From Anabaena sp. PCC 7108 (GTDB lineage: Bacteria; Cyanobacteriota; Cyanobacteriia; Cyanobacteriales; Nostocaceae), in assembly GCF_000332135.1 (NCBI RefSeq), contig NZ_KB235896.1, positions 4,580,356 to 4,644,355 on the forward strand: DNA of 64,000 nucleotides, in the 5' to 3' direction. Positions 1-64,000 of the stretch are shown in pieces; the first letter of the stretch is position 1; each line of letters starts with the position of its first letter. The position numbers and the translations under genes are program-made. The notes beneath the pieces are model-generated. The model worked only from the letters and a program-made list of their open reading frames with translations, had not been told where the DNA came from and ran no database searches.

Positions 1-1458
1 TGGGTAATGCTGTTACCCAACAATTTTCCATTTAATATTTATGAACTTTCCAGTTGGGCGCGTTCTAGTACCGTACCGTTATTAATTGTCTTTGATCGTA
101 AACCTATATTTAAAATTGAAAACCCGATCAATTTAGATGAATTATATGCAGAAGGCGTAAATAACGTCAAATGGGAATTACCTCAAAATGGTGATTGGTC
201 GGATATATTCAACATTCTAGATAATGGTTTTAAATTAGCAGAAAGCTTAAATTTTGTACCTTTTAGAAATGAAGGAATTAAAGCCGCAGAAAAATGGATT
301 TTAGAACGTCAAGAAGCTACAGGAGATTGGGGGGGAATTATTCCCGCCATGTTGAATTCCTTATTAGCTTTAAAGTGTTTAGATTACGATGTTAATGACC
401 CGATTATCTATCGGGGTTTAAAAGCAGTTGATAATTTCGTCATTGAAACAGAAAATAATTACTGCGTTCAGCCTTGTGTTTCACCAGTGTGGGATACAGC
501 TTGGGCGATTCGCGCCTTAATTGATTCTGGAGTTTCACCTGATAATTCTGCGGTGGTGAAAGCTGGAGAATGGTTAATAGAAAAACAGATTTTAGATTAT
601 GGTGATTGGGCGGTAAAAAATCACCAAGGAAAACCCGGCGCGTGGGCGTTTGAATTTGACAATCGCTTTTATCCTGATGTTGATGATTCGGCTGTAGTTG
701 TCATGGCTTTACATCAAACAAAATTGCCAAATGAAGAACTGAAAAAACAAGCTATTAATCGAGCTTTAAATTGGATAGCATCGATGCAATGTCAACCAGG
801 AGGTTGGGCGGCTTTTGATGTTGATAATAATCAAGATTGGCTCAATTCTGTACCTTATGGTGATTTGAAAGCCATGATTGATCCCAATACAGCAGATGTC
901 ACTGCTAGAGTATTAGAAATGTTGGGGGCTTGTAATTTATCAATTAAACCAGATAACTTAGAAAAGTCACTAACTTATCTATTAGATGAACAAGAATCAG
1001 AAGGTTGTTGGTTTGGACGTTGGGGAGTAAATTACATCTATGGAACCAGTGGCGTTTTATCAGCTTTAGCTTTAATAAATCCTCAAAAATATGAAATCAA
1101 TATAGAAAGAGGTGCAGCTTGGTTAGTCAAAGTTCAAAATAATGATGGTGGTTGGGGAGAAACTTGTTTTAGTTACAACGATTCGCACCTTAAAGGAAAA
1201 GGAGACAGCACAGCTTCCCAAACAGCTTGGGCGTTAATTGGTTTAATAGCCGCAGGTGAAGCAACGGGTAAATTAGCTACTGATAGCCTTGAAAAAGGAA
1301 TTAACTATCTATTAACAACTCAAAAATCTGATGGTACTTGGGATGAATCATACTTTACAGGAACGGGTTTTCCTTGTCATTTTTATTTGAAGTATCACCT
1401 CTATCAACAGTATTTTCCTTTAATTGCGTTGGGGCGATATCAAGCAATTATGAGTTAA
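1..1458 (+). CDS. shc: Squalene-hopene cyclase, 3' part (5' end outside window)
   Basis: Cyclises squalene to hopene/hopanol, the membrane-bound first step of hopanoid synthesis. The frame is open from base 1, so the ATG at base 7 is internal; 485 residues are visible and about 150 N-terminal residues of a usual 630-650 are missing. The general-acid motif DVDD lies at visible residues 226-229, and QW-type repeats recur (GDWGG, GGWAAFD, GGWGE, DGTWDE). The C-terminal stretch ending in HLYQQYFPLIALGRY is characteristic of the family. The gene ends in TAA and is followed by a long palindrome at 1479-1582 that may serve as its 3' structure. Family assignment is secure; only the start is unknown. 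Confidence 0.95.
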   Translation, partial: WVMLLPNNFPFNIYELSSWARSSTVPLLIVFDRKPIFKIENPINLDELYAEGVNNVKWELPQNGDWSDIFNILDNGFKLAESLNFVPFRNEGIKAAEKWILERQEATGDWGGIIPAMLNSLLALKCLDYDVNDPIIYRGLKAVDNFVIETENNYCVQPCVSPVWDTAWAIRALIDSGVSPDNSAVVKAGEWLIEKQILDYGDWAVKNHQGKPGAWAFEFDNRFYPDVDDSAVVVMALHQTKLPNEELKKQAINRALNWIASMQCQPGGWAAFDVDNNQDWLNSVPYGDLKAMIDPNTADVTARVLEMLGACNLSIKPDNLEKSLTYLLDEQESEGCWFGRWGVNYIYGTSGVLSALALINPQKYEINIERGAAWLVKVQNNDGGWGETCFSYNDSHLKGKGDSTASQTAWALIGLIAAGEATGKLATDSLEKGINYLLTTQKSDGTWDESYFTGTGFPCHFYLKYHLYQQYFPLIALGRYQAIMS

Positions 1459-1478
1459 TTTAATCAAGCCGTGAAAAT

Positions 1479-1582
1479 GTCTGAATCAGGATACTTAGAA
1501 TTTGAGGATGAACAGGATAAATTATTTTTTCATAAATACAAAATCCTATTAATCTTTAAATCCTCTAAATCCTGATTCAGAC
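1479..1582. repeat. Long imperfect palindrome with 14-bp perfect ends
   Basis: The ends GTCTGAATCAGGAT and ATCCTGATTCAGAC are exact inverted repeats. The arms stay partly complementary for about 40 bases each around a short AT-rich centre, so a transcript would fold into one long hairpin. A related right arm (ATCCTGATTCAGAC, preceded by TCATCCTTAAATCC) occurs at about 43922-43953. This looks like a small non-autonomous mobile or REP-like element lying behind the hopene cyclase gene. Confidence 0.75.
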
Positions 1583-1598
1583 CATGAAAATTAAGTAA

Positions 1599-1631
1599 TG
1601 TAGGTTGGGTTAACCAAAGCGGAACCCAACA
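1599..1631. repeat. Short inverted repeat, GTAGGTTGGGTT type
   Basis: TTGGGTT and AACCCAA pair around an 11-base loop. The same TGTAGGTTGG sequence forms both ends of the element at 43971-44183, so this is probably a fragment or relative of that family. A further TGTTGGATT...GTTAACCC sequence follows at about 1658-1681. Confidence 0.5.
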
Positions 1632-1686
1632 ACAGCTTTGATCATCAGGTTTAATAATGTTGGATTTCCTGGTGTTAACCCGGAAA

Positions 1687-1875
1687 TTAAATTGAGAGAA
1701 AACAATTTAAAAATCCATTCACATTACCTAATGCATTTGATAAACTGCTGTTCACAAAATCAGGAATTGTCGTGAACTTTTGAGTGAAAGAGTTTATAAT
1801 GCTATCAAAAATAGCACCACCTACGATAATTTCTTGTTGTTCAACAGTTACATCAGTGAACAATAGATTAGACAT
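1687..1875 (-). CDS. Small double-glycine-leader peptide, candidate RiPP/bacteriocin precursor
   Basis: A 62-residue peptide beginning MSNLLF. The ATG at 1875 is chosen over an in-frame TTG at 1881 because AAGGA sits about 10 bases upstream of it. The N-terminal leader contains VEQQEIIVGG, which matches the acidic/hydrophobic leader ending in GG that C39 peptidase-ABC exporters cleave, and resembles the cyanobacterial CTB-family bacteriocin leaders. The predicted core after GG is about 42 residues, rich in Ser, Asn, Phe and Ile, with one Cys near the end and no obvious modification motif. No maturation enzyme or exporter lies nearby, so it would be an orphan precursor. Family placement rests on the leader only. 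Confidence 0.6.
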   Translation of the reverse strand: MSNLLFTDVTVEQQEIIVGGAIFDSIINSFTQKFTTIPDFVNSSLSNALGNVNGFLNCFLSI

Positions 1876-1881
1876 TGTCAA

Positions 1882-2316
1882 ACTATCCTTACTTTGGTTA
1901 AATCTGCTAAAGCCACGTTTAATTTAAATAGTAGAAAACCAAATAACATTAAGTCAATAGGATATGCAACTACAATCAACACATTTTCATATGATCATAA
2001 ATACTCTAAAAACTTAGACTATTAGTAAATAGTAGATTATAAAAACACTACAAAAAGATAGATTCGTAATTCGCAAGTAGCATATTTAAACCAGTCGCAA
2101 GACAGATGAAGCTAAATATAAATAAACTTAGATTAATCTTAGTAAGAAGCAAAGGGCGTAAGGATTTAAGGGTGCAGATACCCCAATCATCACAATCGCA
2201 GCCACAGAGTAACAAGCATAGTGTTTACTCTGTGTTTATCTCTTAGTTGATTTTGTCATTAATTGGGTAAACGTTATTCAAAATCTTTTACTAACAATCT
2301 ACTTAGGAGGTTAAAA
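1882..2316. other. Gene-free stretch
   Basis: AT-rich intergenic DNA between the divergently transcribed GG-leader peptide and the DUF2267 gene. It must hold both promoters, but no box is clear enough to call. No RNA gene or repeat was recognised. Confidence 0.5.
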
Positions 2317-2694
2317 ATGGAATATACAGAGTTTATTACTCATGTACAAAGTCTCACTCAATCAAATTCTCGTGAAGAGGCTGAACTTGCAACTCATGCT
2401 ACATTAGCAACCATTAAAGAACTTATTCCTAATGATGAAGTGCAAAAATTAGCTGAACAACTACCAGAAGTATTAGGTCAATATTTACGAGAGAGAGAGA
2501 CAGAAGCTAATCAATCATTTCATTTGCAAGAATTTATTGAGCGTGCAAGTAAAAAAGAAAATATAGACCCCACTATAGGTGCGATTCATGTACGTGCGGT
2601 TTTTGCTGTGATCCAAAATGCTATTACACCAGAAAATTTTCTGAAACTGCATACTTTTTTCTCGCATGATTATGAAGAATTATTTGCTATTTAA
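2317..2694 (+). CDS. DUF2267-type small protein
   Basis: A 125-residue soluble protein starting MEYTEFITHVQ. The start at 2317 is set by a strong ribosome-binding site, TTAGGAGG at 2304-2310, seven bases upstream; a longer in-frame opening at 2263 lacks one. The pattern of helices and the motifs ATLATIKELI and LAEQLPEVLGQYLRE are typical of DUF2267 proteins, which have no established enzymatic role and are often stress-linked. The gene stands alone and is closed by a perfect intrinsic terminator at 2726-2756. Family call is good; function unknown. Confidence 0.85.
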   Translation: MEYTEFITHVQSLTQSNSREEAELATHATLATIKELIPNDEVQKLAEQLPEVLGQYLRERETEANQSFHLQEFIERASKKENIDPTIGAIHVRAVFAVIQNAITPENFLKLHTFFSHDYEELFAI

Positions 2695-2725
2695 CTATCT
2701 AGTAAAATTTCTAAATATGCTTATT

Positions 2726-2756
2726 CCCCTTTACCTAATAAGTAAAGGGGCTTTTT
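2726..2756 (+). terminator. Intrinsic terminator of the DUF2267 gene
   Basis: Perfect 9-bp stem CCCCTTTAC/GTAAAGGGG with a 7-base loop, followed by CTTTTT. It begins 32 bases after the stop codon. Confidence 0.92.
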
Positions 2757-2764
2757 ATAGATTT

Positions 2765-2976
2765 TAGGACTTACGCATTGACAGAAAACATCAAATATTA
2801 TCAAATATGAAGTATGAGTTTCAGTCTCTTGTCAGGTGCGTCAGCTATGGAAAATATATTAATTGTGCAAAATTATCCAGTCTGACGCACCCTACTAATA
2901 TGATGTCCCAAAAGCTTACAATTAGCAATTATCGTTGATCTATATCATGTCCAATTTGTATAGTGCGTAAGTTCTA
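2765..2976. repeat. MITE-like element, TAGGACTTACGCA ends (copy 1)
   Basis: The left end TAGGACTTACGCA and right end TGCGTAAGTTCTA are imperfect inverted repeats bounding 212 bp. An internal inverted pair, GTGCGTCAG and CTGACGCAC, suggests a nested or composite structure. A shorter copy with the same ends and a similar internal GACGCACCCTAC lies at 48518-48643. No coding capacity. Confidence 0.7.
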
Positions 2977-3009
2977 GATTTCTAGTTTTTTGGGACAAGA
3001 AAGGTTTAA

Positions 3010-3035
3010 AATTCATCAAGATATGTATTGATGAA
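3010..3035. promoter_or_regulatory. Perfect palindrome just upstream of ureE
   Basis: ATTCATCAA and TTGATGAAT form a 9-bp inverted repeat around an 8-base spacer, ending 6 bases before the ureE ATG. It could be an operator or a leader hairpin occluding translation start; no Shine-Dalgarno sequence is visible in this gap. Confidence 0.45.
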
Positions 3036-3041
3036 TCAATT

Positions 3042-3479
3042 ATGCTAACTTTGACGCAATATCAACGAACTGACTCTAATGCTGTTGTTAATTTAACTCT
3101 CGCACTCACCGCAGAAGAACGCGCCCGCAGTCGTCACCGATTTACATTGGAGGATGGTAAAGTTGTGTTTTTGCGTTTACCGAGAGGTACGGTTTTACAT
3201 GATGGTGATATTCTCGCTGATGAAAGTCAAAGTAATTTAATCAAAATTATTGCTAAACCTGAACCTGTTTTGACTGTATTTGCAGAAATACCTTTATTAT
3301 TAAGGGCTGCATATCATTTGGGAAATCGCCATGTACCTGTAGAAATTACTCCGACTTATTTACGCTTGTCTCCAGATTCAGTTTTACAGGCTATGTTAAC
3401 ACAATTGGGTTTAGAAATTAAGGAAGAAGTTGTACCTTTTCAACCAGAATTAGGAGCTTATGGACATTCTCACTCATAG
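3042..3479 (+). CDS. ureE: Urease accessory protein UreE
   Basis: Cytosolic nickel metallochaperone that delivers Ni2+ to the UreG/UreF/UreD complex for urease activation. At 145 residues it has the expected two-domain size: an N-terminal peptide-binding domain (about 1-75) with [11 protein letters not shown], and a C-terminal metal-binding domain with the conserved [11 protein letters not shown] segment carrying the interfacial histidine. The C-terminus ends GAYGHSHS, a short His-containing tail. It overlaps ureF by 20 bases, implying translational coupling. The start is the ATG directly after the palindrome at 3010-3035. Structural genes ureABC and ureD are not in the window. Confidence 0.95.
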
Positions 3480-4143
3480 TAATTTTTTATCTATTTTACA
3501 ATTAGCTAGTCCAGCTTTACCGGTGGGAGCTTATAGCTATTCAGAAGGTTTGGAAATGTTAGTGGAAAATGGCACTATTACTAATGTGGAAAATCTCAAA
3601 CATTGGTTAGAAGCTGAGTTAAGTTATGGGTCAATTCGACTAGATACTGCTGTAATGGTGAGAGGGTTAAATGCTGCTAATATGAATGATGTGGAAGCTT
3701 TACGTCGATGGAATTTGTGGTTATCTGCGGTGAGAGATACCGAAGAGTTACGCGCTTCTAGTTGGCAAATGGGGCGATCGCTCATACAATTATTAGGTAA
3801 ACTCGCACCGACAACTTTACCATTAGCTACATCTGTGGGTTATCCTTGCAATTATGCGATCGCATTTGGTATTGCCGGCGCTCATTGGCAAATTAACACA
3901 GATGCTGCATCATTAGCATATCTCCATAGTTGGGCAAATAATTTAATTACTGCGGGAGTTAAACTTATTCCTCTAGGTCAAACTGCTGGACAAGAATTAT
4001 TACTTGGGTTACAAGAATTATTAACTGCTGCAATGGTGGAAATTTTGGCTTTGGAGGATGATGATTTGGCTTGTTGTAGTTGGGGGTTATCTTTGGCTAG
4101 TATGCAGCATGAAACCCAGTATACTAGGTTGTTTAGAAGTTAA
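3460..4143 (+). CDS. ureF: Urease accessory protein UreF
   Basis: All-helical cytosolic protein that bridges UreD-urease and UreG and regulates the GTPase during nickel insertion. The 227-residue length and the motifs [20 protein letters not shown] near the N-terminus, [11 protein letters not shown], and RLFRS at the extreme C-terminus are diagnostic. Its ATG lies inside the 3' end of ureE, and ureG follows after 97 bases that are largely occupied by a heptamer repeat array, so the three genes are probably still one operon. Confidence 0.96.
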
Positions 4144-4145
4144 AT

Positions 4146-4202
4146 CAGGGAACAGGTGACAGGTGACAGGGAACAGGGAATAGGGAATAGGGAATAGGGA
4201 AT
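4146..4202. repeat. Heptamer tandem repeat array between ureF and ureG
   Basis: Seven-base units of GGGAACA, GGTGACA and GGGAATA type repeated head to tail. They belong to the short tandem repeat class common in Nostocales and show no coding potential. Confidence 0.85.
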
Positions 4203-4240
4203 ATTTGATAATTTCACAAATAACCAATAATTAATTACTT

Positions 4241-4837
4241 ATGAATACATTTCGAGTTGGGGTAGCAGGTCCAGTGGGTTCGGGGAAAACGGCTTTAGTT
4301 GATGCTTTGTGTAAGGCTTTACGCGCACAATATAACTTAGCAGTAGTGACGAATGATATATATACTCAAGAGGATGCTCAGTTTTTGGTGCGTTCTCAGG
4401 CGTTGGAGAGCGATCGCATTTTGGGTGTAGAAACAGGAGGTTGTCCCCATACTGCTATCCGCGAAGATGCTTCCATGAATTTAGCCGCAATTGAACAACT
4501 GGAAGAAAAATTTACAGATTTAGATTTGGTGTTTTTAGAAAGTGGTGGTGATAATTTAGCTGCTACTTTTAGTCCTGAATTAGTTGATTTAACAATCTAT
4601 GTGATTGATGTGGCTGCTGGTGATAAAATTCCCCGCAAAGGTGGTCCAGGTATTACTAAATCTGATTTATTAGTTATTAATAAAACCGACCTTGCTCCCT
4701 ATGTTGGTGCTGATTTAGGTGTGATGGAACGAGATGCTAAAAAAATGCGCGACGCAAAACCTTTCATTTTTACGAATTTGAAAACTCAAGCCGGTTTAGC
4801 AGATGTTATTGAATTTGTTACGACGCACATTTGTTAA
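4241..4837 (+). CDS. ureG: Urease accessory GTPase UreG
   Basis: SIMIBI-class GTPase that uses GTP hydrolysis to drive nickel delivery into urease. The P-loop GPVGSGKT is at residues 10-17, the metal-binding Cys-Pro-His motif occurs in [15 protein letters not shown], the switch region is [12 protein letters not shown], and the guanine-specificity motif NKTD is present. The length of 198 residues is normal. Third gene of the ureEFG cluster on the same strand; the upstream gap carries a heptamer array rather than a visible promoter. Confidence 0.97.
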
Positions 4838-4849
4838 AGTCTTTTTTTA

Positions 4850-5032
4850 AGGTTCGCGAAGCGTGGCGTTAGCCATACCACAGAGACACAGAGGACACAG
4901 AGAAGAAAGAAATTGTTTAGTTGAACTCTATTGAGTTATAAAACTTTCACAAATTTTATATAGCAATCCTATTTGATTTTTCAAATATAGGTAGCCCACC
5001 CTACACAACTTTTAAGCCTATTTCCTACTAAA
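4850..5032. other. Intergenic repeat remnants between ureG and dnaG
   Basis: Contains GGTTCGCGAAGCGTGGCG followed by TTAGCC and ACAGAGACACAGAGGACACA, both of a kind seen as dispersed fragments in Nostocales genomes. No hairpin plus T-run was found that clearly terminates either of the two converging genes. Confidence 0.4.
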
Positions 5033-6940
5033 TTACAATAATTCTGTAATCGAAAATTGTCGCTGTTTGTCTAGTTCTTGTAGTCGCGTTTTTTCAGCAT
5101 ACATAGCGTCTGCATAATATTTATATTTATCTGGTTCTGCTTGGATATCTATGTTCTCCCATAGTTCCATAAAGTGACGACAGCGCTTTTCTCTCAAGAC
5201 TATTTCCATACAAGCCAGCGTTGCTTGAACTACTTGGGGAGTACGCAATATTTCTTTATTGGTTTTCTCATTTAAATTAAATAAATGAGCAACTAATACT
5301 AATTCTTCTGATAATTCTAAATATCGATTTTGTAAACTGGAAATTAAATCAGCTTCGTCTGTTAATTCGGAAATCTGTAACCATAAAAAACGGTGATGAG
5401 AAAGGCTCAATTCTAAATTTCGCTCTTCTAATTCGTTAATTATTACTTGACGCTGTTCTGGACAATGGAGATAAATTTGCAATAATAACGCCTCGGCTCG
5501 TTCTAGTAGACTACGTTCTGTATTTACTAGAGATAGCTTTGGCGTTTTAGGCTCCTGTTTGCGTACTCTTGCACTTGGGCTTTGTACGTTAGTAGGAGAA
5601 ATTCGAGTTAGTAAGTTCTCAACTCTTAGAGGAATAAGTCTAGCGTCCCCTAAGCTGAGTATTTCTGCACAGTAGGAAATGTAGTAATTAAGAGTATCAC
5701 TATTAACTATATTTTGCAAGAGTTTTACTATTTGTTGCGTGACTTGTTGAAAGTCGGTAGCTTGTCTTAAATCTCTATTTTGAATAATTTGGTGAATTTG
5801 CCAATTTAGCCATAATGGGGCGTTGGTTAATAGTTGCTGATAATCTGCGGCTGTATGACTATGTAAATATTCATCAGCATCTTTACCGTTGGGTAAGTTA
5901 AGAATTTTTAATTGCACTTCGCCTTGATATGCTAATGTTGCAATTTCACCAATCGCTCTTTCGGCGGCGTTGGTTCCAGCTTTGTCAGCATCAAAGTTGA
6001 GTACTAGTTGTTTGGAATCGGTGTAACGCAAGAGTAAACGGACTTGTTCTATGCTTAAAGCTGTTCCCAGAGAAGCGACGGCGTTATTAATTCCCGCAGC
6101 ATGGAGAGCGATCGCATCAAAGTATCCCTCAACTACCACAGCTTGATCTAATTTAGCAATTCCGTCTTTAGCTTGATCTAGAGCAAATAAGGTTTTACCT
6201 TTACTAAAAAGTTCTGTTTCTGGGGAATTTAAATATTTTGGTTGTTCTTCTGTCAGTGTTCTCCCACCAAAAGCAATTACTCGCCCTTGTACGTCACGAA
6301 TAGGAATCATCAACCTATCCCGAAATACATCATAATATCCACCGCCTTCTTTCCTCGGTTTAATCAAACCTGCCTTTTCCACCAATTGCACTGGGTAACG
6401 TTTATCTTCCACCAAATACCGATGCAGGGTTTCCCAACCAGAAGGCGCATAACCTAAACCAAATTGTTGAATTGTCTCTTCTTTAAGTTGGCGACTCTCC
6501 TGTAAATACTGCATTACCTTTTGTTGCTGCGTGTGTCTGAGGGCGTGTTGATAAAATTGGGCTGTGGAAGCCAAAACCTCATACAACTGCTCACGCAGAG
6601 ATAACTGGCGCTGTAATTCTTGCCTTTGTTCTGGTTCTAAGGTTTGTACAGGGACTTGGTAACGTCGCGCTAAGTCTAGTACCACTTCTGTAAAGTGGCG
6701 TTTACTCAAATCCATGACAAACTTAATGGCGTTACCTCCAGCTTGACAACCGAAGCAATAATACATTTGCTTATTTGGACTGACGCTGAAACTGGGGCTT
6801 TTCTCATCATGAAAAGGGCATAAACCAACAAAATCTTTTCCGCGCTTCCGTAAGACTACATACTCCGAAACAACATCAACAATGTCAGCGCGGAGTTTGA
6901 CTTCTTCAACTGTGTCTGGATGTAAGCGGGGGATTTGCAT
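5033..6940 (-). CDS. dnaG: DNA primase DnaG
   Basis: Synthesises RNA primers for replication. At 635 residues it shows the standard order: a CHC2-type zinc finger with C41, H44, C62 and C65 (CPFHDEKSPSF...YYCFGC), the RNA polymerase core, and a TOPRIM fold with VVVEGYFDAIALH and LNFDADKAG, followed by a helicase-binding C-terminal region. The gene is isolated on the minus strand. Its ATG is only six bases from a heptamer array of about 157 bases that fills the 5' leader, and no Shine-Dalgarno sequence is visible there. Confidence 0.97.
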   Translation of the reverse strand: MQIPRLHPDTVEEVKLRADIVDVVSEYVVLRKRGKDFVGLCPFHDEKSPSFSVSPNKQMYYCFGCQAGGNAIKFVMDLSKRHFTEVVLDLARRYQVPVQTLEPEQRQELQRQLSLREQLYEVLASTAQFYQHALRHTQQQKVMQYLQESRQLKEETIQQFGLGYAPSGWETLHRYLVEDKRYPVQLVEKAGLIKPRKEGGGYYDVFRDRLMIPIRDVQGRVIAFGGRTLTEEQPKYLNSPETELFSKGKTLFALDQAKDGIAKLDQAVVVEGYFDAIALHAAGINNAVASLGTALSIEQVRLLLRYTDSKQLVLNFDADKAGTNAAERAIGEIATLAYQGEVQLKILNLPNGKDADEYLHSHTAADYQQLLTNAPLWLNWQIHQIIQNRDLRQATDFQQVTQQIVKLLQNIVNSDTLNYYISYCAEILSLGDARLIPLRVENLLTRISPTNVQSPSARVRKQEPKTPKLSLVNTERSLLERAEALLLQIYLHCPEQRQVIINELEERNLELSLSHHRFLWLQISELTDEADLISSLQNRYLELSEELVLVAHLFNLNEKTNKEILRTPQVVQATLACMEIVLREKRCRHFMELWENIDIQAEPDKYKYYADAMYAEKTRLQELDKQRQFSITELL

Positions 6941-6946
6941 TTTTTA

Positions 6947-7103
6947 GGTAATGGTGATTGGTGATTGGTGATTGGTGATTGGTGATTGGTGATTGGTGAT
7001 TGGTAATTGGTGATTGGTAATTGGTGATTGGTGATTGGTAATTGGTGATTGGTAATTGGTGATTGGTGATTGGTGATTGGTGATTGGTGATTGGTAATTG
7101 GTA
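6947..7103. repeat. GGTGATT/GGTAATT heptamer array in the dnaG leader
   Basis: About 22 head-to-tail seven-base units, mainly GGTGATT with scattered GGTAATT. It abuts the dnaG start codon and occupies half of the 321-base gap between dnaG and the divergent wall-enzyme gene. It is too short-period to be a CRISPR array. Confidence 0.92.
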
Positions 7104-7130
7104 GACAAGATGAGCAAATATTGATATTTC

Positions 7131-7162
7131 TTCTGCCCCCTGCCCCCTGCCCCCTGCCTCCT
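7131..7162. repeat. CCCCCTG heptamer run
   Basis: Four to five copies of a CCCCCTG/CCTCCTG heptamer, the same unit that makes up the arrays at 29418-29510 and, in reverse complement, 36788-36830. Confidence 0.8.
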
Positions 7163-7261
7163 AACTCCCGCCTTCAGAGACTATTATAATTCTTGTTCCT
7201 AGAACCCGAATAATCGATAAAATTGCATAAGAAAAGAGCTTAACAACGGGAAACATCAAAA

Positions 7262-8614
7262 ATGGGACGTATTTTTATTTCGGCGGCGCATGGGGGCAAA
7301 GAAGCGGGCGGAATTGATTCTGGTGCGATCGCAGCTGGTACTACTGAAGCCAAAGAAATGATTCTTTTACGGGATTTGATCGTTACAGAACTGAGATCCC
7401 GGACTGTGGAAGTGTTAGCTGTTCCTGATGATTTGAGTGCGGCTCAAACTATTACCTGGATTAATTCTCGCGCTCGTTCCACTGATGTGACGGTAGAAAT
7501 TCACTCTGATGCGGCTAGTAGTCCTAATGTCCGGGGGGCTAGTGTTTTCTATATTGCCAACAACAATATCCGTAAACAAAATGCAGAGATGTTGCTGATG
7601 GGATTGTTGCGCCGTGTGCCTCAATTACCGAATCGTGGCGTTAAACCGGATACAGATAGTGGCTTAGGTAGTTTGATGTTTTGTCGTCAGACTGCGATCG
7701 CAGCATTATCATTACAAGTAGGTTTTATTAGCAGTCCAGATGATCGAACTTTACTACAAACTCGTCGCCGTGATTTTGCTTTAGGAATTGTTGATGGACT
7801 AATAACTTGGAGTCGAGCAATTGATCCCAATCCTGGAACTCCCGTAGAACCAAATTATCCACAAATCAATATCAATATCAATGGTCAAAATTATGCAGAA
7901 CAAGGAGTACTGATTAATGGCAACTCTTACATCCCCATTGATTTAGTAGATCGGCTAGGGCTTGATTTATCAAAATCAGCTAATTTCCGCCGTATTTCCT
8001 ATCGTAGCATAGTTTATATTAAAGCCATTGAACTTAGAGATTTCAATATTTCTGTTGCTTGGGATGGTGAAAATAGGGCTGTTAAATTGCGCTCAATTCT
8101 CACGGTTTTTCCAGCAGAAAGTGACAAAATTATTTCTAGGGGCAATACTTCAGAAATACAGTTACAAATCTTTCTCAAAAACAACAATGAAAACTCTATT
8201 GTCCAGTTTCCTGATGTGCCGAAACTTTATCGAGAAGAAGCTGCTCTCGAAGGAGTAAACCACGATATTGCCTTTTGTCAAATGTGTTTAGAAACTGGAT
8301 TTTTACGTTTTGGTGGTGATGTCAAACCTCAACAAAATAACTTTGCTGGTTTAGGAGCAATAGGTGGTGGCGCACAAGCTGCATCTTTTTCTAGTGCCAG
8401 AATAGGAGTCAGAGCGCATATTCAACATTTGAAAGCCTACGCCAGTTTAGAACCTTTAGTACAACAAGAAGTAGATCCTCGGTTTAGATTTGTGACTAGA
8501 GGTATAGCGCCCTCAGTAGATCAACTATCAGGAAGATGGTCAGCAGATTCAGATTATGGTACAAAAATTAAAGCGTTATTTAAACGACTTTATGAATCAG
8601 CCGGATTGCTGTAA
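7262..8614 (+). CDS. Amidase_3-like / glucosaminidase-like peptidoglycan protein
   Basis: A 450-residue protein with three parts. Residues about 1-190 resemble N-acetylmuramoyl-L-alanine amidase (Amidase_3): the metal-ligand motif AAHGG with H10, a Glu in TTEAKE (E29 or E32), and EIHSDA with H81. The motif that normally reads E-x-GF is LQVGFIS here, with Q152 at the catalytic Glu position. About 205-280 looks like a copper-amine-oxidase-N-terminal-like domain (YIPIDLVDRLGL). About 325-450 resembles a glucosaminidase lobe, with E344 in CLETGFL followed by NNFAGLGA. No signal peptide is visible. The gene is monocistronic, upstream of a convergent membrane-protein gene. It may bind or cleave peptidoglycan; activity of the first domain is doubtful. 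Confidence 0.75.
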   Translation: MGRIFISAAHGGKEAGGIDSGAIAAGTTEAKEMILLRDLIVTELRSRTVEVLAVPDDLSAAQTITWINSRARSTDVTVEIHSDAASSPNVRGASVFYIANNNIRKQNAEMLLMGLLRRVPQLPNRGVKPDTDSGLGSLMFCRQTAIAALSLQVGFISSPDDRTLLQTRRRDFALGIVDGLITWSRAIDPNPGTPVEPNYPQINININGQNYAEQGVLINGNSYIPIDLVDRLGLDLSKSANFRRISYRSIVYIKAIELRDFNISVAWDGENRAVKLRSILTVFPAESDKIISRGNTSEIQLQIFLKNNNENSIVQFPDVPKLYREEAALEGVNHDIAFCQMCLETGFLRFGGDVKPQQNNFAGLGAIGGGAQAASFSSARIGVRAHIQHLKAYASLEPLVQQEVDPRFRFVTRGIAPSVDQLSGRWSADSDYGTKIKALFKRLYESAGLL

Positions 8615-8621
8615 TTGATGA

Positions 8622-9431
8622 TTATGCAGATTTAAAGAATCTGATAATTTCCCGGACATGATCGAGAAATTGTCCATCACTAGAAAGTTGTGCAATCGCA
8701 TTTCTGGCTTCTCTCGATAGACGTTCATGTTCTGATTGATTTGTAGCCCGCAATTCTTCTAAATTAGCCATAATTCGCGCTAGTTCTCGGCGGGTTTCTT
8801 CAGAAAAACGTTGTTGATTAGCTACTAAAGAATAAGACTGTTCTGGATTAAGTTGATCTTCTAAAGATTTGATTTTTTGTTCTATTTCAGAAAAGCGATT
8901 CCGAAGTTCCAAAATATCTTCACGAGGATAAGTAAATGCTTGGCGAATCATTCTCAACCGAGCATACAAATATTCATAGGCGCTGATAGCTGGACGCAGT
9001 AAAGTTAATAACAAAGCTGCTCCAGAACTGATATATCCTACAGCACTAATCCCCGTAGCAGCTAAGATATAAAGACCAACGGCTGAAATTAAGTGTAAAC
9101 TAATTGCCAGCCAGAAGGAACGCTTGGCTAAAGCTTTTACATAATTAATTTGTTTTTCATCTACGGGAATGTTTTTTTCAATTGATTCTGCTGCTTCTGC
9201 TAAAACTTCTTTAGCTTGAAAATGCACATTCCAAGGAACTGTGACAATTACTAATAACCACCAAAAACTTGCACCACCAATTACCCAATCAAGAAAATTA
9301 CCAGCAGGTATGTGTAACCATTGCAAAACCCCAAAAGCTAGTAATACTGTGACAACAATTCCCACAATAGAACTGATAAAAAAGTTGAAATACATATTTT
9401 TTATCTTCGGTAAAACAGTTACCCCCATCAT
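8622..9431 (-). CDS. Membrane protein with C-terminal coiled coil, unknown function
   Basis: Not recognised. The 269-residue product has about four hydrophobic segments (roughly 15-38, 45-66, 108-133 and 138-158) and then a charged, heptad-patterned region from about 165 to 255 (RNRFSEIEQKIKSLEDQ, SEETRRELARIMANLEEL) that should form a cytosolic coiled coil. It converges on the amidase-like gene with only seven bases between stop codons. No enzyme motif is visible. No Shine-Dalgarno sequence marks the start; a second ATG follows immediately. Confidence 0.7.
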   Translation of the reverse strand: MMGVTVLPKIKNMYFNFFISSIVGIVVTVLLAFGVLQWLHIPAGNFLDWVIGGASFWWLLVIVTVPWNVHFQAKEVLAEAAESIEKNIPVDEKQINYVKALAKRSFWLAISLHLISAVGLYILAATGISAVGYISSGAALLLTLLRPAISAYEYLYARLRMIRQAFTYPREDILELRNRFSEIEQKIKSLEDQLNPEQSYSLVANQQRFSEETRRELARIMANLEELRATNQSEHERLSREARNAIAQLSSDGQFLDHVREIIRFFKSA

Positions 9432-9489
9432 GGCTACAGGTTAGCTGTTATACTTCTGTCACTGTGCTGGTTTTTCTAATAGCACATGG

Positions 9490-9594
9490 TATAGCAGGTG
9501 ACAGGGAACAGGTGACAGGTGACAGTCTGAAAAGTCTTTTGGTGTCTAGGTTTTATAATCAGTTGGTGTCCTAACCGCCCTGTCTGTTGCTATA
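9490..9594. repeat. MITE-like element, TATAGCA ends (copy 1, 105 bp)
   Basis: Left end TATAGCAGGTGACAGGG and right end CCCTGTCTGTTGCTATA are inverted repeats matching at 15 of 17 positions. The interior carries AGTCTGAAAAGTCTTTTGGTG and TTATAATCAGTTGGTGTCC. Further copies: 36893-36966 (internally deleted), 40352-40452 (opposite orientation) and a 3' remnant at 63168-63199. Confidence 0.85.
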
Positions 9595-9665
9595 ATTATA
9601 GAAATTTGGGATTTTGAACTTGAGTTTTTAGCTTGTTGACTTGTGATAGTTTTTGCACTAGCACA

Positions 9666-10070
9666 CTAAAGAATTAGATAACTACGCCAAATTGGGTGAG
9701 TATTTTGACTATTTTTCTCTGGAAGCAGCAACCTCCAACTTTTACCTTCTTTCTGAATTTGCAAATACACCTCAAAGGGTTTTTGCGCTTGGGTAAAGCT
9801 GCGTTTTGGTAATTTGACTATGAGATTATAGGTTCCCCGCACACGGTAAGCGGGTAAATTTTCAATCGTCAGGGGTTGTTGTTGAGTAACTGAAAGTCCC
9901 TGAATATCAAATGATTGGAAGTCTAAATCTAGCTTTTGGCTAAGTTGCTGTTGGGTTTGTTCTACTTGGAGTGCGATCGCTTTCTGAACTAAATCATAAG
10001 TCGGTAGCAGTGCAATACTACTACATGAAGTTAAAAAAACTAAAATCACTGTTACAAAAAACCGCACCAT
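9666..10070 (-). CDS. Small predicted lipoprotein, unknown function
   Basis: A 134-residue product with a hydrophobic N-terminus (MVRFFVTVILVFLTSCSS) whose LTSC is a lipobox, giving a mature protein acylated on Cys16. The mature part is mostly beta-like with an amphipathic N-terminal helix rich in Gln (VEQTQQQLSQKLDLDF). No catalytic motif is seen. It lies 44 bases downstream of the alpha/beta hydrolase gene on the same strand and may be co-transcribed with it. Lipoprotein nature is fairly secure; role unknown. Confidence 0.7.
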   Translation of the reverse strand: MVRFFVTVILVFLTSCSSIALLPTYDLVQKAIALQVEQTQQQLSQKLDLDFQSFDIQGLSVTQQQPLTIENLPAYRVRGTYNLIVKLPKRSFTQAQKPFEVYLQIQKEGKSWRLLLPEKNSQNTHPIWRSYLIL

Positions 10071-10114
10071 ATGCTTCTAATAATTGTGAAATTTGATGAT
10101 TAAAGATGATGAAA

Positions 10115-11317
10115 TTACTGGCTAAACAAAGCCCAAGCCAAAAACCTTTCGGTGTAATATAAAGCTAATTGATTACTAACACCATTAAAAATCGCATCAA
10201 AAGAGTGTTCAGCCCAAGGAATTTCTATAAAAACCGCAGTATTACCAGAGTTATGTAAACGCTCATACATTTGTCTACCAAATCTCGCTTCTACTAAATG
10301 ATCACGACCACCATAAATTAATAAAGTTGGTGGTAAAGGACGAGTAACGTAATTTATCGGTGAAGCCATTTTATACTGTTGAGGAAATTCTGATAAAGAG
10401 CCACCAATAAATGCTTTTAAAACTGCGCGACTGTTAATAGGATCAGGACTTGGTGGTGATTTATATCCTTCAGTTAAGTCAATAGGTCCGTAATAGTTTA
10501 CCACAGCTAAAATAGTTGGTGCATCTGGTTGATAAGCCGCCAACATCGCTAAGTGCGCTCCCGAAGAACGTCCTAATAATATCATGCGTTCTACATCTGC
10601 TTCATATTCAGCAGCGTGTTTGCGAATAAAATTTAGGGCTGTATTTATATCATCTAATTGAGCCGGAAATGTATATTTGGGTGCGTGTCGATAATCAATA
10701 GCAAATACTGTATATCCACGACTGGCAATATATTGATTAAATTCAGAATTTGCATGAGGATTACCATATTCCCAAGCTCCACCATAAATGACTACTAGCG
10801 CTGGATATTTCCCCACTGCTTGAGGTTGATAAACTTCCATTTGTAAAGCCACTCCTGCCGGATTAGCAAAAACAATCCCGGTTTGATGACGAGTTTTACC
10901 TAATGGAATCCCTCGAAAAGTATTAATTAAACTAAAAGGACTAGGTTGCATCTTGGTGCTGACTTGGATGGGAATTTTGTCTAGATAATTTGTACCTAAG
11001 CCTTGTTTCATCCCTTGCTCTATTTGCATTTGAGTTGTTGTAATATTCACTAGCACTAATGCACAAAATAACAATCCTATGCAGCTAAAAATGTATGCCA
11101 GACGCTGTATTTTACGCTGACGAATCCAAAAAAAAGAAACAAATAAAGAAAGTACATTTAATATCAACAACCAAGGACTAATTTCTGGCGCTCCTACTGC
11201 CAGTTTAAGTAAAAACATATTTGGAGCAGGAATAACAATCCAAGCACTGAGGAATAGACTAATTAAACTTAGTAAGAATGCGAACGATAAAAACAATATT
11301 TTGCTTTGATAGAACAT
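10115..11317 (-). CDS. Membrane-anchored alpha/beta hydrolase (esterase/lipase-like)
   Basis: A 400-residue protein with about three N-terminal membrane segments (roughly 5-28, 43-64 and 70-92) followed by an alpha/beta hydrolase domain from about 155. The oxyanion-hole segment is VVIYGGAWEYG, the nucleophile elbow is GRSSGAH (Ser between the two glycines), the acid is in YGGRDHLVE and the base His in WAEHSFDA. The combination resembles the BD-FAE/hormone-sensitive-lipase-like esterases. Substrate cannot be told. The small lipoprotein gene follows on the same strand. Confidence 0.85.
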   Translation of the reverse strand: MFYQSKILFLSFAFLLSLISLFLSAWIVIPAPNMFLLKLAVGAPEISPWLLILNVLSLFVSFFWIRQRKIQRLAYIFSCIGLLFCALVLVNITTTQMQIEQGMKQGLGTNYLDKIPIQVSTKMQPSPFSLINTFRGIPLGKTRHQTGIVFANPAGVALQMEVYQPQAVGKYPALVVIYGGAWEYGNPHANSEFNQYIASRGYTVFAIDYRHAPKYTFPAQLDDINTALNFIRKHAAEYEADVERMILLGRSSGAHLAMLAAYQPDAPTILAVVNYYGPIDLTEGYKSPPSPDPINSRAVLKAFIGGSLSEFPQQYKMASPINYVTRPLPPTLLIYGGRDHLVEARFGRQMYERLHNSGNTAVFIEIPWAEHSFDAIFNGVSNQLALYYTERFLAWALFSQ

Positions 11318-11657
11318 TGAAGATAAACCAATTTAGTCTATTTTATACTATTTTGGATAGTGTGATTCTTACTGATAGACATTGTCAATGTGAAAGGAAT
11401 CGAAATATCTACAAACTCAGTTTTTTATTTTTTATTTTTTATACTGTACTAATTATGCTCTCAATGAGTATTATTTTTAACGCCATATAATTAAATTTTC
11501 AACCACATCAAAATACGGAAAGTATTAAATAGCAATAAATACCAGCCATAATGCCAATTACTTACTCAAAATCAAGCACTTCTATAACCAAAGAAAGATA
11601 ATTAAATTGGTTAAAAAAGTTATGTTTACATCTAAAGTAATCTGAGCATAAAAGATA
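11318..11657. other. Gene-free stretch
   Basis: Strongly AT-rich DNA between two divergently transcribed genes. It should contain both promoters; no repeat, RNA gene or convincing short gene was seen. Confidence 0.5.
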
Positions 11658-12536
11658 ATGTATAAGTTTTGCCAAAAAACTCACAATAAAATTTTAACAA
11701 GGATTAATAAAATTCCATTTGTACGAGATCAAGGTGAAATAGCCTATCAAAAAGCGGTAAAAAAACATATTATCTATCTGCCGCATCTTTCCCAAAGTGA
11801 TTTTTATTTACTCAATAGAATCAAAGAGGAGGGAGTTGTAATTACAACATTAGAAGAATTAGGGATTCCATCTAGCTATCAATTACTAGATGCAGCTAAA
11901 AATATCATACCCAAAATAAGAACAAGTATTGATAGTCAGCAAGAAGAAATTGTTGTTCATGCTACTTCTCAGCAAATAATGGAATATCCAGAAATATTTT
12001 TGTGGGGATTAGAACAACGTTTACTCAACATTATTGAGAATTATTTTGGATTTCCAGTAGCCTATCATGGTGTATATTTTCGTAGAGATATCAGCAATCA
12101 ATTAGAAAAAGGTTCAAGATTATGGCATATAGATAGAGAAGCTCAAAGAGTAATGAAAATCATTATTTATTTGAATGATATTGATGAGAACCACGGACCA
12201 TTTCAATATATTTCTCAGTCTTTAACTTCAGATATAGCTCATTCTTTAAAATATGTATCTGGCTACATTAGTGACAAAATCATGCAAGAGTTTACATCTT
12301 CTGAAAATTATAAATCATGTCTTGGTTCTATAGGTACAGTGGTATTCGCTGCTACAGATCGTATATTTCATCGTGGGAAAATACCCATAAAATCAGATAG
12401 ATTCGCTCTCTTTTTTGATTATACACCCCGCAGTAAAAAGCATTCATTTTATAGTAGTTCATCTTTGCCCTATGAAGACTTAATATTATTAGCAGAAAAT
12501 TTTGCAAAATCACAAAAAGAACATATTGTATGGTAA
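11658..12536 (+). CDS. Phytanoyl-CoA dioxygenase (PhyH)-like Fe(II)/2-oxoglutarate oxygenase
   Basis: The 292-residue protein carries the facial triad of non-haem iron oxygenases: H157 and D159 in LWHIDRE, and H238 in IFHRGK. R248 in SDRFALFFDY is placed to bind the 2-oxoglutarate carboxylate. The double-stranded beta-helix core spans about 130-260. Proteins of this family hydroxylate lipids, amino acids or secondary metabolites; the substrate is not predictable here. The gene stands alone in very AT-rich DNA and converges on the desaturase-SDR gene with an inverted repeat (12638-12663) between them. Confidence 0.8.
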   Translation: MYKFCQKTHNKILTRINKIPFVRDQGEIAYQKAVKKHIIYLPHLSQSDFYLLNRIKEEGVVITTLEELGIPSSYQLLDAAKNIIPKIRTSIDSQQEEIVVHATSQQIMEYPEIFLWGLEQRLLNIIENYFGFPVAYHGVYFRRDISNQLEKGSRLWHIDREAQRVMKIIIYLNDIDENHGPFQYISQSLTSDIAHSLKYVSGYISDKIMQEFTSSENYKSCLGSIGTVVFAATDRIFHRGKIPIKSDRFALFFDYTPRSKKHSFYSSSSLPYEDLILLAENFAKSQKEHIVW

Positions 12537-12637
12537 TGTAAATTATAGAGTTTCTCGATTAAATAAAATACATCACTTGACTTTTTTATTTTAAATTCAT
12601 GGCAACTGTATTTTACATAATTGCCGTTATATCACCA

Positions 12638-12663
12638 TGTAGAGATTAGTAAATATCTCTACA
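12638..12663. terminator. Inverted repeat between convergent genes
   Basis: TGTAGAGAT and ATCTCTACA form a perfect 9-bp stem around an 8-base loop between two converging stop codons. There is no T-run on either side, so intrinsic termination is only possible, not shown. Confidence 0.4.
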
Positions 12664-12696
12664 AGATGACTTATTTAAATGCTAATTACTATAGAA

Positions 12697-13914
12697 TTAG
12701 TCGGCTTTACTAAAAACGCGATAATACAACCAATTACTAAATTCCTTGATGGGAAATAGCAAATATGTCAGCGGGTTGATTGTGACAATAATATTTCTAA
12801 AATCACGATTGGCTAAAAACAAAATCCCTCGCGCTACTTGAGATGCTGACATCACACCATAAGGATTTAGTTGACTCTTAAATGGTCCCAAGATTAACTT
12901 ACGAATTACACACACTTGATCTAGCCGCTTGAGAGTAATCATATCCCCCAAAGCTCTTTTACTGAGTTCATAGAGAGGACTTAAAGCTGGGGAAACCTCC
13001 GCTTCCGAAGTGTTAACCCAAATTTCTTTAGTGGCTTTAGCAAATGGACCTGTAACAGTTGCAGAAAATATATCTATCAACCGCAACGCCGAAAAGGTAT
13101 TGACTTCATAGGAATTTTGAATTGCTGCTGATGTGCGATCGCTATAAACATTCACGCCATGATTGATAATGAGAATATCCACTTTCTCTAATCTGGCTTG
13201 TAGTTCCGCTTCATTACCCAATTCCCAAGCCAGCACCTTCACCCCAGCTTGCGGCTGTATTTTATCGGGATTGGTGCTTAATGCCACAACTGTAGCATTA
13301 TGCTTCAGCAATTGAGCCACCAATGCTTGTCCTAACGCACCAGACGCACCTGTTAAAGCCACGGTTTTACCTTTGACAGAAAGTCCTGTTCCCAAAATTT
13401 TATCCACTAAAGGAAAGACACCACTGTAATAAGCGTTAACATCATCAAAATGATGTCGCCAATGATAAGTTCTATTTACCCACCAAACGGAAGGAATTGT
13501 CTGTAAAGGTCCAGGTAGGTGGTTGTAGTCTGTATCAATTGTCCCTTGGAAATACCGCCCAGATGCACCATATAAAAAAGTTACAGCATAGACGACTCCT
13601 AACCATAACCCCCATTGCTGGGCGAATAAAGCCAGTACTGTTAATATCAATACCAAGAGACTCGACTCTAATATGTCATGGTAAAGTTGAGAATCTAAAT
13701 AAGCTTTTTGGGAAACTAACGATAAATCCCGACGATAAGCCGCATGGTGCTTATTATGCCATTTAGCCAGCCAAGTTACCTGGTGACACAAAGCATGGTA
13801 GCTGTCCCTCAATATTTCTGCGAGTAATAGGGAGAATAACCCCCAAGCCGCAAACTGTAAGCAGCTATTTACTAAAATCCAATCAATTGTTAAGCTTTCA
13901 GCCAGTTTCATCAC
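12697..13914 (-). CDS. Bifunctional fatty-acid/sterol desaturase-hydroxylase and short-chain dehydrogenase
   Basis: A 405-residue fusion. The first half (about 15-175) is a membrane-bound fatty-acid-hydroxylase-type domain with the His clusters HALCHQVTWLAKWHNKHH, DYNHLPG and YHWRHHFDD that would hold a di-iron centre. The second half (about 185-370) is a Rossmann-fold short-chain dehydrogenase: nucleotide-binding GASGALGQ, INHGVN, and the YELSK catalytic Tyr-Lys pair. The fusion recurs in cyanobacterial annotation as bifunctional sterol desaturase/SDR; its substrate is not established, and a wax/lipid or carotenoid-type substrate is only a guess. Confidence 0.85.
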   Translation of the reverse strand: MMKLAESLTIDWILVNSCLQFAAWGLFSLLLAEILRDSYHALCHQVTWLAKWHNKHHAAYRRDLSLVSQKAYLDSQLYHDILESSLLVLILTVLALFAQQWGLWLGVVYAVTFLYGASGRYFQGTIDTDYNHLPGPLQTIPSVWWVNRTYHWRHHFDDVNAYYSGVFPLVDKILGTGLSVKGKTVALTGASGALGQALVAQLLKHNATVVALSTNPDKIQPQAGVKVLAWELGNEAELQARLEKVDILIINHGVNVYSDRTSAAIQNSYEVNTFSALRLIDIFSATVTGPFAKATKEIWVNTSEAEVSPALSPLYELSKRALGDMITLKRLDQVCVIRKLILGPFKSQLNPYGVMSASQVARGILFLANRDFRNIIVTINPLTYLLFPIKEFSNWLYYRVFSKAD

Positions 13915-14120
13915 GTTTTTGTTGACACGATTTATTCTTAATTATTCTTCATAATAGATAATAGGTAAAACGTAATGGGTAATTTTTTTTCTCATACCTA
14001 ATTTTTAGAATTTTTAAATGTGCTTATTCTCTAGCAAGCGCATTTTAGTTTAAATAAAATTGCTTAAACGCTTTTAATAAATTACAGGCAAAAGATAATA
14101 TCAAGTTATCACACCATATT

Positions 14121-15068
14121 ATGACATTATTTAATCCAGAAGATTGCTTAATTTTAGTAGTCGATGACGTAAAACTAAATTTGCAAGTTATAGCCAATAT
14201 ATTAGATCAAGTTGGCTATGAATATACCTTAGTATCCAATGGTTCTCAAGCTTTAGAACGTGTCAAATCTGCTCATCCAGACTTAATTTTATTAGACTTA
14301 ATGATGCCAGAAATGGATGGTTTGGAGGTATGTGAACAAATTCAAAGTAATCCCGAATTATCAGAAATTCCGATTATTTTTATTTCTGCTAGTAAAGAAC
14401 AAGATCATTTACTACAAGCTTTTGAAAAGGGAGCAGTTGATTACATGGTCAAACCTTTTCATACAGCGGAACTTCTAGCTCGTGTCAGAATGCATTTAGA
14501 ACTAAAATATTCAAGACAAAAATTAAAAAAATTATTACATGAACAAGGGGAATTAGTCAAAAAATTAGAAAAATTAGCCAACACAGATCCATTAACTGAA
14601 ATTTGGAACCGTCGTTATCTTTTAATGATAGCAGAACAAGAAATCAAGCGTAGTCAGAGATATTATTTGCCTTTTTCTGTCCTTTTAATAGATATTGACT
14701 ATTTCAAACGAATTAACGATACATTTGGACACAGTATAGGAGATGAAGTAATTATATTCATGACTAAAACTGTGTTTAGTTGTTTGCGTCAAGTAGATTC
14801 TTTTGGGAGATTTGGAGGGGAAGAATTTGTTGTATTACTACCAGAAACAGATATTCATGGAGCCATAATAGTTGCTGAACGTATCCGAGAAAATATTAAC
14901 AATCAATATATTTTTGTTGGAGAAAAAAAAGTATCAATTACGGTTAGTATTGGTATAGCCAGCTATAACTCGACTGACAAGACTATTGATACTATCATTC
15001 AACGAGCTGATAAAGCACTTTATCAAGCCAAAAATCAAGGACGCAACCGGGTAATTGCTGATAATTAA
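14121..15068 (+). CDS. Response regulator with diguanylate cyclase (GGDEF) output
   Basis: Makes cyclic-di-GMP from two GTP in the cytosol under control of a receiver domain. Residues about 8-125 are the receiver, with acidic pocket VVDDV and phospho-acceptor D59 in LILLDLMMPEMDG, and Lys in MVKPFH. A short coiled linker leads to the GGDEF domain (about 155-315) with active site GGEEF at 232-236. The inhibitory I-site RQVD lies five residues before it, so product feedback is expected. No EAL domain. The gene faces the large hybrid kinase gene at 15129-19025, a plausible but unproven partner. Confidence 0.95.
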   Translation: MTLFNPEDCLILVVDDVKLNLQVIANILDQVGYEYTLVSNGSQALERVKSAHPDLILLDLMMPEMDGLEVCEQIQSNPELSEIPIIFISASKEQDHLLQAFEKGAVDYMVKPFHTAELLARVRMHLELKYSRQKLKKLLHEQGELVKKLEKLANTDPLTEIWNRRYLLMIAEQEIKRSQRYYLPFSVLLIDIDYFKRINDTFGHSIGDEVIIFMTKTVFSCLRQVDSFGRFGGEEFVVLLPETDIHGAIIVAERIRENINNQYIFVGEKKVSITVSIGIASYNSTDKTIDTIIQRADKALYQAKNQGRNRVIADN

Positions 15069-15128
15069 GGGTTACTAAAAATTATGGTTCTAGCGTTTAT
15101 GTAAAACAACAGTTTTAAATCAATTTTT

Positions 15129-18100
15129 TTAAATCAAAGTTTCTAGTGATTGTCGTATAGATGGAAACTGGTCAATTATTAAAGGTAGTTGATCCATATT
15201 AAACGCATCTAAATTACTGTGTAAATAATTAGCATAATCCACTAATAACTGACAATTATACTCTTCTCCCCATGCTTTCAATCGCTGACCAAAATGCTTG
15301 ATTTGACGCATTTTAAGAGTTTTGCGTAAAGTAGTCCAGACCATTTCTTCTTCTTGTTTTAATTTGATTAATAATTCTGGTAAATTCGTCGGAGATGTTA
15401 ATAATTTATGAGTATTAATATTGGTTTGAAAGTTATCTAATTGATTCTGGCTTTCAACTGGAATCACCGATTGTAAATGTTTCTTAAGTTCTGTGACAAG
15501 TTGGCTGCGACTAATAGGTTTGGATAAAAATCCCTGACAGATTTGCTCAAGTTCATCCTGTTCTTGGGTTTGAGATGAAGCCGAAACAATTATTATAGGA
15601 ATAGCTTGCGTTGCTTCATCCTGTTTAAGATATTGTGCTGTTTCCTTTCCGTCCATATGTGTCATTTTTAGATCCAACAAAATCAAATCAGGACGGTGTA
15701 ATTGAACTAAATTAATAGCTTGTTGTCCTGCTTCTGCAACCAGAAGAAAATGGTGAGTTTTATCAAAATATCCCTTAATTAATTCCCGATTTGAATCTAC
15801 ATCATCTACAACTAAAATTGTACTAGGTGTAAATTGGTTCAAATTATCATCTTGAGACGATTCTGCCACTATTTGTTTCAATTCAATTGCAGGTGAAACT
15901 GCTGGAAAAACGAAAGTGAAAGTACTACCTATGCCCAATTCACTTTGGAGTGTCACCATTCCACCCATCATATTAATTAATCGTTGAGTAATTGCTAGTC
16001 CTAAACCTGTACCTCCATATTTGCGGTTGCTTTGTCCAACACTTTGAACAAAAGCCTCAAAAATACTTTCTTGTTGATTACGGGCAATACCAATCCCTGT
16101 ATCTTCAACAGCAATTTCTAACCAGATTTTTTCTTCATTATTTGTAGAATAGGGATGAGCGCGAATTAATATTTGAATGTGTCCTTGTTTAGTAAACTTC
16201 AAAGCATTGCCGACAACATTAAAAAGAATTTGGCGCAAACGAATTTCATCAATATAAATAGCTGGAGGTAATGTGTCCTCAATTGTTGAGTAAAGAGTTA
16301 AATTTTTTGAAGTTGCAGTTGGGTTAAATATTTGTAATATCTCTTGAATTAAAGTACGTAAATCAATAGGCTCATAGTGGAGTTCAAGCTTACCAGCTTC
16401 AATTTTAGAAAGGTCAAGAATATCATTAATTAATGCCAGTAGAGTTCTTCCACTGGTAGTAATGGCTTGAACATAAGAGGCTATATTAGGTTCTGTGACA
16501 GCAGATTTTAATAAGTCTGCAAAACCCAAAATAGCATTCATCGGAGTACGAATTTCGTGACTCATATTAGCAAGAAATTCACTTTTAGCTTGGTTAGCGC
16601 TTTGTGCTTGTTGAGTTGCTTCCTCCAATGCCAAGTTTTTCAGCTTCAGTTCTTCTTCAGCTTGTTTGCGAGCCGTTATATCCATAACAGTTCCAAAGTA
16701 GCGAATAATCTCACCTGCTTCATTGGATAAAGCCACTGCTTGGCCAGATACCCAAATTACCTCGCCATTAGGCTTACAGAAACGATATTCCATTGAAAAG
16801 GAATACCTTTGTTGAATAGCATTATTCCATTCAGTTAAAATGTTTTTTTGGTCATCAGGATGAAGTGCTTGAATCCAGCCCCTACCTAGAGAATCTAGCA
16901 TCGACATTCCTGTCAATTCTGAGTAACGAGGATTAATATACGAGCAGTTACCTTGGTTGTCAGTTTGAAAAATGCCCACAGGTGCATGAGTGACTAAAAT
17001 CCTATAGCGTTTCTCACTTTCTCTCAGTGCTGATTCGGCTTGTTTGCGTTCGGCTTCAAGCCGTGCTTTTTCGCTCACATCATCGAGAACATAAGAAAAA
17101 CGAGGACGGTTATTAGCAAGGCCAATGTAACAAACTGTAGCAGACAGCCATTTCATTGTCCCATCTGTGATGTGTTGATATTCAAACCGAACTGGTTGAC
17201 CGGTGCGTTGACTTTCTTGATAGTGAGTTATCCAAACACGAATATATTCTTGAGGTGTACCCATGTGACTGGCAAGTTGATTTTGTATTGCCTCTGGGGT
17301 AGTGCCAAAAAATTGAGCAGAGGCATAGTTATCAGATAGATGTAATATGTCATCATCTAGTAGTTCCACCACACCCATCATCATTGGTGCTGAATCATAA
17401 AAACTCCGTACTGTTGCTTCTCTTTCTCTGAGTGCGGCTTCTGTTTGTTGAGAGTAAAGTAACTCTTGTTGCAAACGTTGATTGGCAGCTTGGAGTTCAC
17501 CAGTTCTTTCTGCTACCTTAGCTTCAAGTTCTATATTTGCTTTTTGAACTTGTTCTAATAAAGTTCCTTGTTGAATAGCATTGGCTACTTGTATTGATAG
17601 GTGTTCTAGAAACTCTACTTCATCAGGTTGCCAATGACGTACATTGTTACAGCTATGGGCAATCAGCAATCCCCAAGGTGAATCATCTAATATAATTGGG
17701 ACTAATAAATAGGCTTTGACTTGAAACTGGGTTAAGAATTCAATGTAACAAGGACTCAAGTTGGCTTGATGAATATCAGCAATAGCTTTAGAACAGAAGT
17801 GTGGATTTGAGTTTAGCCAATTTGTCTGGCGGCACTCATCTTTAATCATCCATTCTAAAATTGACCATTGGGGAGTCTTGACTGATTCCACTGTTACTTT
17901 TCCACCGCAGTCAGGGTAAAAGCGATAAATAACTACACGCTCAACCTGTAGCAATTCTCGGATTTCTGTGACGGTTGTTTGGAGAATTTTTTCTAAACTT
18001 AAAGAAGCACGAATGCGAAAAGCGATATCAGCTAAAAGTTGTTTTTGTTGAGTCTGCTTTTGTAGTTTGACTTGATGCTGGCAAACTTGTGTTTTGAGAT

Positions 18101-19025
18101 CAGAATTAAGGCGTTTGAGTAAATTAAGTTTTTCATTTTCTAGTTTCTGCACTTGTTCTTGTAATACGGCAATAACTTGGTGCAGTTCCTTGACATCTAC
18201 AGATTCTAAAATGCCTGTTTGGGTTAAAATTCCTACCAAATAACCTTCGTCATTAGCAACAACAAACCGCCGGATTTTTTGCTCCTGCATTGCTTGATGA
18301 GTGTCCCAAAGGGAATCATTAGGATTCACTAATAATAGAGGGGAACTCATTACCTGTTCAGCTGGTAATTTGCTCAAGTTCAACTCTTGGATTTGGAATT
18401 TAACAATATCTCGTTCTGTGATGATACCTAAGGGTTGAATTTTTATGGGTGCAATTAAATTGCCAATGACAATACAACTGACATGATGAGATGACATCAG
18501 TTGTGCTAGTTCTAAAACTGTAGTTTGAGGATCTGCATGAATGACATTTTCTGTCATTACCTCTCTGACATACCGACACTTGAGTAAATTTGCAGGTTGC
18601 AACATAGCCCGAATGCTATTCTGTGTTACTAATCCCACTAGTTGTCCCTGTTCGTTGAGAACTGGTAAATGACGAATGTGATGTTTTTGGAGTAATTCTA
18701 TCATTTTGATTGGCTCTTGTGCTTGCCATTCTTCACAGGTAATCAACTCCTTTGTCATGACTTCCGCAACTTTGGTTGTTCTCAAATTGCGCTCTTGTGC
18801 AGCTAGTTTCACTAAATCTCGCTCTGTTAGTAAACCAACTAATTGCTGGTTATCTAAGACAACAATGCAACTCCTACAAAGGGAATCTGAGTCAGAGAAA
18901 GTTTTCCCGATTTGACTAATTATTTGTACTGCTTCCAGTAGAGATGCATCTGGATTGACAACAACAAACTGACGTTGAATGCAATCATTAGTGAGATTAT
19001 GGGGTGAAGGTGTTGCAGATTCCAT
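15129..19025 (-). CDS. Hybrid sensor histidine kinase, CBS4-GAF-PAS-PAS-HisKA-HATPase-REC
   Basis: A 1298-residue soluble multi-sensor kinase. Four CBS modules in two pairs occupy about 10-285 and could bind adenine nucleotides; a coiled coil (about 285-330) leads to a GAF domain (about 340-500), two PAS domains (about 540-665 and 675-795), HisKA with H823 in ANMSHEIRTPMNA, an HATPase domain (DTGIGIA, GGTGLGL) and a receiver with D1118 in LILLDLKM. The C-terminal ~85 residues are helical and Hpt-like in position but show no clear phosphotransfer His. No membrane segments. ATG 19025 is preferred to an upstream TTG. It starts 18 bases after the ABC exporter stop, so the two are probably co-transcribed. 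Confidence 0.93.
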   Translation of the reverse strand: MESATPSPHNLTNDCIQRQFVVVNPDASLLEAVQIISQIGKTFSDSDSLCRSCIVVLDNQQLVGLLTERDLVKLAAQERNLRTTKVAEVMTKELITCEEWQAQEPIKMIELLQKHHIRHLPVLNEQGQLVGLVTQNSIRAMLQPANLLKCRYVREVMTENVIHADPQTTVLELAQLMSSHHVSCIVIGNLIAPIKIQPLGIITERDIVKFQIQELNLSKLPAEQVMSSPLLLVNPNDSLWDTHQAMQEQKIRRFVVANDEGYLVGILTQTGILESVDVKELHQVIAVLQEQVQKLENEKLNLLKRLNSDLKTQVCQHQVKLQKQTQQKQLLADIAFRIRASLSLEKILQTTVTEIRELLQVERVVIYRFYPDCGGKVTVESVKTPQWSILEWMIKDECRQTNWLNSNPHFCSKAIADIHQANLSPCYIEFLTQFQVKAYLLVPIILDDSPWGLLIAHSCNNVRHWQPDEVEFLEHLSIQVANAIQQGTLLEQVQKANIELEAKVAERTGELQAANQRLQQELLYSQQTEAALREREATVRSFYDSAPMMMGVVELLDDDILHLSDNYASAQFFGTTPEAIQNQLASHMGTPQEYIRVWITHYQESQRTGQPVRFEYQHITDGTMKWLSATVCYIGLANNRPRFSYVLDDVSEKARLEAERKQAESALRESEKRYRILVTHAPVGIFQTDNQGNCSYINPRYSELTGMSMLDSLGRGWIQALHPDDQKNILTEWNNAIQQRYSFSMEYRFCKPNGEVIWVSGQAVALSNEAGEIIRYFGTVMDITARKQAEEELKLKNLALEEATQQAQSANQAKSEFLANMSHEIRTPMNAILGFADLLKSAVTEPNIASYVQAITTSGRTLLALINDILDLSKIEAGKLELHYEPIDLRTLIQEILQIFNPTATSKNLTLYSTIEDTLPPAIYIDEIRLRQILFNVVGNALKFTKQGHIQILIRAHPYSTNNEEKIWLEIAVEDTGIGIARNQQESIFEAFVQSVGQSNRKYGGTGLGLAITQRLINMMGGMVTLQSELGIGSTFTFVFPAVSPAIELKQIVAESSQDDNLNQFTPSTILVVDDVDSNRELIKGYFDKTHHFLLVAEAGQQAINLVQLHRPDLILLDLKMTHMDGKETAQYLKQDEATQAIPIIIVSASSQTQEQDELEQICQGFLSKPISRSQLVTELKKHLQSVIPVESQNQLDNFQTNINTHKLLTSPTNLPELLIKLKQEEEMVWTTLRKTLKMRQIKHFGQRLKAWGEEYNCQLLVDYANYLHSNLDAFNMDQLPLIIDQFPSIRQSLETLI

Positions 19026-19043
19026 AATCAACTGATGAGCTTA

Positions 19044-20768
19044 TTAAGAGAACTGTTGAGCATAATACCGGGCATATCTTCCTTCTAAACCTAATAATTG
19101 TGCATGATTTCCTGATTCAACAATTTGCCCTTTTTCTAAAACTAAAATGCGATCGCACTTTCTGATTGTAGATAACCTGTGAGCTATAATTAATACTGTG
19201 CGATTTGCCATCAATCTTTCTAAAGCTTCTTGTACTAAAGCTTCTGATTCTGAATCTAAGGCAGATGTTGCTTCATCTAGTATCAATATTTGCGGGTTTA
19301 ATAGTACTGCACGTGCGATCGCAATTCGCTGTCTTTGTCCACCAGATAAATTTACACCCCGCTCACCTACCCAAGTATTATAACCTTCTGGTAGTTGCAT
19401 AATAAATTGATGAGCATTAGCAATTTTCGCTGCTTCTTCAACGGTGCTAAGTTCAAAAGCTTTTTGTCCGAAAGCGATATTTTGGGCAATTGTTCCCGAA
19501 AACAGGATAGTTTCTTGGGGAACTATGCCAATTTGTTTTCTTAAACTATTTAAGGTGACATCTTGAATATTGACATCATCTATGAAAATTCCCCCAACTT
19601 CAGGATCATAAAATCGGGGTAAAAGATTGACAAAGGTGGTTTTACCAGCACCAGAAGCACCGACTAGAGCGATCGCTTGACCTGGCATTACTAATAAATT
19701 AATATTATTTAATACAGGTTCATCAATTTTATAAGCAAAAGTTACATCCCGATATTCAACTTTACCATTTACAGCCGGAAGACTAATTGCATTTGGTTTT
19801 TCTAATACCGTTGGTTGAATTGCTAACAATTCAAGAACTCGATCAACAGATGCTTCACCTTGTTTGAATTCGTTATAGTTATTAGTAGTGTGTCCAATGG
19901 GATCAATTAATAAAGCTGCTGCTGCTAAATAACTAAAAAATTCTCCTACTGTTAAATTATTTTGAGAAATTTGCCAAGTTCCTACCATCAGTAAAGATAA
20001 AGCACTCAATGCTTCTAAAAATCCCACAATGGGAATTTGAATTGCTTTTAACCTTTCTGTTGAATATTTAGCCCTCAAACTGCGTTCTGCTTCATGACTA
20101 AATCTAGCAATTTCATAGTCTTCTGCCGCAAAAGCTTGAATTAAGCGAATACCGCTAAATACTTCTGTGAGAATAGCTGATAAATCAGAAACTCGATTTT
20201 GACTTCTTAAAGAATATTTCCGTAAACGTTCTCCAAACCAACCAATTAATATTCCCATAATTGGGGCAACAATCACTGTAGCTAGAGTCAGTTGCCAATT
20301 CAAGTAAATCATGTAAATGGGAATTGCTACCAATTGCAAAATGCAAGGAACAAAATCATGAAAAACCTTATTAATGACTTCCCCAACTCTGTCAACATCT
20401 TCGGTGAGACGATAAGATAAGTCACCAGCTTTTGCAGTTTCAAAATAGCTGAGATTTAGCTTTTGCAAATGTGTATAAACCTGTTGACGGAGATGAAAAG
20501 CAACTCTTAAAGCTGCGCGTGCCATGTATAAATCTTGCATGGACTGAAAAAAGCCACGCACCAGGAATACTAAAGCACAGACTCCGGCTAATTGAGCGAT
20601 CGCTATAATGTTACCCTGTCCAAAGGGAACTGCCAATTTACCCGCTAAATTAATCAGCGTTAAGGTAGCCAGTACATATCCTAAAATACCCACAAATCCC
20701 TTAGCGACAGTTTCCCATTGGGTGCGGATATAGGGTAACAGTAACCAATAATTAGAACGTGTTTTCAA
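19044..20768 (-). CDS. ABC exporter, fused membrane and ATPase domains (MsbA/MDR-like)
   Basis: A 574-residue half-transporter that would dimerise in the inner membrane. The six-helix transmembrane domain spans about 15-310, and the nucleotide-binding domain 335-574 contains Walker A GASGAGKTT, Q-loop, signature LSGGQRQRIA, Walker B LILDEATSALD and the H-loop IAHRLST. The start is TTG at 20768, with GGAAG seven bases upstream. Its overall form is that of lipid, polysaccharide or peptide exporters (HepA/MsbA class). The substrate is unknown; its immediate downstream neighbour is the hybrid kinase. Confidence 0.93.
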   Translation of the reverse strand: MKTRSNYWLLLPYIRTQWETVAKGFVGILGYVLATLTLINLAGKLAVPFGQGNIIAIAQLAGVCALVFLVRGFFQSMQDLYMARAALRVAFHLRQQVYTHLQKLNLSYFETAKAGDLSYRLTEDVDRVGEVINKVFHDFVPCILQLVAIPIYMIYLNWQLTLATVIVAPIMGILIGWFGERLRKYSLRSQNRVSDLSAILTEVFSGIRLIQAFAAEDYEIARFSHEAERSLRAKYSTERLKAIQIPIVGFLEALSALSLLMVGTWQISQNNLTVGEFFSYLAAAALLIDPIGHTTNNYNEFKQGEASVDRVLELLAIQPTVLEKPNAISLPAVNGKVEYRDVTFAYKIDEPVLNNINLLVMPGQAIALVGASGAGKTTFVNLLPRFYDPEVGGIFIDDVNIQDVTLNSLRKQIGIVPQETILFSGTIAQNIAFGQKAFELSTVEEAAKIANAHQFIMQLPEGYNTWVGERGVNLSGGQRQRIAIARAVLLNPQILILDEATSALDSESEALVQEALERLMANRTVLIIAHRLSTIRKCDRILVLEKGQIVESGNHAQLLGLEGRYARYYAQQFS

Positions 20769-20859
20769 GTCGTAACTTCCAAAAAAATATTTTCCTTGTT
20801 TGAAGCTACCATATCAGGAATTAAGAGTCAGAAGTCAGGGTAATAAGAGTAATTACTAA

Positions 20860-21408
20860 TTAATCAACTGTGTATTCTTGTTCTAATCCGCATCCCTCTA
20901 TCACTTCCCACCGCAATAACCTTGGTAACTGTGTTACATCCAAGGCATAGTTTAAAGTCCACAGTACAATCTCAAAAACTAATAAGTTCCGTACCCACAC
21001 TAAATCCGTTTCTGAAGCCAAAAGATTTAAACCCTCATACAACTGCCAAATCCGATAAGGCAAATATATGTAAGGAACCATTACCCAAACTACGGTTTGA
21101 AACCGTCTGAGTGTGAGGATTTCTGAGAATATTTGCAACCCTAGCATCACAAAATACCAAGCCAGCAGGGTTAAAACTAAAGTATATCCCCAGAGAACAC
21201 CCCACAACAGCATGACTATGAGTGGTAAGACTATTCCCCCCAGTTGTATTGTCCCAAACCAGATTTTAAACCATCCTGGCAAAGGTTCCGGCAGGGTGTA
21301 AGGCTTTGCGTGTTTCCACGCAGCATCTACCATGACAAAAAAAGATGTAGCTACTAGGAAAAAAAAGAGATTTTCCAGGAACAAATCAAGATTAATGTTG
21401 GAAGTCAT
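20860..21408 (-). CDS. Polytopic membrane protein, unknown function
   Basis: Not recognised. The 182-residue product has about four or five hydrophobic segments (around 10-28, 48-70, 73-93, 103-120 and 138-155) and is unusually rich in Trp and Leu. No catalytic motif or known domain was seen. The gene lies on the minus strand 91 bases upstream of the ABC exporter and 53 bases downstream of the ExoD-like gene, so a shared transcript with either is possible. Confidence 0.7.
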   Translation of the reverse strand: MTSNINLDLFLENLFFFLVATSFFVMVDAAWKHAKPYTLPEPLPGWFKIWFGTIQLGGIVLPLIVMLLWGVLWGYTLVLTLLAWYFVMLGLQIFSEILTLRRFQTVVWVMVPYIYLPYRIWQLYEGLNLLASETDLVWVRNLLVFEIVLWTLNYALDVTQLPRLLRWEVIEGCGLEQEYTVD

Positions 21409-21461
21409 GATGAAATTATCAACTGCTGCTGTGATGAATTCATTGTTCTAAAGTATGATTT

Positions 21462-22085
21462 TTATCGACCTAACCAAGTTTTGATCACATCTAACAAACT
21501 AGAACCACCCCACATCAAAGCAAACAGAATTGAGGTAGTTAAAATTGCTCCCATCACACATAGAACTAAACCACCTAAACTAATCGCACCATCATCTTCT
21601 GATAAACCAAAGGCTGTGACGAAAACGCCCATAGCTGGTAGAGTATTGGTTCCGGGGATGGGAATCATCATCGAAATAGCCATGAGAGCGATCGCAATTC
21701 CAATAGTTACTCTTCCTGGTAATGTAGTACAGATATAGGATAATCGAGGACGTGCGATCGCTTCAATTCTTTGCAACCAAGGTAGTCCAGCTTTCAAAAA
21801 TCCCTGAACCGTAGATAGTTGCAGAGGATGATTCAGCATCTTTTGAGGTAGCCAAGGAGTTTTTGCACCTGCAATTAACTGTATCGCTAACAGAAAAATT
21901 AGCACACCAAAAGGAGTTGAGTAACCAGGTGCAGGAACTGGTAAAGCCGAAGGTAGAGACAAAACCACTAGCAAAAATCCAAAAACTCTTTCTTCAGCTA
22001 ATAGTAAAATATCTGCAAAAGTGACTTTTTCCTGTCTTTCTTCTGCAAAAAAATAGCGTTGTAATTCCTGAGATAGTTTAGCCAT
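21462..22085 (-). CDS. ExoD-family membrane protein
   Basis: At 207 residues with ATFADILLLAEER-like N-terminal sequence (VTFADILLLAEERVFGFLL) and the proline-rich LPSALPVPAPGYSTPFG segment, it matches the ExoD family, named for exopolysaccharide synthesis in rhizobia. Several hydrophobic segments follow, including MMIPIPGTNTLPAMGV. Its molecular function is not established. The gene is one of a series of minus-strand membrane-protein genes (DedA, ExoD, unknown, exporter). Confidence 0.88.
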   Translation of the reverse strand: MAKLSQELQRYFFAEERQEKVTFADILLLAEERVFGFLLVVLSLPSALPVPAPGYSTPFGVLIFLLAIQLIAGAKTPWLPQKMLNHPLQLSTVQGFLKAGLPWLQRIEAIARPRLSYICTTLPGRVTIGIAIALMAISMMIPIPGTNTLPAMGVFVTAFGLSEDDGAISLGGLVLCVMGAILTTSILFALMWGGSSLLDVIKTWLGR

Positions 22086-22165
22086 ATTTCTTCTAAAATG
22101 CTTTTATTGATCAACTTCAAAACAAAAAAATACTTGAATTTAAAAATCAGAAATAGTCTATTTAA

Positions 22166-22768
22166 TCATTTATTCGCTTGATTTTCTTTAATTACGTGGA
22201 TTAGAGAAGGCAGTAAAGAAACAATAATAATTAAACCAATGATTGGTAATAAATACTTATCTAATTGTTCTGCTGGTAGAGTTTTTCCTAAAAAGAAACC
22301 TAAGAGAGTAATTCCAAAAGTCCAAGCAAAACCACCAAGTAAATTGTAAGACATAAAGGTGCGATAATGCATAGCACCAATACCTGCGACAATGGGGGCA
22401 AAGGTACGGACAATTGGCATAAATCTGGCTAAAACAATCGTTTTTTTGCCATGTTTTTCATAAAAATCTTGAGTTTTAGTAACGTGTTTTTTATGAAAAA
22501 GCCAAGAATCTTCTTTATCAAATAATTTTCTGCCAAATTTATGCCCAGTAAAGTAGCCGACATTATCACCCAACACTGCACAAACAAACGCACCGAAAAT
22601 CAGCACCCAAATATTCAGCAATTGTTGAGAAGCAACAAATCCTGCGGTGAATAGTAAACTATCACCAGGGAGAAAAAACCCAATCAGTAAGCCAGATTCC
22701 GCAAAGATAATTCCCCATACCCCAAAATAACCCAGTGATTTAATTAATTCTGGTAAATCAAAATGCAT
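22166..22768 (-). CDS. DedA-family membrane protein
   Basis: A 200-residue inner-membrane protein of the DedA/VTT family, implicated in flipping polyprenyl-phosphate or phospholipid carriers. The N-terminal motif FAESGLLIGFFLPGDSLLFTAGF and the second conserved block RFMPIVRTFAPIVAGIG...YRTFMSYNLLGGFAW are both present. The ATG at 22768 is preferred; an in-frame TTG at 22786 would add six residues. ExoD follows 80 bases downstream. Confidence 0.93.
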   Translation of the reverse strand: MHFDLPELIKSLGYFGVWGIIFAESGLLIGFFLPGDSLLFTAGFVASQQLLNIWVLIFGAFVCAVLGDNVGYFTGHKFGRKLFDKEDSWLFHKKHVTKTQDFYEKHGKKTIVLARFMPIVRTFAPIVAGIGAMHYRTFMSYNLLGGFAWTFGITLLGFFLGKTLPAEQLDKYLLPIIGLIIIVSLLPSLIHVIKENQANK

Positions 22769-22895
22769 GAAATCTAACCTGCTCAAGAAGTTGCATCCAA
22801 CATCTTAACGTTCAAAATTTTCAGAAAATAAAAAATAATATTAAAATTATATAAAGTTATTTTAGATTTAGTAGATATTGGTTTATGGGAGTAAG

Positions 22896-23678
22896 ATGCA
22901 AAGATATTTGAAAGTACTAAGTTTATTCTGGAGTACTGCTATTGCCGCAGAAATGGAATATCGCCTTAATTTCATCTTAGCCGCCCTTAGCAGCCTAGGC
23001 AATCTCGCGGGCAGTGTTTTTGGCTTATTCTTGTTTTACCGTAACGGCTATACTTTTACTGGTTGGTCATGGGAAGCAGCTTTGATAGTCTTGGGAATTT
23101 TTACATTACTCCAAGGTTTTTCTGCGACTTTCCTAGCTCCCAACTTAAATAACATTGTCCGTCATGTCCAGGAAGGTACATTAGACTTTGTCTTATTAAA
23201 ACCTATCCGCAGTCAGTTTTGGCTTTCCACTCACACCCTATCACCGTGGGGACTACCAGATTTAATCTTTGGCTGTATCATTATTGGCTATGCAGGTAAA
23301 CGCCTCGGTTTAGGAATCGACAAGTACCTGAGTAGTATATTGCCGTTATTTTGCAGTTTAGTGATTCTCTACAGCTTGTGGTTTATGCTGGGAGCAACTA
23401 CGATCTGGTTTGTTAAACTATACAATGTGACTGAAGTTTTACGGGGTTTTTTGGAAGCTGGTAGGTATCCAATCGTAGCTTATCCCGCTGCTTATCGCGT
23501 TTTCTTTACCTTTGTTGTGCCAGTAGCATTTTTAACAACAGTTCCTGCACAAGCGATGTTAGGTCAAAGTGAATTTACCTGGTTGATAGGTGCAGTAGTT
23601 TTAGCTGTGGTGTTATTTTGGATTTCCGCTTGGTTTTGGCGGTTTGCGTTACGGTTTTATACTAGTGCTTCGAGTTAA
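22896..23678 (+). CDS. ABC-2 type transporter permease (PF06182-like)
   Basis: A 260-residue permease with six predicted membrane helices. The N-terminal sequence LFWSTAIAAEMEYRLNFILA and the loop NIVRHVQEGTLDFVLLKPIRSQFW are typical of the DUF990/ABC2_membrane_6 family, which usually works with a second permease and a separate ATPase. Neither partner lies in this window, so it must be supplied in trans. The ATG at 22896 is chosen because GGGAG lies just before it, over an upstream TTG at 22878. The orthocaspase gene starts 94 bases downstream on the same strand. Confidence 0.85.
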   Translation: MQRYLKVLSLFWSTAIAAEMEYRLNFILAALSSLGNLAGSVFGLFLFYRNGYTFTGWSWEAALIVLGIFTLLQGFSATFLAPNLNNIVRHVQEGTLDFVLLKPIRSQFWLSTHTLSPWGLPDLIFGCIIIGYAGKRLGLGIDKYLSSILPLFCSLVILYSLWFMLGATTIWFVKLYNVTEVLRGFLEAGRYPIVAYPAAYRVFFTFVVPVAFLTTVPAQAMLGQSEFTWLIGAVVLAVVLFWISAWFWRFALRFYTSASS

Positions 23679-23772
23679 TTATGAATTACGTATCCCTGGA
23701 GCCGTAGGCTCTATTACGAATTACGAATACGGTTCTGTTAATTCTTCTTGTTCCCCAAGTAAAAATAATCAT

Positions 23773-25947
23773 ATGCAACATGAAATAATTGCAGGAAATG
23801 CTCAACCTACCTCCAAATTCTTCGCTCTATTAATAGGGATTGATGTTTATCTACCGAACAGATTACCTGATGGTTCTTACTACGGCAGTCTTCAGGGATG
23901 CTCGCGCGATATTAACCATGTAGAATCTTTTCTGAAAAATACCCTGCAAATACCAGAATCACAGATTTTTAAATTAACGGCTTCTCACTCGGATACTCCC
24001 AATCAGCTAAAAGAGCCTGCGGAAGAGTTACCAACCTATGAGAATATTATCGCCCAATTTCAGAGACTCACTGATTTGGCTCAATCTCAAGACCAAGTAT
24101 ACATTCACTATTCTGGTCACGGTGGACGTGCTGCAACAATTTATCCAGAACTTAAAGGAAAATACGGTTTTGATGAGAGCCTTGTACCCACGAATATTGG
24201 CAACTCAGAAGCTCGCTATATCCGTGACTTAGAATTAGCAAAAATCCTCCAAAATATGGTAGATGAAGGGCTAGTTGTCACAATAGTGTTAGATAGTTGT
24301 CATTCTGGAGGTGCAACAAGGGGAGGAGTAGATGCTGTTGGGATTCGCGGTTTGAGCAGTAATGTGATAGATACAACACCACGACCCCAAGATAGCCTAG
24401 TTGCATCTACTGAAGAATTAGTGCAGCATTGGCAAAACTTAACACAAGGACAAGCAAAGGCTCGTAATTTGACAGCTACCAGTGGTTGGTTACCCGAACC
24501 TCAAGGTTATGTTTTATTGGCTGCTTGTCGGGATAATGAGTATGCTTATGAGTATTCTTTCAATGGTACAGAACGCAACGGTGCATTGACCTATTGGCTA
24601 TTGGACTCTCTGCAAAAACTAGGAAATGAAGTTACTTACAAGGTACTACATTCACGTATCTTGGCAAAAGTCAACAGTCAGTTTAAACAGCAAACACCTA
24701 TGTTGCAAGGTGAGGGTGATCGCATTCTTTTCAGTGGTCAATCAACGGTTTCTCCGTCTGCTGTGATTGTTAAGAAAGTAGATGTAGCAAAGAATCGGGT
24801 GCTGTTGCAAGCAGGGGAAGCACAAGGTTTGCGTAGGGGTGTAGAGTTTGCTATCTACGAATTAGGCACAGCGGATTTAACCCAGACTCACAAGCGAGTT
24901 GCCCTGGCTAAAATTGTAGAATTGGATGCTGAAGAATCCTGGGCGGAAATTACTCAACTTCTAGTAAAACAAGAGGTGATTCGTACACCTATTCAGCCAG
25001 TACCTACTCTTAAAGAAGGAATGATTCAAGATGGCACTTATGCCTTACAACTCAGTCCTAGTGTAAAGCTTGTCCGCAAGGTATGCCTGTTAACCTCTAC
25101 CGATAATCAACTGAGTTCAGGTATAAATATTACAGAAGCCTTAACAGCAGTCACAGCCGCAAAAGCAAGAGTAGAAGGCAATAGCTGGGTAGAATTTTTG
25201 TCTCTTGATGAACCTAATGAAGAACCTGTCAGCTACCAGGTATCTGTGAATGCACAAGGTGAGTATGAAATCCTTGATGCTGGGGGAGAATTAATTAATT
25301 TGCGATCCTCATTACCAGTAAGTATGCCAAATGCTGCCAGCAGTTTAGTCAATCGCTTGGTACATTTGGCTAAATATCAAGCTACTTTAGAGTTAGATAA
25401 TAACGATCCTTTGTCTTCTTTAGCAGGCAAGTTACAAATTGAGTTATGCCAACCTGGAGAAAATCGGAATGAATTATTACCATTGAATACTTCTGGTAAC
25501 TATCCAATCCTGAATGTGGGTGAATACGTTATCTTACGTATCCGTAATCAGTCTTTCCAGGTTTTCAATATTACCACCTTGGCAATTCAGCCAGATTGGA
25601 GTATTTCCCAGCTACACCCTAAAGGTGCTGCTAACTTTGAACCTTTAGATCCGGGAATGGAGACATTTGTTCGCATCCATACTAGCCTTCCAGACGGGTA
25701 TCAAGAAGGTGTTGATGTTATCAAAGTGTTTGCAACTGTGGGTGCAACTAATTTCCGTTATCTAGAACTACCAGCTTTAGACCAACCCCGTAGAGGAACA
25801 CAAAACTTGAGAGCAAACAACCCTCTGGAAGAATTATTGGCGGCTGTAGCTAGTGAACAAGCCCCAAATCGAAATTTGAGTGCGGCAGCTTATCCCAGTG
25901 ATAATTGGACAATGGAGCAGGTGCATATTGTTGTAAGGTTGGTATAA
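23773..25947 (+). CDS. Orthocaspase/metacaspase-like caspase-family protease
   Basis: A 724-residue protein with an N-terminal p20-like caspase domain (about 15-320). The catalytic dyad is visible: H116 in YSGHGG and C176 in LDSCHSGG, with FALLIGIDVY at the first strand. Such proteases generally cleave after Arg/Lys. The remaining 400 residues hold beta-rich modules; about 560-690 (LNVGEYVILRIRNQS...FVRIHTSLPDG) resembles the DUF4384-type module found on other cyanobacterial caspases. ATG 23773 is preferred; the frame is open further upstream but that part reads through a dispersed repeat (TACGAATTACGAATAC). The next gene encodes a CHAT protease, so two caspase-clan enzymes are adjacent. Confidence 0.9.
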   Translation: MQHEIIAGNAQPTSKFFALLIGIDVYLPNRLPDGSYYGSLQGCSRDINHVESFLKNTLQIPESQIFKLTASHSDTPNQLKEPAEELPTYENIIAQFQRLTDLAQSQDQVYIHYSGHGGRAATIYPELKGKYGFDESLVPTNIGNSEARYIRDLELAKILQNMVDEGLVVTIVLDSCHSGGATRGGVDAVGIRGLSSNVIDTTPRPQDSLVASTEELVQHWQNLTQGQAKARNLTATSGWLPEPQGYVLLAACRDNEYAYEYSFNGTERNGALTYWLLDSLQKLGNEVTYKVLHSRILAKVNSQFKQQTPMLQGEGDRILFSGQSTVSPSAVIVKKVDVAKNRVLLQAGEAQGLRRGVEFAIYELGTADLTQTHKRVALAKIVELDAEESWAEITQLLVKQEVIRTPIQPVPTLKEGMIQDGTYALQLSPSVKLVRKVCLLTSTDNQLSSGINITEALTAVTAAKARVEGNSWVEFLSLDEPNEEPVSYQVSVNAQGEYEILDAGGELINLRSSLPVSMPNAASSLVNRLVHLAKYQATLELDNNDPLSSLAGKLQIELCQPGENRNELLPLNTSGNYPILNVGEYVILRIRNQSFQVFNITTLAIQPDWSISQLHPKGAANFEPLDPGMETFVRIHTSLPDGYQEGVDVIKVFATVGATNFRYLELPALDQPRRGTQNLRANNPLEELLAAVASEQAPNRNLSAAAYPSDNWTMEQVHIVVRLV

Positions 25948-26104
25948 CATGATCAGATAATATTCATCTTCCATCACTCCAGACAGAGAAAAAATATAAA
26001 TACTCAAATTGTGCATAAGAAACAGTCAAACCAATGAACTTATTCATATTAGTAATTGGTAACTTATTTATTCGATACTAGGATATTCTTTGCAGAGAAA
26101 ATAT

Positions 26105-26992
26105 ATGTCTAATCTTCCTTCAGAGCTACTGATCCGATTAAAAAATATTCTAGTACAGTGCGAACAATTTGAAAGCGATTACAGACTAATGTATTTTTTT
26201 AAAACCGGGGAATCTCTGTCACCTTGGTATTTGAACATTCCCCAGGCAAATAGCCTTGAGAGCAGGGTAGACAATGTAATTGCCTTTTTACTTGATAAAC
26301 ATCTGAGAGGCACCCAAGAGAACGCCCTTGTCCTACTCTTACGTTCACTAAGTAATTCAATAAATCAGCAAGATGAACGCCATGAAAAACTGACAGATTT
26401 AGCAGTTGAATTGAAAACTACCCTTGGAAGTTCAATACATACTGCCTTAAAATCTATCTTATTGTTAGCTGCGAATCCCAAAAATACGCCAAGCTTACGT
26501 TTGCAAGAAGAAGAACGAGAAATTAGAAAATGTTTGCGTAATGGTCAAGTCCTCAATACAAGTCCGGCGACCCAAGCAAGAGATATTCAAAAGTTGATGC
26601 TGTCTTTTCAGCCACAGATTGTGCATTTTAGCGGTCATGGAGCAGGAGAAAAGGGATTGGTTTTTGAAGATGTTTCAGGAGAAAAAACAATAATTAGTTC
26701 TGAAGCACTAGCAAATATGCTTGAATCGCATTCAAGAACAGTGAAATGTGTTGTTCTCAATGGTTGCTACTCAAAATTTCAGGCCGAGGCGATTGCTCAA
26801 CATATTGATTTTGTCATTGGTATGAGTCAAGATATTGGAGATCGTGCAGCCATTGCGTTTTCTGTCGGTTTTTATACTGCTTTAGGATTTGATAGAGATA
26901 TTGAAGAATCTTATAAACAAGGTTGTAAACAAATTGAAATAGACTATCCTACAGAACACTCAATCCCAGTTATCTTTAAAAAAAAACAATAA
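26105..26992 (+). CDS. EAD-like plus CHAT protease protein
   Basis: A 295-residue protein. Residues about 3-100 (ELLIRLKNILVQCEQFESDY...LEELR-like helices) resemble the effector-associated death-like domains (EAD) that bring bacterial conflict proteins together. Residues about 115-292 form a CHAT domain, a caspase-clan cysteine protease: ILLLAANP at the first strand, H178 in HFSGHG and C221 in VLNGCYS. The frame ends in TAA directly after an A9 run (26978-26986). A -1 shift there would fuse it to the open frame that runs to 27618, giving about 504 residues. ATG 26105 is taken; TTG 26090 is an alternative. Confidence 0.85.
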   Translation: MSNLPSELLIRLKNILVQCEQFESDYRLMYFFKTGESLSPWYLNIPQANSLESRVDNVIAFLLDKHLRGTQENALVLLLRSLSNSINQQDERHEKLTDLAVELKTTLGSSIHTALKSILLLAANPKNTPSLRLQEEEREIRKCLRNGQVLNTSPATQARDIQKLMLSFQPQIVHFSGHGAGEKGLVFEDVSGEKTIISSEALANMLESHSRTVKCVVLNGCYSKFQAEAIAQHIDFVIGMSQDIGDRAAIAFSVGFYTALGFDRDIEESYKQGCKQIEIDYPTEHSIPVIFKKKQ

Positions 26993-27618
26993 AAGCAAAT
27001 CACGAGGAATACTTTAGTCAAGCACAACTTTATATCTTCAATAGTTATCGTAGATGCTTAGAAATTGACGATGTTTGTCGTGACATTCTAAAAGAATTAA
27101 GGAAGGACTTAGAATTGTCTTCTAAAGTGAGCGATGAAATTGATCAGGAAATTATAGGATACTGTTTTTATTGGGAACAGCAACTAAGTAAATATAAAGA
27201 ACAGTTATTAAGGATTATTGAGGAAGAGAAAGTATTTACTCAGAATGCACGAAAAAAGATGAAAGATTGGCAAGAACATCTAAAATTAGATGCTGATATA
27301 TGCGAAATTTTTTATATTAATTTTGCTAACGAACTATATAAAAAGAACCAGATCAACCTGGCTCTTTTAATGTTTGATGAAGTTATTAATATGCAGAACA
27401 GCCTTGTCCCTATTGCTTATGAAACAAAGGGATATATTCTTTACCTTGAAGGAGAAAAGGATAAAGGTATTAATGAAATCAAGAATGCATTAAGATGTTA
27501 TAATGAGTTAAATTCCAATACTAAAAAAGCTGAAGAACTAGATAAAATACTTCGAGAACTTAAACCGGTTAACCATTTTTTAGATAATTTGTTTAGATCG
27601 CTATTTATATGGAAATAA
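26980..27618 (+). CDS. Helical-repeat/TPR-like region, probably the frameshifted C-terminus of the CHAT protein
   Basis: The frame is open from 26980 and reads convincingly as protein from 26995, but has no ATG/GTG/TTG before TTG 27115. It shows two tandem ~45-residue helical units (first around YRRCLEIDDVCRDILKEL, second around YKEQLLRIIEEEKVFTQNAR), then a TPR-like pair (YINFANELYKKNQINLALL and AYETKGYILYLEGEKDKG). The first unit begins upstream of the TTG, which argues for continuous translation from the CHAT gene by -1 slippage on A_AAA_AAA. Against this, AAGGAAGGA lies seven bases before TTG 27115, which could start a separate 167-residue protein. A single-base sequencing error in the A run is a third possibility. 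Confidence 0.65.
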   Translation, partial: KKTIKANHEEYFSQAQLYIFNSYRRCLEIDDVCRDILKELRKDLELSSKVSDEIDQEIIGYCFYWEQQLSKYKEQLLRIIEEEKVFTQNARKKMKDWQEHLKLDADICEIFYINFANELYKKNQINLALLMFDEVINMQNSLVPIAYETKGYILYLEGEKDKGINEIKNALRCYNELNSNTKKAEELDKILRELKPVNHFLDNLFRSLFIWK

Positions 27619-27879
27619 ATCGATCTCTGCTGTGACTGTGACTTAAAGGAAAAGTGAGCTTTTCGCTCAAGATATGCTTCAAACATTGTGGTTCATTTTA
27701 TGTTTCAGAAATGTAGTCAAAGCAGAAAACTAATCATTTCTATGTAATACAGGGTAAAGTTAATAACCTAATTGTGTATTATGTATATTATGTGTCTTAT
27801 AAGGAAAGATTGTTGTACCGAATAATCGCTCAATGTGCCGTTAGTTGTAGTTGGGAACACAATTGGTAAAGTTCTTCTA

Positions 27880-28359
27880 CTATGTCTTGGAGGAGTAGTA
27901 TTGTTTTCTAGCTTCTTCAATAAATGTAATATCAATAACAGCGAATGCAGTCTTCGTTATCCGTTCATCTCCCACCAAAGATACCAGCCAGTTAGTTTTT
28001 TTAGCTTCTTCTATCGCTTGAGAACGAATATTTTTAAGTTCTAACTGCACTTGTAACGTCAATGCTTCAACTACTGCTTTTTTCGCTTGTTCACGTATAG
28101 TATCTTCTAGAGAATTTTTTAACTCCTTTTGAACCTTTCTCCCGACAAATTGCACAATATTATTTCCCTCAACCTTAATTTTGCGTCTGGCGTTAGGAGC
28201 CTCAGGGGAATTTGTAAATAACAGGGAAAATAACGCAATAGCACAAATATAAGTTTTACAGGATTTGGGTCCCACCCAACAGGCTATTTGTAGAAATAGG
28301 ATGAATCCTAAACCTACAACCCCAGCTTCGACAGATTTATCCTTCTCGTTGTCTGACAT
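27880..28359 (-). CDS. Small membrane protein with amphipathic helix, unknown function
   Basis: Not recognised. The 159-residue product has two hydrophobic segments (about 12-30 and 36-50) and then a long, charged helical region from about 58 to 120 (VGRKVQKELKNSLEDTIREQ), followed by a mixed C-terminus. No signal peptide cleavage motif and no catalytic residues stand out. It is transcribed toward the CHAT/TPR gene. A role with those proteases is possible from position only. Confidence 0.6.
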   Translation of the reverse strand: MSDNEKDKSVEAGVVGLGFILFLQIACWVGPKSCKTYICAIALFSLLFTNSPEAPNARRKIKVEGNNIVQFVGRKVQKELKNSLEDTIREQAKKAVVEALTLQVQLELKNIRSQAIEEAKKTNWLVSLVGDERITKTAFAVIDITFIEEARKQYYSSKT

Positions 28360-28668
28360 ACCCTTATTTCAGTTATTTCTGAGAATTATGACACTTTTCT
28401 AAATCCATCGATTTTGAACCAGTAGCGAAAGTTCCCCACAACGTTACCATCGACAGGGTTAAGAAAGCGTCATAGCAAACCTCTAATGCTTATAATTGCT
28501 TAGGTTCTGCTGTAATGATGTATTGAGGGAATAAACCACCCAAAAAACTCAAGAGACAATGTTTTTTAGAGATTGTTAGCTTTTCCCCTACTGTTAATCA
28601 ACCCCACACCCTTTTTAAATTTCCTGTAAAATCAACATTTGAAGACAGTGCAACAGGAGAAAACAGGC
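28360..28668. other. Gene-free stretch upstream of pdxJ
   Basis: Contains the divergent promoters of the small membrane protein and pdxJ. I see no riboswitch-like fold, repeat or RNA gene. The pdxJ ribosome-binding site AGGAG is at 28655-28659. Confidence 0.5.
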
Positions 28669-29400
28669 GTGCCTACACTCGGTGTAAATATTGACCATAT
28701 CGCAACTATTCGTCAAGCCAGACGGACTGTAGAACCTGATCCTGTAGCGGCTGCGGTATTAGCAGAATTAGCAGGTGCAGATGGAATTACCGTACATTTA
28801 CGGGAAGATAGAAGACATATTCAAGACAGAGATGTGCGAATTTTAAGGCAAACAGTGCGATCGCACTTAAACTTAGAAATGGCGGCAACCGATGAAATGT
28901 TAGCGATCGCTCTCGACATCAAACCCGATTATGTCACCTTAGTACCCGAAAAACGCGAAGAAGTCACCACAGAAGGCGGTTTGGATATTGTCGGGCAAAT
29001 TGCTAGAATAGGTGAGATAGTTGATAAACTGCAAAATGCTGGCATTCCCGTGAGTCTGTTTATTGATGCCGAATCAGCACAAATTGAAGCTTCTGTCAAG
29101 GTGCAAGCTAAGTTTATTGAACTGCACACTGGACAGTATGCAGAGGCTAAAGATGAAACAACACGCCAGCGGGAATTAGCTGTATTGGCTCAAGGCTGTG
29201 AAAAAGCGATTAAAGCTGGGTTGCGAGTAAATGCTGGACACGGACTCACATACTGGAATGTTTACCCTGTGGCGGCGCTTCCAGGCATGGAAGAACTAAA
29301 CATTGGTCATACTATTATCAGTCGAGCAGCTTTAGTAGGTATAGAAAGAGCCGTCCGCGAAATGAAACAAGCAATCAGGGGAATAGGGAATAGGGAATAG
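28669..29400 (+). CDS. pdxJ: Pyridoxine 5'-phosphate synthase PdxJ
   Basis: Condenses 1-deoxyxylulose 5-phosphate with 3-amino-2-oxopropyl phosphate to pyridoxine 5'-phosphate, the last ring-forming step of the DXP-dependent B6 pathway. The GTG start at 28669 ([16 protein letters not shown]) fits the family and has AGGAG eight bases upstream; an in-frame TTG at 28639 has no such site. Key motifs: [44 protein letters not shown], and [11 protein letters not shown]. The length of 243 residues is normal. Its last codons run into a GGGAATA heptamer array, which supplies the stop. Confidence 0.96.
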
Positions 29401-29404
29401 GGAA
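29382..29404. repeat. GGGAATA heptamer run overlapping the pdxJ 3' end
   Basis: Three units of GGGAATA; the pdxJ stop codon TAG lies within it. Same unit family as the array at 4146-4202. Confidence 0.75.
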
Positions 29405-29417
29405 TATTTATCTTTCT

Positions 29418-29510
29418 TCTGCCCTCTGCCTCCTGCCCTCTGCCCTCTGCCTCCTGCCCCCTGCCTCCTGCCCCCTGCCCCCTGCCTCCTGCCCCCTGCC
29501 CCCTGCCTCT
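29418..29510. repeat. CTGCCCC/CTGCCTC heptamer array
   Basis: About 13 head-to-tail seven-base units with one or two variable positions. It lies between pdxJ and the next gene. It can be read as a Gly-Arg-Gln-rich frame on the minus strand, but that is a by-product of the repeat. Confidence 0.9.
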
Positions 29511-29579
29511 TTACACTAGAGGGGAAGTTGGCTGCGTAATCCTGAAAAATTAGAGTCACATTTGTAAATTCAGACTTCT

Positions 29580-30299
29580 ATGACCTCCACACAGTCTAAC
29601 AACCTGCCCCTTTGGGTACAGGATCGGGATACAGTGATTGCATACAGTAATCATGCAGAATGGCGTTATCAGACACTACCGGACTATAGCCGTTCCAAAG
29701 AAAATCTGGCTAAAGAAAGTACCTGTAATCACCTTGAAGGTACACTAGAAGCGATCGTCCAAAACTTGGTCAGAACCTTTGAGATGGAGGTATCTTTTAA
29801 AACTAACCCTCAACAATGGTTATCTGTAGTCAATGATCAGTTTCGTGTCAGTACCAATGGCGGAAAAGAATACACAGCCGCAGATTTATCTGCCCAAGGT
29901 ACTTACAATCTCTTTATGGCTGATTCCGAACATTACAAAGCTTCTGAAGAAAGTTTTGAATCATCAGCTAAACTGTTTCACAGTACATTTCCCCAAGGTT
30001 TTCCGTGGGAAGTCCTGGAAGTTTATTCTGGTCCACCTAATGTTACATTCAAGTGGAGACACTGGGGACATTTTCAAGGTGCATACAAAGACTTTGCACC
30101 AACTGGGGAGACAGTAGAAATTATTGGTATGAGTGTAGCTCATGTAACCGATGATTTAAAGGTTCTTTCCTTAGAACACTATTTTGACAACAACCTGTTT
30201 TTAGAAAAGCTGACAGCAGGTGGTAAACAGGTAAATAGTGAAAACAAGGGTGGTGCTTGTCCCTTCAGTTCTTGGTTTAAGGGATTCAAGAAAAGTTAA
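29580..30299 (+). CDS. SnoaL-like (NTF2-fold) protein
   Basis: A 239-residue soluble protein. The C-terminal half has the SnoaL/NTF2-like cone-fold signature: FKWRHWGHFQGAYKDFAPTG, then EIIGMSVAHVTDDLKVLSLEHYFDNNLFLEKL. Family members include polyketide cyclases, but in cyanobacteria most have no known substrate. The N-terminal part (SNHAEWRYQTLPDYSRSKEN) is specific to this group. A hairpin without T-run follows at 30306-30331, and ycf54 begins 64 bases downstream. Confidence 0.75.
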   Translation: MTSTQSNNLPLWVQDRDTVIAYSNHAEWRYQTLPDYSRSKENLAKESTCNHLEGTLEAIVQNLVRTFEMEVSFKTNPQQWLSVVNDQFRVSTNGGKEYTAADLSAQGTYNLFMADSEHYKASEESFESSAKLFHSTFPQGFPWEVLEVYSGPPNVTFKWRHWGHFQGAYKDFAPTGETVEIIGMSVAHVTDDLKVLSLEHYFDNNLFLEKLTAGGKQVNSENKGGACPFSSWFKGFKKS

Positions 30300-30305
30300 C
30301 TGATT

Positions 30306-30331
30306 AGGGTACAGTAAGACTCCTGTACCCT
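30306..30331 (+). terminator. Hairpin between the SnoaL-like gene and ycf54
   Basis: Perfect 9-bp stem AGGGTACAG/CTGTACCCT with an 8-base loop, six bases after the stop codon. There is no T-run, so it may be an attenuator or mRNA-stabilising structure rather than a full terminator. Confidence 0.5.
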
Positions 30332-30363
30332 ATAAATTATTAAATAGTAACCAAGGAATGAAG

Positions 30364-30693
30364 ATGCAAACATACTATTACGTTTTGGCTAGTCAACACT
30401 TTCTGCTCGAAGAAGAACCAATACACGAAGTTTTGAAGGAACGCACCCGTCATTACCACGAACAAGAAAAGCAAATTGATTTTTGGTTAGTCAAACAACC
30501 AGCTTTTTTAGAAGCACCTGAACTGGCAAAAATAAAAGCAAGTTGTCCTAAGCCTTATGCAGCAATTATTTCCACCAACTCCCAATTTATTACTTGGTTG
30601 AAATTGCGGTTAGAATATGTGATTACTGGGGAATTTCAAGCCCCTTCAGCAACAATCCCTGATGCTTTAGCTTCGTTGACTACAGTTTCATAA
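30364..30693 (+). CDS. ycf54: Ycf54 / MgPME-cyclase complex protein
   Basis: A small (109-residue) accessory factor of the aerobic Mg-protoporphyrin IX monomethyl ester cyclase (AcsF/ChlE complex) in chlorophyll synthesis. Diagnostic sequence: TYYYVLASQHFLLEEEPIHE, FWLVKQPAFLE, and STNSQFITWLKLRLEYV. The ATG at 30364 is seven bases after AAGGA and is preferred to ATG 30358, which is too close to it. The gene appears single. Conserved in cyanobacteria and plastids, which supports the taxonomic call. Confidence 0.92.
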   Translation: MQTYYYVLASQHFLLEEEPIHEVLKERTRHYHEQEKQIDFWLVKQPAFLEAPELAKIKASCPKPYAAIISTNSQFITWLKLRLEYVITGEFQAPSATIPDALASLTTVS

Positions 30694-30862
30694 TATACTA
30701 TTATGTTCTGGGCAATTACGTAAATAGAGGAGATCAATTAAAAATACTCATTTAATTGGTCTTCTACCGCTAATGCAAATCTAGAATATTCAACCCAGAC
30801 AGAAAAGATGTTTGTGATTGGGAAGTTCGCTAAAAAACAGAGATTTTGATAAATTTTGATAA

Positions 30863-30993
30863 ATAAGTACCTGAGCAAAATTAATTTAACATTTTTGGAA
30901 CCAACAAAAATCTCTGTATTCCTTATCTGTTCACTGTTCCCTGTTCCCTATTCCCTCTCCCAAATATAAAATTTATTTTGCACGACTACTTAT
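30863..30993. repeat. MITE-like element, ATAAGTA ends (copy 1, 131 bp)
   Basis: The left end reads ATAAGTACCTGAGCAAAA; the right end, read inward on the other strand, is ATAAGTAGTCGTGCAAAATA. Both continue into similar AATTAATT/AATTTTAT sequence. The interior holds a GTTCCCT heptamer run. An inverted copy lies at 37824-37940. It ends 25 bases before the start of the next gene, so it may contribute that gene's promoter. Confidence 0.8.
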
Positions 30994-31018
30994 TTTGAGT
31001 TTGAGAACCTACAATTTT

Positions 31019-31729
31019 ATGTGTATACAGATTGTGAAAAAATTTCCGACTTGCCCTAGAATTTTATTATTAGCGATCGCTACGCTCACCGCAGGCATCG
31101 CGCCCTTCATTGGTAGCATGAATCCAGTTGCTGCTCAACAAACTCTTCCTACTTGTCAACCTCCTAGTGCAGGAGAATATCTTTTATTAGTAGTTAGTCC
31201 CACAACTAATAGTCAAAAGCAGTTACGTAGCGCCTTACCATCTGATCTCAAGACAGTTACTTGCAAATATCTTAACGAAACAGTCACGCGGATTGGTGGG
31301 TTTAACAAAATTGATGATGCTAACCGCTGGGCTAAATATGTGAATAATATTGTGGGATTGTCTGCCATTATTACCACTAGACCAACAACACCAACAATAT
31401 CAACAGCAACAATACCAACAGCAAAAATATCAACAGCAACAATACCATCTCAAACAGTCAACTATATCCCCAAAGTCTTAGGAGATGGTTTTGCTGTACT
31501 GGTAGATTATTTCAACCGCCCAGAAATGGCAAGTAGTGTGCAGAAAACAGTAGGAGGTAACGTAGGTCTTGTTTCCTATGGACAGCGTCCTTACTTGTTA
31601 GCGGTTTATACGACCAACCAACAAGAAGCATACAGGACATTACAAAAACTGAGCGAAAATGGTTTTTTTGCCCTCTTAGCAGATGGAAAAAAAGTGATGT
31701 TGCTGCGGTCAGTAGTAAGTGTCAAATAA
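31019..31729 (+). CDS. Secreted protein with Thr/Pro-rich linker, unknown function
   Basis: A 236-residue product with a signal peptide: a basic N-terminus, hydrophobic stretch ILLLAIATLTAGIAPFIGS and a likely cleavage near PVAAQQ. Two related alpha/beta segments (LLLVVSPTTNSQKQLRSALP...GGFNKIDDANRWAKYVN and FAVLVDYFNRPEMASSVQK...EAYRTLQKLSENGFFALL) look like SPOR-type peptidoglycan-binding or similar folds. They are joined by a linker in which ISTATIP occurs twice. The start is ATG 31019. Export is well supported; function is unknown. Confidence 0.65.
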   Translation: MCIQIVKKFPTCPRILLLAIATLTAGIAPFIGSMNPVAAQQTLPTCQPPSAGEYLLLVVSPTTNSQKQLRSALPSDLKTVTCKYLNETVTRIGGFNKIDDANRWAKYVNNIVGLSAIITTRPTTPTISTATIPTAKISTATIPSQTVNYIPKVLGDGFAVLVDYFNRPEMASSVQKTVGGNVGLVSYGQRPYLLAVYTTNQQEAYRTLQKLSENGFFALLADGKKVMLLRSVVSVK

Positions 31730-31733
31730 TCAG

Positions 31734-31820
31734 TTGACCAATGACCAATGAGCAATGACCAATGAGCAATGAGCAATGACCAATGACCAATGACCAATGA
31801 CCAATGACCAATGACCAATA
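31734..31820. repeat. CAATGAC/CAATGAG heptamer array
   Basis: About 12 seven-base units (TGACCAA and TGAGCAA) filling the gap between two converging genes, right up to the stop codon of the PAP2-like gene. Confidence 0.9.
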
Positions 31821-31821
31821 A

Positions 31822-32277
31822 TTAATAAGCAGTCCTAGCCAACCAATAAATAGTTATACCCAAAGCAGAACCAGCTATGACTTGAACGGGAGTATGTCCA
31901 AGTAGTTCCTTGAGCCTGTCTTGGCTAAAATCTGGTTTTTCCTCAAATAACTCATCAATCATTTGATTGAGTATTCGAGCTTGCTTACCGGCAGCTTGAC
32001 GAACTCCAGCTGCGTCATACATGACAATGATGGCAAAAACAGTAGCTAAGGCAAATTCAGGAGATGCCCAACCGATAGTGTGACCAACACCAGCTGCTAG
32101 GGCTGTCACCAAAGCTGAATGGGCGCTGGGCATTCCGCCGGTTGTCACTAAAACACGCACATTCAGTTTGCGATTTTTGACTAACTCAACAATGAGTTTT
32201 AATGCTTGAGCAACAAAACAAGCTACAAGAGCAACCAGCAGCACCCGGTTGTTGAAAATGTCGCCTATGTCCTGCAT
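31822..32277 (-). CDS. Divergent PAP2 family membrane protein
   Basis: A 151-residue protein with about four membrane segments. The block TTGGMPSAHSALVTALAAGVG is the phosphatase-like motif of this subfamily, and YDAAGVRQAAGKQARILNQ the second conserved block. Often found after crtE in cyanobacteria, as here (crtE ends 175 bases upstream on the same strand), which hints at a role with prenyl diphosphates, though none is proven. Confidence 0.9.
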   Translation of the reverse strand: MQDIGDIFNNRVLLVALVACFVAQALKLIVELVKNRKLNVRVLVTTGGMPSAHSALVTALAAGVGHTIGWASPEFALATVFAIIVMYDAAGVRQAAGKQARILNQMIDELFEEKPDFSQDRLKELLGHTPVQVIAGSALGITIYWLARTAY

Positions 32278-32452
32278 GGTATTTTGGTTAGGTGATTAAA
32301 TGATGAGCAGCGGTTGTGTGTTGAGGAACGATGTTTGGAAAAACGAAAAATCCCAAATCTAAGTAGCAAAGCAGAAATCACGCTTACAGATAGATATGAT
32401 GAAAATCCTTCAGCATAGTGGTCTTCTGCCTGTTGCTTGCTGACAAATCGCG

Positions 32453-33382
32453 CTAGTTATTACGACTAACTATATAATGAGCGATCGCTTGGAGAGGTAC
32501 GGCTTTTTCTCCAAAGGATGCCAATTCTGTACAAGCCGACTCAACTAGTTGTTGTGCTTTAGAACGTGATTCCTCAATTCCCCACAGGCTGGGATAGGTG
32601 ACTTTTTCGGCTGTTAAGTCTTTACCTGCGGTTTTACCTAGTTGCTCTTGGGTAGCAGTGATATCCAGAATATCATCAATAATTTGGAAAGCCAGGCCAA
32701 TATTTTGAGAATAACGAGTTAATTTTTGGATATTTTCAGGTGATGCCCCGGCCAAAATTCCGCCACAAACGACACAAGCTTCTAACAGGGCAGCAGTTTT
32801 ATGGTTATGAATAAAATTCAGAGTTTCCAGGGAAATATCTGACTTACCTTCTGAATCTAAATCTACCACTTGACCGCCAACCAAACCAGCCGCTCCCAGC
32901 GCCCTACCGAGACGAGCAATCACCTGCAAAACTTGGTCTCTAGGGACATTCTGGGGTGTTTGGGTGGCGACAAATTCAAAAGCTAAGGCTAATAAGCCAT
33001 CCCCTGCCAAAATCGCAATATCTTCGCCGTAGACCTTGTGATTTGTCAATTTACCGCGACGATAGTCGTCATTATCCATTGCTGGCAAATCGTCATGAAT
33101 CAGCGACATAGTGTGGATCATTTCCACAGCACAAGCTGTAGGCATGGCCATTTCGATTGTACCGCCGATCATTTCACAGGTAGCCAGACAAAGAATGGGA
33201 CGGACGCGCTTACCACCTGCTAAGAGGGAGTAGCGCATTGCTTCGTAAATCTTTTCTGGGTAAACGACAGGAATTGCCAAATCTAGGGCAGTTTCACACA
33301 GCTTTTGTCGTTCTTTGAGATAAGCTACGAGGTTAAACCTGGCCGCTTCTGCTGTTTTTTGAAAGTTATCCGTTGCTACCAT
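32453..33382 (-). CDS. crtE: Geranylgeranyl diphosphate synthase
   Basis: Elongates allylic diphosphates with isopentenyl diphosphate to C20, feeding carotenoids, phytol and quinone tails. The 309-residue soluble enzyme has the first Asp-rich motif [10 protein letters not shown], the second motif DDILD, and [14 protein letters not shown] near the N-terminus. Small residues before the first Asp-rich motif (MSLIH) fit a C20-type product. Lies in the order folD-crtE-PAP2 on the minus strand, a usual cyanobacterial arrangement; 185 bases separate it from folD. Confidence 0.95.
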
Positions 33383-33567
33383 TCTTCAGATCCTAAAATT
33401 TTCGGTTGCTTGAGATATGTGTGATAATTTTACGGTGTGCTGGGGCAGAAACACTCATTGGTGATTCAATTTAGGATTTTAGATTTTGGATTTATTCCAT
33501 AGTGGAAACTAGGGAAATTTACCAAAAAAATCTCAAATCGGCACAGTTAGTTAGGAATAATTATCAC

Positions 33568-34449
33568 TCATTCATGGTTTGTCGCTCGTAAATAGCTAGA
33601 TACTGTATTTTGCAATAACATAGCCACGGTCATCGGTCCAATGCCACCAGGGACTGGGGTGAGGTATTCTGCCACCTTAGCAGTTTCGGCAAAGTCTATA
33701 TCACCGACTAAATGACTTTTGCCACTGCTATCAGTGACACGATTTATCCCCACATCTACCACAACAGCGCCCGGTTTCACCATATCAGCAGTGATTAGTC
33801 CGGGAAGGCCTGCTGCTGCAATGAGAATATCAGCATTTTGGGTGATAGTTTTTAAGTCTTGCGATCGCGAATGAGCGATAGTAACTGTAGCATTAGCCTC
33901 TAATAGCATCAAGGCCATGGGCTTACCTACCAAAATACTCCGTCCTACCACTACTGCCTGTTTTCCCTCCAGAGAAATTTGATATTCTTCCAGTAGTCGC
34001 ATGACACCAGCGGGGGTACAACTGCGTAAACCTGCTTCTCCTCGCACCAGTCGTCCTAAGTTAACCGGGTGTAGTCCGTCTACGTCTTTGTCTGGTTCTA
34101 TTTGATGTAAAAGAGCGATGCTATCTAAATGACCAGGTAAAGGTAACTGTACCAGAATTCCATCCACCTGTTCATCTTGGTTAAGTTGTGCTATTACCGC
34201 TTCTAGTTCTGTGAAGGTAATGTTGGAGGGAAAATCTTTACCAAAGGAGGTAATACCCAATTTCGCACAGGCTTTTTTTTTGTTGCGGACATAAGCTGCT
34301 GAGGCTGGATTATCACCAACCATTAGCACTGCTAAACCTGGGGGACGACCGATTTTGGGTTTTAATTCTGCAATAGTCGCAGCTAGTTCTTTGTAAATTT
34401 TTTCTGCTAATGCTTTACCATCGAGCAGTTTGGCAGTTTTTGTTTCCAT
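33568..34449 (-). CDS. folD: Methylenetetrahydrofolate dehydrogenase/cyclohydrolase FolD
   Basis: Bifunctional enzyme interconverting 5,10-methylene- and 10-formyl-tetrahydrofolate with NADP. The 293-residue length is standard. The catalytic Lys lies in [12 protein letters not shown], the substrate loop is VQLPLPGH, the NADP site is [16 protein letters not shown], and the C-terminal signature is [16 protein letters not shown]. First gene of the minus-strand folD-crtE-PAP2 run; a small lipoprotein gene is divergently transcribed from the other side of a 190-base gap. Confidence 0.97.
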
Positions 34450-34638
34450 GACAATTGCAGAGAGGATCGGCCTTTATTTTAAATCCTTAGCAGCCCTCAA
34501 GTGAAGGTAAAATATTTAAGCCATGTTGCTGTGTCTTTGCTTAACTACAGACTTATCGCCCCAAAAGTTCAATTTGTCAGCCCAACAGCCCGTTCTATGG
34601 CATAGGATAAATGGAACCTGGCGATAAGGTAAGCATAA

Positions 34639-35052
34639 ATGGAAAAATTATTAAAATGGCTTGGTTTGAGGCAACAAGCAAAAATTGATTCTCTCAGGTT
34701 TTTTCATCTACTATTGGCTTTGATGTTAGTATCTGAACTTTATGGTTGTAGTAATTCCAGTAATTCTGGCAGTAACCTGATATTTAGCGCTAATGCCACT
34801 CCCATTGGAAAAATTAAACCCACATCAGACAATCAGGCTACTGTTTACATCCAAGGTAAGGTAGAGAAGGAAGCTCCCCTAATTAAGCAGAAAGCTTATC
34901 AAATTAATGACTCAACGGGCAAAATTTGGGTTGTCACTCATCAAAATAATCTAAAAATGGGACAACAGGTAATATTTAAAGGTAAGGTGCGATACCAAAG
35001 TATCCCTTTAGCTGACCAAGAATATGGGGAAGTTTACTTAGAAGAAGAATAA
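34639..35052 (+). CDS. Predicted lipoprotein with small beta-barrel domain
   Basis: The 137-residue product has a hydrophobic segment FFHLLLALMLVSEL followed by a lipobox-like YGC with the acylation site at C37, after an unusually long N-terminal region. The mature part (VYIQGKVEKEAPLI...WVVTHQNNLKMGQQVIFKGKV) has the spacing of an OB-fold beta barrel. No ligand is predictable. Its stop is two bases before the Nudix gene ATG, so the pair is co-transcribed and probably translationally coupled. Confidence 0.7.
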   Translation: MEKLLKWLGLRQQAKIDSLRFFHLLLALMLVSELYGCSNSSNSGSNLIFSANATPIGKIKPTSDNQATVYIQGKVEKEAPLIKQKAYQINDSTGKIWVVTHQNNLKMGQQVIFKGKVRYQSIPLADQEYGEVYLEEE

Positions 35053-35054
35053 TT

Positions 35055-35498
35055 ATGAGTAATCAAGTAGCCCATGTAGCGATCGCTATTCTCTACCAAA
35101 ACGGCAAATGTCTCATGCAATTGCGAGACAATATCCCCGGTATTAAATTTCCTGGCTCTTGGGGGCTGTTTGGCGGACATATCGAATCAGGTGAAACCCC
35201 AGAGATAGCCCTTGTGCGAGAAGTCATTGAAGAAATTGGTTATGAGTTACCTTGTTTTACAGAATTTGGTATCTATCGTGATGAAACAGTAATTCGCCAT
35301 GTTTTTCAAGCCCCATTATTAGTGGGATTAGATCAATTAGTTCTACATGAAGGCTGGGATATGGGTTTATTGACACCAGAAGATATTCATCGGGGTAGTT
35401 GTTATTCATCCATAGCAGGTGAAGTGCGGCCATTTGGAGATATACACCAACGTATTATGCTGGATTTTATTAACAAAATTTCTCCCTCAAACAATTAA
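35055..35498 (+). CDS. Nudix hydrolase
   Basis: A 147-residue soluble hydrolase acting on nucleoside diphosphates linked to another group. The Nudix box is intact: GGHIESGETPEIALVREV followed by IEEIG, giving the GX5EX7REUXEEXGU pattern. The N-terminal HVAIAILYQNGKCLMQLRD is typical of MutT-like members. The substrate cannot be inferred. It follows the lipoprotein gene with a two-base gap. Confidence 0.92.
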   Translation: MSNQVAHVAIAILYQNGKCLMQLRDNIPGIKFPGSWGLFGGHIESGETPEIALVREVIEEIGYELPCFTEFGIYRDETVIRHVFQAPLLVGLDQLVLHEGWDMGLLTPEDIHRGSCYSSIAGEVRPFGDIHQRIMLDFINKISPSNN

Positions 35499-35543
35499 TT
35501 AAATATCTGCGGCAATAGGGAGAGGCTAAGTTAATAAAACCAT

Positions 35544-35575
35544 GGTATCACACAGGAAAGCAGTCATCTGATACC
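35544..35575. promoter_or_regulatory. Inverted repeat upstream of the AI-2E-type permease gene
   Basis: GGTATCA and TGATACC form a 7-bp inverted repeat with an 18-base spacer, 34 bases before the ATG at 35610. It may be an operator or chance; the Shine-Dalgarno GGAG lies after it. Confidence 0.25.
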
Positions 35576-35609
35576 CCAATAAACTAATCAATGTCCTGGA
35601 GTAAAACTC

Positions 35610-36704
35610 ATGGAAACAGTCAACAAACTACCGCGCTGGTTAAGTGTGGGATTAGCCTTTCCCGTTGCTATTCTTAACGGTTGGTTATTAATTCAAGTTG
35701 TCCAGTATTTTCAACCTTTAGTAAGTTTAGTTGCTAGTGCTATTTTACTAGCTTTTGTATTAGATTATCCGATTAAATTTTTCTATAAACGTGGCGTACC
35801 TCGCAACTTAGCAATTGTGGGAGTATTATTATTAGCTGTAGTTATTTTAGGGGCTGTAGGAGTTATCTTAGTGCCGCTAATTTTCGCACAGCTTAATGAA
35901 TTAGTTAATATTTTTCCTGCTTGGATAGATTCTGGTAATCAACAATTAGCAGCTTTCCTTAATTGGGCAGCTACACAGCAATTACCTGTAAATGTAAGTG
36001 GTTTAGCTGCTCAATTATTAGAAAGAATTTCTAATCAATTTCAGTCTTTTACTGGCAAAATTCTAGGTTTTGCTTTTGATACTATTGGTGTTTTTGTTAA
36101 TATTATTCTCTCCGTAGTATTAACTATTTATCTAATATTAAATGGTGAAAATTTGTGGAATGGAATTTATCAATGGTTTCCGTCCCATATTGCTACAAAA
36201 GTCAGGGAATTACTGCGTGAAGATTTCCAAAATTATTTTATCGGACAAGCTACATTAGGTGCTATTTTAGCGGTGACGGTGACATTAGCATTTGTGGCGC
36301 TGCGAGTTCCTTTAGCTTTGCTGTTTGGAATTGCTATTGGATTTTTCTCTCTTTTCCCTTTTGGGACAGGGATTGGTATTGGTATTGTTAGTTTGTTGGT
36401 AGCTTTAGAAAACTTTTGGGAAGGTGTAGAAGTTGCAGCTATAGCGGTGACAATTGACCAAATTAATTCTAATATTGTGGCACCAAGGATTTTAGGAAAT
36501 TTGACAGGTTTAAATCCTGTTTGGGTAGTGATTTCTTTGTTGTTAGGTGCGAAGTTGGGCGGCGTTTTGGGTTTGTTGGTGGCTATTCCTATCGCTAGTT
36601 TTATTAAGGATATTGCTGATAGTTGGCGGGTGGGTGAGTTGAGGAAGGTTGAGGCATTAATTGAAACGCAGAGGGGCGCAGAGGTTAACGCGGAGGTTCG
36701 CTGA
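35610..36704 (+). CDS. AI-2E family membrane transporter
   Basis: A 364-residue inner-membrane protein of the PF01594 family (TqsA/PerM-like). About seven or eight helices; the central soluble segment (FPAWIDSGNQQLAAFLNWA...SNQFQSFTGKILGF) and the C-terminal LNPVWVVISLLLGAKLGGVLGLLVAIPIA block are diagnostic. GGAG nine bases before the ATG supports the start. The substrate is unknown despite the family name. The last ~15 residues (TQRGAEVNAEVR) are encoded by a CGCAGAGG-type dispersed repeat and so may not be native to the family. Confidence 0.92.
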   Translation: METVNKLPRWLSVGLAFPVAILNGWLLIQVVQYFQPLVSLVASAILLAFVLDYPIKFFYKRGVPRNLAIVGVLLLAVVILGAVGVILVPLIFAQLNELVNIFPAWIDSGNQQLAAFLNWAATQQLPVNVSGLAAQLLERISNQFQSFTGKILGFAFDTIGVFVNIILSVVLTIYLILNGENLWNGIYQWFPSHIATKVRELLREDFQNYFIGQATLGAILAVTVTLAFVALRVPLALLFGIAIGFFSLFPFGTGIGIGIVSLLVALENFWEGVEVAAIAVTIDQINSNIVAPRILGNLTGLNPVWVVISLLLGAKLGGVLGLLVAIPIASFIKDIADSWRVGELRKVEALIETQRGAEVNAEVR

Positions 36705-36787
36705 GGCTAATTTTTTCTATAGAGCATTTTTTCTGTTATTGCTGTTACCTAAGTAGGTGGGCGTTAAAAATTGTCGTTGGGGTAAGG

Positions 36788-36830
36788 CAGGGAGCAGGGG
36801 GCAGGGGGCAGGGTGCAGGGTGCAGGGGGA
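36788..36830. repeat. GGGGGCA heptamer run
   Basis: About six head-to-tail units of GGGGGCA/GGGTGCA, reverse complement of the CTGCCCC unit at 29418-29510. Confidence 0.85.
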
Positions 36831-36892
36831 AAGAGGGTTTCAGCCCTATTTAGTTTTCTTCACATACCTTTAAATTTTTCTGTTTACCTACT

Positions 36893-36966
36893 TATAGCAG
36901 GTGACTCTTAACAGGTGAGAATCTGAAAAGTCTTTTGGTGTCCTCACCGCCCTGTCTATTGCTATA
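36893..36966. repeat. MITE-like element, TATAGCA ends (copy 2, 74 bp, deleted)
   Basis: Keeps both ends (TATAGCAGGTGAC and CCCTGTCTATTGCTATA) and the core TCTGAAAAGTCTTTTGGTGT, but lacks about 25 internal bases present in copy 1 at 9490-9594. It lies 21 bases upstream of the K+ channel ATG. Confidence 0.85.
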
Positions 36967-36987
36967 GTTAATTTATTTTGGTTATTT

Positions 36988-37788
36988 ATGTTACTAAATC
37001 GAGAAAAAATCGAATTTTACTTAACAGACCTAGAAACAACTATTGGTAAAACAATTAATTTAACAATTGTAACTCTAGTCTTATTATCATCAGGAATTTT
37101 TGTGGCAGAAACCTATAATATTTCTGATGATGCTCACTTAGAGTTAAGAGCATTAGATACCTGCATATTAATAATTTTTGCTGTCGAATATTTACTACGT
37201 TTATGGAGTGCGGAAAAAAAAATAAAGTATATTTTTAGTTTTTATTCAATTATTGATCTAATAGCTATTTTACCCTCTTTTATAGGATTAGTAGATATTA
37301 GCTTTATTCGCCTGTTACGCTGGTTTAGGATTTTGCGATTAATTAGATTTATAGATACAAAATTTTTATTTGGGAGTATCAGTAGCGAAGATGGGGTAAT
37401 TTTTGCGCGGATATTATTTACTTTATTTGCCATAGTTTTTGTTTATTCTGGCTTAATTTATCAAGTTGAACATTCAGTCAACCCACAAAATTTCGGCACT
37501 TTTTTAGATGCCTTTTATTTTTCAGTTGTGACGATGACAACTGTAGGCTTTGGTGATGTCATACCCGTTTCCGAATTAGGTCGTTTACTCACGGTTTTGA
37601 TGATTCTCACAGGAGTAGCGCTGATTCCTTGGCAAGTGGGAGATTTAATTAAGCGGTTAGTAAAAACTGCCAATCAGGTAGAAACTATTTGTTCAGGTTG
37701 TAGTTTAGCTTTTCATGATGCAGATGCAGTTTTTTGTAGGAGGTGCGGAACTAAATTACCAAAAAATGACCAAAATAATGTTATGTAA
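36988..37788 (+). CDS. Voltage-gated-type potassium channel with C-terminal zinc ribbon
   Basis: A 266-residue protein of the six-helix ion-channel superfamily. A voltage-sensor-like S4 is visible in SFIRLLRWFRILRLIRFID with Arg every third or fourth residue. The pore loop TMTTVGFGDV carries the K+ selectivity filter and is followed by S6. After a short amphipathic helix the protein ends in a zinc ribbon (CSGCSLAFHD...FCRRCG). The coding region starts 21 bases after a MITE-like copy, leaving little room for an independent promoter. Channel call is secure; the role of the ribbon is unknown. Confidence 0.9.
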   Translation: MLLNREKIEFYLTDLETTIGKTINLTIVTLVLLSSGIFVAETYNISDDAHLELRALDTCILIIFAVEYLLRLWSAEKKIKYIFSFYSIIDLIAILPSFIGLVDISFIRLLRWFRILRLIRFIDTKFLFGSISSEDGVIFARILFTLFAIVFVYSGLIYQVEHSVNPQNFGTFLDAFYFSVVTMTTVGFGDVIPVSELGRLLTVLMILTGVALIPWQVGDLIKRLVKTANQVETICSGCSLAFHDADAVFCRRCGTKLPKNDQNNVM

Positions 37789-37823
37789 AGACTCAGAATC
37801 CAGAAACAGTAAAGCTTGAAGTG

Positions 37824-37940
37824 ATAAGTAGTCGTGCAAAATAAATTTTATAGTTAGGAGAGGTAACAGGTAACAGGTAAGGAATACAGACATTCTTGTT
37901 TTCAATCAATATGTACAATTAATTTTGCTTGAATACTTAT
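37824..37940. repeat. MITE-like element, ATAAGTA ends (copy 2, 117 bp)
   Basis: Opposite orientation to the copy at 30863-30993. The left end is ATAAGTAGTCGTGCAAAATA and the right end TTTTGCTTGAATACTTAT; the interior has GGTAACA heptamers and AAGGAATACAGA, which matches copy 1 in reverse complement. A second TTGAATACTTATCA follows at 37950-37963, possibly a duplicated end. Confidence 0.8.
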
Positions 37941-37991
37941 CATGTCCGGTTGAATACTTATCATTTAGACTGACGCGGAGATTTTTAGTGT

Positions 37992-38020
37992 AAAAAAAAG
38001 GTGAGCTATTTAGCCCACCT
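37992..38020 (-). terminator. Intrinsic terminator of tkt
   Basis: On the minus strand AGGTGGGCT and AGCTCACCT pair around an AAATA loop (one mismatch), followed by a run of eight T. It lies about 30 bases after the tkt stop codon. Confidence 0.9.
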
Positions 38021-38049
38021 CAGAAATTAAGAAAAACAAACTGTTGCTA

Positions 38050-40062
38050 TTAACCCAACAATGCTTTTGCTTTAGCTAAAACATTATCAACAGTGAAGCC
38101 AAACTTCTCCATACAAATACCACCAGGAGCAGAAGCACCAAAGGTATCAATACTTACGGTGTCGCCTTCAAAACCGACATATTTGTGCCAACCGAAGCTA
38201 CTAGCAGCTTCTACAGATAAACGCTTGGTAACAGATTTAGGAAGAACAGATTCTTTGTAAGCTGCATCTTGTGTATCAAATAAGGTAGAAGAAGGCATAG
38301 AAACAACACGAACTTTCTTACCTTCAGCAGTTAATTTTTCCGCTGCACTCACACAGAGGCTGACTTCTGAACCAGTACCAATCAAGATAATATCTGGTGT
38401 ACCTTGGCAATCAACAATTGTATATCCACCCTTAGCGACACCTGCAATGGATGTACCTGCCAAGTTAGGAACATTTTGACGAGTGAACGCCAATAAAGTA
38501 GAAGCGTTTGCTTTAGACTTCTCAATTGCGACTTTGTAACCACCAGAGGTTTCATTTCCGTCAGCAGGACGAATTACAGTTAAATCAGGGATAGCCCGCA
38601 AAGAAGCCAGGGTTTCAATCGGTTGGTGAGTAGGACCATCTTCACCTTGGCCAATGGAGTCGTGAGTCATAACCCAAATTGAACCGGCTTCGGAAAGAGC
38701 AGCCAAACGAATCGCAGCCCGCATATAATCGGTAAAAATTAAGAAGGTTGCACCGTAAGGAATTAAACCTGAGTTATGCAACGCTATACCGTTACAGATT
38801 GCACCCATAGCGTGTTCACGCACACCAAAGTGAATGTTGCGGTTGCCGAAATGTCCTTTTTGGAAGTCCCCAGCACCTTTAAGTTCGGTAAGGTTGGAGT
38901 GGGTTAAGTCAGCAGAACCACCAATTAACTCAGGTAAAACCGCGCCTAGTTTGTTGAGGCAGTTTTCTGAATGTTTGCGAGTGGGTAATGCTTTGTCTTC
39001 GGCTGTGTAGGTAGGTAATACCTTATCCCAACCTTCTGGTAATTTGCCGCTAATGAAACGGTCAAATTCTGCCGCTTCTTGGGGGTATTTAGCTTTGTAA
39101 CCCGCATAAACTTTGTTCCATTCGGATTCGTAACCAGCACCGCGTTCAACAGCCTTACGGGTATGGTTGAGAGCATCAGCGGGGATTTCAAATGGTGCGT
39201 AGTTCCAACCTAAGTTTGTCCGAGTCAATGCTGTTTCATCTGCACCCAAAGCTGCACCGTGAATACCTGCGGTATTAGCTTTGTTGGGAGAACCATAGCC
39301 GATGGTGGTTGTCACCTTAATCATGGTGGGTTTGTCGGTGACAGCTTTTGCGGCTTCGATTGCTTTGGCAATTCCTGCTAAATCGGTGTTACCATCTTTA
39401 ACGTGCAGAACGTGCCAGCCATAAGCTTCAAACCGCTTGGAAACATCTTCGGTAAATGCCACATCTGTAGAACCATCAATGGAGATGTGGTTGTCGTCAT
39501 AAAGAGCGATGAGTTTACCTAATCCCCAATGTCCTGCTATGGAAGCAGCTTCACCAGAGATCCCTTCCATGTTGCAACCATCACCAAGAATTACATAGGT
39601 ATAGTGGTCAACAATTGTGGCATCAGGTTTGTTGAACTTAGCAGCCAGGTGTGCTTCTGCTACTGCTAAACCAACTGCATTGGCAATTCCTTGACCTAAA
39701 GGTCCGGTTGTGACTTCTACCCCGGCTGTGACAAAGTTTTCGGGGTGGCCTGGGGTCTTAGCACCCCATTGACGAAATTGCTTGATGTCGTCTATGGTAA
39801 CGCTGTCGTAACCTGTTAGGTACAGCAAGGCGTACTGCAACATTGAACCATGACCAGCGGACAAGACAAAGCGATCGCGGTTGAACCACTGGGGATTTTT
39901 GGGGTTATAGCGCATGAAGCTATCCCAAAGGACAAAAGCCATTGGAGCCGCGCCCATTGGTAGTCCAGGATGTCCCGATTTGGATTTTTCTATGGCATCT
40001 ACAGCCAAAAAACGAATTGAATTAATACAAAGTTCTTGGAGGGATTGGGTTGCAACAGCCAT
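38050..40062 (-). CDS. tkt: Transketolase
   Basis: Thiamine-diphosphate enzyme moving two-carbon units in the Calvin cycle and pentose phosphate pathway. The 670-residue length is normal. The TPP/Mg motif [20 protein letters not shown], the N-terminal SGHPGLPMG, and the pyrimidine-domain [15 protein letters not shown] are all present. Third in the acpP-fabF-tkt order on the minus strand, but separated from fabF by 453 bases containing a MITE-like copy, so it likely has its own promoter. A 6-bp stem-loop (40160-40175) lies in the 5' leader. It ends at a strong terminator. Confidence 0.97.
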
Positions 40063-40351
40063 AATCTCTTGTTTTTAACTACGGGTTAACATTGTTTGTA
40101 GCTTTCTCTTGCTGGGGTCATTTTCAAGCGATCCCAGTATTCTCATCATCCCATTCTCCCTTGTCGATGGACAAGCGGGATCTTCTGAGTTTCGGGTGAT
40201 CAATAAACCTAATAATTTGGTCAGGCCGAACTCTACGTTTAGCTAGAAATGATATTTGTGATATGTTCCCCAACTTCACTTTAGAAGAGCCGACCAAAAG
40301 CAAAATTACTTAAGTAACCGGCGTTGGAATAGATGCTATTTTTGGATATCT

Positions 40352-40452
40352 TATAGCAACAGACAGGCCGGTTAGGACACTAACTGATTATAAAACCTAG
40401 ACACCAAAAGACTTTTCAGACTGTTAAGAGTCACTTCCTGTCACCTACTATA
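40352..40452. repeat. MITE-like element, TATAGCA ends (copy 3, 101 bp, inverted)
   Basis: Reads as the reverse complement of copy 1: begins TATAGCAACAGACAGG, contains ACACCAAAAGACTTTTCAGA and ends CCTGTCACCTACTATA. It sits in the 453-base gap between fabF and tkt; the remainder of that gap (40063-40351) has only the short stem-loop in the tkt leader. Confidence 0.85.
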
Positions 40453-40515
40453 TCAACAGACTATTAATCAAGACTGTTAATTTCCACCCAAAGTCTCAAA
40501 ATCCAAACATGGTAT

Positions 40516-41766
40516 TTAGAGGTATTTCTTAAAAGCTAGGGTGACATTATGACCACCAAATCCAAAAGAGTTGGACAGTGCTACTGCTACTGTTTGAGAG
40601 CGGCTAACATGAGGTACATAATCTAAGTCACATCCTTCGTCAGGATTTTCTAGATTGATGGTGGGCGGAATTTGGTCATTAGCGATCGCTAGGACTGTAG
40701 CCACTGCTTCAATTCCTCCTGAACCACCTAACAGATGTCCTGTCATTGACTTGGTGGAACTGATTGCTACCTGGTAGGCATAATCGCCCAAAGCCTTCTT
40801 TATTGCTGCTGTTTCTGTGACATCATTAGCGGTGGTGCTAGTCCCATGAGCATTGATGTAGCTTATCATTTCTGGTGTGAGTTTTGCGTCCTTGAGTGCC
40901 AGTTCTATCGCTCTGGCTGCACCTAAGCCTCCAGGGACTGGGGCTGTCATATGGTAAGCGTCACAGGTCATACCATAGCCGACCATTTCCGCATAAATAC
41001 GAGCGCCCCGACTCAAGGCTTGTTCTAGTTCTTCGAGAATTAAAATTCCTGAACCTTCACCCATGACAAAGCCATCACGATCACAATCGAAGGGACGACT
41101 AGCATGAGCTGGATCATCATTGCGAGTCGAAAGCGCCTTGGCTGCGGCAAACCCCGCCACAGATAAGGGTGTAACTGCTGCTTCACATCCCCCGCAAATC
41201 ATTGCTTGGGCATATCCGCCTTGAATCAGGCGAAAAGCATCCCCAATGGCGTTGGAACCTGCTGCACAGGCAGTTACAGAACAAGAATTTGGACCTTTAG
41301 CACCAGTATGAATTGCTGTTAACCCAGCTGCCATGTTGGCGATCATCATCGGGATCATGAACGGACTACAGCGATCTGGCCCGCGATTTAGGTAGATAGT
41401 TTGTTGATCTTCCAACACTTTAATCCCACCAACGCCTGAGCCAATCATGACACCTATATGCTCTGCGTTCAGGTCATTGATAACTAATTGCGCGTCTCCT
41501 ACCGCCTGTTTAGCCGCTGCGATCGCAAATTGAGCAAACCGATCTGTCCGCTTGGCTTCTTTGCGTTCCATGTAGTCAAGTGGATTGAAGTTTTTTACTT
41601 CACCCGCAATGCGGCAATCATGCTTAGACGCATCAAAGGCAGTGATGTAGTCAATGCCATTACGTCCACTTAACAATCCTTCCCAATATTCAGATGGTGT
41701 GTTACCAATAGGTGTAATCGCGCCAACACCAGTTACAACAACGCGTTTACGTTTATAGTCTGTCAT
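40516..41766 (-). CDS. fabF: 3-oxoacyl-ACP synthase II FabF
   Basis: Elongating ketosynthase of type II fatty-acid synthesis, condensing acyl-enzyme with malonyl-ACP. The 416-residue length fits. The active site Cys lies in SVTACAAGSNAIGD, and the two catalytic His are in NAHGTSTTANDVTE and STKSMTGHLLGGSGG. acpP lies 264 bases upstream on the same strand, the classic cyanobacterial neighbour providing the acyl carrier. Confidence 0.97.
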   Translation of the reverse strand: MTDYKRKRVVVTGVGAITPIGNTPSEYWEGLLSGRNGIDYITAFDASKHDCRIAGEVKNFNPLDYMERKEAKRTDRFAQFAIAAAKQAVGDAQLVINDLNAEHIGVMIGSGVGGIKVLEDQQTIYLNRGPDRCSPFMIPMMIANMAAGLTAIHTGAKGPNSCSVTACAAGSNAIGDAFRLIQGGYAQAMICGGCEAAVTPLSVAGFAAAKALSTRNDDPAHASRPFDCDRDGFVMGEGSGILILEELEQALSRGARIYAEMVGYGMTCDAYHMTAPVPGGLGAARAIELALKDAKLTPEMISYINAHGTSTTANDVTETAAIKKALGDYAYQVAISSTKSMTGHLLGGSGGIEAVATVLAIANDQIPPTINLENPDEGCDLDYVPHVSRSQTVAVALSNSFGFGGHNVTLAFKKYL

Positions 41767-42030
41767 GATTCAGTTAAAGGTGGCGAAAAAGCAGCAGGCA
41801 GAACAATCAAGAGTGCTGAGTTCTAAGTTCTGAGTCAAGAGTTTACTATGAGTTTGATAATTTATACTCAATACTTTTTTTGGGAAAAGTCTAGAGGTTA
41901 TATACTCAGCACTTAGCAACACTAGTTTAGATCAAGTCAGCAGCGCCGACGAAAGTTACCTTAAGTCAGGAAACTCTTGCACGGTGATATGAAAACTTAA
42001 CGCACTAGCTCCTCAAGACTCAGTACTGTT

Positions 42031-42282
42031 TCAGGCAGAGGCAGCAACGTTACTGTTAATATAATCCACTACCTCTTGTACCGTTAAAATCTTCTCAGCA
42101 GCTTCGTCGGGAATTTCGATATCAAATTCTTCTTCTAAAGCCATCACTAATTCCACGATATCCAGGGAATCTGCGCCTAAGTCGTTGACAAAATTAGCGT
42201 TAGGTACGACTTTTTCACTATCAACGTCTAGTTGCTCGATGACGACTTTCTTTACCTTATCAAAAATATCTGCTTGGCTCAT
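42031..42282 (-). CDS. acpP: Acyl carrier protein
   Basis: Carries growing acyl chains on a 4'-phosphopantetheine arm. At 83 residues, it has the four-helix pattern and the modification site Ser in [24 protein letters not shown] lies about ten bases before the ATG on the minus strand. fabF follows downstream; lpxD in this window uses acyl-ACP as well. Confidence 0.98.
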
Positions 42283-42939
42283 AGATATAAAGTCCTTAAT
42301 CAGTTGCGATGATCTGCTCTTTACGAGAAATGTTTTTTGAGCATATATATCTTATCGGAAAGCGTGATCTTCCGTATACGCCTGAGGGTTTTTCATCAAA
42401 GAAAATCCTCGGTGCTGTTCCTCAACAGATTTGGGTACTTGGGCGTTGCATAATTGCGGGATGATTTGAGAATCTGCATCAATATATAATCACCGCGTCT
42501 GGAGTGTCAGCCTCAATTATCCCCTTATTCAGCAACGCCGGGTACTTGTAGTCCCCGTATTGGCTGAACAAAAACAACTATAGGACTAGTATTGGATTTT
42601 TGATAGCTTGCGTGGTGTAGCCAGACAAATTCCGTACACGAAAAGCTTTTATCGGTATGGCTTTAGCACTGCTAAACCCCTGGATAAATCAAATCGGACT
42701 GCTATAGTGCCACTGTACAGAACTAAAAATTAAAACTTAAAAAAGCAGATTAAACCAGCTTTTCAGGGATTTTTGATGGTTTGCTGACGGCTGCTGTTGT
42801 GTACTAGCGATGCTGACAATGCGATGAAAGTGACTGGGGGCTAAAGAAAGTTTATGATGAGGGGGCTTGCAGCCGTAGGGCTTTCAGTGATGATTTTTGT
42901 AATTATTTAGAGCGATCGCTTAAACTCAAACATAATTCT
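42283..42939. other. Gene-free stretch with one MITE-like element
   Basis: A 657-base gap between acpP and the HdrB-like gene, which are divergent. It contains the element at 42442-42539; the rest shows no gene, RNA or terminator that I can support. Confidence 0.5.
42442..42539. repeat. MITE-like element, GGCGTTGC ends (copy 1, 98 bp)
   Basis: The left end GGCGTTGCATAATT and right end ATTCAGCAACGCC are inverted repeats. The interior GGGATGATTTGAGAATCTGC and ATATATAATCACCGCGTCT are shared almost base for base with the copy at 60866-60978. Confidence 0.85.
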
Positions 42940-43845
42940 ATGCTATCTCAAACGCTAAAATACGCTTACTATCCCGGTTGTGTTGCTCAAGGTGCTTGTC
43001 GGGAACTATATTTATCAACGCAAGCACTCACCCAAAAACTGGGTATTGAACTAATTGAATTAAAAAAAGCTTCCTGCTGCGGTTCGGGTACGTTTAAAGA
43101 AGATTCCCAATTGTTGGAAGATACAGTTAATGCCAGAAATATCGCTTTAGCAGAAGAATTAAATCTCCCTCTTTTGACTCATTGCAGCACTTGCCAAGGT
43201 GTGATTGGTCATGTTGATGAACGTTTGAAAGAATGTCAGTCTACTAACCGCACTTATTTAAATCAAGTTAATGGATTGTTACAAAAAGAAGGCTGTTCAC
43301 CTTATCGCGGCAGTACCGAAGTTAAACATCTACTTTATGCCTTAGTTACAGATTACGGTTTAGAGGAAATTACCAACCGTGTCACCCGCAAATTATCTGG
43401 GTTAAAATGTGCAGCTTTTTATGGCTGTTATCTCCTCCGCGCTCAAAAATCTATGCCCTATGATGACCCATTTCAACCAGAAGCGATGGAAAATATGTTT
43501 CGGGCTGTAGGTGCAACACCTGTATATTATCGTGGACGTACTCAATGTTGCGGTTGGCCTTTATCTAGTTATGCTACGAATGAATCTTTTAAAATGGCAG
43601 GAATGCACATTCAAGAAGCTTTAGAAAATGGTGCTGATTGTATTGTTACCCCTTGTCCTTTGTGTCATCTGAATTTAGATTCTCGTCAACCAGAAGTAGA
43701 AAAGGTAATTGGGAAAAAATTAGGTTTACCGATTTTACATTTACCGCAATTAATTGCTTTAGCTTTAGGAGTTAGTCCGCAAGAATTGGGTTTGGAAAGA
43801 CATATTGTTTCCACAAAACCAGTTTTAGAAAAATTGGGATTTTAA
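42940..43845 (+). CDS. HdrB-like CCG-domain iron-sulfur protein
   Basis: A 301-residue protein of the heterodisulfide reductase subunit B family. Two cysteine-rich CCG domains are visible: KASCCGSGT with CSTC downstream, and RTQCCGWPL with PCPLCHLNLD. These could ligate a non-cubane 4Fe-4S cluster. In cyanobacteria such proteins are annotated either as HdrB-like or as a succinate dehydrogenase-type SdhC/E subunit; no other subunit is adjacent, so the redox partner is unknown. Confidence 0.88.
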   Translation: MLSQTLKYAYYPGCVAQGACRELYLSTQALTQKLGIELIELKKASCCGSGTFKEDSQLLEDTVNARNIALAEELNLPLLTHCSTCQGVIGHVDERLKECQSTNRTYLNQVNGLLQKEGCSPYRGSTEVKHLLYALVTDYGLEEITNRVTRKLSGLKCAAFYGCYLLRAQKSMPYDDPFQPEAMENMFRAVGATPVYYRGRTQCCGWPLSSYATNESFKMAGMHIQEALENGADCIVTPCPLCHLNLDSRQPEVEKVIGKKLGLPILHLPQLIALALGVSPQELGLERHIVSTKPVLEKLGF

Positions 43846-43970
43846 TAACCCAAGTTGCTAGTTATTTAGTTGAGGCAGGGAAAAAGGTAATTGGTGATCA
43901 AATCCCTGACTTCATCCTATTCATCCTTAAATCCTGGAAATCCTGATTCAGACAGTTTTATTTACAGCAC

Positions 43971-44183
43971 TGTAGGTTGGATTAAATAAAATGGAACCTA
44001 ACAAATATAGCAATTACCATTCAAGTGAGGTACAAGCTGTAATAATTAAACGCAGATGGACGCAGATAAACGCAGATGATTTTGTACTTCACTAAACTAG
44101 GAAACGCTATAAATATCAATAACAGCAATAATGTTAATGTTTAGAAATATGATGTTGGGTTGCGTTCCTTAACCCAACCTACA
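43971..44183. repeat. MITE-like element, TGTAGGTTGG ends (213 bp), with a second element nested inside
   Basis: TGTAGGTTGG at the left and CCAACCTACA at the right are perfect inverted repeats, with partial pairing further in (GGAACCTAACA and TGTTGGGTT). A second inverted pair, AGTGAGGTACAA at 44024-44035 and TTGTACTTCACT at 44082-44093, bounds a 70-bp inner unit carrying CGCAGAT repeats. The gap 43846-44201 contains nothing else but a palindrome arm at about 43922-43953. Confidence 0.7.
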
Positions 44184-44198
44184 ATACAGTTCCATTTA

Positions 44199-44471
44199 TC
44201 ACTCTACCGTTCTAACCAATGTACCGCCAACCGCATAGACGGCATTAAACCCGATTCTTTCTGTCCAAAGTGCTGCGTCTGCTTGTTTGGTTCGTAGCCG
44301 CAGACTTGTTGTCAGTAAATCATCACCTATTTCATATTCGCCAGTCTCAACATTGATTGAGATAATTTTGCCAATATTTTCTGGCGTTTCTACCAGAGAA
44401 CGAATGCTATTTTCATAGAGTTCTTTGCCACGTTGGGTAATTTCGTCGTCGCTAAGTTTGGGCTTGGACAT
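44199..44471 (-). CDS. Small soluble protein, unknown function
   Basis: Not recognised. The 90-residue product starts MSKPKLSDDEITQRG; ATG 44471 is set by GAGAGGA ten bases upstream, over a TTG at 44495. The N-terminal third is helical and charged; the rest (IGKIISINVETGEYEIGDDLL...AVYAVGGTLVRTVE) is beta-like. It could be one half of a small two-gene module, but no partner is visible next to it. The stop codon lies close to the end of the 43971-44183 element. Confidence 0.65.
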   Translation of the reverse strand: MSKPKLSDDEITQRGKELYENSIRSLVETPENIGKIISINVETGEYEIGDDLLTTSLRLRTKQADAALWTERIGFNAVYAVGGTLVRTVE

Positions 44472-44815
44472 ACAGCGAATATCCTCTCTCTTCAAATTCC
44501 GTAAGCTTCCATCCCGATTGTAAAACAGAAGGTAGTTTATTCATCAGTTTCAGCATCATGAAAGCGTTACGGAAGCCGCCAATTCGTGAACGCACTTGTT
44601 GCAACAAAAATAAGGTGCTGTATCTTTCTCTAACGCACCCTACAAGACTCAGCAATCTTGCTATGAAACAAATTTAAAGGGTGATTAGTCCTATGAAGTC
44701 TCTTCTAAGTCAATTCTATACACATTTATTTTCAGATGATTATAATGCTGACTTTCCCGATGCACTTTTCAAAGCGTGAATATGTGAGTAGTACGTTGAT
44801 ATGAGGGAAATAAAA
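44472..44815. other. Gene-free stretch
   Basis: Contains a remnant reading GGTGCTGTATCTTTCTC followed by TAACGCACCCTACAA, similar to the interior of the TAGGACTTACGCA-end elements, and the divergent promoters of the flanking small genes. No gene is supported here. Confidence 0.4.
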
Positions 44816-45034
44816 ATGCCAGAAAAATCGCAAGAATCACAAGAATCAAATTTACGAAAATTTATCCACAATCTTGCAGAACGTGCAAAAGTGCTTAAAG
44901 GATTGGCTACTAAATCGCCGGGTTTACAGACTGGGTATAACCTGCTATGTGATACACTGGATAATCTGAATGAAGAATTGAAAGATGAATATGAAGGTTC
45001 AATTGCACCTAGTTGGAAAAAGTTTGAGAAATAA
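44816..45034 (+). CDS. Small charged helical protein, unknown function
   Basis: Not recognised. The 72-residue product starts MPEKSQESQESNLRK; ATG 44816 follows GAGGGA by about eight bases and is preferred over an upstream ATG at 44801. It appears to be two amphipathic helices (LRKFIHNLAERAKVLKGLA and NLLCDTLDNLNEELKDEY). No Cys pairs or catalytic motif. Confidence 0.6.
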   Translation: MPEKSQESQESNLRKFIHNLAERAKVLKGLATKSPGLQTGYNLLCDTLDNLNEELKDEYEGSIAPSWKKFEK

Positions 45035-45134
45035 TTAGCAAAATATTTGAATATCCTAGCATTTGTAAATTCCTTTAGTTCATAATCTGAAGAGATGTTT
45101 CCAAAGAACTTTCAGAAATCATCTAGAGGAATTT

Positions 45135-45908
45135 TTATTCACGTTGAATATCTCTAATAAGCGCGTCTATACAGTTATTTAACTCTCTAAATTCTTCTTT
45201 CGTTAAGTCTGGATGTTTATCAACCTCTTGCTTAATTTGAATTTGGAGAAATTCCATTACTTCTATGTATGGTAAAGGTTTGTTAATATGATAAGTTATT
45301 TTTCTCCTTCTGGGTGTAATATTTTTAGATGTTTCAAGACTTTCTATTAAAAGTCCGATATATTTTTTTATCTCAGCACGAAAATCATCCAAACTTATAT
45401 TGTTAATATCAGAATTTAAATCAGAAAATTTTACTGCCTGAAGAAGAGATTCCTGCTTAGTTTTTAACCACTTTGCAGCTTTTTGGGAATTATGAAACCG
45501 TAGCTGAAATTCATGTATATCATTTTCCATTCCCTCCAGAATATTAGTAAGTTCAGAAGAAGAAACGTAACCATTACTATTATTACTTGATTCTACTAAA
45601 TATTTAATTTTATTTCTAATCTTCTCTAACTCTGCTGTTGTGTTTTCAAGTTCTTTTTGAATTTTATTTTGAGGTGCAAAGAGTTTGTCTTTGAACATAG
45701 CTAAAACAGAAATAACCATTAGGACTATCCCAACCACTACCAAGATTAGCTTAAATTGAGAAGATATAATCCAGCTATTGTTTCTTAGTACTAGTTTTTC
45801 TGTAGCACCAAGAACAAGAAGAAAAGAGCCGAGACCTAGTGTGATAAATTGATAATTCTCGAATAGCTTTATTAAAAACTCAGGAGTAATATTCGGAATC
45901 ATATTCAT
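45135..45908 (-). CDS. Membrane-anchored coiled-coil protein, unknown function
   Basis: Not recognised. The 257-residue product has two hydrophobic segments (about 20-38 and 48-68) followed by a long, Lys/Glu/Asn-rich helical region (about 78-200) with heptad character (QKELENTTAELEKIRNKI). The C-terminus is also charged and helical. No catalytic site is visible. Very AT-rich and flanked by gaps of 100 and 271 bases with no sign of an operon. Confidence 0.6.
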   Translation of the reverse strand: MNMIPNITPEFLIKLFENYQFITLGLGSFLLVLGATEKLVLRNNSWIISSQFKLILVVVGIVLMVISVLAMFKDKLFAPQNKIQKELENTTAELEKIRNKIKYLVESSNNSNGYVSSSELTNILEGMENDIHEFQLRFHNSQKAAKWLKTKQESLLQAVKFSDLNSDINNISLDDFRAEIKKYIGLLIESLETSKNITPRRRKITYHINKPLPYIEVMEFLQIQIKQEVDKHPDLTKEEFRELNNCIDALIRDIQRE

Positions 45909-46179
45909 TGTCGATGGTAAATGCTTTTAAGTAGTCTAACTTATTTGCTTTTCAATATACCACAGAAGATTATATAACCAACCCAATCCTTACAAATGTT
46001 ACAGATAACCGTAAGCTAAACATTGCTATGCAGTGGTGCTACTCATGACTACTAAAGTTGCTAGTTAGGAGGCTGGAGACATGATTCAAAAATCCCTAAC
46101 CCCTAAACCCTTCAATCACCTATCTCCACAACTAGCAACTTTATTGAGGGCTTGCTGAAAAAGTTTATAACTGTTGAGT

Positions 46180-47214
46180 TTACTTTTTCCCTAATTGACG
46201 TTGCAATTGTTTCAAAGATTGATATAAATCTGGCAAGCGACTATAAACAGCAGATACTTTAAGATATAGTTTATGTGGCATTGCTGGAGAGCCAGAAACA
46301 ATCTCTCCCGGTGCGATATTATTGTGAATGCCGGCTTGAGCAGATGCGATCGCACCATCTCCCATTCTGACTTTATTGGTAATCCCTACTTGTCCGGCTA
46401 AAATTACCCGATTTCCAATCTTCGCTCCTCCAGCCATACCTACTTGACCTGCGATCGCACAACCAGCACCAATTTCACATCCATGTCCTATCTGCACTAA
46501 GTTGTCAATTTTGGTATTACGTCCGACTCTGGTTTCTCCAACTGCGGGACGATCAATTGCAGAGTTACAACCGACTTCTACACCATCTTCTAAAACTGTA
46601 TAGCCTGATTGTTCCATTTTTAACCAACCTGTGCGAGTGGGAACAAAGCCAAAACCCTCTGCACCGATGACAGCACCGCTATGAATGACGCAATCTGCAC
46701 CGATGATGGTACGTTCATGAATGGTACAATTCGCGTGTAAGGTGGTGCGATCGCCTATTTTTGCATCTGGATAAACTACGACATTGGGATGGATGATTGC
46801 ACCATTACCAATTTCTACCCCTGATTCAATCACAACATGAGCGCCAATATAGACATCATTACCGACTTTAGCTGTGGGGTGAATGACTGCACTAGGGTGA
46901 ATATCTGGACTTGGGCGATATGGTTGATAAAAAAGAGCGATCGCTTGAGCAAATAACAAACGTGGTTCTGGGGTTGCTATCCATGCAATACCCCTTTCTG
47001 TTGCTTGCGTCTGCAATTGTTGATCTACAGGTAAAATTAAAGCACTAGCGTCCGTAGAATTGACTAAAGAGGCGAATTTCGCACCTTCTATATAGCTAAG
47101 ATTACCGCTTATAGCTTCATCTATGGCTGCAACTGCTGTAATTTCAGGGTTAGCAGTAAGATTGTGAGCTTTAATAGTGTCGTTTAATTTACTAACAATG
47201 TCGCTGAATAGCAT
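46180..47214 (-). CDS. lpxD: UDP-3-O-(3-hydroxyacyl)glucosamine N-acyltransferase LpxD
   Basis: Adds the N-linked 3-hydroxyacyl chain from acyl-ACP in lipid A synthesis. The 344-residue length fits. After an N-terminal uridine-binding domain (about 1-105), left-handed beta-helix hexapeptide repeats run from about 110 to 315 (IHPTAKVGNDVYIGAHVVIE and similar). The catalytic His lies in NLVQIGHGCEIG. The C-terminal helix (LYQSLKQLQRQLGKK) is usual. It is the last gene on the strand behind the polysaccharide locus; the rest of the lpx pathway is outside the window. Confidence 0.95.
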   Translation of the reverse strand: MLFSDIVSKLNDTIKAHNLTANPEITAVAAIDEAISGNLSYIEGAKFASLVNSTDASALILPVDQQLQTQATERGIAWIATPEPRLLFAQAIALFYQPYRPSPDIHPSAVIHPTAKVGNDVYIGAHVVIESGVEIGNGAIIHPNVVVYPDAKIGDRTTLHANCTIHERTIIGADCVIHSGAVIGAEGFGFVPTRTGWLKMEQSGYTVLEDGVEVGCNSAIDRPAVGETRVGRNTKIDNLVQIGHGCEIGAGCAIAGQVGMAGGAKIGNRVILAGQVGITNKVRMGDGAIASAQAGIHNNIAPGEIVSGSPAMPHKLYLKVSAVYSRLPDLYQSLKQLQRQLGKK

Positions 47215-47287
47215 GGTTTAATCTTCAGAATTTATCAAAAATGCTGAGTCCAAAGTATCAGAATTTCGGCTTTCCTACCATGCACCT

Positions 47288-48496
47288 TCACTTTAAGATA
47301 AATTCTCCAACCTCTGATTGACGTCTGGGGGCGCTATCAAAAGCGCGGGCGATCGCATTCCAGGCTAATTTCCGGTTGTAGTCGGCATCTAAAGGCAGAG
47401 GTCTTAATGAAAATGGTAATGGGAGAAGTTTACCAGAGGAGTTGTCTTCTGCCAACCAAGTATAGCGATCGCTGAGTCCCCAAGTCAAAACACCAATTAC
47501 CGCTGGTTCTTGCAATGCAGCCGTCAGATATTCCTCATAAGCAGCAGCTACAATGCGATCGCGTTTTTTGATATCTTCAGGTAAGTTTTTATCTAAAACA
47601 TCCAATTCCGTAATTATTATTTTCAAACCTAGTGCAGCTACTTCGCGCAAGAAAGACCTGAATTTTTGGGGGTTAAAAAAGGTAGAATCTCCTTTTAAGT
47701 GAGCTTGTATACCTAAAGCGTGTATCGGCGTACCTTTCGACTTTAAACCTTCCAGTAGTCTCAAAACAGCAAGTCTCTTAGCGTCATCATCCCTGGAATC
47801 GTAATCTAAACCATACTCGTTATATACCAACAAAGCTTGAGGATCAGCCTTTGCTGCCATCTGAAAAGCAATATTGATGTAATCTGGACCCATAAGTTGC
47901 AGCCAGCGTGTATTACGCAAACCGTCAGTGCGGCCATCATTGATATGAATTGCCTCGTTGACGACATCCCACGAATGTATTTGTCCAGCATAACGCCCAA
48001 CCACTGTTTGGATGTGTTGCTGCAAAATTTGTACAACATTACCACTATTTACATCTTGCCAAAACCATTTTGGTAAAGATTGCTCCCAAACTAAAGTATG
48101 TCCTCGTAACAACATACCGTGAGCTTGTGCAAACTTAGCTAAACTATCAGCATAAGTAAATTTAAAACTAGAGGCATTAGGGCGTAAACTAGTCCATTTT
48201 AGATCCCATTCCGGTACTAATATGGCACATTCTTCCACAAAATTAGCTATAAACTGTTTGTCAGATGACAGAGAATTAATTCTAACTGCTGCTCCATAAA
48301 ATAATCCTTTAGCTGCTGCGCGTTCTTTTAATGAAGTTGTACCAATTACTGTGAATTTTCTATTTGGATTGTCGAGTGCTTCGATTTTTTTGCTCAAACA
48401 TTTGGCTCGACCTAATGCTAAAGTTCCTATACCGAATAAACTCCCTAGTCCTAATTTTAAAATGTGTCGGCGCTTAAACATATATTTTCTATTCAT
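47288..48496 (-). CDS. GH10 endo-beta-1,4-xylanase-like glycoside hydrolase, exported
   Basis: A 402-residue retaining glycosidase. The catalytic acid/base is E181 in WDVVNEAI and the nucleophile E297 in ITELDVLD; the substrate motif GHTLVWEQSLPKWF also matches GH10. The N-terminus, KRRHILKLGLGSLFGIGTLALG, is a plausible Tat or Sec signal. Position at the end of the exopolysaccharide gene run suggests it trims or processes the locus polymer rather than plant xylan; that is inference. The element at 48518-48643 separates it from the upstream glycosyltransferase gene. Confidence 0.92.
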   Translation of the reverse strand: MNRKYMFKRRHILKLGLGSLFGIGTLALGRAKCLSKKIEALDNPNRKFTVIGTTSLKERAAAKGLFYGAAVRINSLSSDKQFIANFVEECAILVPEWDLKWTSLRPNASSFKFTYADSLAKFAQAHGMLLRGHTLVWEQSLPKWFWQDVNSGNVVQILQQHIQTVVGRYAGQIHSWDVVNEAIHINDGRTDGLRNTRWLQLMGPDYINIAFQMAAKADPQALLVYNEYGLDYDSRDDDAKRLAVLRLLEGLKSKGTPIHALGIQAHLKGDSTFFNPQKFRSFLREVAALGLKIIITELDVLDKNLPEDIKKRDRIVAAAYEEYLTAALQEPAVIGVLTWGLSDRYTWLAEDNSSGKLLPLPFSLRPLPLDADYNRKLAWNAIARAFDSAPRRQSEVGEFILK

Positions 48497-48517
48497 TGTC
48501 CATATTATTTATTTAAT

Positions 48518-48643
48518 TAGGACTTACGCAAGTGTCACACTAAAAATCTGTTGTAGGGTGCTTTACTACTGCATAAATCCTGCAAATAAACAGATTGTTG
48601 ATATCTGACGCACCCTACCAATGTGCCAGTTGCGTAAATCCTG
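48518..48643. repeat. MITE-like element, TAGGACTTACGCA ends (copy 2, 126 bp)
   Basis: Left end TAGGACTTACGCAA and right end TTGCGTAAATCCTG are imperfect inverted repeats. An inner pair GTAGGGTGC and GACGCACCCTAC is shared in part with the copy at 2765-2976. Confidence 0.8.
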
Positions 48644-48659
48644 TTAATATTCAAGTTAA

Positions 48660-49811
48660 TTATTTGATGTGATTATTAAATACCTCGGCTACACGATCCG
48701 CCATCGATTGCCAAGAATATTTACTTTGAATTAAGGAATAAGCATTCTCTACTAAAGGCTGATAATTTTGTAAATTAGTGACAGCTTCTTTGACAGTGTT
48801 AGCAAATTCTTCAACAGCGTAACCCGTAACTAAAAGATGTTCCTGGTGGCGAAATTCCTCTAAACCCCTAAGTCCTTCCCATGTAGAAATAACTAATTTT
48901 TTTACAGCTAAATAATCTAGTGCTTTATTCCGCGCCCCACCAGCAACAGCAGTTTCAGGAAATGGCAATAAGCAAATATCAGTATGGACTAAATGAGCAA
49001 TAAAATCACTACGACTTGGCAAAAAGCCAATAAATGTAATATTTTTAGGTAAAGATGAAATTAAGTCCTCTGCATTTCTGCCAATGACAACAAAGTGAAT
49101 ATCTTCAACTTGATATTGTAAATATTTAGCAATTTGTATAGTCATATCAACTGACATATCATTAGTAGGAAATTGATATGTTTTAGGAGCAATCACTACA
49201 GCAATTTTAGCCGGACGTAAATGTTCATAAGGATCAGGTGTAGAAATAAAAGGAGCTTGCAATAAATCTTCAGAAACTCCATTACCCACACTATAAATAT
49301 TATGATTTAATCGAGTGGGATACCATTGAGGAATCATTTTCACAGTGGCAGCACTGGCAGCAATGATAGAACAATTAGCAAATAATAATACTCCTTGGGC
49401 AAGATAAGTTTTAATAAATTGTTTAAATTCCTGCAATTTATTAGTAGTAGTTGCCAACCGAGTCCAATATTCAAAAGCAGAAAGAGTATGAAAATCAAAC
49501 ACCAGTTGGCATTTTTTATATCTACTGAGGGTGACAGCAATTAAAGCTGCTATTCCTGGTAAAGTTTCTTGGGCATAGATAATATCAGGACTAAATTCTG
49601 TAATGTATTCTTGAATTTTGTGGACATAAGCTGATAAACTTCTTGAACCAACAGATGTAGATTTAGCATAATCAACACTGGCACAATTTAAACCCAATTG
49701 ACATAAATCAAACTGTTTAGCTAGATATTGTCCAAGATAAAAAGGTCGAGTAAATGCACCGAATGGTTGGTCAGAATCGAGAGTAGAAACTATTAGTAAT
49801 CGCATATTCAA
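48660..49811 (-). CDS. Family 4-type glycosyltransferase
   Basis: A 383-residue GT-B-fold enzyme. The N-terminal half begins MNMRLLIVSTLDSDQPFGAF with a Rossmann strand; the donor-binding half includes IHFVVIGRNAEDL, ITFIGFLPSRSDF, DICLLPFPETAVAGGARNKALDYLA, the nucleotide-sugar Glu region, and a C-terminal helix typical of these enzymes. Donor and acceptor cannot be inferred. Ninth gene of the polysaccharide locus in transcription order; 86 bases separate it from the WecG-type gene. Confidence 0.85.
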   Translation of the reverse strand: MNMRLLIVSTLDSDQPFGAFTRPFYLGQYLAKQFDLCQLGLNCASVDYAKSTSVGSRSLSAYVHKIQEYITEFSPDIIYAQETLPGIAALIAVTLSRYKKCQLVFDFHTLSAFEYWTRLATTTNKLQEFKQFIKTYLAQGVLLFANCSIIAASAATVKMIPQWYPTRLNHNIYSVGNGVSEDLLQAPFISTPDPYEHLRPAKIAVVIAPKTYQFPTNDMSVDMTIQIAKYLQYQVEDIHFVVIGRNAEDLISSLPKNITFIGFLPSRSDFIAHLVHTDICLLPFPETAVAGGARNKALDYLAVKKLVISTWEGLRGLEEFRHQEHLLVTGYAVEEFANTVKEAVTNLQNYQPLVENAYSLIQSKYSWQSMADRVAEVFNNHIK

Positions 49812-49897
49812 GTAGTTTAATGTGAAAGATTATTGTGATCAATTTCCCTGAAATTCTTATTTCTCTGTGAACTCTGCGTCTCTGTGGTTAGTTATTC

Positions 49898-50668
49898 TTA
49901 ATTAATTTTTAACTGCTTAGTCAAAAATTCTTGTAAGAAGAGTTTGAGAATAAACCAAGGTTCAACTAGATAGCGTTTCCAAAGTCTTTTTGGTTCACTC
50001 AACAAACGGTATAGCCATTCAAAACCCAAACGCCCCATCCAGCGAGGAGGAGTAGGTATTGCACCGGCCACATAATCTATACAAGCACCACTGGGAAGGA
50101 TGACGTTCGCACAAATCTGTTCTAGATTATCGAGAATCCAGTTTTCTTGTCGAGGCATACCCATACCTACCATTAATATGTGCGGTTGGTAAGCTGTAAT
50201 TTGTGACAAAATTTCCTGGTTTTCTGGACTCTCAGAATTAGAGTCAATGTAACCATGATTGGTTTTAATCTCTAAACCTGGAAATTTATCACGTAGGATA
50301 TTAGCACCAGTTTCTGCTACTCCTGGTTTTGAGCCTAAGTAAAAAATCCGCCACTTTTGTTGATGAGCTTCTGTCATTAGCGTCCATACCCAGTCTGCAT
50401 AGGTAACTCTATGTTCTCGTTGCAAAGGTAGTCCTAAACGCTGTCCTAGTAATACCAAGGCCATACCATCTATATGTGTGTAATCTGCTTTGGCATAAAA
50501 AGTCTGCATTTTTTTTTGGTGATGATATAGATACAGACTGTGTAAATTGTGGTTAGCAATTATCCATTTTTGATTTTGTTTTACAGCTGCCCCAATAAGC
50601 AAATTAAGTTCATTAATAGTCAATGCTTGGGCGTGAATACCTAAAAAATTATAGAAAGTTTTATCCAT
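49898..50668 (-). CDS. WecG/TagA/CpsF family glycosyltransferase
   Basis: A 256-residue GT26-type enzyme transferring a sugar (N-acetylmannosaminuronate or N-acetylmannosamine type in known members) to a lipid-linked intermediate. The family motifs are present: THIDGMALVLLGQRLG, RIFYLGSKPGVAE, LMVGMGMPRQENWI, GACIDYVAGAIPTPPRWM and GFEWLYRLLSEPKRLWKRY. Eighth gene of the locus, 50 bases downstream of the GT2 gene. Confidence 0.95.
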   Translation of the reverse strand: MDKTFYNFLGIHAQALTINELNLLIGAAVKQNQKWIIANHNLHSLYLYHHQKKMQTFYAKADYTHIDGMALVLLGQRLGLPLQREHRVTYADWVWTLMTEAHQQKWRIFYLGSKPGVAETGANILRDKFPGLEIKTNHGYIDSNSESPENQEILSQITAYQPHILMVGMGMPRQENWILDNLEQICANVILPSGACIDYVAGAIPTPPRWMGRLGFEWLYRLLSEPKRLWKRYLVEPWFILKLFLQEFLTKQLKIN

Positions 50669-50718
50669 TAATTTTTCTCCGCGTAAATGTTGAAATAATC
50701 ATTTCTATTAATGTCATA

Positions 50719-51588
50719 TTAGTCATCGCTAAAGGTAGCAGAAGCTTGTAAGTTTTTGTAGCCAATAATGGCTCTAATGTAGGGTAAAAACCAGTAAAAA
50801 TACCAGAATACTCCTGAATGTCTGCGGGTGAATATAGTCCAGGGACCAACTGGAAAGGCTTTGATTTGAGTTACTTTTTGCAGACGTTTATGGATGGGAA
50901 GTTTGCTATCTGCCCAACTATCACGAACTGAATTTTTGGAACAAGTACCGATGTATCCTGGGGCTGTCCAGACTGTGCAGCCAGATTTTTTCGCTCTGAG
51001 TCCGTAGTCAAGATCACCGAAAGTATGAACGAAAGCAGGATCTAAATTGCCGATTTTTTCAGTGACTAAATGAGAAATAAGTACGCAATTCCCATACATG
51101 GTGTCACACTGCTGGGGTTCTTCGCTGGGTGGCACAAACTCAAATTTGTTGGAGTACCAACGTTGGGATCGGACTGCACCACCATAGGTTGCTTTACCTG
51201 TGATGGGGTCTTGTGTAGAACCGACAATGATTGTATCTTGATAACCTTGTTGTGCTAGGTTTTGATAAATTTGCAGTAATTTGTTAATGGCATCGGGAGC
51301 AAGAACTGTATCATCGTTTAACCAGATGTAAAATTGGTAGTTGTGTTTGAGTGCTTCTGCAAATGCCAAGCGCATTCCTCCTCCCCAAAAAAGGCTGCCA
51401 TTTCCTAGTAGTATATTGACTTCGGGATATGCAGATTGAACACTATTTGATGTGCCATCAGAACTACCATCATCAACTAAATAAACGTCTAGGGGAATAT
51501 TTTGCTGATAGAGTGCGTGCAGACAAACCAGGGTTATTTCTCGTCTGTTGTAGCAAGTCATGATTACGGCAATATTTGCATTGTTCAT
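50719..51588 (-). CDS. Family 2 glycosyltransferase
   Basis: A 289-residue GT-A enzyme. N-terminal IAVIMTCYNRREITLVCL and VYLVDDGSSDGT mark the nucleotide-binding half; YIWLNDDTVLAPDAI is the metal-binding DDx motif; a conserved acceptor segment follows. The C-terminus has an amphipathic/hydrophobic stretch (SGVFWYFYWFLPYIRAI) that may peripherally bind the membrane. Its stop codon lies 50 bases before the WecG-type gene; Wzy precedes it. Confidence 0.92.
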   Translation of the reverse strand: MNNANIAVIMTCYNRREITLVCLHALYQQNIPLDVYLVDDGSSDGTSNSVQSAYPEVNILLGNGSLFWGGGMRLAFAEALKHNYQFYIWLNDDTVLAPDAINKLLQIYQNLAQQGYQDTIIVGSTQDPITGKATYGGAVRSQRWYSNKFEFVPPSEEPQQCDTMYGNCVLISHLVTEKIGNLDPAFVHTFGDLDYGLRAKKSGCTVWTAPGYIGTCSKNSVRDSWADSKLPIHKRLQKVTQIKAFPVGPWTIFTRRHSGVFWYFYWFLPYIRAIIGYKNLQASATFSDD

Positions 51589-51644
51589 TTACTTGATATC
51601 CTCTTTTACATTTGCTTATTTATTTGCTTATTTATTTTAGATAT

Positions 51645-52886
51645 CTACATAGCTGGCTGATTGTTGCATAGCCGTCTATACCAAACAGCAGATGATAATG
51701 CTATGTAGACATAAAGAATCCAAAATATATTGCTTGGTGAGAGAATGGTAATAAGCTCTACTGTATTCAGAATGATTTTAATTAATAGCACCTGTAGCAT
51801 CCAAAAACTTTCTAATGTCTTAGTAATTATGATGATTTTAATTAGTCTATTAAATAGATTAATAAGATTAATGATAAACAGCCCTAATCCTACAAATCCT
51901 AATTGCGTGAATAGGTCTACAAAACCATTGTGAGAGTGAAAGCGACTTACTTCGTTACCAACTGACAGAGAAGCCCATGAATTTTTCACTATATAATAAG
52001 CCTCATCGGAATACCAAAATGCAGCATAACCATATCCAAACCATCGTCGTTCTAAGGCTTTTTCTATAACTAATGTCCATACGGGAATTCGCCCATTTAA
52101 TTCCATATCTTTACCTAGCAAGTCTACCAGTATAAACTCAAGGTTCAAGGAAATTATAGTTACAATACTGCTAAAAATTGTAGCAAAAATAAGTAGAGAA
52201 ATTAGCCGTATGCCAGCAGATTGTTTCAATATTGTGAAAATAGGTAATACTAATAGAGAAAAAATAAATAATATTAAAGCTGTTTTACTCTGACTTTGTA
52301 AAATAAGTATTAAGCTAGAAACAAGTCCTAGGAATGCCAGCCATGTATTATATTTTTTGTCTAAAATCTTCATCAGAAAAACCAGTGATCCTATAGCCAT
52401 GAACCTAGCTAGATATTGCTTGAAGGCATAAATTCCTTTCCAAGTTAGCTTACCGTTAACAACTCCAGTACCAAAAGAAGGTATGGCTATGCTGGCAGCA
52501 AAACTCGTAATTATTGATATACTTATGGTGGACGACAACAAACTGATGAGTTCTCTAGGTGAGTAACGACTAGCTAAATAAGCAGCAAAAAATGTGGTAC
52601 GCAATAAGGATCTACTTTGGATTGAGGTGACATCGATTGCTTCAGACCATAAATTTGATAAGACAGCAATCATAACTAGAAGCAGCAAGGATATATCTCT
52701 AGTCAAAACATAAACAATACGTTTAAATTGGCTAATCACCAAAATCGTGACAATTAAATAACTAACAGCATTTATACTTTTGTCTACAACACTCGGTATG
52801 TTTAAAGTCTCAGCAAACAAAAGCAATAAAACAACGCTAACTGTTTCAAAATATCTGAATAACTGCTGTAGAAACTTATTAGTCAA
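51645..52886 (-). CDS. O-antigen ligase/polymerase (Wzy-type) membrane protein
   Basis: A 413-residue protein with about 10-12 hydrophobic helices. The periplasmic loop and adjoining sequence (LNGRIPVWTLVIEKALERRWFGYGYAAFW...SRFHSHNGFVDLFTQLG) is the WaaL/Wzy-type signature with the conserved His-containing HNGFVD. In a Wzx/Wzy locus this most likely polymerises repeat units on the outer face of the inner membrane. Position between two glycosyltransferase genes fits. Confidence 0.9.
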   Translation of the reverse strand: MTNKFLQQLFRYFETVSVVLLLLFAETLNIPSVVDKSINAVSYLIVTILVISQFKRIVYVLTRDISLLLLVMIAVLSNLWSEAIDVTSIQSRSLLRTTFFAAYLASRYSPRELISLLSSTISISIITSFAASIAIPSFGTGVVNGKLTWKGIYAFKQYLARFMAIGSLVFLMKILDKKYNTWLAFLGLVSSLILILQSQSKTALILFIFSLLVLPIFTILKQSAGIRLISLLIFATIFSSIVTIISLNLEFILVDLLGKDMELNGRIPVWTLVIEKALERRWFGYGYAAFWYSDEAYYIVKNSWASLSVGNEVSRFHSHNGFVDLFTQLGFVGLGLFIINLINLFNRLIKIIIITKTLESFWMLQVLLIKIILNTVELITILSPSNIFWILYVYIALSSAVWYRRLCNNQPAM

Positions 52887-52922
52887 CTGATTAAGACTCC
52901 TAATTTATTAACTACTCAAGGC

Positions 52923-54194
52923 TTAAATGCGACGCTGCTTGCTGGAGGACAAAATATTACAAAAAAGCGATGCGTAGCGACCAGCTTGAATTTCTAGAGC
53001 ATATTCTCTTTCTACTTTTTCAAGACCTTGATAGGATAACTTGTGACGACGTTCTTCATCTTCTAATAGCCAGACAATCCCTTGAGCTAAGTCTTGTGTA
53101 TCATAAGCCGGAACTAAATAACCATTTTGTTGATGTCCAATCATGTCAGGTATACCGCCGATGTTAAAAGCAACGCAAGGTGTGCCACAAGCCATCGATT
53201 CCATAATGGTATTAGGCAAGTTATCTTCAGTAGAAGGTAAAACAAAGACATCCGCTGCCGAATAGACCATAGCTAGAGAAATATCATCATGTAATGTACC
53301 TAAATAATGAGTTTTGAAGCAGAGATCGAGAGATTTTTCGGCTTGAGAAGCACCAATAATCACTAACTCTAAATTATCTGGCGATTTTCTTAAGCTTAAA
53401 CTTTGTAGGGCTTCTTGCAATAAATGGAACCCTTTTCTTTTATCACTTGTGACATTGAGAGAACCAAAAAGAATTAGTTGTTTATTTAAGGGTAATTGTA
53501 AAACTTCTCTAGCCAAATTTTGATTAATTGGTTTGTAGATTTTAGTATCAATTCCGTTGGGAATAACTTCAATTGGTAGATTTCTAAATAGGGAACTAGA
53601 ATTTGCACATTTGCTCATCCATGAACTGGGTGCGACTATAGTTAGATCAAGATTTTTCCAGGCTTTAGTTTTGCGCTGCCATATCCAGCTAGATAGGTCG
53701 GAATTTTTGCTACTGTCTAGTTGTGGACAAGTACCACAGGATTCTGTGTAGCGATCGCATTCTTGACTGTAATGACAGCCACCTGTAAATGCCCACATAT
53801 CATGCAGAGTCCAGACTAAAGGTTGCTTTAGTTTGCCAATTGTTTCTATGCATATATATCCAGCATTAATCCAATGTAAATTAATAATATTAGGAGCAAT
53901 TTCCGCAACTTTACGAGTTACTGTATCTGGTAGCCATTGAGGAGAGAATGTTGTTTGTTTACGGTGAGGATAGCTTTTTAAAGGCATCGCATCAAGGCTA
54001 ATTCTTGTTCCAGCTAAACTACGAATAAAATTGGTGTTGGGTGCTGCTACTGCTGGATCGCTACTCAATTTTTTTTGCACTAACATTTGAGATTTTATGC
54101 CGATGGTCTGTAAGCCTTGATGTAATCGGAAGGTAGCGCGGGCTGCACCACCTTCAATATCAGAAAAGCTTAAAATTAAAGGTTGAATGTTCAT
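52923..54194 (-). CDS. Family 4 glycosyltransferase
   Basis: A 423-residue GT-B enzyme. The N-terminal SFSDIEGGAARATFRLHQGL is the acceptor-side motif; VWTLHDMWAFTGGCHYSQECD carries a short Cys-rich segment (C...C...CGTC) often seen in this subgroup. The donor side has LILFGSLNVTSDKRKGF and SAADVFVLPSTEDNLPNTIMESMACGTPCVAFNIGG, including the E-x7-E Glu pair. Fifth gene in transcription order, 28 bases downstream of the GT at 54223. Confidence 0.93.
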   Translation of the reverse strand: MNIQPLILSFSDIEGGAARATFRLHQGLQTIGIKSQMLVQKKLSSDPAVAAPNTNFIRSLAGTRISLDAMPLKSYPHRKQTTFSPQWLPDTVTRKVAEIAPNIINLHWINAGYICIETIGKLKQPLVWTLHDMWAFTGGCHYSQECDRYTESCGTCPQLDSSKNSDLSSWIWQRKTKAWKNLDLTIVAPSSWMSKCANSSSLFRNLPIEVIPNGIDTKIYKPINQNLAREVLQLPLNKQLILFGSLNVTSDKRKGFHLLQEALQSLSLRKSPDNLELVIIGASQAEKSLDLCFKTHYLGTLHDDISLAMVYSAADVFVLPSTEDNLPNTIMESMACGTPCVAFNIGGIPDMIGHQQNGYLVPAYDTQDLAQGIVWLLEDEERRHKLSYQGLEKVEREYALEIQAGRYASLFCNILSSSKQRRI

Positions 54195-54222
54195 ACAGTG
54201 ATAGTGATCTAGTTATTAAGAT

Positions 54223-55146
54223 TTATGCTTTAAATATCTTTTTCAGTTTATTTTTAATCCGTTTTGGCAAACTATAAGGATTGTAAACATATTTTTGTGT
54301 GAAAGCATCTGCGAGAGTGTCACGAATTATAAATGGTGGATGTTGAATCGGAAAATTTATAGCTTGAGTAGGAACATTAGCTCTAGGATCTTCCCTATTT
54401 AATGTGTTAGTCCCACTTTCATTAAAACCAATATTAGAGACAATATTGACATTAGGTATAATATTCATCAGGCTTTGCATCCACAGTGAAAATGTAAATT
54501 GATAAGCCCAACTAGTGTTTAATTTATCATAAGTAGAGTTAAAAATGTTAGTCCAAACATTAACTGCATAATCATCCTGCAATATATCGTAAAGCCAATT
54601 ATTGTCTCTAACTAGAGGCCATTTTTTCATATCTACATCGTAATTTAGCCACACTCTTTTCCAAGTTGCCCATCCCCAACAGCGATTATATAGAGAAAAA
54701 TAATAACTATCCTGAGTACGTCTATAACCTACTGGAGTATTATCTCCACAGATAGAAGCAATTCTAGTATCGTGTCTATAGAACTCTAGCATTTCCTGAC
54801 AAAAGCGAAAAAATGTTGGGTGTGGCAAACAATCATCTTCTAAAATAATTGCTTCTTCCACTTGTTCAAATGCCCAATTTAAACCAGTGGAAATTCGATT
54901 TCTACATCCTAAATTGTGATTAGAGTAATTTTTTAAAACTTCACATTTCCAGTCTACTTGATCGATAATTGCCCGCGTATCAGTGCATTTCTCAAATTCC
55001 CCTGGTCTGTCTGGACGGAACCCGTCAGAAATCACTAATAGTTTTGGTGGCTGGGCTTGACGAATTGCTGCAAATACTTTTTTTGTAGTATCTGGGCGAT
55101 TAAAGATAATCAAAATTACGGGGGTTTGAAATTTAAAATCTGACAT
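54223..55146 (-). CDS. GT-A glycosyltransferase (HlpA/GNT-I-like)
   Basis: A 307-residue enzyme. N-terminal VILIIFNRPDTTKKVFAAI and LLVISDGFRPDRPGE give a GT-A start; EEAIILEDDCLPHPTFF supplies the metal-binding EDD motif. The block YFSLYNRCWGWATWKRVW is characteristic of proteins annotated as hemolytic protein HlpA-like or GNT-I-like glycosyltransferases. Donor sugar unknown. Lies between the flippase and the GT4 gene. Confidence 0.85.
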   Translation of the reverse strand: MSDFKFQTPVILIIFNRPDTTKKVFAAIRQAQPPKLLVISDGFRPDRPGEFEKCTDTRAIIDQVDWKCEVLKNYSNHNLGCRNRISTGLNWAFEQVEEAIILEDDCLPHPTFFRFCQEMLEFYRHDTRIASICGDNTPVGYRRTQDSYYFSLYNRCWGWATWKRVWLNYDVDMKKWPLVRDNNWLYDILQDDYAVNVWTNIFNSTYDKLNTSWAYQFTFSLWMQSLMNIIPNVNIVSNIGFNESGTNTLNREDPRANVPTQAINFPIQHPPFIIRDTLADAFTQKYVYNPYSLPKRIKNKLKKIFKA

Positions 55147-55232
55147 ATTTTTTCTCTAGCTAATTAATATGATGACTATCAAATAGTATAATTAGATATC
55201 TCTATTTGAGAATAGAAATATATTTTTAATAA

Positions 55233-56573
55233 TTATAAATTCAATTTTGTTTTCATGACTTTTAACAAAGGTAACAACAGTAGTGATTTAGTTTGATAGA
55301 TGAAAATTTTTCTGGTTGGTGAAAATAAAAAATTACTGGCATAAGATGCGAAAAATTGAGCAATTACTGTAGCTATCGCTGCTCCTAAACCATGATAAGT
55401 TTTAATGAAAAAATAATTTAAAACAACATTAATTATCGCGCCGATTGTAGTTGAGGCTAAAGCAAATTTCATAAAGCCTTCTGTGGTTGTCCACAAGCTT
55501 CTGACTAAACCTGATGAAACAAATACACCAGTCCATATATGAGTTGTTAATATTAATCCTGCTTCTTCATAACCTTTACCGTATAACAAATTGACTATGT
55601 CTTTAGATACAAAACAGACTGGTATAGCCACTGTATAGGATAATAATGACATTAATCCCAGTAGTTTTTCTAGACGCTGATAATAAAGATTTTCACTATT
55701 ATTTTTTGCTTCTAAAATAGCCGGAAATGCTGAGTTAGCAATAGAAATAGGGATGAAATACCATAGTTCTGATATTTTTACAGCTGCGGAATAAATTCCC
55801 ACGGCTTGGTCACCAATCATCTGACCTAACATAATCTGATCTATTCGCATATAGATCATAATGACAATACTAGAAAAAATCAGCGTCCAACTATCTTTAA
55901 GTAATTTTTTGGCATAATTAAAGTTATATCGCCATTTTTTGATAATATGACCCTGTAAGCGATATGCAAACACTAGTCCAACGGCTCCAAACCCAAGTTC
56001 AATTGACCAAATTCCAGCAAACATAATCAGAGGTGCTTGGGTTTGAATTAGGAATATTTTACCAATACTACTTAAAGCAAATGCTATCCCTCTAGCAAAA
56101 ACTGTATATTTTGATTGTTGCTGAGATTGAAAGAAAAAATCAATTGTATCAAATGCTTGAAAAAGCGTGCCGATAGCTATAACTCCTACTAATAAACGAA
56201 TAGAAATATCTCCAGGACGGAGTAGACCAATTCCATAAATTGTCAGTGTTAAAGTAACGAGACCGCCAATAAATTTGAGAATAAATGCAGTACCAAGAAC
56301 TTGATTTTTATCCTGGGGGTCGCGGATAATATTGCGAATTGCAATTTGATCTAGTCCCAAGGTTGAGAGTGGAGTCAACATGGAAACGAAAGCTATCGCA
56401 TAGTTATAGATACCAAACTTTTCTGGGCCTAAATAACGAGCCACCCAAAGTCCTACAAATAATCCCACACCCATTCTCAACATTTTATCTGCTAATAACC
56501 AAGCGGTGTTACCAGCAAATTTATATAAATTAGGACTTAATTTTGAGCTAATTGTAGATATTGTTTTTAACAT
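55233..56573 (-). CDS. Wzx-type polysaccharide flippase
   Basis: A 446-residue inner-membrane protein with about 12-14 hydrophobic helices. The N-terminal sequence GNTAWLLADKMLRMGVGLFVGLWVARYLGPEKFGIYNYA and the later YMRIDQIMLGQMIGDQAVGIYSAAVKISELWYFIP are typical of MATE-like Wzx flippases moving undecaprenyl-linked repeat units. Third gene in transcription order, after the autokinase. Confidence 0.95.
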   Translation of the reverse strand: MLKTISTISSKLSPNLYKFAGNTAWLLADKMLRMGVGLFVGLWVARYLGPEKFGIYNYAIAFVSMLTPLSTLGLDQIAIRNIIRDPQDKNQVLGTAFILKFIGGLVTLTLTIYGIGLLRPGDISIRLLVGVIAIGTLFQAFDTIDFFFQSQQQSKYTVFARGIAFALSSIGKIFLIQTQAPLIMFAGIWSIELGFGAVGLVFAYRLQGHIIKKWRYNFNYAKKLLKDSWTLIFSSIVIMIYMRIDQIMLGQMIGDQAVGIYSAAVKISELWYFIPISIANSAFPAILEAKNNSENLYYQRLEKLLGLMSLLSYTVAIPVCFVSKDIVNLLYGKGYEEAGLILTTHIWTGVFVSSGLVRSLWTTTEGFMKFALASTTIGAIINVVLNYFFIKTYHGLGAAIATVIAQFFASYASNFLFSPTRKIFIYQTKSLLLLPLLKVMKTKLNL

Positions 56574-56668
56574 TGTAAATAAACTTAGGGCTTGTAAATT
56601 TTGAATTTGATGGTTTTATTTTTACCAAGGCTTTGTAGAAATAATTTTTGGTTCCTATTCATAAATAG

Positions 56669-58921
56669 TTATTTTCTAAAATAACTAAAAATCTCATTTA
56701 TATAACTCAACTTTTGGGCATTCTTGCTATTTACTTGATTATTTATTATGTGTTCACTAATATCGTTGGACTTTAAATCGACTGAAAAAGGATTCAAATA
56801 GTAGGAATATTTATCTGATTTAGTTTCCCAATTAAGACCATTTATAACAAGACCTAAAATATTTGATTTTGATTGATCTAAATATTTTTCAACAGTAGTA
56901 GCACTATTAATATCTATTATTCCTGGTCTTGCTACTAACAAAAGCCCATCTGTCATTTTTCCTAAAGTCAAAGCTTCAACACCTATTACTAATGGAGGGG
57001 CATCTATAATTACAAAATCATAATTTTGATAAAAATCTTCAATCAAGGAAACCATCCGTTTGGAATCAACTAGAGATAAAGGATTAAAAGGAATATCCCC
57101 GCTAGTCAATACATCTAAATTATCTATTCCTCGTTGTACAGCTGCCTCAAATTCTATTTGATCGACAATCACATCACTCAATCCGACTGTATTAGTGATA
57201 TTCCATATCTGATGTTGCAATGGATGACGCATATTAGCATCTACTAATAAAACTTTACGACCTAATTGTGCGATCGCTGCTGCTAAATTTGCCGAAACTG
57301 TAGATTTACCTTCTTTGGGAACCGTGCTGGTGACTACAATCGCTTTTAGGGGTGGTTCTGAACTCAGAAATTTGAGATTAGCCTGGAGGATGCGATATAT
57401 CTCTGCTATTTGCTGACCCTGTTTATCTAAAACTGGTAAATGTGAAATCGGCCATTCCACATTTTTACCCAAAATAAGATTTTTCTTTTTTGTCCAAGCA
57501 GGAATACTTGCCAGCAATGTATATTTAAATATTTTTTGAATTTCCCTGGTAGTTTTAATAGATTGATCTTGGATTTCTAGAATTATTATCATAGCTATAC
57601 CTAAGATAAATCCTAATATAATTCCTAATGCAATACTGATAATTTTTTTACTATTAGAAGGTTTTTCAGGAACTATTGCTGGTTCTATAATTCTAGCTTT
57701 ACTGGTATTTTTATTTTCTGTGACTCGTGTTTCCTGTAAATTCTCTAAAAGAACTGCATATGTAGACTGAGCAGCTTTCAATTTTCGTTCTAGTTCTCGC
57801 TGATCTTGCTCTAATTTTGGCAAAGTATCTAATTGTTTTTTATAACTAGCTTTTGAGCTATATAAAGCTTCTAATTGTTTCATCATACCTAATTTTTGTG
57901 TTTCTATATTGAGAAAATCATAAGTAATTTTTTGTTTTAGTTCTCCTATCTGCAAATTATTGATATCAATATTATTGTTATTACCAATAACCTGGCTAAT
58001 CCGCTCTTTTAATACAGTTTTTATTGCTAGTTTTTTGGCTTTTAAGCTAACAATTACTGGGGTTGAATCTAAATATCGGCTTTGCTCTACAGCTAACTGT
58101 TCTTCTAATTTTTGTAGTTCTTTCAGCACTTGCTGTACTCCAGGAGATTCGGTAAGTGCAATTAAATTCATGGCTTGCTGAGGCTCTAAGTCTAATTTGT
58201 TTCTAAGTTCAACTGATCTGGCATTTGCACTTGCTAAGTCAGATTGAATCATACTGATTCTTTGATCTAAACTTGCAATCACCTCTACTGCTTTTTTTCC
58301 TTCTTCTTCTAGTGAGATAATCTGGTTATTTTCTTTGAACTGGCGCAGAGCTACTTCTGCTTTCTGAACAGTACTTTCACTAGTAGGAAGTTGTTTAGCA
58401 ATAAACTCTCTAGCTAAAGTTGCTTCTGACCTATTTGTGAGAATATTTTCCTTGATATAAATACTCATTAGGTTGTTAACTATTGCGGCTGCTTCCTTTG
58501 GATTGCTACTTTTGTAAGAGATTTGCAGTACATCTGTGCCAGGAATATTCTTCAGTTTTAGTTGTTTTTTCAGTACTCCAGGTTTGATAGTAACTCCAGT
58601 TTTATCTTTAATTTTTAGTGTATTAATAGTCTTCTGCAAAAGTGGGCTAGAAGTAATTACTTCTATTTCTGTGCTGATAGGGTCTTTTTTATCTACCTGG
58701 ACTTCTTGTGTTTCTTTGCCAAATCCTATAAGTGAAGAGGTACGATCTACTTTGAAAAGTAGCTCACCTTGTACTTCATAACTTGGCTTTTGAAAGTTAC
58801 CAATCAATGTGAAAAAGATCACGATTATGCTGAATAAGCTTGCGGCTGCGGGGAAGCGTCGTTTTAGAATCTGCCAATACTGCTCAAAGTCTATTTCTTC
58901 TGTGTAATTGTTAGAGTTCAT
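56669..58921 (-). CDS. Polysaccharide co-polymerase/tyrosine autokinase (Wzc-like)
   Basis: Controls chain length and export of the polymer. The 750-residue protein starts with a Wzz domain (about 8-95; first membrane helix about 28-47), a periplasmic coiled-coil region (about 170-410), a second helix (about 428-450, IISIALGIILGFILGIAMII), and a BY-kinase domain with Walker A TVPKEGKST, A' motif LLVDANMRHP and Walker B FVIIDAPPLV. The tail has a Tyr cluster (YSYYL, SYINEIFSYF) for autophosphorylation. It follows the initiating transferase by 18 bases. Confidence 0.96.
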   Translation of the reverse strand: MNSNNYTEEIDFEQYWQILKRRFPAAASLFSIIVIFFTLIGNFQKPSYEVQGELLFKVDRTSSLIGFGKETQEVQVDKKDPISTEIEVITSSPLLQKTINTLKIKDKTGVTIKPGVLKKQLKLKNIPGTDVLQISYKSSNPKEAAAIVNNLMSIYIKENILTNRSEATLAREFIAKQLPTSESTVQKAEVALRQFKENNQIISLEEEGKKAVEVIASLDQRISMIQSDLASANARSVELRNKLDLEPQQAMNLIALTESPGVQQVLKELQKLEEQLAVEQSRYLDSTPVIVSLKAKKLAIKTVLKERISQVIGNNNNIDINNLQIGELKQKITYDFLNIETQKLGMMKQLEALYSSKASYKKQLDTLPKLEQDQRELERKLKAAQSTYAVLLENLQETRVTENKNTSKARIIEPAIVPEKPSNSKKIISIALGIILGFILGIAMIIILEIQDQSIKTTREIQKIFKYTLLASIPAWTKKKNLILGKNVEWPISHLPVLDKQGQQIAEIYRILQANLKFLSSEPPLKAIVVTSTVPKEGKSTVSANLAAAIAQLGRKVLLVDANMRHPLQHQIWNITNTVGLSDVIVDQIEFEAAVQRGIDNLDVLTSGDIPFNPLSLVDSKRMVSLIEDFYQNYDFVIIDAPPLVIGVEALTLGKMTDGLLLVARPGIIDINSATTVEKYLDQSKSNILGLVINGLNWETKSDKYSYYLNPFSVDLKSNDISEHIINNQVNSKNAQKLSYINEIFSYFRK

Positions 58922-58939
58922 AGTTTTAAATAAGCAGTT

Positions 58940-60388
58940 TTAATATGCTCCTTCTTTGTTCAATACTACACTCACTGTTTTTAACAAAATTTGAAAATCT
59001 AACCACAGTGACCAGTTTTCAATATAGGTAAGATCAAGGTTGAGGACTTGTTCAAAATCTAAAATATCGGAACGTCCTGACACTTGCCACAACCCGGTGA
59101 CACCAGGTAATATTTCTTGGCGAATTAAGTGCCGTGCAGAAAATTTATTGACATCTCTAGTTGGTAAGGGACGAGGACCAACTAGACTCATTTCTCCAAG
59201 TACAACATTAAATAGTTGTGGTAATTCATCTAAGCTATAACGACGGAGGAATCTACCTATACGAGTAACTCTTGGATCATCTTTAATTTTGAAGAGTATT
59301 CCATCTTTGGTTTGATTTAAAGCTTCTAATTCTTTTTGCATTTTTTCGGCATCGTTTCTCATGGTGCGGAATTTCCAGACTTTAAATTCTTTTCCATGTA
59401 ATCCTATACGAGTTTGTCGATAAAATGCTGAACCTGGAGAATCTAGTTTAATGGCTATGGCAATGGCTAGATAAATGGGAAAGGTAAAGATAAGAAATAA
59501 GCAAGCAAAACAAAAATCGAAAATTCTTTTTAACCAAAAGTCTTTACCTGTAATTGCGGGAGAAATGAAACTTAAACAAGCTATGCCACCGACATTATGA
59601 AATACTAAGTCTCTATAAATAGGTTTTAATTCCATTGGTAAGAGATGTACGGTGATACCAGCTGTTTGAAATAACCAACATAAATAAATTCTATTTTGAA
59701 TGGCACTCAGAGAGATGAAAACTTCTGTTACTCCTAGTTTATTCAATTTTTCTAATGTTTCTAGGCGATGATCTTTATCTAATGAAATAGAATTTTCAGT
59801 GCCGGCTATGCTATAGCGTTGCTCTGTTTGAATACAACTCAAGGCTTGTTCTTTTTCTTCTTCAGAACAAATAATAAAAACTGAGTTACAGGCTAATATT
59901 CTCCGTTTACGAAGATATTCAAGGGTCTTGTTAACTGATAATCTGCCAAAACAAATAAAAGCTGTACTAGTCAACCAAAAAAATATTAAGTTTGAGGGCA
60001 TAAAGCCTTCAATGGATTTATCTAAAAAACCTGCTACTAGTATTAAACTATGAGCAAAGGTTAAGGTTCTAATCAGATTCCAATAGTCATGACGCTTGTT
60101 ACCTGGAGCATAATTTCCTTGGATGGCTAAAGCTCCGATTTGAATCGAAATAGATATCAATAATGACGGAAATAAGTAATTTCTGTCTGTATAAAAATTT
60201 GTACGTAGTTTAATTAATAACCATGCAAGTAATAATAATGATGTATCAACTGTTACTAAAGTTATTAATCTTCGCCACCAGTCTCCTTTACGGACTCTAG
60301 TAAAGGTCGATGCGCGTATATCGGTAGGAAACTGGCTTAATTGATTGATGACTCTTTGCTTTTTTAGCATATTTTTAGCTTGAATCAA
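58940..60388 (-). CDS. Polyprenyl-phosphate sugar-1-phosphate transferase (WbaP-like)
   Basis: Initiates repeat-unit assembly by moving a sugar-1-phosphate to undecaprenyl phosphate. The 482-residue protein has four N-terminal membrane segments, a CoA-binding-like middle domain, a re-entrant helix (FDFCFACLFLIFTFPIYLAI) and the bacterial sugar transferase domain: FKVWKFRTM, RIGRFLRRYSLDELPQLFNVVLGEMSLVGPRP, and ILPGVTGLWQVSGRSDI. First gene of the locus; the 872-base gap upstream should contain the promoter. Confidence 0.96.
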   Translation of the reverse strand: MIQAKNMLKKQRVINQLSQFPTDIRASTFTRVRKGDWWRRLITLVTVDTSLLLLAWLLIKLRTNFYTDRNYLFPSLLISISIQIGALAIQGNYAPGNKRHDYWNLIRTLTFAHSLILVAGFLDKSIEGFMPSNLIFFWLTSTAFICFGRLSVNKTLEYLRKRRILACNSVFIICSEEEKEQALSCIQTEQRYSIAGTENSISLDKDHRLETLEKLNKLGVTEVFISLSAIQNRIYLCWLFQTAGITVHLLPMELKPIYRDLVFHNVGGIACLSFISPAITGKDFWLKRIFDFCFACLFLIFTFPIYLAIAIAIKLDSPGSAFYRQTRIGLHGKEFKVWKFRTMRNDAEKMQKELEALNQTKDGILFKIKDDPRVTRIGRFLRRYSLDELPQLFNVVLGEMSLVGPRPLPTRDVNKFSARHLIRQEILPGVTGLWQVSGRSDILDFEQVLNLDLTYIENWSLWLDFQILLKTVSVVLNKEGAY

Positions 60389-60657
60389 AATTGAGATGGT
60401 TTGCTTAAAGATACACTGATTGCATGAATAACTGGAGTTTAGACTAAGTCTTCTTACTTAGAACTGTGAGCTTTGAACTTAGTTTTTGATCAGGTTTGCA
60501 AGGTTCTGATTTAAGAGTAATCACGTAAGTTGCTACTTAGGAAAAAGATGGCTCTTGACAAAAATTACGCCAATTACTCATCACTTTTTCTATGTCCAAA
60601 CTCAATGGATCACAACTGGGGTGAATACAAATTGCGTAAAGTAACTTACAAAAGAAG

Positions 60658-60706
60658 GGAACAGGGAACAGGGAACAGGGAACAGGGAACAGGGAACAGG
60701 GAACAG
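60658..60706. repeat. GGGAACA heptamer array
   Basis: Seven head-to-tail copies of GGGAACA with no variation, the most homogeneous array in the window. Confidence 0.92.
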
Positions 60707-60740
60707 ATAAGAAACTAAAGTTTAAGAGTTTACAGCTCAG

Positions 60741-60826
60741 TCAAAAAAAGGATGTTTTTACAAGGAGAGTGACACGAAAAAAACAGTGTCATTATTTCAA
60801 TCTCATGTTTTTAAACATGAGTTTTT
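60741..60826 (+). ncRNA. Candidate small RNA with two hairpins and a terminator
   Basis: A first stem TGACAC/GTGTCA (60770-60791) has an A-rich loop. After an unpaired AT-rich linker a perfect 9-bp stem CTCATGTTT/AAACATGAG (60802-60821) with a two-base loop is followed by TTTTT. No protein gene on the plus strand precedes it, so the terminator may close a short non-coding transcript. The 5' end given is a guess, and no promoter is called. Confidence 0.35.
60802..60826 (+). terminator. Intrinsic terminator without an upstream gene
   Basis: Perfect 9-bp stem CTCATGTTT/AAACATGAG plus TTTTT on the plus strand. No annotated gene lies upstream on that strand for over 16 kb. Confidence 0.7.
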
Positions 60827-60865
60827 CCTGTTAAGAGTTGCTTCCTGTTCCCTCTGAAAAATAAA

Positions 60866-60978
60866 GGTGTTGCATAATTGCGGGATGATTTGAGAATATG
60901 CATCAATATATAATCACCGCGTCTCCGTGTCCCCGTGTCCCCGCGTCAGCCTCAATCATCCCCTTATTCAGCAACGCC
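60866..60978. repeat. MITE-like element, GGCGTTGC ends (copy 2, 113 bp)
   Basis: Same ends and interior as the copy at 42442-42539, but with an insertion of CCGTGTCC tandem units in the centre that accounts for the extra length. First base pair of the left end differs (GGTGTTGC). Confidence 0.85.
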
Positions 60979-61152
60979 CAAATAAATAGGCAAGTCCTGA
61001 CTAGTTAAAACCAGTATAGATTTTAGTAGCCAGTATATTATTTAATAAATATACTAGGTTTGCATCCGTAATTATACTATAATACCAGCATCTTAGATTT
61101 TTTTAGTCAATTTTAGTAAAAAGTTGTTATTTTTAACAAATTTATATAGTTC

Positions 61153-61177
61153 TAGGACAATATTTTGTCCTATTTTT
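61153..61177 (+). terminator. Hairpin with T-run on the plus strand
   Basis: TAGGACAA/TTGTCCTA forms a perfect 8-bp stem with a TATT loop, followed by TTTTT. It has the form of an intrinsic terminator, but no plus-strand gene precedes it; it lies about 90 bases beyond the stop of the minus-strand flavoprotein gene. Confidence 0.4.
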
Positions 61178-61260
61178 AGGTCTAATCCTGATTTATTTAT
61201 GATGTAAGTAAGTGAAAATGATACTAAATACTCACTTAACAACCCAAAAAATCGAACTCG

Positions 61261-62490
61261 TTATGTTATTGCTGTTCCCGCTAAATAAGCCGTTGTCCAA
61301 GCACTTTGGAAGTTAAAGCCACCTGTAATTCCATCAATATCCAAGATTTCACCGGCAAAATATAAACCAGGTACTAACTTACTTTCCATGGTTTTAAAAT
61401 TAACGTCTTTCAGATTAATTCCCCCACAGGTAACAAATTCTTCTTTAAAAGCGCCTTTGCCATTAATTAAGTATTCTCCCTGAGAGATTTCTTGAATTAA
61501 TTGATTTAAGGTTTTGTGAGATATACCTGCCCAGCGATCTTCAGTATTAATACTGGCACGGTTAATTAGATATTGCCAGAGGCGATGAGGTATGTCAACA
61601 CCACGATGTAAAGCGATCGCTTTTCTTGGCCATTCTTGTTTTACAGCTAAAAGCTTTTCTCTGATTTCCTCTTGCTGTAAATTGGGTAAGCAATTGATGA
61701 ATAATTTGGCTTGATAGCGATGTTCATGGAGGATTCTTGCACCCCAAGCCGAAAGTTTGAGTACTGCTGGTCCACTGACACCCCAATGGGTGATTAACAA
61801 GGGGCCTGTTTGTTGTAATCGGGTTTTACCTGTGACTGATAACCGTAAATCTACGGAACTTAGGCTAATTCCGGCTAATGCACGTAGTTTGGGATCTGCA
61901 ATGTTAAATGTAAATAAGGATGGAACAGGTGTTTCGATGTGATGACCTAATTCCCTGGCGAGTTTATGACCGATAATGCTGCTACCTGTAGCCAGAAGCA
62001 AGCGATCGCAATATTTCTTTTCTCCTGACTTGAGAATAATTTCAAAACCCTCATTTTGTCGGTTGACAGCAATCACGGGTGTCCCAATACTAAGTTCTAA
62101 TCCAGCCGTAAATGCAGCTTTAATCAAACATTCGGCAATGGTTTCCGAACGATCTGTAATTGGGAACATCCGCCCATCAGCCTCAGTTTTCAAATTTACA
62201 CCATGTGCAGCAAACCAATCTACGGTGTCTAAAGGTTGAAAACGCGTGAAAGCACCCCGCAAGGCTTTTCCACCTCTGGGGTAATTTAGGACTAACTCTT
62301 CTGGGGAAAAACACGCGTGAGTGACATTACAGCGTCCCCCACCAGAAATTAACACTTTCGCCAAAGGTTGACGACTGGCTTCAATTAATGTCACTTTGGC
62401 TTCAGGATTAGCTTCGGCACAAGCGATCGCACCAAAAAATCCCGCAGCCCCACCACCAATAACTACAATTTGTAACGGTAACAACTTCAA
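61261..62490 (-). CDS. HI0933-like FAD-dependent oxidoreductase
   Basis: A 409-residue flavoprotein. The N-terminal dinucleotide-binding motif IVVIGGGAAGFFGAIACAE, the family block AKVLISGGGRCNVTHACFSPEE, ATGSSIIGHKLA, THWGVSGPAVLKLSA and the C-terminal LYFAGEILDIDGITGGFNFQSAWTTA are all typical of the HI0933/YhiN family (annotated as NAD(P)/FAD-dependent or aminoacetone oxidase-family). Substrate unknown. The rubredoxin gene lies 46 bases upstream on the same strand, so the two may be co-transcribed. Confidence 0.93.
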   Translation of the reverse strand: MKLLPLQIVVIGGGAAGFFGAIACAEANPEAKVTLIEASRQPLAKVLISGGGRCNVTHACFSPEELVLNYPRGGKALRGAFTRFQPLDTVDWFAAHGVNLKTEADGRMFPITDRSETIAECLIKAAFTAGLELSIGTPVIAVNRQNEGFEIILKSGEKKYCDRLLLATGSSIIGHKLARELGHHIETPVPSLFTFNIADPKLRALAGISLSSVDLRLSVTGKTRLQQTGPLLITHWGVSGPAVLKLSAWGARILHEHRYQAKLFINCLPNLQQEEIREKLLAVKQEWPRKAIALHRGVDIPHRLWQYLINRASINTEDRWAGISHKTLNQLIQEISQGEYLINGKGAFKEEFVTCGGINLKDVNFKTMESKLVPGLYFAGEILDIDGITGGFNFQSAWTTAYLAGTAIT

Positions 62491-62536
62491 AAATATCTCA
62501 ATAGCACCTACTTAACTAGGTTAGCTGTTATTTTCA

Positions 62537-62698
62537 CTATTCGACCGCTTCAAAGTCTTCTTTTGCAGCACCGCAAACTGGACACACCCAATCATCGGGA
62601 ATGTCTTCAAATGCTGTTCCTGGTGCTATTTCCCCATCTGGATCACCTACTTCGGGATCATATTCATATCCGCAGACGCTGCATACATATTTTGTCAT
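62537..62698 (-). CDS. Rubredoxin
   Basis: A 53-residue one-iron electron carrier. The two Fe-binding pairs are seen as [14 protein letters not shown] near the N-terminus and [11 protein letters not shown] near the C-terminus, with the conserved [15 protein letters not shown] between. The ATG at 62698 is preceded by AAGGA about nine bases upstream. There is no membrane helix, unlike the photosystem II-associated RubA. It lies 46 bases before the flavoprotein gene, a possible redox partner. Confidence 0.96.
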
Positions 62699-62820
62699 TT
62701 TTGTGCGTCCTTATCCAATTATTGGTTTTCAGCTACAATTCTTTTCAATAGATTGTGAGCAAATTCTTTGATTAATTTTATATTTAAGTCAACATCTATG
62801 CTTATATCTGCTGACAGATA

Positions 62821-63015
62821 TTAAAAACGCCACCACATCCTTTGCAGGTAACTGAAAATCCCTACTGCGATCGCTCCCAACAATAATAGCCAAATTACGC
62901 CACCGGGAATAAATGTCAGGATACCAAAGCCCCTAAGTATCCAAATAGCTATTCCCATACCTAAAAGAATGCCAAATATTTGGGTTAATTTGCGATTGAT
63001 GAAAGATTGATTCAC
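62821..63015 (-). CDS. Small two-helix membrane protein
   Basis: Not recognised. The 64-residue product has two hydrophobic helices (about 13-31, IFGILLGMGIAIWILRGFG, and 35-56, IPGGVIWLLLLGAIAVGIF) joined by a Gly-Pro turn, and a basic/aromatic end (QRMWWRF). Probably an inner-membrane or thylakoid small protein; conserved context is unknown. It lies 122 bases upstream of rubredoxin on the same strand. Confidence 0.7.
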   Translation of the reverse strand: MNQSFINRKLTQIFGILLGMGIAIWILRGFGILTFIPGGVIWLLLLGAIAVGIFSYLQRMWWRF

Positions 63016-63550
63016 CCTATTTTCCTCTCAAATCAAACTATAAATGTAGATACAGCAGATTTCAGTCCCCAGGAGGTACAAATTTTGAGAACAAAGCCTT
63101 ACATAACAGGAGTCAGAATTCAGAATTTAGGAGTAAAACCCTTTTTTAGCCTGAGTTTGATCATGAATTGATGTCCTCATCACCCTGTCCATTGCTATAA
63201 AAATCAAGTTTCAACCCTGTTACCTGTTTCTTGCTGTATGATATTAAATCTGAATGATGGCTGACAAAAAAACTCACTGTGTCGCCACCTCAGTCCTAAT
63301 GATTGCCACTTGCTAGTCATTCTAGCTGTTATTTACCCTATTTTTCATTTCCAAGAGTGTTTTTACCAAAATGATTACGTAGTATCAAGAAAACTTTTTT
63401 TATGTTAAATACGTTTTGTCCATAATTCTTGATCAGAATAAACTTAAATTTTAGATCATGTCCAGAAAATCTCTAAATTGAACTGTAATTAGAATTAAGA
63501 GCAGTGAACTTGATCAAAACACAGTTTGTTGATGAGTAACTAAAGTCAAT
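63016..63550. other. Gene-free stretch with MITE remnant
   Basis: A 535-base gap upstream of the SRPBCC gene. It contains the TATAGCA-family remnant at 63168-63199 and a GTCAGAATTCAGAATTTAGG dispersed repeat near 63114; otherwise only AT-rich DNA that should include divergent promoters. Confidence 0.5.
63168..63199. repeat. TATAGCA-family element, 3' remnant (copy 4)
   Basis: TTGATGTCCTCATCACCCTG followed by TCCATTGCTATA matches the right end of the elements at 9490-9594 and 36893-36966. The left end is missing. Confidence 0.7.
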
Positions 63551-64000
63551 ATGTCTGCGTTTGATATCTCAAACTTAACCATTAAAGGTTCTAATATGCT
63601 TTGGAGTCAAAATAAACAAAACTCACTAATCCAGGGTGAAATTTTGCTACAAACGCGATCGCACACTACCTGTGGTGGTGCTGTTACTGCGACCATGTAC
63701 TTACCCATAGTCAGATCCCATGTCTGGCAGCAACTCACTGATTATCCACGTTGGATACACTATTTTCCTGATATTACCAAAAGTGAAATTGTTTCCAAAG
63801 GAGATGTGAAATTTCTGTATCAAACAGCACAAAAAGCTTTTTTGTTTTTCACAGCGCAAGTGGAAATCTACCTGAACGTTGTCGAAGTGCTGGGGCAACA
63901 AATTCAATTTAAGATGGAAAAGGGAACTTTTCAGGACTTTCATGCCAATTTAGACCTGAAAGATTTGGGTAACGGCACTTTACTCGCTTATTCAGTCCAA
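63551..64000 (+). CDS. SRPBCC (cyclase/dehydrase, START-like) protein, 5' part
   Basis: The frame runs off the end of the window after 150 codons. From about residue 35 the pattern YLPIVRSHVWQQLTDYPRWI, FPDITKSEIVS, FFTAQVEIYLNVVEVLGQQI, FKMEKGTFQDFHANLDLKDL matches the polyketide cyclase/START-like hydrophobic ligand-binding fold. ATG 63551 is used because the frame is open and protein-like from there; ATG 63596 is an alternative. Ligand unknown. Confidence 0.8.
   Translation, partial: MSAFDISNLTIKGSNMLWSQNKQNSLIQGEILLQTRSHTTCGGAVTATMYLPIVRSHVWQQLTDYPRWIHYFPDITKSEIVSKGDVKFLYQTAQKAFLFFTAQVEIYLNVVEVLGQQIQFKMEKGTFQDFHANLDLKDLGNGTLLAYSVQ

Follow-up and report, generated by a model that had tools for sequence, protein, structure and literature searches.

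The bDLD1-CHAT protease gene of Anabaena sp. PCC 7108 is probably subject to productive -1 frameshifting, here by transcriptional slippage, with a short protease and a protease-sensor fusion as the predicted products. The gene lies in a stretch of 64,000 nucleotides (the window, to which coordinates refer unless a locus is named) from a 5.9-Mb genome in 3 contigs. Judged from sequence, it is a member of a class of CHAT and CHAT-TIR genes, recurrent in cyanobacteria, that are split between frames 0 and -1. It carries both marks of that class, a slippery A run at the CHAT end and a partner module in a start-less -1 frame.

The predicted short product is encoded on the plus strand, in frame 0, by an ORF that extends from an ATG at 26105 to 26992 (295 amino acids, or 300 when counted from a TTG at 26090). 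Its two domains both score above their Pfam cut-offs: bDLD1 at about 26114-26410 (PF20689, E=1.8e-9, 38.2 bits against a cut-off of 25) and the CHAT protease at about 26366-26884 (PF12770, E=1.5e-8, 34.9 bits against a cut-off of 24). The initial annotation had named the gene EAD-CHAT. The CHAT assignment stands, but the N-terminal domain is bDLD1, with no EAD1 model among the matches. In an alignment with 21 relatives the HFSGHG and LNGCYS motifs, in which the catalytic His and Cys presumably sit, are kept. The ORF ends just after a run of nine adenines at 26978..26986 on the plus strand, which reads AAA AAA AAA CAA TAA, the TAA stop at 26990..26992 being two codons past the run. Within it, A_AAA_AAA at 26980-26986 is, in frame 0, an X_XXY_YYZ slippery heptamer of the type used in -1 ribosomal frameshifting. 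The site also has the form looked for in transcriptional slippage, an A/T run of about 9 or more followed by an out-of-frame coding extension.

The -1 frame is open on the plus strand for 212 codons, from 26980 to 27618, so that CHAT frame and -1 frame together would give a fusion of about 504 amino acids. By arithmetic from the base composition, unselected DNA would stay open for 210 codons with a probability of about 1e-6. A scan for ATG, GTG and TTG finds the first usable start at TTG 27115..27117, 125 nt past the first base of the stop. A codon-usage model trained on 40 stretches of the same genome plus the window favours the CHAT frame through the scan segment 26900-26989 and the -1 frame from 26945-27034 onward. 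Over the 42 codons ahead of the TTG, the score of the -1 frame is -0.003 per codon. Of 482 true-frame controls 7.7% fall below this value, and 3.8% of the shifted-frame controls attain it. The codon signal of this part is thus modest, on the coding side but weak.

The protein of the -1 frame, P0002, consists of two tandem helical units ("YR" units) and a TPR-like tail. The units lie at 27064..27309 on the plus strand, where P0002 residues 29-110 match a profile of relatives with 56.4 bits, and the TTG falls inside the first of them. Without the residues ahead of the TTG the score drops to 39.5 bits. When these residues were shuffled, 0 of 500 shuffles reached 56.4 bits, the highest being 52.5. 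The profile was built from 18 relatives selected for a P0002 match that starts ahead of residue 46, and the test therefore leans toward homology ahead of the TTG. In pairwise comparison of the 45 pre-TTG residues with 21 relatives, the best relative (L027) was equalled by 3 of 200 shuffles, L013 by 21 of 200 and the remaining relatives by 57 or more. The homology indicated for the pre-TTG residues is accordingly visible by profile alone, the pairwise likeness to single relatives being unconvincing. The TPR-like segment at 27415..27501 (plus strand; PF07719, E=0.075) is below the cut-off in the window copy; TPR is above it in the relatives L005 and L209. A single-sequence AlphaFold model of P0002 is poor, with a mean pLDDT of 53.3 and residues 1-73 below 50, and is given no weight. 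The initial annotation had described the reading of the CHAT end, an open -1 frame that is protein-like from near the A run, its want of a standard start before 27115, and two helical units straddling the TTG. All of these are borne out, the protein-like character by the switch in the codon scan and the 17 bits contributed by the pre-TTG residues.

Elsewhere the same units are read in one frame. The YR units also occur within single-frame caspase and CHAT proteins, and the joining of a CHAT protease and the repeat domain in one frame, for which the initial annotation had proposed a search among homologues, is found in locus L005 (G096) as a 592-residue ORF with CHAT, repeat unit and TPR. Locus L008 (G112) resembles L005 in this arrangement. 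Although absent from the profile, L005 matches it at E=2.5e-30; BLASTP of P0002 against L005 aligns mainly the TPR parts (E=6e-05), and the repeat-unit homology of L005 does not depend on that alignment. In L003, a related module encoded as a stand-alone gene, the ATG start lies ahead of the whole repeat unit. Since the units are in a single frame in the caspases and in L005, and the ATG of L003 precedes them, the module is normally read from a point ahead of the TTG position. The downstream domain is thus not consistently a separate gene beginning at the TTG, the finding that the initial annotation had named as contrary to its proposal; the profile match, too, begins ahead of that codon. A direct search of genome contigs with the C-terminal module gave no confirmed relative, and a plasmid tblastn search gave no match with P0002 and 69 matched plasmid records with P0001.

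The arrangement recurs in other CHAT genes. We counted a frame as start-less when no start codon occurs before +30, and as open when it continues for at least 100 codons beyond the stop. After 11 of 169 CHAT ORFs with too little DNA behind the stop had been dropped, 18 of 158 distinct CHAT ORFs had a start-less open -1 frame, a figure that is not a prevalence because the CHAT loci were chosen mainly for short open frames and known cases were partly refetched. A start-less open +1 frame was found in 0 of the 158. The 764 non-CHAT control ORFs, taken from all loci examined including the 40 stretches of the source genome and without selection for short frames, gave 2 start-less frames in -1 and 3 in +1. 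Fisher's test of CHAT against non-CHAT gives 9.7e-13 with related genes counted singly. Besides the 18, the CHAT set holds 15 ORFs with an open -1 frame and 10 with an open +1 frame that have a start codon before +30, which we regarded as ordinary downstream genes. Clustering at 75% identity sorts the cases into 12 groups (with L304 and L249 included and L330 left out).

Encoded in the -1 frames are NB-ARC (alone or together with TPR or WD40), NACHT, and nSTAND1 or AAA domains related to it, and also VMAP-C, iSTAND, repeat-TPR and YidD, with FGE in L330. The matches to NACHT in L322 and L275 and to nSTAND1 in L327 are below the Pfam cut-off. A control scan of 103 CHAT matches showed CHAT-TIR genes from other families of the order whose stop comes at A_AAA_AAG-TAG or behind an A10 and whose long -1 frames encode VMAP-C in L208, iSTAND in L211 and repeat-TPR in L209. 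The last of these, from G240 (L209/L325), is the repeat-TPR module of the window, placed in the -1 frame after A_AAA_AAG-TAG (BLASTP against the window, E=1e-19). Among the matches listed in the family search, the closest relative of the window CHAT is in Nostocales cyanobacterium Centralia_MAG_434, where A9 stands at the same codons and is followed by a start-less -1 frame encoding a YidD domain (L033, L090, L136, L143 and L156 are one Centralia locus). The first -1 residues of the two genes are alike over 10 aligned residues, to which we give no weight.

Besides the window gene, three of the 18 (Centralia, G812 and G704) have a -1 frame behind an A9; the window and Centralia alone have this A9 where CHAT ends. 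The wider A-run patterns at the CHAT end gave 13 matches and 4 loci, again with a long -1 frame in these two only. At other CHAT-end junctions with at least eight adenines the frame is kept or the gene simply ends: in L200 an A9 stands at the junction in a different phase within one open frame, and L206, which has an A8, was rejected as a case since the gene simply ends. L330 was rejected as a member of the class because its break lies inside CHAT and without a slippery run; it is still counted in the 18. L249 (G535) has the A_AAA_AAG-TAG heptamer, an end it shares with the 93%-identical L328, but only 14 further -1 codons, and was not accepted as a case; its short -1 frame is probably a decayed partner half. 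L304 (G090:C6) combines an A9 and A_AAA_AAG ahead of the stop with a -1 frame of 787 codons that includes NACHT; a start at +26 makes it just miss the threshold and keeps it out of the 18. In L048/L213 (G033) a CHAT 66% identical to that of the window has a frame break inside the domain and a long +1 frame, with no slippery run seen at the break.

The ends of these ORFs are enriched in slippery sequence. Within 24 nt upstream of the stop, 11 of the 18 cases (with A6-A10) and 6 of the 140 other CHAT ORFs have a run of at least six adenines. The form NNA AAA AAG TAG ends 7 of the 18, and AAAAAAG directly before a stop ends 8 of 158 CHAT ORFs (those 7 and L249) against 0 of 764 non-CHAT ORFs; an A9 in the last 24 nt was likewise found in 0 of the 764. 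The codon before AAA AAG is GCA, CCA, ACA, CTA or GGA, so that it specifies five amino acids yet always has A as its third base, which points to selection on the heptamer. We take these A_AAA_AAG members to resemble ribosomal sites of the dnaX type. In the fold after their stops, L318 alone is clearly better than random (z -2.71), the others ranging from -1.28 to 0.03. The A9/A10 form is that of the window, Centralia, G812, G704 and G440. A further form is A_AAC_CCT (four cases) or A_GAC_CCT (one, L321) shortly before the stop. In L322 (1053-1110), L278 (2074-2131), L275 (2046-2103) and L321 (1101-1158), which make up one cluster and have a NACHT-like -1 frame, such a site is combined with an 11-bp stem whose first base is the final base of the stop codon. 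Across three distinct sequences of this stem 33 of 33 cells are paired, and in three of the pairs both partners vary; as 27 of 500 shuffles reach the same pairing counts, the covariation is supportive rather than conclusive. The combination is possibly an unusual -1 ribosomal frameshift signal. No stem-loop stimulator was found after the window site (z of the stretches 0.61, -0.01 and 0.20), and the lack of a stable RNA structure there fits poly-A transcriptional slippage.

Long homopolymers are limited in this genome. The longest A/T run in 864 kb of it is 9, with none of 10 or more, and none of 10 or more occurs in 148 other loci (660 kb, overlaps included). The A10 of L208, a locus of another family, lies outside the 1.5 Mb counted. 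That no run of at least 10 appears in 1.5 Mb although 9-mers are present suggests that run length is capped in the family. Among runs of at least 8 inside ORFs in the 864 kb, the window A9 alone adjoins a stop and a long open frame, an interrupted IS110-like transposase (named from its translation) excepted. An IS110-like copy of this kind lies on the minus strand of L190, at about 5400-5600, broken right after an A8 and with the remainder in +1. The window has three more A/T runs of nine bases (34273-34281, 37214-37222 and 50509-50517), all inside long open frames, one of them in folD (named from sequence). They would be useful controls for run-length calling and for the slippage tolerance of an essential gene.

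The gene itself stands at a variable site. On either side, a permease gene and pdxJ (both named from sequence) are conserved in four same-genus genomes (L070-L073), and in all four window positions 23690-28620 are replaced by different content, which includes a caspase with repeat units and TPR, Uma2-like ORFs (identified by eye) and others. With conserved flanks and varying content between them, the site looks like an exchange hotspot. In G087 it holds a caspase that carries these helical units and TPR within a single frame and matches NF047832 above the cut-off; the 125-residue ORF upstream of that caspase, which matched no NCBIfam model, may be read as EACC1. A minus-strand ORF of 159 amino acids at 27880-28359 of the window is hydrophobic in its N-terminal half and matches no family convincingly.

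A once continuous gene could also have been broken by replication slippage on the A run. It would then be a pseudogene or switch reversibly by phase variation, and slippage might in part restore it. We regard such a mutation as unlikely, but several observations speak for it. The window CHAT is on a long branch (0.64) and departs at 13 of 79 near-invariant columns where other rows depart at 0-8, which could mean decay. Its bDLD1 is an orphan: the source genome has one PF20689 match at E<=0.01 and no second bDLD1, although the EAD principle expects a partner. The content of the site differs in all four same-genus genomes, and A runs are likely hypermutable according to the excerpted text of PMC1088944. 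Also speaking against frameshifting here are the other 11 CHAT matches of the source genome, all in single frames of at least 516 amino acids, the sharing of the CHAT-end A9 arrangement with Centralia only, and the lack of a stem-loop after the site. Against the mutation, the -1 module is still open over its 212 codons with coding-type codon usage, the HFSGHG and LNGCYS motifs are retained, and the start-less recurrence is confined to the -1 direction over the 12 clusters. Because other CHAT genes show this -1 arrangement too, productive frameshifting is favoured over an indel peculiar to one copy. An error of sequencing or assembly in the length of the A run appears very improbable. Homopolymers are error-prone, but the three other 9-base runs of the window sit in long open frames, the Centralia genome shows the same A9 and phase in a separate assembly, the counted 1.5 Mb holds no longer run, and errors would not fall in -1 only.

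Among CHAT matches 63 of 80 run on in frame for at least 18 residues beyond the junction position of the window, which speaks for frameshifting. On the other side, 15 of 78 others, in a sample that included picked short ORFs, end within 14 residues of it, so that a stop there can be natural. The remaining alternative is two separate genes, with the downstream protein started independently at TTG 27115 or, by reinitiation, at a near-cognate codon, a reading we consider quite improbable. It gains from the purine-rich GGAAGGA 7 nt before the TTG, from the stand-alone module of L003 and from the other -1 cases tabulated, in 11 of 13 of which a start codon precedes the Pfam domain and independent downstream initiation is possible. 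A start at the TTG, however, forfeits 17 bits of the domain and follows 45 codons without ATG, GTG or TTG; the start of L003 precedes the whole repeat unit, and the first start of L318 and of L319 falls inside the NB-ARC match. Homology of the module and recurrence of the -1 arrangement in other CHAT genes thus argue for frameshifting or slippage with two products, as the initial annotation had suggested.

Under productive frameshifting, the effector half (bDLD1-CHAT, frame 0) and the sensor or partner half (helical units and TPR, frame -1) would be joined at the A9. Slippage there would most likely be by RNA polymerase, with transcripts gaining an A; a ribosomal slip on A_AAA_AAA is a possible alternative route. 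Either should yield a minority of full fusion beside a majority of short protease. The few fused copies may act as sensor or nucleator and the free bDLD1-CHAT copies as a recruitable executioner, the slip thereby setting the ratio of receptor to effector. We lean toward a more general reading, in which -1 frameshifting serves cyanobacterial NLR-like immune genes as a decoding switch that gives mostly free effector and less effector-sensor fusion. The slip sites would be A9/A10 slippage, A_AAA_AAG-TAG and possibly A_AAC_CCT with a stem-loop; the effector would be CHAT or CHAT-TIR and the sensor STAND, NACHT, VMAP-C or TPR, the window gene being the bDLD1-CHAT/repeat-TPR member. Few sensor-bearing copies could seed the assembly of many effectors, and a slippery joint may let sensor modules swap behind one effector.

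Slippage at comparable runs has precedents. Excerpts of PMC1088944, which also mentions Thermus dnaX, describe IS genes of Nostoc sp. PCC 7120 whose A8-A10 runs are inferred to slip. In tssM1 of Citrobacter rodentium an A11 run undergoes transcriptional slippage at about 20-25% (PMC4256274, in excerpt). As in the window gene, a poly-A run stands before the stop and the longer form needs slippage; a ratio of short to long form is made, and both forms are needed there (same excerpts of PMC4256274). The two differ in that tssM1 has A11 rather than A9 and encodes a secretion-system protein, and slippage is proven in tssM1 and inferred in the window gene (PMC4256274, likewise in excerpt). Given an A9 without stimulators and these tssM1 and Nostoc IS examples, transcriptional slippage is favoured in the window. 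Frameshifting in dnaX is ribosomal in E. coli and transcriptional in Thermus. Like the CHAT -1 class, dnaX uses A_AAA_AAG with a stem-loop, or an A run, for two lengths of one protein; its shifted product is the shorter one, whereas that of the window would be longer and fused. Craspase TPR-CHAT, reportedly partnered with the CRISPR gRAMP, also joins a CHAT peptidase to TPR repeats, but in the window the protease is bDLD1-CHAT and the repeats are C-terminal and in the -1 frame. The EAD/bDLD and EACC1-caspase conflict systems resemble the window gene in combining a death-like adaptor with a caspase-fold effector, and their partner domains include iSTAND, VMAP and STAND (excerpts of PMC7159879 and PMC8195603). 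The partner of the window gene is in the -1 frame, and the word "frameshift" occurs 0 times in the text of either source. Among the titles listed in our literature search, none looked like a paper that connects frameshifting or slippage to CHAT or STAND genes of immunity.

These results bear on how immune proteases such as CHAT stay safe yet ready. If the proposed switch is real, control at decoding of how many effector copies bear a sensor and how many stay free would be a simple and testable answer, and annotation would be dividing many genes of this kind into an effector gene plus a fragment without a start.
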